Source of the DNA: a virus
Length of the DNA stretch: 24,319 bases
Virus record (IMG/VR): IMGVR_UViG_3300025070_000233
Span: 1-24,319 of that record
Reading direction: 5' to 3' (one strand)
Within the stretch, counting starts at the first letter, position 1; each line of letters begins with the position of its first letter. A program made the position numbers and the translations under genes. The notes beneath the pieces are model-generated. The model saw nothing but the letters and a program-made list of their open reading frames with translations, had not been told where the DNA came from and did no database searches. This document shows, one piece after another, positions 1-24,319 of this stretch.

Positions 1-434
1 GTCAAGTCATTCCTAAACGCAACCTTCTTAGCGTCTACTGCCTTGGTCAGCATGGTGCGGGATATGTTCTGTTTGATAGCCGCCTTCTGGGAGCTCGTTA
101 AATTCATGCCATCTACTTTATTAAGTAAAGGCTTCTCTACTGTGTCGCGCAAACCTGCTGCCGCTGCCTCAGTATTCGTTTCCTGTAGCCCTAAGTTATA
201 TGCTTCAGCTTCCTCAAAGGCTTGTGCTGTCATTTCGCTGGTGAGTCGGTCCGTAGTATTCTTTTTTTGCTCTTGCCCAAACTGAAAAGCAATCTGCCCA
301 GCAGTTTCAGCAAGGCCCATCATGCCGCGACCAGCCGCAGTAAATGCGTTCATATCGGGTCTACGAGATAGCTGGCCTGCTTCTAACTGGACTGTAGTAC
401 CAAGGCCTTTTCCATATAACGGTATTTTGGGCAT
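1..434 (-). CDS. Internal virion (ejection) protein, N-terminal part only
   Basis: The frame is open from an ATG at 434 to the window edge and gives about 144 residues. It begins MPKIPLYGKGLGTTVQLEAG and continues as an alanine- and glutamine-rich, mostly helical sequence without membrane segments. This kind of start (a short proline/glycine lead, then long helices) is usual for large ejection or internal core proteins of podoviruses. The position just downstream of a T7 gp14-like gene matches T7 gp15/gp16. A purine-rich AGGATAAG lies just ahead of the ATG and overlaps the previous stop. The C-terminal bulk, where a transglycosylase domain might sit, is outside the window, so enzymatic activity cannot be judged. 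Confidence 0.75.
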   Translation of the reverse strand, partial: MPKIPLYGKGLGTTVQLEAGQLSRRPDMNAFTAAGRGMMGLAETAGQIAFQFGQEQKKNTTDRLTSEMTAQAFEEAEAYNLGLQETNTEAAAAGLRDTVEKPLLNKVDGMNLTSSQKAAIKQNISRTMLTKAVDAKKVAFRNDL

Positions 435-437
435 CTC

Positions 438-899
438 TTATCCTAACAATGTTGCTGCGCGGGTACCGCCAGAAAGTAACGCCTGATAGCCCTGCATCTT
501 AAAGGCACTCTGCCTAGCTCTACTTTCTATGGAGTTCAGCGCCATGTCTGCCTCCGCCTTAGTCTCAGCTATGTCTCCTGCGTACTGTATTTTCAGGGCG
601 TCCATCTCTGTATTAAAATGTGTGTCAGCTAACGCTTGCAAAGCACTGCCGGACATCTGCACCCCAGACGCAGCCGTTGCGACCCTCTGTTGTCCTATAA
701 GGCGCTTTGACTCTGTGCGTAGGTTAGCTTCCTGCTCTGCCTTCTGGCGTTGCAGAAGGATAAGCTCTTGCTCTGTTACTTCGTTTCGGTAATTAGTAAC
801 AGCGGCGTCTGCCTTTGCAGCGGCCTTTGAACCCTTAAGGCCCATAATGCCACTAAGAGCTGCACCACCTGCTGCTGCCATAGTTATTGGTTCTGGCAT
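438..899 (-). CDS. Internal virion protein, T7 gp14-like
   Basis: This 153-residue protein has an alanine/glycine-rich N-terminus (residues 5-30), a long charged helical middle (about 35-75), and the segment RVATAASGVQMSGSALQALA at about 72-91. That last pattern recurs in gp14-type internal virion proteins of T7-like phages, which leave the head at infection and help form the channel across the host envelope. Its start overlaps the end of the upstream acetyltransferase-like gene by 16 bases, and only 3 bases separate it from the next virion gene, so translation is probably coupled. The family call rests on pattern, length and gene order, not on a search. Confidence 0.7.
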   Translation of the reverse strand: MPEPITMAAAGGAALSGIMGLKGSKAAAKADAAVTNYRNEVTEQELILLQRQKAEQEANLRTESKRLIGQQRVATAASGVQMSGSALQALADTHFNTEMDALKIQYAGDIAETKAEADMALNSIESRARQSAFKMQGYQALLSGGTRAATLLG

Positions 900-1321
900 C
901 TTAACCTCGCCAATCTGCGATAATCGCCGCCATCTGGTCCAAACTTTTCCATAAGTCCTTCATCCTTAAAACCTAGCCAGTCAGCAAACCGTAAAGCTCT
1001 AGTGTCATTCACGGATACACTGGCTTGCATCCGCCATAAGTCATTGTCGTTCATTATAGTCTCAAACAGCTTTCCTGTATATCTAGCAACTGTTTTAGGA
1101 GAACCGTAGCCATTCTTTGCCATGATTATCCAACCTTCAGCTACGCCTTCCCACAAAACATGGCATCCTGCACAAGCAAGTAACTCGTCATCCAAAAACA
1201 AACTAAGACCAAATACGCTTTCATGGTTGGCGAACATCTGCCTTGCAGATAAAGGAAAGTCGTAGTCTGTTTCAATTAGCCAAACATGCTCTTCATCAAG
1301 AGGCACTAACTTATACGTCAA
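884..1321 (-). CDS. GNAT-fold acetyltransferase-like virion-region protein
   Basis: The protein has 145 residues. The C-terminal part carries NDTRALRFADWLGFKDEG (about 105-122), which resembles the final strand-helix of GNAT N-acetyltransferases (N..A..F...LGF...G). Many podoviruses have a GNAT-like protein here, between tail tube B and gp14, where T7 has gp13. It could acetylate a virion or host protein, or be a structural descendant that lost activity, and the sequence does not decide this. The start is a TTG at 1321, with GGAGG about 10 bases upstream inside the end of the nozzle gene. No in-frame ATG is nearer. Confidence 0.7.
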   Translation of the reverse strand: MTYKLVPLDEEHVWLIETDYDFPLSARQMFANHESVFGLSLFLDDELLACAGCHVLWEGVAEGWIIMAKNGYGSPKTVARYTGKLFETIMNDNDLWRMQASVSVNDTRALRFADWLGFKDEGLMEKFGPDGGDYRRLARLRCQNQ

Positions 1322-3719
1322 ATGTATTAGACCTCCGTATAATAGCCGTAATAGTCATAGGTAAAGGCTGTGTTTGCCTAACTACAACTCTGGCGTCATT
1401 GTCATACCCGGAAGGAAAGAACACTTCCTTATCACCAGAAAAACTAGGGACCGCTTCATCCATGCTCATACTACTGTCTCTGAATGGTATTCTGTCCAAG
1501 TTACTAATGTTCGGGCCTACTTCAGCACCAACAGTTTCTAAGAACCTTACAGTCACACCATGTATTCTTTTTATCTTTCCTTGAGAGATGCCATCGTCAG
1601 CCCCTGCTTCTAAGCGTAATGTCTCTAATAAAGATGTGTAACCAAACCCAATGTGAACTTTGCTTGCGCTTCTCTCTAGCGTAACTTCGCCATCAGTAAC
1701 TGTTTTGTTTGGGTGCGTTGCGCCATCAGCAAGTATGTTTACCTCTTCACCTTCTAAATGATTTAGACCGCTGATGGTCGTTGTAGCTGAGCCACTATAT
1801 GTTAAGCCGCTATCAACAAAAAACGCATCTTCTGTGTTGCTTCCAAAGTCTATTGTTTTCAGGTACTCGATATGCCTGACAGTGGCCCCGTTTATTGTGC
1901 GTTTTACAGAAACATATACTTGGTCTTCTGCCCCGCTTGGGATTGCAGAGACACTTTCTACAAAGCCGTTTCCACCAATGTTGTGAGTATGCCAGCCTAT
2001 AGCTGCGTTTGCTCTGTCATAAGTTAGGCCAACAAGCTCTCCATCATTGCGTACAAACCAGATAACAAGCTCTGGCTCTTGTTGCCATATCATGTCACTT
2101 AATCCGCCGCGTGGTATGTGGTCAGCTAGAATAGTTAAATCAATACCAAGCAACCCATCGGTGTCTAAGTCAAAGGTAATCTCTTTAACTTTCTCCTGAC
2201 CTTTTTGAATAAGAATGGTTGAGTTACCTGCACGAAGAGGCCGCACCTGAGATGTACCAAATGTGGTTTCACGGAGCACATTTACGTTAGTCGGTGTGAC
2301 AGGCGTGGCACCAGTACCACCAGATAAGGTGAACTCTGCGCTAGTTGTCAGTATCTGCAAGAACCGGCCCGGCAGTAAGTGTTTGATTACGTTTACTTGG
2401 TCAGAAGCAATAGTAATGTTTACGCCTGCGTCGTCTTCTGTGCCCGGCGTGTGGTTCTCAAAGTCAGCAGAAACAGAACCAAATATTGTTTGCGGTTGCC
2501 CTGTTGTGCCAGCAAAGTACAAACGCTGTTCGTAAAATGCCACAGCCCTTGGGAATCCTTGGTCGCCGCCGAAGGCTCCTAGTGACCACTTCTTTGTCGC
2601 GTTTCCTGAACCAATCGTGTTGTGTGGCAACACACTGATACCGCCATCATCTTCCTTAACAGTAGCTGTTACAGTAGTCGCGTTAGTAAAAGCTGTTATC
2701 TCTGCGTAACCTGTATCGTCGTGTCTGTATTGCCAGTCTATGTCTCCGTAAGTCTCTGTGCCTTCAACGTGGACAGGTGGAGTATTATTAGACGTTTCTG
2801 TGCTGCCAGAAACTTGCTTGTAAACATGACCATCATACCGAACAAAAGAGTTATTGTTATAGCTAGTGTTTGCCGACCAAACATCATAATGTATTTCCAG
2901 AACTTCTCTCAGGCGAATTAGCCTGCCAACGTCACCGCTCGTAAATAAATCAGCAGAAGCGGTAATAGTTACGCTACCTGTATCAGAAGAAGCATAGATA
3001 GTTGTGTCTGTAATGTTCTCATCAAGGTACGGGCCATCAACAAAATCAATATCATCTAAGGTAAAGGATGTTGCCGTCGTTCTTGTTAGCTTTGCTGGTG
3101 CATGGTCCTTGTGCGCCATGTAAAGAACATCAGCAGACTGAGCATGGTTTATTTCGAATATATCCGTAACGCTGTAGGTCGTAGCTACTTCAACAATTCT
3201 TCCCACCGCACCGCCCGATGTGTAAGCGCTGTATCCGCTGCTATCTATGCCGGTCAGCTCAAAAGTATCGGTTGTCTGGTTTGCAACAGTAAACTCTAAG
3301 TTATTTAACTGTGACATTCCTGCAACACCTGAGATAAAAACTCTATCTCCGTTAGAAAAACCATGCCCGGCGGCTGTTACGACAGCGGGGCTTGCTTGGG
3401 TTATTGCTGTTATGGAAGTAGTTGTTTCAGTCAGTATTCCACCGTCTTTGAAAAAACGGATATAGTTTGCGCCAAACTCGAGGATATATGCTTGCTCATC
3501 ACTAAACTCAAAATTAACAAGCTTAACCTTGCCGCCATCTTTACTTCTGCCAGCAAAGTATGTGCCGGGCCTGCGCGTTGCGCCGCCCGAAGGATACACC
3601 AGCATATTAGATATTGTCTGGGCAGCTTCGTTATACTTTGTTAAGTCGATGCGACCTTCCAGCCGTGGCGATAGCTCACCAGACTTAAAGTTGGTAACAA
3701 TGGTCGAAACTCTTGCCAT
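1311..3719 (-). CDS. Tail nozzle / stabilization protein (tail tubular protein B-like)
   Basis: This is the largest gene in the window (802 residues). The N-terminus holds the signature NFKSGELSPRLEGRIDLTKY (residues 10-29), followed by a segment ending GGATRRPGTYFAG. Both are typical of the podovirus tail protein often annotated as stabilization protein or tail tubular B. The rest is strand-rich, with many Thr, Ser, Gly and Asp residues, as expected of a beta-rich nozzle. T7 gp12 is of similar length (about 790 residues) and sits in the same order after gp11. The protein should form the lower part of the short tail. The stop overlaps the next gene by 11 bases, and 3 bases separate it from tail tube A upstream. 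Confidence 0.88.
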   Translation of the reverse strand: MARVSTIVTNFKSGELSPRLEGRIDLTKYNEAAQTISNMLVYPSGGATRRPGTYFAGRSKDGGKVKLVNFEFSDEQAYILEFGANYIRFFKDGGILTETTTSITAITQASPAVVTAAGHGFSNGDRVFISGVAGMSQLNNLEFTVANQTTDTFELTGIDSSGYSAYTSGGAVGRIVEVATTYSVTDIFEINHAQSADVLYMAHKDHAPAKLTRTTATSFTLDDIDFVDGPYLDENITDTTIYASSDTGSVTITASADLFTSGDVGRLIRLREVLEIHYDVWSANTSYNNNSFVRYDGHVYKQVSGSTETSNNTPPVHVEGTETYGDIDWQYRHDDTGYAEITAFTNATTVTATVKEDDGGISVLPHNTIGSGNATKKWSLGAFGGDQGFPRAVAFYEQRLYFAGTTGQPQTIFGSVSADFENHTPGTEDDAGVNITIASDQVNVIKHLLPGRFLQILTTSAEFTLSGGTGATPVTPTNVNVLRETTFGTSQVRPLRAGNSTILIQKGQEKVKEITFDLDTDGLLGIDLTILADHIPRGGLSDMIWQQEPELVIWFVRNDGELVGLTYDRANAAIGWHTHNIGGNGFVESVSAIPSGAEDQVYVSVKRTINGATVRHIEYLKTIDFGSNTEDAFFVDSGLTYSGSATTTISGLNHLEGEEVNILADGATHPNKTVTDGEVTLERSASKVHIGFGYTSLLETLRLEAGADDGISQGKIKRIHGVTVRFLETVGAEVGPNISNLDRIPFRDSSMSMDEAVPSFSGDKEVFFPSGYDNDARVVVRQTQPLPMTITAIIRRSNTFDV

Positions 3720-3722
3720 GAC

Positions 3723-4319
3723 TTACAGCCTTATGTTCGTAAAGTCTTCTGTGATAATTCTGTCCGGCTTGCCTTCGATAGCATCCATCGACCGAGCTTC
3801 CCTTAATCTTGACTCAAAAAGAGCAAACATTTGCTGCGAGACGCTGGTGCTCCCAGTGATAGCGTAGGATGTTTCCGCTGCTAATCTGTAAGCGATAGCA
3901 TTAGATAAAGACGCATCATACTGCTCAGTGTCTTCTACGCGAGCTATATAGATAATCCGACAGCTATCTTCGTCTGTTAATACCTTGCGTCCCTCAATCT
4001 TAAACATTGATTGCGTATCGTATGGGGCAATTTCGTTATCTACGTTTGATGTGTGTAGCGACATAACCCGCAAACAGTAAGGGTCAGAAGGCAAAGTGAA
4101 CTGGCTCAAGAAACCAAAGGCTGGAACCTCGGAGTCTTTTGCAAGCTGTTTTCTTGTGATTGCTACATTCCAGGGGTGCGAGCGCAGCACAGTGTCTCTG
4201 ACTGTTTCAAATCGCCGGTTACACAAACGCGCTTCTTTGGAGTTTTCTGCTAGCGAGGTAATAGTTGCCGCGCCCAGCAAGTCCATAGCTTCATTACAAA
4301 TATCAACAACGGATGCCAT
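3723..4319 (-). CDS. Tail tubular protein A-like adaptor
   Basis: The protein has 198 residues, close to T7 gp11 (196). It starts MASVVDICNEAMDLLGAATI and continues to a VRDTVLRSHPWNVA segment (about 40-54), the usual form of this adaptor family (helix, then R..VL..HPW). The role is to form the ring joining the portal to the nozzle and fixing the tail after packaging. It lies directly upstream of the nozzle gene, as in T7-like phages, with 3 bases between them, and its start overlaps the stop of the nuclease-like gene by one base. Confidence 0.88.
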   Translation of the reverse strand: MASVVDICNEAMDLLGAATITSLAENSKEARLCNRRFETVRDTVLRSHPWNVAITRKQLAKDSEVPAFGFLSQFTLPSDPYCLRVMSLHTSNVDNEIAPYDTQSMFKIEGRKVLTDEDSCRIIYIARVEDTEQYDASLSNAIAYRLAAETSYAITGSTSVSQQMFALFESRLREARSMDAIEGKPDRIITEDFTNIRL

Positions 4320-4669
4320 TACTTTATCAACCTCGCCACTTTCACCAATGCGCCCTTGCTAGTGTTATTGTCACCACCAAGAACTATATCGCCTGCTTTT
4401 GCTGCCTCTCTTGCTAAGTCTTTCAGACGTTCTGTTGGCAGCATTATAACAATTCCGTCGTCTAATATAAACGCCCAATGGTTAGCTTGTGTTGTAGCTA
4501 TCCCGGAAGGCTTGCCTCTACAAAAAAACTCCACAAACACATTACCTGTCTGTGAAGCCCTGAAATCTCTTTTGACCTCTAGGGTCTTCGATTGTAACAG
4601 CTCGCCTAACCATTCTTCCTCTATTTGACCAACCTTTAAGTCGTATCGGAAGTCGCTGTTATATTCCAA
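4319..4669 (-). CDS. Putative PD-(D/E)XK-type nuclease in the head-tail module
   Basis: The protein has 116 residues. The core is LEVKRDFRASQTGNVFVEFF (30-49), followed by CRGKPSGIATT and HWAFIL (about 50-69). An acidic-x-K pair (E31, K33), a conserved T-G-N, then E47 and the RGKPSG turn match a small phage nuclease-like family with a restriction-endonuclease fold. Roles such as trimming, resolving or degrading host DNA are possible but unproven. The start is a TTG at 4669 preceded by an AAGGGGTGAG stretch, because no early ATG exists in frame. It lies just downstream of the terminator hairpin after the capsid gene and overlaps tail tube A by one base. Confidence 0.6.
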   Translation of the reverse strand: MEYNSDFRYDLKVGQIEEEWLGELLQSKTLEVKRDFRASQTGNVFVEFFCRGKPSGIATTQANHWAFILDDGIVIMLPTERLKDLAREAAKAGDIVLGGDNNTSKGALVKVARLIK

Positions 4670-4680
4670 TTCTCACCCCT

Positions 4681-4710
4681 TAAAAGGAGGGGGCAATTTC
4701 TCGCCCCCTC
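4681..4710 (-). terminator. Hairpin terminator after the major capsid gene
   Basis: Read on the minus strand, GAGGGGGC and GCCCCCTC form a perfect 8-bp stem (4703-4710 with 4687-4694) around an 8-base loop, followed by CCTTTTAA. It starts seven bases past the capsid stop. T7 has its only strong terminator (T-phi) at the same place, after gene 10. The short U-tract suggests partial read-through, which would leave high capsid and lower tail expression. Confidence 0.75.
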
Positions 4711-4716
4711 GCAATA

Positions 4717-5592
4717 TTAGTCTGGAGATTCGTCACAAAGGATTTTAACAACCTTTGCTTCTTCCATGCGAACCGCACCTAGTGACATGCAGTAGTACAC
4801 CTGAGTTGCGTAGCTTTTATCTGCACGCTCATCAATGCGAGCTGAGATGTCTTTGCCGAGGCCCAGTGTGATACCGTCTTCCGCCCATGCAAAGCAATCG
4901 CGGATGTCATCAGTTTCAGAACCATCAGATGTGGCAAGGCGGTTTGTCATAATGAACTTGAAGCCCATGAAGGTATCTAGCTCACCCTGAACGAGTGCCT
5001 TGACTGAGTTGAAATCACTTGAAGTCACATTAGTATCGGCAAGCAGAGCTTGAATCTGGCTTGGTCCGACAGCAATGTAGCGCTGAAGTGATGGGTCAAC
5101 GTCACCTGAATCCAGCTTAAACTTAGCTTCACGCAGCTTTGCCAGCGTCAAGTTAGTGTTGCCTTCTACAACAGTCTGAGTAATGGCTTGTGTGCCAGAA
5201 CCAGTTTCGCCTGTTGCTGCTGTACCAAGAGCTGCCGCAATGATTACGTCATCCATCGCACGACCCATAGCTGCTGCTGCTGCCATAGCGTAAGATGAAG
5301 TCGGGTCAATCAGCATGCGAACCTTATCTTGGTCATCAATCAGGTCAGCGTACTCGTAGTCTGCCAAAGTTAGACGACGCCGTGAGTGTGGTGTGTCAAT
5401 CTGTGGTGTGTCAGCATGACGAGTTGTCCGAACCTGTGCAGTTGCTGCACCGATTTGGTCAATAAAAGCGTTCTTACCAACAACATTTTCAATGCGAACT
5501 GCGTCGCGCAGACGGGAACCCATCTGCTGAGATAGCATCTGCACATTAGCTGAATACTGCTGTACAAACGCGGTGGTTACTTCTGTGGACAT
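4717..5592 (-). CDS. Major capsid protein
   Basis: The protein has 291 residues, begins MSTEVTTAFVQQYSANVQML, and has no signal peptide or membrane segment. Features of the short podovirus capsid class (Phage_capsid_2-like) are the early QQMGSRLRDAV helix, the HADTPQIDTPHSRRRLTLADY segment (about 79-99), the alanine-rich spine helix SYAMAAAAAMGRAMDDVIIA (98-125 region), and the later FMGFKFIMTNRL strand. It lies after the scaffold gene and before tail genes. A near-perfect ribosome binding site, AAAGGAGG, sits 6-7 bases before the ATG, the best in the late block, as expected for the most abundant virion protein. A terminator hairpin follows. Confidence 0.9.
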   Translation of the reverse strand: MSTEVTTAFVQQYSANVQMLSQQMGSRLRDAVRIENVVGKNAFIDQIGAATAQVRTTRHADTPQIDTPHSRRRLTLADYEYADLIDDQDKVRMLIDPTSSYAMAAAAAMGRAMDDVIIAAALGTAATGETGSGTQAITQTVVEGNTNLTLAKLREAKFKLDSGDVDPSLQRYIAVGPSQIQALLADTNVTSSDFNSVKALVQGELDTFMGFKFIMTNRLATSDGSETDDIRDCFAWAEDGITLGLGKDISARIDERADKSYATQVYYCMSLGAVRMEEAKVVKILCDESPD

Positions 5593-5623
5593 AATGTCCT
5601 CCTTTAAGTTTCACGTTTACATT

Positions 5624-5854
5624 TTAGCTTTGCAGTGTGCTACCCGACGCACGGACACTCCTAGTCTTTTTAGCCGACTTGTGGCTATCGTCTTTCCGAT
5701 TGTCTCCGGGACGAGTTGCCTCGCTACCCCTCATAACCCAATCGTAGTAATTGTCTGCGAGTTGGGCCGGATTTAATACGTCTCGCATAGAACCAAATTC
5801 TATTGCCAAACGTAAACAGTCTAGGCGGGTTTGGATTTTATCTAGCTTATCCAT
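5624..5854 (-). CDS. Small phage protein of unknown function
   Basis: This protein has 76 residues. The N-terminal half is ordered (IQTRLDCLRLAIEFGSMRDV, then NPAQLADNYYDWV) and the C-terminal half is charged and disordered, rich in Lys, Arg and Ser. Its start overlaps the scaffold stop by eight bases, and 31 bases separate it from the capsid start. I do not recognise a family. Its place between scaffold and capsid suggests a head-assembly accessory protein or a DNA-binding virion component because of its basic tail, but this is inference. Confidence 0.65.
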   Translation of the reverse strand: MDKLDKIQTRLDCLRLAIEFGSMRDVLNPAQLADNYYDWVMRGSEATRPGDNRKDDSHKSAKKTRSVRASGSTLQS

Positions 5855-6686
5855 GAACCATACCCATCAATTCTTGCATTTTGCGGATAGCTTCTTCATG
5901 CCCCGCACCGTGTTTCTTGTCCCAATAAGCATGAGACTTGTCACGCATGATTGCATCAATCTCTGCTTGAGCTGCCTTGGGTGTCATTATCCCCGTTGCC
6001 GCACTTTCAGAAACAGTGTCCTCACTTGTGACAGTTTGCCTAAAATCAGCAATTTTTGCAAATGCTTTGACAAAATCAGTGTTGTTACCAAGCTTAGAGC
6101 CATCAGCTAATTCGATATTAAAAACATCTTCGCCAGCAAATTCTTGTGCCGCCTTTGCAGCTTGCTCAACCTTTTGGTCAAATGCTCTGCCCCATTCTTG
6201 GCGAAGCGCACCTTCGGCCTCTTCCCGGCGTTGCGAGACAACATCCGCTGAAGCTTCTACGCCTTGCTGTATGCTAGACTTGTAATAATCAAGTATGCCC
6301 TTTGCTTGGTCTGGGTTTAGGCGAAGGCTGTGGGCTACTTCACTAAACTGAGATGCAACGTCTTCGGTAACAATATTCCCGTCAATTTCGATACTGTACC
6401 CGCTGGAATCTTCTGGCCTGCCGAGCTTCCCATAAATACGGTCTAAGTCTTCGTCCGTAGGGTTTACCGGCAACGGTATCTTGTCAGCACCAATTAACTT
6501 CTGTGCGTTGACGTAAGACCGGGCTAGATTAGAAACATCTTTGATAGACGTTAAACTAGGGTCTTCCCGTAGCTCTTCTGGAATCATTGATAAAAAATCG
6601 TTACCAGACCCGCCTGTAGCAACTTCCGCTGGTGTTTCCAACGTAGCTTCTGGCTGGGCTACCTGTTCGACATTCTCTTCAGACAT
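5847..6686 (-). CDS. Capsid assembly scaffolding protein
   Basis: The protein has 279 residues, is acidic and mostly helical, with a low-complexity Glu/Ala/Pro N-terminus (1-30) followed by FLSMIPEELREDPSLTSIKD. The middle (about 90-170) carries helices such as FSEVAHSLRLNPDQAKGILD. The C-terminus holds the AYWDKKHGAGHEEAIRKMQE segment (about 252-271), a common scaffold ending. Scaffold proteins guide procapsid formation and leave before DNA packaging. T7 gp9 has the same place, between portal and capsid. Two bases separate it from the small gene upstream. Confidence 0.85.
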   Translation of the reverse strand: MSEENVEQVAQPEATLETPAEVATGGSGNDFLSMIPEELREDPSLTSIKDVSNLARSYVNAQKLIGADKIPLPVNPTDEDLDRIYGKLGRPEDSSGYSIEIDGNIVTEDVASQFSEVAHSLRLNPDQAKGILDYYKSSIQQGVEASADVVSQRREEAEGALRQEWGRAFDQKVEQAAKAAQEFAGEDVFNIELADGSKLGNNTDFVKAFAKIADFRQTVTSEDTVSESAATGIMTPKAAQAEIDAIMRDKSHAYWDKKHGAGHEEAIRKMQELMGMVHG

Positions 6687-6688
6687 AA

Positions 6689-6886
6689 TTACTCCTGCAT
6701 CATGTTGTAAATGTGAAGGATAACCATACGCTTACCCTCCTCGAAAGCTGTGGCATTAGCATCGCCTGCCACATAACTTGAAGTTCGCCAATTAGAGCGA
6801 GCCTCCAAATCCTTTAGCACTATTACCCCACTGTCACTAGTGAAGGCCTGCTTATACATTTCGCGTAGCTTATCTACTTCGTTCAT
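6689..6886 (-). CDS. Bbp19-like small phage protein
   Basis: The protein has 65 residues. It carries an F-x(n)-VL-DL segment (FTSDSGVIVLKDLEARSNWR, about 15-34) and later FEEGKRMVILHIYNMM (48-63). Both fit the small Bbp19-like family that sits next to portal genes in many short-tailed phages. The function is unknown. Its start overlaps the portal stop by one base and the scaffold follows after two bases, so it is part of the head operon. The family assignment is by motif only. Confidence 0.65.
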   Translation of the reverse strand: MNEVDKLREMYKQAFTSDSGVIVLKDLEARSNWRTSSYVAGDANATAFEEGKRMVILHIYNMMQE

Positions 6887-8475
6887 TACTCGCCTAACAT
6901 CCTTACTGCTTGTGCGCCTTGCGCTATATTTGCAACGTCTTCAGTTGTCTGTTGACGCTCTGCCATCTCCTGTTCCTGCGCTGCCCTCTGTTGCCTTGCC
7001 TCGTCCACTTCTCTTTGTGAGCGAAGAGTTGTCTTTGGAACACCGAGAGATTCAGTAATATGACGAACAAGACCATCAGGGTCTATATGGTCGCCAACAG
7101 GGAATGATTGAGCAAGCGGAAGAAGAACCTCAAGGGCTTTGATTGTGCCATTAAGTGAAGTAGACTTCTGCGCTCTGGCAAGAGGTGATACATATTCAAT
7201 ATCAATATCTCTGCCCTGCAAGCTTTCCGGCGGGATTGATAGCATCTCTTGACGCAGCATAAGCCCAAACACTCTGTCAATTAACGGACGAAGCATCTCA
7301 TTCATCAATCTTCCTAGAACAGGGCCAATCACCCTCATGCGCTCTTCCTGCCTTTGGATAACTTCCGTAGCAGTCATATTAGGAGCGCCGCCAGATAGTA
7401 ACTGGTCTACATAGAACGTAGAGCGGATTGCTTCTCTCCGTTGTTCTTCCATGCTTAGACCGATTGGAATGTTAGCACCTGCCTGCAATGGTGTGATTGT
7501 ATCTCTTGTACCTGCTCTATAAAAGTTAAGGCCACCGGGCTGTGTCCGTACCGGCATAATAAAACCGTCATCAGGAACCAATAAGGGTGGGTCTATTTGT
7601 TTCTGAGCTGCCTGAATAATTGTCTTAGACATTAGGTTAAGCATTTTAACATCAGGCAACGCAGACATAGCAGGGCTTCTGCCCATCACTTCGCCTGTTG
7701 CTTTTAAGAAGCGCGGAACAATGTATGGGAGTTCTTCAAACCCAGACTCTGACAGTAGCATGCCTGACTCAACGTCAATGTAAAATGACGCATACGGCAT
7801 GTTCTTGTTGTCACGCTTATTCGGGTCACGGTTAATACGCGGAAGAACAGCATGCAGGATTTCTATTTCTTCATCCGGCTTGTCTTCAAACTTCTTGCGA
7901 ATGTAATCGCTTACGTTGTCAATTCCGAAACGCTGAATGACCTGCCTAACCGGGGACTTGTACTTTCTAAAGACAGTATCAACAATGCCAAACTGGTTTT
8001 CTTGGACGTAAAACTCAGAGATGTGCCGTGTACTGAAGCGAAGATTACCATCATCCATTTCAATAAACATACAGCCAGTACCGAACACAACCAAGTCAAC
8101 GTACATTTCATGCACTTCAGTCTCAAAGTTAGACTGGTTAAACGCCTGTATCATTCTATTGCTGGAGTCTTCTAGCCATTCCTGAACGTCGTCATCACGA
8201 GAAATGTCTGCGTCTTTCATGTTCAGGTGGAACCAAGGCGTTGAGCCGCTGGTTAGCATGCCGTGCAAAGAAGCTGATAACAGGTCTACCGCTTGTAAAG
8301 CAGTCCCATCGTAAATAAACTCCATACGCTTTTCGCCGCGAGAACGCTTACGAACAATATCCGCCTTACGGGGAAGCATATAATCCGCAAGTTCTTGATA
8401 ATGGGTGTCCCAGTTATCTCTGCGTCCCTTAATATAATCGAAGCGAGATATAAGCGATTTGGTGAAGTTACTCAT
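6886..8475 (-). CDS. Portal protein (head-tail connector)
   Basis: The protein has 529 residues, the normal size for T7-type connectors (T7 gp8 has 536). It begins with the HYQELADYMLPRKADIV segment (about 25-41), followed by IYDGTALQAVDLLSASLHGM (54-73) and PWFHLNMKD. These are hallmarks of the bacteriophage head-to-tail connecting family. The C-terminal 60 residues are Gln/Glu/Arg-rich and helical. Twelve copies form the ring through which TerL drives DNA and to which tail tube A binds. Two bases separate it from the proline-rich gene upstream. Confidence 0.92.
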   Translation of the reverse strand: MSNFTKSLISRFDYIKGRRDNWDTHYQELADYMLPRKADIVRKRSRGEKRMEFIYDGTALQAVDLLSASLHGMLTSGSTPWFHLNMKDADISRDDDVQEWLEDSSNRMIQAFNQSNFETEVHEMYVDLVVFGTGCMFIEMDDGNLRFSTRHISEFYVQENQFGIVDTVFRKYKSPVRQVIQRFGIDNVSDYIRKKFEDKPDEEIEILHAVLPRINRDPNKRDNKNMPYASFYIDVESGMLLSESGFEELPYIVPRFLKATGEVMGRSPAMSALPDVKMLNLMSKTIIQAAQKQIDPPLLVPDDGFIMPVRTQPGGLNFYRAGTRDTITPLQAGANIPIGLSMEEQRREAIRSTFYVDQLLSGGAPNMTATEVIQRQEERMRVIGPVLGRLMNEMLRPLIDRVFGLMLRQEMLSIPPESLQGRDIDIEYVSPLARAQKSTSLNGTIKALEVLLPLAQSFPVGDHIDPDGLVRHITESLGVPKTTLRSQREVDEARQQRAAQEQEMAERQQTTEDVANIAQGAQAVRMLGE

Positions 8476-8477
8476 GT

Positions 8478-8687
8478 TTACCCCAATAATGTCGGTGTGC
8501 CGGTTGTTACGCCAGAATCTCCTAGCGCACCTGCCACGATTGTAGAACCTGAACCGCGCTTACGCCGAGACTTGGCAGTTGCCTCCTCAGATAAAGCAGC
8601 GGCTCTTTCCATATCAACAGGGTCTGCGGCAGGTGGAGCTGGCGGAGCCGGTGGAGGCATTGGAATCTTCGGGCGAAAAACACTCAT
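8478..8687 (-). CDS. Proline/alanine-rich small protein next to the portal
   Basis: The protein has 69 residues. The N-terminus is MSVFRPKIPMPPPAPPAPPA, then an acidic helix (DMERAAALSEEA), a basic patch (KSRRKRGSG), and the ending STIVAGALGDSGVTTGTPTLLG. Short proteins with a poly-Pro start and an R-x-R-G..S/T-I-x-G end are frequent before the portal gene of marine podoviruses. Their function is not known. The stop lies two bases before the portal start, and the start overlaps the glycine-rich gene by one base. The basic-patch-plus-glycine end resembles the end of that neighbour. Confidence 0.65.
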   Translation of the reverse strand: MSVFRPKIPMPPPAPPAPPAADPVDMERAAALSEEATAKSRRKRGSGSTIVAGALGDSGVTTGTPTLLG

Positions 8688-9301
8688 TAACTTACTCCTT
8701 TACCAGACCCGCCTCTATAAAGAGAACCGTAGCCTTCTAACAACGTACCGCCTTGTCCCGCTCTTTTACCGCGAGTTCTTTTACGGCCCCTAGTCATAAT
8801 AGTTTCTTCTTCAGCAGCCGCTGTCGCCGCAACCTCTTCTGGTGTTTTTTGTTGTTGCCCTTCAAAAGGGGCAGCGTTCTCGTCGTCAGGTATAGAGCGC
8901 GGGTCTATTTGCCCAAACACTGTAGTACCCACACCTTTTGGGTCGCCTTCTGGCCTTCCAGTGTACCTTCCAGATTTATCAACAGCGCCCATCAAAGTAC
9001 CAGACTTTGAGAAAACAGCCTTGCCGCCACCCTTCAGCACTTTCTCAATGTTGTTTAAATTCATTTTAGAGATAGCTCCACCAACAACACCAGCCGTTGT
9101 CGGGATGCTTACACTGCCTACTTTTATGCTACCGTCTGATGCAGCATCGCGTCTTTCGCTTATTTGCCTATAAGCATCAGCGGTACTAAGGCCGCGCTCA
9201 ATTCTAGCTTGATTTTCTCTAGCTCTTTTTTGAGCTGCTTCTTTTGGTGCAGCGAACCCGTCATTCGCATCACCGCCACCGCCGCCGCCACCGCCGCCCA
9301 T
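8687..9301 (-). CDS. Glycine-rich protein of unknown function
   Basis: The protein has 204 residues. It begins with nine consecutive glycines encoded by a GGN triplet tract, followed by a charged helix (about 19-50), a VPGV-like hydrophobic stretch (SIPTTAGVVGGAISKMNLNN, about 64-83), an acidic part, and a basic end, RGRKRTRGKRAGQGGTLLEG (about 169-188). No enzyme motif is seen. It is probably a structural or ejection-related protein because it lies inside the packaging-head operon, between the acyltransferase-like gene and the portal, but I do not recognise a family. A pyrimidine-rich CTCCTTT (AAAGGAG on the coding strand) stands as ribosome binding site before the ATG. Confidence 0.65.
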   Translation of the reverse strand: MGGGGGGGGGDANDGFAAPKEAAQKRARENQARIERGLSTADAYRQISERRDAASDGSIKVGSVSIPTTAGVVGGAISKMNLNNIEKVLKGGGKAVFSKSGTLMGAVDKSGRYTGRPEGDPKGVGTTVFGQIDPRSIPDDENAAPFEGQQQKTPEEVAATAAAEEETIMTRGRKRTRGKRAGQGGTLLEGYGSLYRGGSGKGVS

Positions 9302-9302
9302 G

Positions 9303-9719
9303 TCAGACTCCTTTTAACTTATGCCAACCACGCTTATGTTTGGTTGTTCTTAACCACTGGGCGTTATCATATCCCATGTCAATAAACTTGTCTTTAAGAT
9401 ACCTGAAACCACTAATAATGTCACGTTTGCCCCCTAGACATATGAAATCTATAATCCAGGGGGTGTTGCCTATGCCATAGAAGCCGTCAGGCGGGAACCT
9501 TCCAGTCTCTAAATATTCCTCAACATGCCCTTCATCAGGAAAGGCATATGTCGCAAACATAGAAGGCAAGCCATCTTTAAAGTCGCAAACAAAAGTCTCG
9601 TTCTCAACAGGAGGAACAATAAGAAGCTCGTAGTCCCAGTCAGTCCAATACTTATGGTACGGACTTCTTTTCAACAAGTATGTTGCTACCATGTAGCCTT
9701 TAGCACTATTCATCGTCAT
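9303..9719 (-). CDS. Toxin-activating lysine acyltransferase-like (HlyC/ToxC family)
   Basis: The protein has 138 residues. It aligns by eye with HlyC, the enzyme that attaches fatty acyl chains from acyl-ACP to lysines of RTX toxins. RSPYHKYW (18-25) matches HlyC SPLHRNW around catalytic His23, SMFATYAFPDE (53-63) matches the FCSWA region, and TPWIIDFICLGG (86-97) matches KWFIDWIAPFG around catalytic Asp92. The His22-Asp91 distance is 69 residues, the same as in HlyC. The protein is about 30 residues shorter than HlyC at the C-terminus. No RTX toxin gene lies in the window, so the substrate is unknown. Its start overlaps the TerL stop by four bases (ATGA), and it belongs to the late operon. 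A second ATG two codons in is also possible. Confidence 0.7.
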   Translation of the reverse strand: MTMNSAKGYMVATYLLKRSPYHKYWTDWDYELLIVPPVENETFVCDFKDGLPSMFATYAFPDEGHVEEYLETGRFPPDGFYGIGNTPWIIDFICLGGKRDIISGFRYLKDKFIDMGYDNAQWLRTTKHKRGWHKLKGV

Positions 9720-11002
9720 AGCGCGAAGGGGTTGTACGAATTTTCTGCAACCGACTGCGGAGCTCTGACTCCAGCTTCTCTATTTTGCAGTCCAACCGCG
9801 AGGTACCTAAACGCATCAGCCGCGTGGCTAGTAAAGTCGTGTCTAGGGTGATTTCTAAAAATTTGTCTTTTGTCATCCCAATCCTGCCTGTATTGTTTTA
9901 AACATTCCAACCCAACAGCGCACTTGTCATCATCAAAGTAACACTTGGGCAACATCATTCGTGCCGCATTAATGCCATCCGCAATCTTCATTTTTGGAAT
10001 AACACGGAATCGAATACCTAAATTGTACGCTGTTTCTAATCGGCTTTTACCGCTACCCAGCTCGCGCACTTCAATATCATGCGGCGCAAGGTGGTCGCCA
10101 TAATGGTATTCCTTTTGCCGTAATACCTCGGCGTAGTGGTCGAGCCCAACTCCAGAGCTCTCATAATAATCAATGACATTAACTGCTCCTCCACGAAATA
10201 TCTGGGCAAACCAAATAGCTGTGCTGTCGTTCATGCCCAAGTCCCACGCAGTATGCACTGGAAGCGAAGGGTCATATGGTACTCTAGTTATCTTTCCAGC
10301 ATCTTCAGCATCCGCAATCAACTTCGCGTAGTATGCGCCGATAATAGCGGCAGTAAAGGAACACTCAAATTCCTGTTGATACTGTTCTTCCGTCATGGAA
10401 GCGCGAGCAGCGTCCAGCTCTTCTTGCTTTACAATCTCTGTTTCGCTCGCCTTACAGACCCTATAATACCAATCTTCGGAACCCTCGCCCAGTTCACGCT
10501 TAGCGTTTTGCATCATATCATAAAAATGATTATGGCCTGCCGGGGTGCCCAGAAATGTAGCCGAGCCCTGTCTGTCAGACAGCGCCGGGCGCACAACCTC
10601 GCCCCATACCCGAGGATTTTGCATGCCATATTCGTCAAAGAAACAATCATCTAAATAAATACCACGCAGCGCATCGGGGTTTTCGGCAGACAATAAAGTT
10701 ATTCTTCCGCCATTAGGAAAGTCGGCTCGCAGCTCAGTCTCGTTAAATGTCGTACCCGGTATCACTCCGGCGTAATACTTCACATAGTCCCAAGCAATAC
10801 GTTTTGCCTGCGTAAAGGTAGGAGCAATCAAAGCAACGCGAGGACGAGGTAGCGGATTGGTTAGCACCCGCTTTATCATATGATTGACAGCCCAGACTGT
10901 CTTTCCAAAGCGTCTGTGCATCACCAGCACATTCCAGCGCTTCAGCTCTTTGTGCATGTCAGCCTGTATCGGGCGAGGCTTGTACGGGATTTTAACTTCC
11001 AT
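9716..11002 (-). CDS. Terminase large subunit (packaging ATPase and nuclease)
   Basis: The protein has 428 residues. ATPase domain: adenine-binding-type lead QADMHKEL, Walker A variant HRRFGKT (29-35), Walker B GIYLDDCFFDEYG with D123 and E124, and coupling motif LGTPAG (151-156). Nuclease domain: TAWDLGMNDSTAIW with D254 and D259, a second acidic strand VIDYYES near 278, and a late HDFTSHAADAFRY near 390. It pumps DNA into the procapsid through the portal and cuts concatemers. TerS precedes it with a TGATG overlap, and the acyltransferase-like gene follows with an ATGA overlap. All expected catalytic residues appear present. Confidence 0.93.
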   Translation of the reverse strand: MEVKIPYKPRPIQADMHKELKRWNVLVMHRRFGKTVWAVNHMIKRVLTNPLPRPRVALIAPTFTQAKRIAWDYVKYYAGVIPGTTFNETELRADFPNGGRITLLSAENPDALRGIYLDDCFFDEYGMQNPRVWGEVVRPALSDRQGSATFLGTPAGHNHFYDMMQNAKRELGEGSEDWYYRVCKASETEIVKQEELDAARASMTEEQYQQEFECSFTAAIIGAYYAKLIADAEDAGKITRVPYDPSLPVHTAWDLGMNDSTAIWFAQIFRGGAVNVIDYYESSGVGLDHYAEVLRQKEYHYGDHLAPHDIEVRELGSGKSRLETAYNLGIRFRVIPKMKIADGINAARMMLPKCYFDDDKCAVGLECLKQYRQDWDDKRQIFRNHPRHDFTSHAADAFRYLAVGLQNREAGVRAPQSVAENSYNPFAL

Positions 11003-11382
11003 CAGTCAGTTTCCCACAATATCTTCACAGTACCATCGCCTATCTCTACCCCAGCTCTATTCTTAGAATCACCGAACCGCTCCGGCAATATCTTGCTGGC
11101 CTTCCACCGGACATGGTGGGCATAGTCACGCAGCACCCCCGTATCGTAATCCTTCCTTCGGTGAAGAGCATCGTCAAACACTTGGTCTAGCTCCTCCAGA
11201 GCCTTCTCAGCGCTGTACTGCTGTGCCTGCTTTACCGCTGCATCAAACTCAGGGTCGTTCTTCATGCGCTTGTAAAAGGCCGTGCGTGAGATGCCAATGC
11301 CCTCGCAAACATCGACGATGGTATGCCCATCTGAGATACCGGCAAGTATTAGGTCAGTCTTCGGCTTTGTGAGTTTGGTCAT
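11002..11382 (-). CDS. Terminase small subunit
   Basis: The protein has 126 residues. The N-terminal helix-turn-helix is TIVDVCEGIGISRTAFYKRM (about 21-40), followed by PEFDAAVKQAQQYSAEKALE (44-63), an oligomerisation-type helix, and a C-terminal tail. This arrangement is common to TerS proteins, which recognise the packaging site and hand DNA to TerL. It is the first gene of the leftward late block and overlaps TerL by one base (TGATG). The 397-base region ahead of it must hold its promoter, although I see no strong consensus for it. Confidence 0.85.
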   Translation of the reverse strand: MTKLTKPKTDLILAGISDGHTIVDVCEGIGISRTAFYKRMKNDPEFDAAVKQAQQYSAEKALEELDQVFDDALHRRKDYDTGVLRDYAHHVRWKASKILPERFGDSKNRAGVEIGDGTVKILWETD

Positions 11383-11507
11383 GGCTGTGTGTCTTTACCT
11401 AGCATTTAACATATATAAGTACGGCCCCGCGCGTCTGGGGGTGGTGGGTCTAAATGCATCCCCCCCTCTGTTCTGTACGTTCTATCATTCACCGTGCCGC
11501 TGTCCTG

Positions 11508-11532
11508 TGTTGCAGTAGCGCAACAGTGTTGC
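11508..11532. repeat. TGTTGC/GCAACA alternative hairpins
   Basis: TGTTGC (11508-11513) can pair with GCAACA (11520-11525) over a 6-base loop. The GCAAC arm can instead pair with a second GTTGC just downstream (to 11532) over a 3-base loop. The two stems exclude one another. It may be a protein-binding site or a weak attenuator. No T-tract follows, so it is not a classical terminator. Confidence 0.4.
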
Positions 11533-11714
11533 CAAGATGTCACGCTGGCTGTATGCTCTAGCTATACCGCGCAAGGGTGATGTTAGCTGTATGCATATAC
11601 ATATATAAATGACGCGCATCCAATCCCAAAACATCCAAGCATATCAACAGCCCGGCAATCCCTCACAGATTAAAGCTTTATTGCCACGGTGTAAACTTTT
11701 TTTACTGCAGGGTA

Positions 11715-11745
11715 TTGACTACCGGCAATCCTTGCCTCATATAAG
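11715..11745 (+). promoter_or_regulatory. Sigma70-like promoter of the rightward early operon
   Basis: TTGACT (11715-11720) is followed by CATATA at 17 bases (11738-11743) or TATAAG at 19 bases (11740-11745). The spacer contains the second CCGGCAATCC repeat, which suits an operator. It stands about 35 bases upstream of the ATG at 11780 with a normal leader length. The host RNA polymerase would read it, as expected for early genes. Confidence 0.6.
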
Positions 11746-11779
11746 ATGAACGAGGCAAGAACTGGCTGGAGGGCTAACG

Positions 11780-12337
11780 ATGTCAAAACTAACCGAACTA
11801 TTCAAAAACCCGGAAGACCAGCGCAAAGGTCCAAACTGCGGCGTCACAGCTCTGGCAGTCACAACAGGCGTTTCGTTTAATAAAGCTTGGCAAACATTCA
11901 AAGCAGTCAACCCGGGCAAGTATGGCAAGCGCTGGAAGGGCGGGACATACACCGGCGACCAAATCAAAGCGCTGGACCGGCTCAAGGTATCTTATGAGAC
12001 TGTGAATACCGGCGGGTTGCTAGACCCGAAAATAACGCTTGCAAAGTTCGTAAGAGAACACACCAAGCGGGACTGCGTTTACATGGTCACAACGACAACG
12101 CACGTTCAAGCCGTGCTGAATGGCGAAGTCATCGACCAAGCAGGCAAGAAGCCAATCGGCAATTTCTGGGGAAGCCGTAAGATTGTAAAACGCGCGCACC
12201 TAATCAAAGAACCATTCAAACACGCAACAGCACCAAAGGCCGCACAACCTGCGCCGGGTGCGCCTGCGCTACTCTTTCCGGCAACGGAATTACCAAGCTC
12301 GCTATTCTGCGAGCCTCATCAGCTAACATTGTTCTAG
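11780..12337 (+). CDS. Putative papain-like (C39-type) cysteine peptidase fold protein
   Basis: The protein has 185 residues. GPNCGVTALAVTTGVSFNKA (17-36) resembles the Cys-bearing helix of papain/C39-like peptidases (C20). VYMVTTTTHVQAVLNGEVID (100-119) would supply His108 and Asp119 in the usual His-strand-Asp order. The C-terminal 45 residues are Pro/Ala-rich and probably disordered. No signal peptide is seen. As first gene of the early operon it could modify or cut a host protein, but this is inference and the protein may be inactive or something else. The ribosome binding site is GGAGGG nine bases before the ATG. Confidence 0.5.
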   Translation: MSKLTELFKNPEDQRKGPNCGVTALAVTTGVSFNKAWQTFKAVNPGKYGKRWKGGTYTGDQIKALDRLKVSYETVNTGGLLDPKITLAKFVREHTKRDCVYMVTTTTHVQAVLNGEVIDQAGKKPIGNFWGSRKIVKRAHLIKEPFKHATAPKAAQPAPGAPALLFPATELPSSLFCEPHQLTLF

Positions 12338-12350
12338 GAGGATTTTAACA

Positions 12351-12566
12351 ATGGAAAAGACAATCAAATCAATTAAACGCTTGAATAGCTCAGCTTGGGG
12401 AAACCCGGCGTTTCAATTCTCTTTTACTGATGGTTCAGTGATGAAGACAAAGCCGAACATCTCTGACGCGTACAGAGTAAGCATGGGATGGGAAGGCCGG
12501 ACGATTAAAATTGAAACAAGCACCACCAAATCAGGGCGGGTGCAGATTACAAAGCTGGAGGGCTAA
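12351..12566 (+). CDS. Small early protein of unknown function
   Basis: This 71-residue protein is strand-rich, with WGNPAFQFSFTDGSVMKTKP (about 16-35) and a later GRTIKIET. The pattern G-N-P-x-(F/Y)-x-(F/V)-x-F-x-D-G followed by T/K-P recurs in small early proteins of many phages, but no function is known to me. A strong AGGAGG lies 8 bases ahead of the ATG. The stop is embedded in a GGAGGGCTAA stretch that serves as ribosome binding site for the next gene, so the two are probably translated together. Confidence 0.7.
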   Translation: MEKTIKSIKRLNSSAWGNPAFQFSFTDGSVMKTKPNISDAYRVSMGWEGRTIKIETSTTKSGRVQITKLEG

Positions 12567-12569
12567 ACA

Positions 12570-12884
12570 ATGGGAATTTATGACAACTATTCACACGAAG
12601 CTACAGAGCTTTATTTTTACGCGTTAAACGATGCCGACCTATACCGGCAACAGCGCGAGCCAATTGAAGCAAATCTGCAAAAGAAATATGACGCTGACAA
12701 GTACGACCAAGAAAAAGCCGTGAAGCTATGGGGCTATTTTGCAGTAACAGCCGCGAAAAAATACCATCATGAGTTTTGCGGTAACGGTAAATGGTTTGAC
12801 TTATTCCCGCCAGCGACACGCCTAGAGATGGCAAAGCTTGCAGAGGTAGACCACCGCGATTTAATGAAAGAGAGGGCCGAGTAA
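12570..12884 (+). CDS. Conserved-type small phage protein of unknown function
   Basis: This 104-residue protein is helical and rich in aromatic residues. LYFYALNDADLYRQQREPIE (about 14-33), YDQEKAVKLWGYFAVTAAKKY, and a later WFDLFPPATRLEMAKLA form a pattern I have seen in small proteins of many marine and alphaproteobacterial phages. There is no known catalytic motif, signal peptide or membrane segment. The frame starts 3 bases after the previous stop, using GGAGGG as ribosome binding site, and ends one base into the next start (TAATG). The function is unknown. Confidence 0.7.
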   Translation: MGIYDNYSHEATELYFYALNDADLYRQQREPIEANLQKKYDADKYDQEKAVKLWGYFAVTAAKKYHHEFCGNGKWFDLFPPATRLEMAKLAEVDHRDLMKERAE

Positions 12885-13093
12885 TGAAACAGCCTAAAAC
12901 ATTTAAAGACGCCGCTGATTATTACCTAACGCTTAACGCGTGGCTTGCCGGGCGTTACGCGACCACTGACAAGCACGGCAGGCGATGGCTGGCACAATAT
13001 ACCGCTGGAAACCGTCCGACGCGTTACAAGCGCTTAGAACACGCTTTTTTTAAGCGCTATATTTTACCATTCAAAAACATGCAGGAGGGCTAA
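12884..13093 (+). CDS. Small basic early protein of unknown function
   Basis: This 69-residue protein is rich in Lys, Arg, Tyr and Trp, with TFKDAADYYLTLNAWLAGRY near the N-terminus and a basic C-terminal helix (ERAFFKRYI-like). No family is recognised. It begins one base into the previous stop codon and ends in GGAGGGC TAA, the same coupled junction as two neighbours. Its net positive charge could suit nucleic-acid binding, which is only a guess. Confidence 0.6.
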   Translation: MKQPKTFKDAADYYLTLNAWLAGRYATTDKHGRRWLAQYTAGNRPTRYKRLEHAFFKRYILPFKNMQEG

Positions 13094-13096
13094 GCA

Positions 13097-13237
13097 ATGG
13101 ACAAAGCTTTTTCAGTAATTGGTTACTTGTTACTCGTTGCCTTCGCGCTTAGCTGGATAGACACGCTATGGGTATTTGGCGTAGAGGACAGCAAGCAATA
13201 CACAGTCTGGCACCTAATCCAAACAATCGCACAATAA
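13097..13237 (+). CDS. 46-residue single-pass membrane protein
   Basis: This short frame begins at ATG 13097, three bases after the previous stop and eight bases after GGAGGG, and ends at TAA 13235-13237. The protein begins MDKAFSVIGYLLLVAFALSW and has one clear membrane segment (about 7-25), then a charged VEDSKQ patch and a short tail. The spacing and shared coupled junction make it credible despite its size. Membrane microproteins in early phage operons often act in superinfection exclusion or on host envelope functions, but no family is recognised here. Confidence 0.65.
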   Translation: MDKAFSVIGYLLLVAFALSWIDTLWVFGVEDSKQYTVWHLIQTIAQ

Positions 13238-13246
13238 CACAAGGCC

Positions 13247-13262
13247 GGGCCAGCAATGGCCC
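13247..13262 (+). other. Small GC-rich hairpin with GCAA loop
   Basis: GGGCCA (13247-13252), the loop GCAA and TGGCCC (13257-13262) form a perfect 6-bp stem capped by a GNRA-type tetraloop. It sits in the 99-base gap between the membrane protein gene and the next gene. No T-tract follows, so it is more likely an mRNA-stabilising or processing structure than a terminator. Confidence 0.4.
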
Positions 13263-13336
13263 TGCCGCCTGAACAGCTCACAACCGGGCTTTTCTGGCGG
13301 CAATGATGCCGACAACAGCCAGCAGGAGGAATTGCC

Positions 13337-13567
13337 ATGCTAGCAGTGATACACACCCTTAAAGAGTCGGAGACATTCGGCGGCGAAACAACGCATAAAT
13401 ACTTCGACCATTATCAGTTGTGCGACACGATGGACGAAGCCCGGTCAAAAGTCATGCTTCTTGTCTCATTACATGATGAAAAGCTCTATAGTTACGCAAT
13501 CTGCCAAATCATTGAAGCTTCAGAACCCCATTGGGCCGATGCTTCGCCTATGGGCTTGGGAGATTAG
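13337..13567 (+). CDS. Small early protein of unknown function
   Basis: This 76-residue protein carries two parts: HKYFDHYQLCDTMDEARSKV (about 20-39) and LYSYAICQIIEASEPHWADA (about 50-69). The shape (strand, helix, strand, then an acidic tail) may be a small alpha/beta fold, but no family is recognised. An AGGAGG seven bases before the ATG supports the start. Four bases after its stop, the XRE-type regulator starts, so the pair is co-translated. The gene runs with the early operon. Confidence 0.65.
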   Translation: MLAVIHTLKESETFGGETTHKYFDHYQLCDTMDEARSKVMLLVSLHDEKLYSYAICQIIEASEPHWADASPMGLGD

Positions 13568-13571
13568 AGAA

Positions 13572-13745
13572 ATGGGCCCAGACGAGTTAAAAGAAAGGCG
13601 CATATTCCTGTCGCTCACACAGCCGCAGCTTGCCAGCAAGTTTGAGCTGTCCGAAAGGACTATCCGCAATTACGAGTCAGGCGCAACGCCTATTCCTAAA
13701 GTGTTTCGGATGGCGCTCGATGCTCTGGAGCTAGCAGAGAAATGA
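13572..13745 (+). CDS. XRE-type helix-turn-helix DNA-binding protein
   Basis: The protein has 57 residues. LSLTQPQLASKFELSERTIR (about 14-33) followed by NYESGATPIP is the classic Cro/CI-type HTH. The ATG at 13572 is preferred over an ATG 111 bases upstream in the same frame, because the longer form would overlap the previous gene and carry unrelated sequence before the HTH, while GGGAGA stands 7-8 bases ahead of 13572. Its stop overlaps the HNH start (ATGA). It probably regulates phage promoters, perhaps the control region at 11383-11779 or the repeats at 14593-14719. Confidence 0.8.
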   Translation: MGPDELKERRIFLSLTQPQLASKFELSERTIRNYESGATPIPKVFRMALDALELAEK

Positions 13746-14590
13746 AAATCATATCAAGAACAGAGGCAGTCCAGCTCGGGCTGTCTCGTTACTTTACCGG
13801 CAAGCCTTGCAGTAAAGGCCATATTGCCTATAGGCGAACAGCCAATCATAACTGTTCTGTATGTTCTAATGAGCAAGCAAAAGCACACTCGCAAAAGTTA
13901 CGCGACAATAGCAAGCTGACAGTTACAGGAAACCCAAAGCATGAGCAACCAGCAAGAGAGAAGGCAAGGCAAGAGGCCATAAGGTCAGGAGCTAAAACTT
14001 ACTTTCACGGCATACCGTGCAAGCGGGGCCATGTTGCGCCAAGGCATACATCTAACGGTATGTGCATGGATTGTAGTAGGCAACATAACTCTACAGATAA
14101 AGCAAAAGCACGAAAGAAAAAGCATAAGCTCGACAACGCCGAGCATTATAGAGAAATGGGCAGGCAATATAGGGCTGAGAACAGCGATAAGATGCGCGAA
14201 TATCTAAAGCAATACTATGCCGATAACAAAGAAGAACATGCAAAGAAAAACAGGCTCTACAGGATAAAGCACAGAGATTGCCCGGTACAGAAGGCAAAAA
14301 AGAAAGCTTTTTCTGACAAGTGGCGCAAAGAAAACCCTGATTACTTCACTGAATACGCAATAAAACGAAGCAAGGTGCTGAAAAAAGCAACACCAAGCTG
14401 GTCAAACATAAGCAGCATCACTGTGAAGTACAAAGAACGTACAGCCATGACAAGGCTGACAGGCGTGGAGCACCACGTTGACCATATCATTCCATTGCAA
14501 GGTAAAAACGTCTGCGGATTGCACATACCTGCAAACCTTCGCGTCATTCCAGCTAGAGACAACCTAAGAAAGCATAACCGCTTTGAATAA
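13742..14590 (+). CDS. HNH endonuclease with two N-terminal zinc-finger repeats
   Basis: The protein has 282 residues. Two repeats, YFTGKPCSKGHIAY...CSVC (Cys23, His27, Cys38, Cys41) and YFHGIPCKRGHVAP...CMDC (Cys93, His97, Cys108, Cys111), have identical C-x3-H-x10-C-x2-C spacing and probably bind zinc and DNA. A basic helical linker (115-215) follows. The C-terminal HNH core is EHHVDHIIPLQG (242-253), with Asp246, His247, Asn264 and Asn273. It may be a free-standing homing or host-DNA-cutting nuclease. Its start overlaps the XRE stop (ATGA), and it is the last gene of the early operon before the heptamer array. Confidence 0.85.
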   Translation: MKIISRTEAVQLGLSRYFTGKPCSKGHIAYRRTANHNCSVCSNEQAKAHSQKLRDNSKLTVTGNPKHEQPAREKARQEAIRSGAKTYFHGIPCKRGHVAPRHTSNGMCMDCSRQHNSTDKAKARKKKHKLDNAEHYREMGRQYRAENSDKMREYLKQYYADNKEEHAKKNRLYRIKHRDCPVQKAKKKAFSDKWRKENPDYFTEYAIKRSKVLKKATPSWSNISSITVKYKERTAMTRLTGVEHHVDHIIPLQGKNVCGLHIPANLRVIPARDNLRKHNRFE

Positions 14591-14595
14591 CACGC

Positions 14596-14653
14596 AGTGC
14601 TTAGCTGTAATGCTTAGCAGAGTAGCTAAGCATTGCACTAGGCCTGTTTTTTT
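14596..14653 (+). terminator. Terminator of the rightward early operon
   Basis: TGCTTAGC and GCTAAGCA (14611-14632) form an 8-bp stem with loop AGAGTA. An outer AGTGC/GCACT pair (14596-14600 with 14635-14639) extends it. A run of seven T follows at 14647-14653. It lies just after the HNH stop codon. The gap between the outer stem and the T-run is about seven bases, longer than ideal. Confidence 0.6.
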
Positions 14654-14660
14654 ATATAGA

Positions 14661-14714
14661 AAAGTTTGCTTAGGGAAGTGCTAAGCAAGACTTGCTTAGC
14701 TAATCTGCTAAGCA
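14661..14714 (-). terminator. Terminator of the leftward accessory operon
   Basis: On the minus strand, TGCTTAGC (14714-14707) pairs with GCTAAGCA (14700-14693) over a 6-base loop, with further copies offering alternative stems. ACTTTTC follows at about 14666-14660. It lies about 80 bases past the stop of the last leftward gene. The T-run is short, so its efficiency is uncertain. Confidence 0.5.
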
Positions 14715-14791
14715 GTGCGTTTCTCACTTACTCGAAATAGCATGTATTTTTAGCCCGGTCAACAGGCCCAAATGCATAAAAGAGAAATGGG

Positions 14792-15094
14792 CTACGCATT
14801 AATATACTTGCGATGCATTTTTACCGTGTCGAAAAAATCATAGACATGCACAATATCTGCCTTGAACCCTTCAACTGTTTTCTCTCTTCCTGATGGGAAC
14901 CGGGCCACTACTTTTTTAGCGCCGCCCTTTTCACTCAGGCAAACCTGCATGTAGCAGTCATCGCCCCGGACAGTGACAATGGTGCCCCAGTCTTCTCTGT
15001 TGCTGTTTACTACAGCCCCGATAGCCTCACCCATCTGGCTGAGCCTGTCTTTAATAGCCATAACCCGTAATGTATGTTGCGAATAAACCATCAT
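14792..15094 (-). CDS. Small protein of unknown function
   Basis: The protein has 100 residues. RLSQMGEAIGAVVNSNREDW (about 17-36) is followed by a strand-rich part with TIVTVRGDDCYMQVCL and KVVARFPSG. This resembles a small beta-barrel, but no family is recognised. The start at 15094 overlaps the previous stop (ATGATG), and a second ATG one codon on is equally possible. It is the last gene of the leftward accessory block and faces the heptamer array. Confidence 0.6.
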   Translation of the reverse strand: MMVYSQHTLRVMAIKDRLSQMGEAIGAVVNSNREDWGTIVTVRGDDCYMQVCLSEKGGAKKVVARFPSGREKTVEGFKADIVHVYDFFDTVKMHRKYINA

Positions 15095-15324
15095 ATACTA
15101 CTTTCCCCGCAGCGAGTATCTGCAACAAAACTTGGGCGCTCGTTCATAGGAACCTCTGCCCACGTTCTTACATGATTATCTCGGAGCGCTGCCTCTACTT
15201 TTCTTCCTGCCTTATAACAAGCAGAAGCAGTAACAAAGTTCTTGCGCCCTATATATTCACAACGCGCCTCGGTTGCTGTCCCTGAACCCATCACAAGGCA
15301 ATATAAAATAACATACTCATACAT
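15091..15324 (-). CDS. Small protein with signal-peptide-like N-terminus
   Basis: The protein has 77 residues. A short hydrophobic start (MYEYVILYCLVMGSGTATEA, 1-20) ends in a possible signal-peptidase site near TEA, followed by a mature part of about 55 residues with cysteines at about 22, 36 and 72. It may be exported and disulfide-bonded, or act at the membrane. AGGAAAGG lies ahead of the ATG, and only two bases separate it from the resolvase-like gene. The function is unknown. Similar small Cys-bearing proteins occur in marine phages, but I cannot name the family. Confidence 0.55.
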   Translation of the reverse strand: MYEYVILYCLVMGSGTATEARCEYIGRKNFVTASACYKAGRKVEAALRDNHVRTWAEVPMNERPSFVADTRCGESSI

Positions 15325-15326
15325 GG

Positions 15327-15635
15327 TTAAACCTTTCCTGCAAACATATCTAAGAAATCACCGAGGTCTACAACAGCCAGCGGCTTCTTCCTATCAGCAC
15401 CTACAACAAGAATATCTGCACCCTCTAAATGCTGGTAAAGAAACTTAAACCCGTCGGCGCGTTTCTTCGCTTCAACAACCCAAGTTTCTCTGCCCTTCTT
15501 TATATGCACATCACCCTTAAATCCAGGAGCAGAGCCAGACAACGGCACCCGGTGCGCTTCTAAATCACGGAGCCGGGCAAGCTCGACAATCTCACGCTCA
15601 AACCTGCTGCCTTTTTCTTTTTGCGGATTACTCAT
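15327..15635 (-). CDS. Hjc-like Holliday junction resolvase / PD-(D/E)XK nuclease
   Basis: The protein has 102 residues from ATG 15635. KGSRFEREIVELARLRDLEA (8-27) carries the first acidic residue (E13). VPLSGSAPGFKGDV (30-43) gives D42, and WVVEAKKR (52-59) gives E55 and K57. This E..D..ExK order with the P-x-SGS segment is typical of archaeal-Hjc-like phage resolvases, which cut branched DNA made during replication or recombination. The start at 15635 is chosen because it overlaps the previous stop as ATGA. An ATG three codons earlier exists but lies deeper in that gene. Confidence 0.75.
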   Translation of the reverse strand: MSNPQKEKGSRFEREIVELARLRDLEAHRVPLSGSAPGFKGDVHIKKGRETWVVEAKKRADGFKFLYQHLEGADILVVGADRKKPLAVVDLGDFLDMFAGKV

Positions 15636-16456
15636 CCAGTACACTCCCCGTCATCTGCTTGGCAAAAATAACCCTGCTCATCAAAAATCCAATCTTGTTG
15701 CTTATTTACAAAATCTACAAACTCGTTTAGGTCGCGTCCCTTTCTGAACGTAGAGCCTACGTTACTTTCCATTTCCATCCACCACTTCGCTCTTTCTGGG
15801 TGCATCCTTGCCATAGCCGCAAGTGTAGCCTCGCTTTTCAAAAAACAAAAATCGCAGTTTCCTTTTGCCGTTGAGCCAGAAAAATTATCAAGTTTTAAAT
15901 CAAACAAACTATTAGCCCAAAATTCATTGACATCAATTTTAGAAACTCCTGCCTTCAACAGCGGGTACCAATAAGACCATCTATCCTTGCTTTCTGTTTT
16001 AGCACGGTGCTCCTCATCAGCGCGGATACCCACGCAGGCCGACCATTTTTTCCAGCCAAGCTCTTTTGTGAGGTACCTTTTCATAGGAAGTATTTTAAGC
16101 TCAGTTGTGCAAAATCTAGTAACTACATTCGGAAGATACTTTTTTTGTTTTATCAATACTTCAAACGGCTCACCGTCTTGGGAAGCAGAATTTTCTCCAA
16201 CCACTTTATACCCCGCCTTGCCATCTGGCCTGTCATATTCAAGCCAAACGATAGAAACACCCCACTGAATAGAACAGTCATGCACAAAGTCAAGCGTCTC
16301 AGGCATTTCTCTACCAGTATTAGCAAACGTCACAACGGCTCTATCAGGTAAGCCATTGTTGGCTTCGAGTATTTCATGCAGCATATAGGCTGAAGTTCTG
16401 CCGCCGCTGAAGCTGATTTGCACATTACCTTCAGGTAAGGTGTACGGATTAGTCAT
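15632..16456 (-). CDS. PAPS reductase-like PP-loop enzyme
   Basis: The protein has 274 residues. The PP-loop SFSGGRTSA (15-23) binds ATP or an adenylyl group, and VVTFANTGREMPETLDFV (41-58) is the second conserved strand. Cysteines at 116, 201, 204 (GNCDFCFLK), 265 and 272 could hold an iron-sulfur cluster. The ECGLH end of assimilatory CysH is absent. The family includes sulfate-assimilation enzymes but also DndC-type DNA phosphorothioation and tRNA thiolation enzymes, so the phage role may be nucleic-acid or protein modification. It is coupled to the resolvase-like gene (ATGA) and lies in a block with a DNA methyltransferase. Confidence 0.8.
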   Translation of the reverse strand: MTNPYTLPEGNVQISFSGGRTSAYMLHEILEANNGLPDRAVVTFANTGREMPETLDFVHDCSIQWGVSIVWLEYDRPDGKAGYKVVGENSASQDGEPFEVLIKQKKYLPNVVTRFCTTELKILPMKRYLTKELGWKKWSACVGIRADEEHRAKTESKDRWSYWYPLLKAGVSKIDVNEFWANSLFDLKLDNFSGSTAKGNCDFCFLKSEATLAAMARMHPERAKWWMEMESNVGSTFRKGRDLNEFVDFVNKQQDWIFDEQGYFCQADDGECTG

Positions 16457-16467
16457 TTATTATCCCC

Positions 16468-16704
16468 CTAATGTATTGACCCGGCGTTTTCGAGAAAGAC
16501 CGTTATCTGCATCTCCTCCTCATCTATCTCCGCCTCAAGCTGTCCCTTACCGTCACAAACATGACAAGGCAATAACCTGTCTTCTAAATATCCACCGTGC
16601 TCGAAGTCCCGAACCCCAACTTCATACAAAGCTTCGCCCTTGCCATCACACTCATCGCACTCAACCCACACTGTCTCTGTGTATTTTTTCTCTAAAGAAG
16701 TCAT
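16468..16704 (-). CDS. Small zinc protein with two DnaJ-type CxxCxGxG motifs
   Basis: The protein has 78 residues. CDECDGKG (about 16-23) and CHVCDGKG (about 47-54) form two CxxCxGxG units that together bind one zinc, as in the DnaJ cysteine-rich domain. The remainder is acidic and has no J-domain. Such proteins may bind unfolded partners or only use the zinc for structure. The start at 16704 (MTSLEKKY) is supported by GGAAAGG upstream and overlaps the regulator gene by 44 bases. An ATG three codons earlier and a GTG at 16671 are alternatives. The gene ends 11 bases before the PAPS-reductase-like start. Confidence 0.7.
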   Translation of the reverse strand: MTSLEKKYTETVWVECDECDGKGEALYEVGVRDFEHGGYLEDRLLPCHVCDGKGQLEAEIDEEEMQITVFLENAGSIH

Positions 16705-16873
16705 CAGGCCCAACCTTTCCGTCTGTAATGAGGTATATAACCCGCAGTGTTTCAGGCGATGGAAACCTAGCGCCGGTTATAATACGAGAAATAGCTGCTG
16801 CGGATAACTCACACCTCCGCGCAAATTCACCTTGAGAAGTATTTGTTTGCTTTAAGTAGTCATGTAAAAACAA
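16661..16873 (-). CDS. XRE-type helix-turn-helix regulator, TTG start
   Basis: The protein has 70 residues. NTSQGEFARRCELSAAAISR (11-30) then IITGARFPSPETLRVIYLIT is a clear lambda-repressor-type HTH. The C-terminus (GKVGPDDFFREK) is typical of short Cro-like proteins. No in-frame ATG precedes the HTH, and the TTG at 16873 has GGAG seven bases upstream, just past the DUF6378-like stop, so this start is well supported. It may control the divergent promoter region near 18029-18234. It overlaps the zinc-protein gene by about 44 bases in another frame. Confidence 0.75.
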   Translation of the reverse strand: MFLHDYLKQTNTSQGEFARRCELSAAAISRIITGARFPSPETLRVIYLITDGKVGPDDFFREKIHRDSVG

Positions 16874-16885
16874 TGTATGTCTCCG

Positions 16886-17194
16886 CTATTCCAGCTCATT
16901 TATTGCGTCTTCTCGCTGACTATCAAGAACCACACGATTCGCAATCTCTCCGGCACAAGCAAGATACCCGGCGCCATCAACATAGTTATCCATATGCGCT
17001 TGGTTCCCCTTCATCCTAGCAATCTTGAGCAAAGACATCATCGCACCTACATCACAGGCCGTTACCTCACAGCCTAAATGCAACGACCAATACTCACCAA
17101 TCAAACGGAAGTTATCTTCCATATCACCGTGGTCGCTCGCCCGGTCCTTGGTTACATACTGTGTGGCTGTCTTTAAAATTGTTTCTCTATTCAT
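16886..17194 (-). CDS. DUF6378-like phage protein
   Basis: The protein has 102 residues. ILKTATQYVTKDRASDHGDM (6-25), then EYWSLHLG, DVGAMMSLLKIARMKGNQAH (48-67) and DNYVDGAGYLACAGEIANRV (69-88) match a helical family common in phages, in which a conserved R..D-H/Y-G-D segment and a D-N-x-x-D-x-x-G-Y segment recur. The all-helical D/E-rich pattern recalls nucleotide pyrophosphohydrolases of the MazG type, but no activity is established to my knowledge. It lies between the methyltransferase and the XRE regulator. Confidence 0.7.
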   Translation of the reverse strand: MNRETILKTATQYVTKDRASDHGDMEDNFRLIGEYWSLHLGCEVTACDVGAMMSLLKIARMKGNQAHMDNYVDGAGYLACAGEIANRVVLDSQREDAINELE

Positions 17195-17209
17195 TTACAA
17201 ATAATGGCA

Positions 17210-18028
17210 TCATAATTCCATTCCCTTCATAAGGTGCACAATAACATCAACGGTCCAACCGTTCCCCAGCATTTTGTAGCGTTGTGTGTTAGATACATGG
17301 TTGGTGTAATTTTCTGGAACCGTCTGTAATCGTTCACATTCCAAAGGCGTTAGCTTACGCCATGACACATCAGATGATAGCCCATCCTTACTGAATACTA
17401 GCTGTCGCCTATGCTTCTCAAAGTAAGACTTGAGGTTGCCACCCTTGAAATAATTGGCATCAATACAGTGAGCCTTGTCTCTGTCTACAGCACCATCCTC
17501 TAGCACATCCTTTAGTAGGATACCCTTATCATCAGGTAAGCCATCCATAGGAATGTTAGTCCAATAGTACCGCTGACGGTTCTGTGCTGACACAAGGCGA
17601 CTGTTGATGAATACAGGCTCTACACCTAGTGCATCAGTGATAACGTCCAAAGAGCCCTGCTTCATCTTTACATTCTCTAGCAAGAAGTACTTGGGCTTTA
17701 GCTTGTGTAACACCTTGACGTAATCCCAGAACAACTTGCTGCGTGGGTCGTCAAAATTCAACTGCTTGCCAGCAAATGAGAAGCCCTGACAAGGACTGCC
17801 CCCAATGAGCAGGTCAATCTTACCATGTGGGGCAATAGCATTTAGCCATAGCTTGAAGTCATTGCCCGTCAAGTCACCTAGATGCACAGTGTCTGGGTAG
17901 TTAGCCTGAGACACCTTGATAGCGTACTTGTCTATCTCACTTGCATAATACCGTGAAACCGGAATACCGAGTTTGTCCAAAGCGATTCGCCCACAGGACA
18001 TGCCATCAAATAAAGATAATACATTCAT
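17210..18028 (-). CDS. DNA (cytosine-5-)-methyltransferase
   Basis: The protein has 272 residues from ATG 18028. Motif I is LSLFDGMSCG (4-13), motif IV GGSPCQGFSF (76-85) with catalytic Cys80, motif VI FLLENVK (115-121), motif VIII QNRQRYYWTN (149-158), motif IX RKLTPLECERLQTVP (224-238), and motif X near MLGNGWTVDVIVHL (253-266). All C5-methyltransferase elements are present, with a short target-recognition part between VIII and IX. It would methylate cytosine in phage DNA, probably to escape host restriction. No partner restriction enzyme is evident. The frame extends 30 codons upstream, but the extension is unlike the family and crosses the promoter region, so 18028 is chosen. Confidence 0.92.
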   Translation of the reverse strand: MNVLSLFDGMSCGRIALDKLGIPVSRYYASEIDKYAIKVSQANYPDTVHLGDLTGNDFKLWLNAIAPHGKIDLLIGGSPCQGFSFAGKQLNFDDPRSKLFWDYVKVLHKLKPKYFLLENVKMKQGSLDVITDALGVEPVFINSRLVSAQNRQRYYWTNIPMDGLPDDKGILLKDVLEDGAVDRDKAHCIDANYFKGGNLKSYFEKHRRQLVFSKDGLSSDVSWRKLTPLECERLQTVPENYTNHVSNTQRYKMLGNGWTVDVIVHLMKGMEL

Positions 18029-18079
18029 AATAGTATTTTTAACCCTCTCGCGCTTCTTACAAAAACACAATATCAGGTG

Positions 18080-18108
18080 TTGACAGATTGGTAAATGGTT
18101 AGTAATTA
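18080..18108 (+). promoter_or_regulatory. Sigma70-like promoter of the recombination operon
   Basis: A perfect TTGACA (18080-18085), a 17-base spacer and TAATTA (18103-18108) lie 127 bases before the exonuclease ATG. The start site would fall near 18115 and leave a leader of about 120 bases, which contains the inverted repeat at 18161-18220. Confidence 0.7.
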
Positions 18109-18160
18109 GAATAGGCAAGGATATTTCAAAGCTCGTTTTTGTCTACAAACATGCGGGTTA

Positions 18161-18231
18161 GAGGGTAGGGTTCCTTGCGGGGTGTTTTCTCCATTCCATC
18201 CTTTTGAATGCCCTACCCTCACTAAGGAGGG
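18161..18231 (+). promoter_or_regulatory. Structured mRNA leader that can expose or hide the ribosome binding site
   Basis: GAGGGTAGGG (18161-18170) is perfectly complementary to CCCTACCCTC (18211-18220). TTA/TAA extends the stem across a 2-base bulge. The last five bases of the 3' arm, CCCTC (18216-18220), can instead pair with GAGGG (18227-18231), which is part of the AAGGAGGG ribosome binding site, over the loop ACTAAG. The first pairing frees the site and the second blocks it. A smaller CATTC/GAATG hairpin (18192-18196 with 18206-18210) lies in the big loop. This is the layout of a translational switch. The trigger is unknown. Confidence 0.6.
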
Positions 18232-18234
18232 TTT

Positions 18235-19128
18235 ATGGAATACGAAGTACCAGAATATTCAAAACAGTTTCACCGTTTTCATGTGTCTGCATCGGGCGGC
18301 ACACAGAATATCGACGAAGGAATCTTAAAGCTTTACTTGCGTAAAGAATACAAGATGGGTTTTCCTATGTCCTCTCGCCCTCGCGCCGGGCAGATAGTCC
18401 AACAGATTGTGGACATGCATCTCGGCTTGCATGAGTACAGCCCAATTAGAGGTAAGCAAGAAGAGATTAGCCTGCCGGAAGCTATCCGTCACGGCATGAC
18501 AGAATACATGATGTATCAGCCGCTCGACTGGGATAACGGAGCTGATGCTGAAGCGTTTGCTGAGTTCAAAGAACATATAGCAGAGATGGCACAGCATGCT
18601 GCGAAAGGTGTTAAAGAATTTTTTGGTGATGAAGAAATAGAAGGTGAGTACCAGCGCTGGCATAAAGATGAGCGCATTGATGTACCCTGCATGATGTTTC
18701 TCGACTATGCCGGACCAACACGACAGATAGACTTAAAATGTTCTCTCCCTTTAAAGAATCCGTTGAAGAAAGACGGGACGCGTACTTGGAGAGTACCCAA
18801 GCCAAAAGAAACGCCAACACCACAGCAGGTTATGCAACAGGCTGTTTACTGGAAAGCTACTGGCCTTGAACCAGCTTTATTATTTGTTACTTCTGCCGGA
18901 TATAATATATGCACCCCGGACAACTGCCCTGCTTTGAAAGAGCCCTCTTTGGAAAGGGCTTATGAAGATGTAGTACGCAGGTGGTTAGCGGTGCAGAAAC
19001 TTATGAAGGCTGCTAACGGAAATTGGCGCGATTTGTTTTCGTTAGTTCCCCCGGACTTTGGCATGATAGCTACAAGACATGGGCCGGAAGTGTTTAAAAT
19101 CGCACAAGAAGCATGGAGGGTGCAATGA
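18235..19128 (+). CDS. Cas4/RecB-like PD-(D/E)XK exonuclease
   Basis: The protein has 297 residues. PRAGQIVQQIVDMHLGLHEY (49-68) resembles the N-terminal G-x-x-x-H helix. CMMFLDYAG (152-160) provides D157 and RQIDLKCS (163-170) provides D166-x-K168. QQAVYW (201-206) is the QxxxY motif IV. This order is that of the Cas4/RecB nuclease family. The metal-binding acidic residue before the catalytic Lys is Asp rather than Glu, which is allowed. With an annealing protein downstream it forms an exonuclease-annealase recombination pair. Its stop overlaps the next start (ATGA). It is the first gene after the structured leader. Confidence 0.8.
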   Translation: MEYEVPEYSKQFHRFHVSASGGTQNIDEGILKLYLRKEYKMGFPMSSRPRAGQIVQQIVDMHLGLHEYSPIRGKQEEISLPEAIRHGMTEYMMYQPLDWDNGADAEAFAEFKEHIAEMAQHAAKGVKEFFGDEEIEGEYQRWHKDERIDVPCMMFLDYAGPTRQIDLKCSLPLKNPLKKDGTRTWRVPKPKETPTPQQVMQQAVYWKATGLEPALLFVTSAGYNICTPDNCPALKEPSLERAYEDVVRRWLAVQKLMKAANGNWRDLFSLVPPDFGMIATRHGPEVFKIAQEAWRVQ

Positions 19129-19295
19129 CGGAGACGGAACAAGAACACGCTCAACTGATAGACTTTCAGCAAGAGCGAATGAATAGGATTGAGGCCCAGC
19201 TAGAAGAAACACGAAGCATGGTCGCAACCCTTTTTGGTATGCTGGATGCGTACTTTAAGTCCCAGAATATAGAATTTGAGGAAAATGATGAGTAA
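19125..19295 (+). CDS. Small coiled-coil protein between exonuclease and annealase
   Basis: The protein has 56 residues from the ATG at 19125, which overlaps the exonuclease stop as ATGA and has GGAGGG four bases before it. An ATG four codons earlier lies inside the exonuclease gene and has no own site. ERMNRIEAQLEETRSMVATL is a heptad-patterned helix, followed by an acidic tail. It might bridge the two flanking recombination proteins, but that is inference. The stop overlaps the annealase start. Confidence 0.65.
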   Translation: MTETEQEHAQLIDFQQERMNRIEAQLEETRSMVATLFGMLDAYFKSQNIEFEENDE

Positions 19296-19977
19296 AATTA
19301 TTGATGCAATGGGCCTAGTGTCTGCCCTGAATAAATCACACGGCGTAAAGCAACGCGGTGGTAAAATGTACACGCAGGTTGTTCACCGTATGGAAGCTTT
19401 TAGAACAGTGTTCGGCTTAGATTATGGCGTGGATACCACAATCATTGTTGACGATGGTAAGAAGGTCGTGATAAAGGCTGTAATTACTAATGAGAATGGT
19501 ATTGTTGTTGGCTCTGGCATGGCGGAAGAAATCCGTGGCGATGGTCATGTAAATACAACGTCTGCATTAGAGAATTGTGAGAGCTCCGCCGTAGGTAGAG
19601 CGCTTGCTTCGGTAGGATTAGCTGGCGGCGAGTACGCATCAGCAAACGAAATGGACGCTGTGCCTAGAAAGGCAGAGAACCTAAAGCATCAGACGGGTGG
19701 AAGCGATGTGTCTAGCCCTCCCTTGAGCCCCGCGCCCCCGTCTGACCCAGCCCCCACACCAGTATCCGAGCCTAGCGACCCGGACAAGGAAGCTGATACA
19801 AATCTATACATGCAGCTCGAAGCAAAGATTGCAAAGAAAACTGCACGGGCCGCTGTTGACCAAGTTTATATCGAGCATATGGATAAGCTCAAAGCTTTAC
19901 AGGCTAGAAACCCTGAAAGGCATGAGAAGTTTATTGCTTTATTTAAAAACCGCCTAAACGAAATAGAAGGAGTTTAA
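19288..19977 (+). CDS. ssDNA annealing protein, ERF/Rad52-like
   Basis: The protein has 229 residues from ATG 19288; ATG 19285 and TTG 19276 are alternatives, but GAGG at 19278-19281 is best spaced for 19288. VVHRMEAFRTVFGLDYGVDT (31-50), GIVVGSGMAEE (71-81) and NTTSALENCESSAVGRALAS (89-108) then GEYASANEM form the core seen in phage annealing proteins of the ERF/Rad52-like group (the ...SA.GRAL... helix). A Pro-rich linker (about 145-170) and a basic helical tail follow. It would anneal ssDNA made by the upstream exonuclease. The superfamily name is less certain than the role. Confidence 0.75.
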   Translation: MSKIIDAMGLVSALNKSHGVKQRGGKMYTQVVHRMEAFRTVFGLDYGVDTTIIVDDGKKVVIKAVITNENGIVVGSGMAEEIRGDGHVNTTSALENCESSAVGRALASVGLAGGEYASANEMDAVPRKAENLKHQTGGSDVSSPPLSPAPPSDPAPTPVSEPSDPDKEADTNLYMQLEAKIAKKTARAAVDQVYIEHMDKLKALQARNPERHEKFIALFKNRLNEIEGV

Positions 19978-19978
19978 C

Positions 19979-20296
19979 ATGGCGATAAGACTTGAAAAGG
20001 TGACATCAATTAAGGTGTTCCCAAATACTGATGGCGCGGCTAAGTGGGGAAACAGCAAGTTCACCCCATATAAAGATGGTTCGCCAGCGGATATTCATCT
20101 CAGCGCTAACAAGAAGTACCGGGTTAGTGTATTTGAAAATGACGACGGTTCTTTGGGCATCTCTATCACTGAGCCTATGGAACAGCAGGCTGGTGACAAC
20201 CTGCATGACAACGTACAGCAGGGCGGCATGAAGAAACTTGCGGTTGATTCTGCAATTCGTCGTGATGTACCTATAGATGACGATATTCCTTTTTAG
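19979..20296 (+). CDS. Small SSB-like protein with DDDIPF tip
   Basis: The protein has 105 residues. The last six, DDDIPF, are identical to the acidic tip of bacterial SSB, which recruits recombination and replication proteins. The N-terminal 65 residues are strand-rich (IRLEKVTSIKVFP..., KKYRVSVFENDDGSLGISIT) and may be a short OB-like domain, but canonical SSB is about 175 residues. The middle (66-98) is Gln/Asp-rich and flexible, as in SSB linkers. It starts two bases after the annealase stop. It probably coats ssDNA or mimics the SSB tail. Direct DNA binding is not proven. Confidence 0.65.
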   Translation: MAIRLEKVTSIKVFPNTDGAAKWGNSKFTPYKDGSPADIHLSANKKYRVSVFENDDGSLGISITEPMEQQAGDNLHDNVQQGGMKKLAVDSAIRRDVPIDDDIPF

Positions 20297-20304
20297 GTTT
20301 TGTT

Positions 20305-20586
20305 ATGGTTGAAAGCAAACAAGAGCTCGAAGAGCGTTTGCAATTTATAGAAGTGCAGTTTGAAAGGGCTATAGATGCCGCGCTAAACTGCATGACCACC
20401 TCTGAGAAGGCCGATGCAATGGTCGGCTTTCTCAGTAAAGGCACGTTGAATGACACTGATAAGGCGCTTGCAATGCGCGATAAACTTACATGGCTCATTT
20501 ATGAATTTAACGAAACAAAGAAAAGATTGATAAATGCCAGCGTGGTACAACAAAGGAAAGAACAAGAAAAAAGGCCCGGCCTCTAG
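20305..20586 (+). CDS. Small helical protein of unknown function
   Basis: This 93-residue protein is almost entirely helical. EERLQFIEVQFERAIDAALN (9-28), a middle KADAMVGFLSKG, then LTWLIYEFNETKKRLINASV suggest a helical bundle or coiled coil. No family is recognised. The ATG lies 8 bases after the SSB-like stop with a weak AGG ahead of it. Its 3' end overlaps the next frame by 53 bases. Membership in the recombination operon is the only hint to its role. Confidence 0.6.
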   Translation: MVESKQELEERLQFIEVQFERAIDAALNCMTTSEKADAMVGFLSKGTLNDTDKALAMRDKLTWLIYEFNETKKRLINASVVQQRKEQEKRPGL

Positions 20587-20797
20587 TCATACTGTGCAGT
20601 GTGTGCATTGCAATAGACATATACCCGCGCTGCAAAACACATGGGTTTGTAATGGTCGAGGCGAAGTTCTTTGCTCAAACAACAATGGAAGGGATTGTTT
20701 TAATGAGGTGCGAAAACTGCGGGAAAATAATGATAGTCAAGGGCGTCAGGATGCGGGAGAGCAAAGGCGTTCTGGGGAAGTGGAATTTCCTTACTGA
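20534..20797 (+). CDS. Small cysteine-rich (zinc-finger-like) protein
   Basis: The protein has 87 residues. A basic start, MPAWYNKGKNKKKGP, precedes CVHC (23-26) and then Cys39, Cys47 and Cys55 within VCNGRGEVLCSNNNGRDCFNEV, which could bind zinc. The tail after residue 60 is charged and low in order. It overlaps the previous gene by 53 bases and the next by 95 or less, in other frames, so the start is uncertain. A GTG at about residue 21 is possible. The pattern of cysteines is unlike a random frame, which supports translation. Confidence 0.5.
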   Translation: MPAWYNKGKNKKKGPASSHTVQCVHCNRHIPALQNTWVCNGRGEVLCSNNNGRDCFNEVRKLRENNDSQGRQDAGEQRRSGEVEFPY

Positions 20798-20957
20798 GTT
20801 AGAGCCCGGCGATAGCTTGGTTGCCACAAATAAATATGAAAAAGACTCCATACGGAGTGCATTACGTTATAGAAAGATGAAATACAAAATTCGCAGAGAG
20901 CCCGACAAGTCAGGTTGGCGCATCTTTGTTAGTCAGAATACCGCTGGACAGCTCTAG
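20703..20957 (+). CDS. Small basic protein of unknown function, start uncertain
   Basis: The protein has 84 residues from ATG 20703, with AAGGGATT about ten bases upstream. Another ATG at 20751 gives 68 residues beginning MRESKGVLGKWNF. WNFLTELEPGDSLVATNKYE then RSALRYRKMKYKIRREPDKS and WRIFV is a strand-helix-strand pattern that resembles small phage proteins with an L-x-P-G-D-S segment. The longer form includes a CENC pair. It ends the rightward operon. A short CCGCT/AGCGG stem spans the stop codon. Confidence 0.55.
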   Translation: MRCENCGKIMIVKGVRMRESKGVLGKWNFLTELEPGDSLVATNKYEKDSIRSALRYRKMKYKIRREPDKSGWRIFVSQNTAGQL

Positions 20958-20962
20958 CGGTA

Positions 20963-21035
20963 GAGGCAGGGCATTATAAATCTTTATTTTTCTTTATGAA
21001 AAACCGTTAGTTACACTGGTTTAGTGTCCTGCCTC
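20963..21035. terminator. Inverted repeat in the convergent gap
   Basis: GAGGCAGG (20963-20970) and CCTGCCTC (21028-21035) are perfect inverted copies at the two edges of the 80-base gap between convergent genes, enclosing an AT-rich core with T-runs on both strands (ATCTTTATTTTTCTTTATG) and a small AAACC/GGTTT hairpin (21001-21022). The long loop makes it a loose bidirectional terminator at best. Confidence 0.45.
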
Positions 21036-21037
21036 AC

Positions 21038-21286
21038 CTAACATTTCCATCTTTTTCTAGCTGCCTTGCCTCTTGGCCCGGTCCAGCTCTTAGACCTAGC
21101 ACAAAAACTCTTACGACGCTTAGCGGCTTTACTGCCCGGCTTTACTTTGCCTGTAACAGGTGCCTTTAACTTACTTCCAGTAGCCCTGTTGTACTTAGCC
21201 CGGCCCTTCGCAGTCAGCCCAGCACCTTGCTTAACAGAACGCTTCTCGCCACGACCAACAGATAATTTAACATTCTTCTTCGGCAT
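21038..21286 (-). CDS. DUF6321-like very basic small protein
   Basis: The protein has 82 residues from ATG 21286, which overlaps the previous stop (TGATG); the longer frame from 21331 is not needed. QGAGLTAKGRAKYNRATGSK (about 20-39), then APVTGKVKPGSKAAKRRKSF and CARSKSW, with an ending RKRWKC, match a family frequent in marine phages (G-L-T-A-K-G-R-x-K-Y-N-R-A-T-G-S). Lys and Arg are about a third of the residues. It may bind nucleic acid in the virion or host. The role is unknown. Confidence 0.75.
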   Translation of the reverse strand: MPKKNVKLSVGRGEKRSVKQGAGLTAKGRAKYNRATGSKLKAPVTGKVKPGSKAAKRRKSFCARSKSWTGPRGKAARKRWKC

Positions 21287-21744
21287 CACAAACAGCCCTT
21301 TATGTTCAGTACATCTAAAGCCTTGGCCCAACTTGCAGTCTCTAACTCTGGGTCAACAAAGAAGTCCAAGTTTCTCGTTATTTTCTTTTCCTTTACAGAC
21401 GTTACTGGCACATACCACACAGTACGCTGCTCGGCAGAAACACATGCAAGTATATCAAAATCAGCTAGTGTTGGCAGGCGTTTTTTTCCACCTAGCCCCG
21501 TCTGGAAATGCACCCTGCGTCTGCCACCACCTTGACGAGAAGCTTGGCAGGACTTCACCTGTATCTTTAATGTTTCCCCAGTACTCGGGTGCCACGCTAT
21601 CAAATCTACAGCATCTTGCTGCGCCATAGAAACGCGCCAGCCCCTTGCGAGGACCGACGCGGCGGTTATGTATTCCCCAGCCAAACCTGAAGCTGTCTGT
21701 GTTATATTCGTGTCAGCAAAAAAGTATTTACTTTGACTCGTCAT
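21286..21744 (-). CDS. PD-(D/E)XK-type endonuclease, QxK variant
   Basis: The protein has 152 residues. ASGLAGEYITAASVLARGWR (18-37) gives E24, DAVDLIAW (44-51) gives D47, and LKIQVKSCQ (59-67) gives Q62-x-K64. This E..D..QxK order with the GE.....L...G motif matches the PDDEXK_5-like group. The Gln in place of Glu is a known variant. It may be a resolvase or an anti-host nuclease. The N-terminus overlaps the lysozyme stop by 17 bases and the basic gene by one base. Confidence 0.65.
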   Translation of the reverse strand: MTSQSKYFFADTNITQTASGLAGEYITAASVLARGWRVSMAQQDAVDLIAWHPSTGETLKIQVKSCQASRQGGGRRRVHFQTGLGGKKRLPTLADFDILACVSAEQRTVWYVPVTSVKEKKITRNLDFFVDPELETASWAKALDVLNIKGCL

Positions 21745-22180
21745 GCTTGCGTAACCGGCTAACTAAACGCTTAGCTCTGTTCGGTACTTGGTCGTACCAC
21801 TTGGAATCTACCATCTCATCAGCGGCCTTGTTCCAGTCCCTAGCATCTACCCCAGCTTTCATTCCTTTAAACTTTGATAGTCTAGGGTAGCCAAGGTTAA
21901 AACACATATTAGCAATGACTAGCTGCACTTCTTCTGGAAGCTCACTAAAGTCGTCGTACAAGCGATGGCAGTCCTCTATCGTTACAGCAACATCCCTGCG
22001 AAACAGGGCATGCACCCGCTCCTCAGATACGTTTGTGCCGATGGGAAGTCCGTGCTCCGGGTCATCCTCTTGTATGAGGTGCCCAATCCCGACGGTAGGC
22101 AAGCCAAGATGGTCTAGGTAAATGTCGAAACGACACCCCTCATCTTCAGCTAGTTCAACGCGGAGCTGGTCTAGGTTCAT
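21728..22180 (-). CDS. Endolysin, T4 lysozyme family (GH24)
   Basis: The protein has 150 residues. Glu14 (in EDEGCRF), Asp23 (in IYLDHLG) and Thr29 (in PTVGIGHL) reproduce the catalytic E-D-T of T4 lysozyme (11, 20, 26) at identical spacing. A later NMCFNLGYPRLSKFKGM (about 91-107) is the second conserved element. It cleaves the N-acetylmuramic acid to N-acetylglucosamine bond of host peptidoglycan. No signal peptide is seen, so it depends on a holin, and a likely one lies two genes upstream. Its start overlaps the basic gene's stop (ATGA). Confidence 0.92.
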   Translation of the reverse strand: MNLDQLRVELAEDEGCRFDIYLDHLGLPTVGIGHLIQEDDPEHGLPIGTNVSEERVHALFRRDVAVTIEDCHRLYDDFSELPEEVQLVIANMCFNLGYPRLSKFKGMKAGVDARDWNKAADEMVDSKWYDQVPNRAKRLVSRLRKHDESK

Positions 22181-22332
22181 TTCTTTTTCTTTTTAGCTGT
22201 TAAAGCAGACTTCTTAAAAGCTTTTGCGGTGGGAGCACCCTTACTTCCCGGCTTACGCATTTTTTCTTTACTGCCAGCAGCGATACGTTTGCGTTTTGCA
22301 TGTATGTTTGCATATAAACCTGTCTTTGGCAT
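22177..22332 (-). CDS. Tiny very basic protein beginning MPKTGLYANI
   Basis: The protein has 51 residues from ATG 22332, which shares one base with the holin stop (TAATG). The longer frame from 22410 lies inside the holin gene. MPKTGLYANIHAKRKRIAAG, then EKMRKPGSKGAPTAKAF and a poly-Lys end are the hallmarks of a small protein seen near lysis genes of many marine phages. Half the residues are Lys, Arg, Ala or Gly. It probably binds nucleic acid or acidic lipid. The role is unknown. Confidence 0.7.
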   Translation of the reverse strand: MPKTGLYANIHAKRKRIAAGSKEKMRKPGSKGAPTAKAFKKSALTAKKKKK

Positions 22333-22676
22333 TACTTTCTCCTTAGTTTGTCTAAGCCTTTTATACCAAGGCCCGCTAGAATCGTAACATATAAAATGTT
22401 TTGATACCAATCAGGCAGCTCGTTTAGGCGCTCGAAGCCCGCCTTAACAACATCTTCCATTCCAGGGATGAACGTAAGAACACAAGGTGCAAGCACAACA
22501 ACTGTGATTATTTCGTCTTTCCAAGATGATTTTGTAGACTCAGCCATGATTAGCTCCCACTTGCTATCATGCTGTGCCGCTGTTTTCATAATCTCTGACT
22601 TGGCTTTTTGTTTGTCTACCTTACCCTCAAGAAATGTTTGAGCAAGATTACCGACAACACCTAACAACTGAATCAT
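22332..22676 (-). CDS. Holin of the GTA 3-TM type
   Basis: The protein has 114 residues. A first hydrophobic part at 1-18 is followed by an amphipathic region, then WELIMAESTKSSWKDEIITV (40-59), where S-x-x-S-W-K-D-E is the signature of the GTA_holin_3TM family. Membrane segments at about 57-72 and 92-106 follow, with a basic C-terminus. Holins open the inner membrane at a set time so that the lysozyme reaches the wall. It lies just upstream of the lysozyme pair in one transcript. Confidence 0.8.
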   Translation of the reverse strand: MIQLLGVVGNLAQTFLEGKVDKQKAKSEIMKTAAQHDSKWELIMAESTKSSWKDEIITVVVLAPCVLTFIPGMEDVVKAGFERLNELPDWYQNILYVTILAGLGIKGLDKLRRK

Positions 22677-22966
22677 TCGCCTAACTCCATCAATAACTTT
22701 AACTTGGCTAGTTCAATCTCAAGCTGATGAACCCTAGCAACTGTATTCTGCACAGACTTAGGCGGCTCAAAATCGTCTATCCAGTTATCATTCTCTTCAA
22801 CTTCTTCCATCGTAAGCTCAAGGTTATGTTCTAAGAAACTGATGCGTTCTGTCAGGCCAAAGTAAACCCAAACGGATACGGCAGTAAAAGCAATCATGCT
22901 AATAAGATTCCGCAAAGGAATAGTTATCTCGCTTGCCTCATTTAGCTTAGTAGCGGCTTGCTTCAT
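22673..22966 (-). CDS. Membrane protein with coiled coil, possible i-spanin
   Basis: The protein has 97 residues. One membrane segment (about 18-38, LRNLISMIAFTAVSVWVYFG) is followed by an acidic coiled coil and FEPPKSVQNTVARVHQLEIE (about 67-86). The layout (N-terminal anchor, long periplasmic helix) is like an inner-membrane spanin, but no o-spanin lipoprotein is visible, so the call is weak. The stop overlaps the holin start by four bases and the start overlaps the next gene by four. Confidence 0.6.
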   Translation of the reverse strand: MKQAATKLNEASEITIPLRNLISMIAFTAVSVWVYFGLTERISFLEHNLELTMEEVEENDNWIDDFEPPKSVQNTVARVHQLEIELAKLKLLMELGE

Positions 22967-23157
22967 TTCTCGCTACCTAACCAGACTGCAAATGCCCCGG
23001 TCATAGCGCCGGACACCACGCTAATCATAGCGCTCTGTTGTGTAGATAGGTCATCAAGACTGATGCCCCATTCAATAACCCTGATATACATCAGCGTCAT
23101 CACCAGCATCATAAGGCGTGGGATAATCTTCCATTCAACTAACTGTTCGGCACTCAT
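22963..23157 (-). CDS. Small membrane protein, possible second holin or antiholin
   Basis: The protein has 64 residues. WKIIPRLMMLVMTLMYIRVI (9-28) is one membrane segment, then a short polar turn SLDDLSTQQS, and AMISVVSGAMTGAFAVWLGS (about 43-62) is a second. The W-K-I-I-P-R-L-M-M start and the D-L-S-T-Q-Q turn are common in small membrane proteins of marine phages, often near lysis genes. Two segments and a charged turn suit a class II holin. It shares 4-base and 1-base overlaps with its neighbours. Confidence 0.65.
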   Translation of the reverse strand: MSAEQLVEWKIIPRLMMLVMTLMYIRVIEWGISLDDLSTQQSAMISVVSGAMTGAFAVWLGSEK

Positions 23158-23627
23158 TACTCACTCGCAATCATTATTGAGAAGGTAACACATGCAACCA
23201 CAAAGATAATTGCCATAAGGGATATACCTACGCTCTTAGCTATCTCCATCATCTCATGGTTCTTGCGGTTACGCTCTATCTGTTCCTGCTTTGCAATCTC
23301 TTTGGCTTCTTGTATCCGTCTGGCACGTTCATTAACAATGCCTTGCCAAGTACCGTGACCAAATCTTTGGTCTACCATTACAGACACTTCATACAGCTTC
23401 TCAGCCGCAAGCTTTGCATCTATCGTTTCTTTAGCTACAGTGTTGACGTTGAACTGACTAGCACCAGACTTCTTGTTCCTAGCTTTCTGAGCTTGTTGCT
23501 CACCAAGAAACAGATTGTCTATGTGTCCAGCTATCTCGCTTATGTCATTAGCTGTACCGATAGCAGACTTGATGCCATCAACAGCAGACTTAACAAGTGC
23601 GATACCCGCAAGTGTTTCAGCTATCAC
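23157..23627 (-). CDS. Membrane-anchored phage protein, GTG start
   Basis: The protein has 156 residues from GTG 23627. The longer frame begins with a TTG at 23672 and overlaps the upstream gene by 56 bases, so GTG with GGGGGCC upstream and an 11-base overlap is preferred. The N-terminus (IAETLAGIALVKSAVDGIKS) is amphipathic, MVDQRFGHGTWQGIVNERAR is a conserved central segment, a long charged helix follows, and a C-terminal membrane segment (SLMAIIFVVACVTFSIMIAS) ends it. Similar proteins are common in marine T4-like and podo-like phages. The function is unknown. Confidence 0.65.
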   Translation of the reverse strand: MIAETLAGIALVKSAVDGIKSAIGTANDISEIAGHIDNLFLGEQQAQKARNKKSGASQFNVNTVAKETIDAKLAAEKLYEVSVMVDQRFGHGTWQGIVNERARRIQEAKEIAKQEQIERNRKNHEMMEIAKSVGISLMAIIFVVACVTFSIMIASE

Positions 23628-23784
23628 TCTTCGGCCCCCAGAATATTTGATAGACCCGGTATGCACCAACAATCATAGCCGCCGCTGCCGCGAAGAACCC
23701 GAACCAGTCTGTAAGCGCATTGACCCACAGTGGAGCAGTGATGCCGCCGCCGATAATTGCTATGTCTGTGTGTACGTCTTTCAT
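23617..23784 (-). CDS. 55-residue membrane protein
   Basis: The frame begins at ATG 23784 (MKDVHTDIAIIGGG), which shares one base with the fibre gene's stop. A longer frame from 23862 lies inside the fibre gene. WVNALTDWFGFFAAAAAMIV (about 21-40) is a strong membrane segment, and a short basic end follows. It belongs to a run of five small membrane-protein genes leading to the holin and lysozyme, so it may act in lysis or at the host membrane, but no family is recognised. Confidence 0.6.
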   Translation of the reverse strand: MKDVHTDIAIIGGGITAPLWVNALTDWFGFFAAAAAMIVGAYRVYQIFWGPKSDS

Positions 23785-24245
23785 CAGCCTGCTATTTCTT
23801 GGATTAAAATAGTTGATGGCTGATTGCCGTATTGAGCTGTTGCAGTGCTTCCAGACTTCCAAGCCTTAACTGTATAGGTAATTGCGTTTGTACTGCTTGG
23901 CGTAATATATCTAAGAAAAGGATAACGCCACCTGTTATCGTGTTCGTTACCATCGCCGTTAATATAGACACCAGCGCTTACATCAGCCGCAACTTTTGAA
24001 ATGTCATCGTAGATTTCAATAGAAAGCCAAGGATTAGTATGAGTGCTTAACTTAAAATTACCCATATAGTTTATGAGCAATTTGTTGTTGGTAGAAGTAG
24101 GGGTAATTGTAACTGATAAACCTGTTGTCGTTCCAGCATTTGCAGCTGTTCCCGTTATAACTGTGGGCGTGCTTGATATAGCAAATACTGTTTGCAACAC
24201 AGTACCAGAAGGAAGACCAGCAGAGTTTAGTTTTGTTAAAGGCAT
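23784..24245 (-). CDS. Putative tail or head fibre-like protein
   Basis: The protein has 153 residues. MPLTKLNSAGLPSGTVLQTV (1-20) is the usual start of short fibre-like proteins in marine phages. The rest is Thr/Ser/Asn-rich and strand-forming (LSVTITPTSTNNKLLINYMG, about 43-62), ending in STILIQEIAG. Such beta-sandwich domains decorate virions or bind cell surfaces. The exact attachment point is unknown. The ATG has GGAG ahead of it, just after the upstream stop, so it is coupled to the preceding partial gene. Confidence 0.7.
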   Translation of the reverse strand: MPLTKLNSAGLPSGTVLQTVFAISSTPTVITGTAANAGTTTGLSVTITPTSTNNKLLINYMGNFKLSTHTNPWLSIEIYDDISKVAADVSAGVYINGDGNEHDNRWRYPFLRYITPSSTNAITYTVKAWKSGSTATAQYGNQPSTILIQEIAG

Positions 24246-24254
24246 GTCTGTCTC

Positions 24255-24319
24255 CTATCCTATCAAATACGCTTGCAAATAAGTGTGAGCATTCCCCATA
24301 AACAAGGTAGTGGCATGAG
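24255..24319 (-). CDS. C-terminal end of an upstream virion gene
   Basis: A frame open to the window edge ends in the residues HATTLFMGNAHTYLQAYLIG and a TAG at 24255-24257. Only nine bases and a GGAG site separate it from the fibre-like gene. The composition resembles tail or fibre protein ends, but 20 residues are too few to name the family. The other two minus-strand frames either stop or read into the next gene. Confidence 0.45.
   Translation of the reverse strand, partial: HATTLFMGNAHTYLQAYLIG

Follow-up and report, generated by a model that had tools for sequence, protein, structure and literature searches.

The question raised by this locus is what a strong RNA helix is doing in the leader of a phage recombination operon, immediately ahead of the ribosome binding site. 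The window, meaning the whole stretch of DNA analysed, comprises 24,319 nt of the IMG/VR virus record IMGVR_UViG_3300025070_000233 (positions 1 to 24,319), and its terminase has the HTVC010P-type pelagiphages as nearest relatives, at 54-56% identity. When the window was searched against annotated phages, no matches were returned at the DNA level and only three distant relatives at the protein level, so that no isolate with expression data was usable; a host or prophage copy was sought in genome contigs and none was found. The operon opens with an exonuclease for which the AlphaFold2 model (pLDDT 92) gave the RecE exonuclease 3h4r as the best PDB fold (E 3.3e-4, probability 1.00), and continues with a conserved protein and an SSB-like protein (Table 1). 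An annealase identity for the second product was unconfirmed by sequence or fold, with neither Pfam nor PDB support, and the name is kept here as putative.

Table 1. Features of the leader and of the recombination operon in the window.
Feature	Position	Strand	Basis
Palindrome TTGACA-GAT-TGGTAA (TTGNCANNNTGNCAA), overlapping the -35 box	18080..18094	+	Pattern match in the window
Weak -10 box TAATTA, 17 nt spacing	18103..18108	+	2/6 matches; spacing from relatives
Tentative P1 5' strand (GCAAGGA), where the transcript is predicted to begin	18115..18121	+	Complementary to 18172-18178
P2 5' strand GAGGGTAGGGT	18161..18171	+	Inverted repeat, folding, arm swapping
Tentative P1 3' strand (TCCTTGC), immediately 3' of the P2 5' strand	18172..18178	+	Complementary to 18115-18121
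P2 3' strand GCCCTACCCTC	18210..18220	+	Inverted repeat, folding, arm swapping
Shine-Dalgarno (SD) GGAGGG	18226..18231	+	Sequence
RecE-like exonuclease, first operon gene, 297 aa	18235..19128	+	AlphaFold2 model and PDB fold match
Conserved operon protein, putative annealase	19276..19977	+	Matches only PHROGs of unknown function
SSB-like protein, conserved C-terminal DDDIPF tail	19979..20296	+	Alignment of eight homologues

Two other repeat features were noted in the window. A cluster of inverted and repeated TGCTTAGC/GCTAAGCA units (inverted repeats I1, I5, I6, I13, and I17) occupies 14594-14714, in the interval that separates a plus-strand gene, whose end is at 14590, from the next minus-strand gene, and is possibly an origin, an operator cluster, or a terminator. 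The inverted repeat GAGGCAGGGCATTA / TAGTGTCCTGCCTC lies at 20963-21035 between convergent genes and is probably a bidirectional terminator.

The sequence-only reading had described a leader RNA in which a 3' arm pairs perfectly with an arm 40 bases upstream or, alternatively, with the ribosome binding site. The first of these pairings was confirmed. The exact arms (18161-18170 and 18211-18220) form a helix of 10 bp, 40 nt apart, which reaches 11 bp with a U-G pair (18171/18210); this helix, P2, has a probability of 0.99 in the predicted ensemble, and a stem as strong arose in 1 of 300 dinucleotide shuffles of the leader. It is the helix alone that stands out, as the overall energy of the 146-nt leader is not unusual (z = -1.63). 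P2 ends five bases before the SD, which is mostly unpaired when P2 is formed (0.73 in the predicted ensemble), and opening the helix was computed to cost 7.7-8.0 kcal/mol at 20-37 °C.

The claim that this leader is transcribed from a consensus promoter was upheld in part: the -35 box (TTGACA, 18080-18085) is perfect and the predicted start lies upstream of the helix, but the -10 box matches poorly and a promoter scan of the window did not list a promoter at 18080-18108. The transcript is predicted to start near 18114 because relatives have good -10 boxes at equal spacing (TATAAC in L153 and TATAAA in L152). The palindrome over the -35 box is a probable operator of an HTH repressor. Given that a divergent HTH repressor gene lies near the promoter in most relatives, and that the palindrome is retained in long and short leaders alike, the primary control of the recombination operon would probably be transcriptional repression. 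Nearly all promoter-bearing relatives that have a divergent HTH gene were seen to retain the palindrome; the HTH gene of the window is located at 16661-16873 on the minus strand, with a C5-methyltransferase gene and a small gene between it and the palindrome.

Exonuclease and DNA-pattern searches yielded 237 loci with a readable leader, amounting to 110 distinct leaders, among which the best-stem score is bimodal: 18 score 24-38 and the rest 17.5 or less. When only leaders with a -35 box no more than 150 nt from the start codon are considered, those extending 29-71 nt past the box have no strong stem and those extending 78-144 nt all have one. Across the stem-bearing leaders, 0-5 of 300 dinucleotide shuffles gave an equally strong stem, and the P2 probability in the predicted ensemble was 0.89-1.00 in 16 of 17 leaders; a further, longer leader (L033) has a probable imperfect version of P2, as read by eye. 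The distance from the end of P2 to the SD is about 4-15 nt in relatives. The 5' arms are highly diverse (GAGGGTAGGGT, GGGGATAGGTT, TGGGGTAGGTT, GAGGGGCGG, TGAGAGGTGGCGG, GAGAGACGGTAGC, and TGGGGGTGAGGCACCA), being purine-rich, with pyrimidine-rich 3' arms. Covariation was scored by swapping native arms instead of by column counts, because MAFFT misaligned the P2 strand of L152 in the subgroup that carries a second helix, P1. Among eight representatives, which are only approximately independent since GGGGATAGG is common to the arms of L017, L029, L153, and L155, the native 5'/3' pairing had a lower total energy than any other of the 40,320 possible assignments. P2 is therefore under selection as a structure and is kept by compensatory change, so that the earlier description of a structured leader RNA for the recombination operon holds, its main helix covarying strongly across homologues. 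In L002, the nearest relative (exonuclease 97% identical), the arms change together from GAGGG/CCCTC to GGGGG/CCCCC and P2 is kept. The arms and loops vary between groups with no family-wide conserved core, and Rfam searches with the window (E up to 5) and six relatives (E up to 1) returned no match. When GGGGATAGGT...CCTATCCCC was sought in all viral contigs, only unrelated inverted repeats, in about the number expected by chance, were recovered beyond the known family. The leader RNA module is thus real and, as far as Rfam shows, undescribed.

The switch that had been proposed for this leader fared less well and is now regarded as very unlikely. Under that proposal, a ligand, temperature, or a protein would decide whether the 3' arm pairs with the upstream arm or with the SD. 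The alternative pairing is available in the window, where CCCTC at the end of the 3' arm can pair with GAGGG of the SD (18227-18231) to the exclusion of P2, and masking the P2 5' arm during folding drops the accessibility of the SD from 0.73 to 0.17; the same masking shows that many leaders have a 3' arm capable of hiding the SD, and the predicted fold of L017 without P2 conceals both the SD and the start codon. The pairing is nevertheless not conserved. The double change in L002 retains P2 but, as the SD stays GAGGG, breaks the helix between the 3' arm and the SD; in 16 leaders, 23-93% of shuffled arms pair with the SD as well as the native 3' arm does, and the native energies of this pairing are no better than those of swapped arms. 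The covariation sought in homologous leaders is accordingly found for P2 and not for the 3' arm with the SD, and the potential for the latter pairing is compositional, since 5' arms are purine-rich and 3' arms pyrimidine-rich. A thermosensor is unlikely given that opening P2 costs about 8 kcal/mol at both 20 and 37 °C and that P2 leaves the SD unpaired, and a small-molecule riboswitch is unlikely given the missing family-wide core and Rfam match. The leader resembles anti-SD riboswitches and RNA thermometers in having a helix beside the SD whose 3' arm is able to pair with it, and differs from them in its unconserved alternative pairing, its lack of a common core, and a P2 that is too stable for a thermometer.

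Five relatives (L017, L029, L152, L153, and L155) possess the second helix, P1, in which the bases flanking the P2 5' strand are mutually complementary and covary. Written as the sequences immediately 5' and immediately 3' of the P2 5' strand, the flanks are GGCAGT/ACTGTC in L017, ACGGC/GCCGT in L029, GGCTCA/TGAGCC in L152, ATGCGGC/GCCGCAT in L153, and ATACGGC/GCCGTAT in L155. When flanks were swapped among five leaders including the window, the native arrangement ranked first among the 120 possible assignments; after the inclusion of L029, no more than one alternative among 720 did equally well, and shuffled flanks matched the native stability of P1 in 0.005-1.6% of draws. Together, P1 and P2 in the five relatives are predicted to form an H-type pseudoknot at the likely transcript 5' end. 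The predicted 5' end falls in P1 or a few bases from it in these five (and tentatively in the window), and in P2 or a few bases from it in L042, L045, L122, L123, and L139. An adjacent P1 is absent from the leaders of L038, L042, L045, L122, L123, and L139, and in leaders without P1 the computed cost of opening P2 is 15-25 kcal/mol at 20-37 °C, and 15-20 kcal/mol at 37 °C alone. The P1 candidate of the window has 39 nt between its 5' strand and that of P2, and the chance of such a match is about 0.008 directly after the P2 5' strand and 0.08 anywhere in the loop; it stays tentative because L002 is too close to count as independent, and the window probably belongs to the P1 subgroup. If any two-state behaviour is present, covariation points to P1 versus P2 and not to P2 versus the SD. 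Two additional elements were considered and dropped, namely a hairpin (P4) in the loop that separates P1 from the P2 3' strand, which was mostly no better than shuffles, and an anti-SD, CUCC, within the loop of P2 (window, L139, and L153), which is absent from L155, a close relative of L153.

The module occurs only within a single clade of 48 rows (support 98) in a phylogeny of 108 exonucleases. It changes state there 11 times, with at least 6 of these changes forced by well-supported branches, which amounts to 6-11 gains, losses, or exchanges among closely related phages. Near-identical exonucleases may be preceded by nothing, by a mini-hairpin (ACGCATAGCGT), or by the long element between the same promoter and SD. 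In L029 and L030 the element precedes a different first gene, with the exonuclease coming after, so that it goes with the promoter and not with one protein, and it is always found on the transcribed side, between the promoter and the SD. Strong SD-proximal hairpins occur at 73 of 1407 gene starts of these loci against 11-18 in shuffles, about five times as often, in a count that includes terminators and unreal ORFs; this enrichment fits a general rather than an operon-specific function, with terminators contributing.

Several other features were observed at such positions. A sequence-conserved mini-hairpin, GAAAACGCATAGCGT, replaces the long element before the SD in L010, L011, L014, L015, L021, L022, L041, and L055, and small ORFs lie between the promoter and the exonuclease gene, at the usual place of the hairpin, in L035, L048, L054, L233, and L241. 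The hairpin CCATTGACGGGC-4 nt-GCCTGTCAGTGG recurs with covarying arms before the SD of several unrelated small genes, upstream of the starts L129:1286, L121:650, L106:1255, and L119:844.

The leader structure probably acts as an exchangeable element for stabilisation or control. The explanation we favour, with a confidence that falls a little short of even, is that of an optional, structure-conserved 5' leader module serving as a ligand-free stabiliser or insulator of the recombination operon. The module would be inserted between a promoter that is probably repressed and the ribosome binding site, and its RNA would fold during transcription, the GC-rich P2 closing just before the SD and P1, in one subgroup, tying the transcript 5' end into an H-type pseudoknot with P2. 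As the SD is mostly free once P2 of the window is closed, the default state would be ON. An mRNA 5' end held in a helix would be protected from 5'-end-dependent decay and the message would live longer, whilst P2, held against the ribosome site, would shield that site from other pairings; the level and duration of operon expression would thereby be tuned with no ligand. The works listed in PMC3997798 include 5'-terminal stem-loops that stabilise E. coli mRNAs (ompA and papA). Like the phage element, those leaders have a stable helix of largely free sequence that precedes the SD and lies close to, or at, the start of the transcript; the phage module differs in being optional, in being exchanged between phages, and in its covarying pseudoknot in one subgroup, and its effect on half-life is presumed. 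In relatives, a helix lies at the predicted 5' end or a few bases from it; in the window, such a placement depends on the tentative P1 and the predicted start. Several points stand against a stabiliser: disregarding P1, P2 of the window starts 47 nt from the predicted 5' end, the -10 box of the window is weak, and many close relatives do without the module. Moreover, four of the five relatives with an adjacent P1 have exactly the same P2 5' strand, GGGGATAGGT, an identity that a purely structural role does not need and that would be expected of a binding role.

That last observation leads to the main rival of the stabiliser reading, a protein-bound operator, which we consider rather unlikely. 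An operon product (the SSB-like protein or the putative annealase) or a host protein would bind the P1/P2 pseudoknot and cover the ribosome site, giving feedback like that of T4 gp32, which represses via a leader pseudoknot (PMC535899; PMC3014915). Five relatives, and the window tentatively, share with the gene 32 operators of T4 and RB69 a predicted H-type pseudoknot at the start of the leader, and the phage leaders also share with them an operon that encodes an ssDNA-binding protein, here the SSB-like protein with its DDDIPF tail; within the P1 subgroup GGGGATAGGT is also nearly invariant. The T4 operator, however, includes an unstructured region of more than 40 nt with UUAAA repeats that overlaps the ribosome binding site (PMC535899), whereas no such tract follows the structure in the phage leaders, where the GC-rich P2 is flush with the SD. 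The first gene is the exonuclease and not the SSB-like gene, the same gene set is driven by leaders without P1 or without any element, the other P2 sequences are wholly different, and binding here is hypothetical. It is more doubtful still that HTVC010P-related marine phages carry undescribed, exchangeable leader pseudoknots acting as a feedback operator for an SSB-like or annealing protein, independent of T4. Were an operon protein to bind the leader, it would provide a parallel to the T4 gene 32 pseudoknot, described in a 2010 review as perhaps the sole viral pseudoknot in translational autoregulation (PMC3014915).

Three further readings were considered. Host RNase III could cut the helix and thereby generate the mature 5' end of the operon mRNA, and a leader with 9-18 bp of double-stranded RNA free of sequence constraint would suit such cutting; most P2 helices (9-13 bp) are nonetheless short for a typical site, many close relatives have no helix, and cutting there would bring the new 5' end to only a few bases from the SD, which makes this role improbable. 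With a structured RNA immediately following the promoter of an early-type operon, the locus also recalls the put RNA of HK022, whose putL of about 70 nt forms two stem-loops just downstream of PL (PMC9378689), and suggests an antitermination or anti-pausing element that, located at the 5' end of the early transcript, would act on RNA polymerase. Yet the sequence of put RNAs is conserved and they make specific contacts, while the leader stems vary freely and lie flush against the SD, and a terminator scan of the plus strand from the element to the operon end found nothing convincing; antitermination is hypothetical here and would come as a surprise. Equally hard to credit is a DNA-level element (a cruciform, replication origin, or single-strand hairpin), which the location in a divergent promoter region might suggest but which sits poorly with a position always on the transcribed side between promoter and SD, a strand asymmetry (purine-rich 5' arm), and absence from some close relatives.

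Whichever role it serves, be it the favoured one of a stabilising module or another, the element is a phage regulatory RNA selected for shape and not for sequence, inserted like a cassette after a conserved promoter/operator and ahead of the ribosome site. Such elements, swapped here between nearly identical phages, evade sequence-based RNA catalogues, and the case offers the lesson that an attractive alternative pairing in one sequence may fail once relatives are compared.
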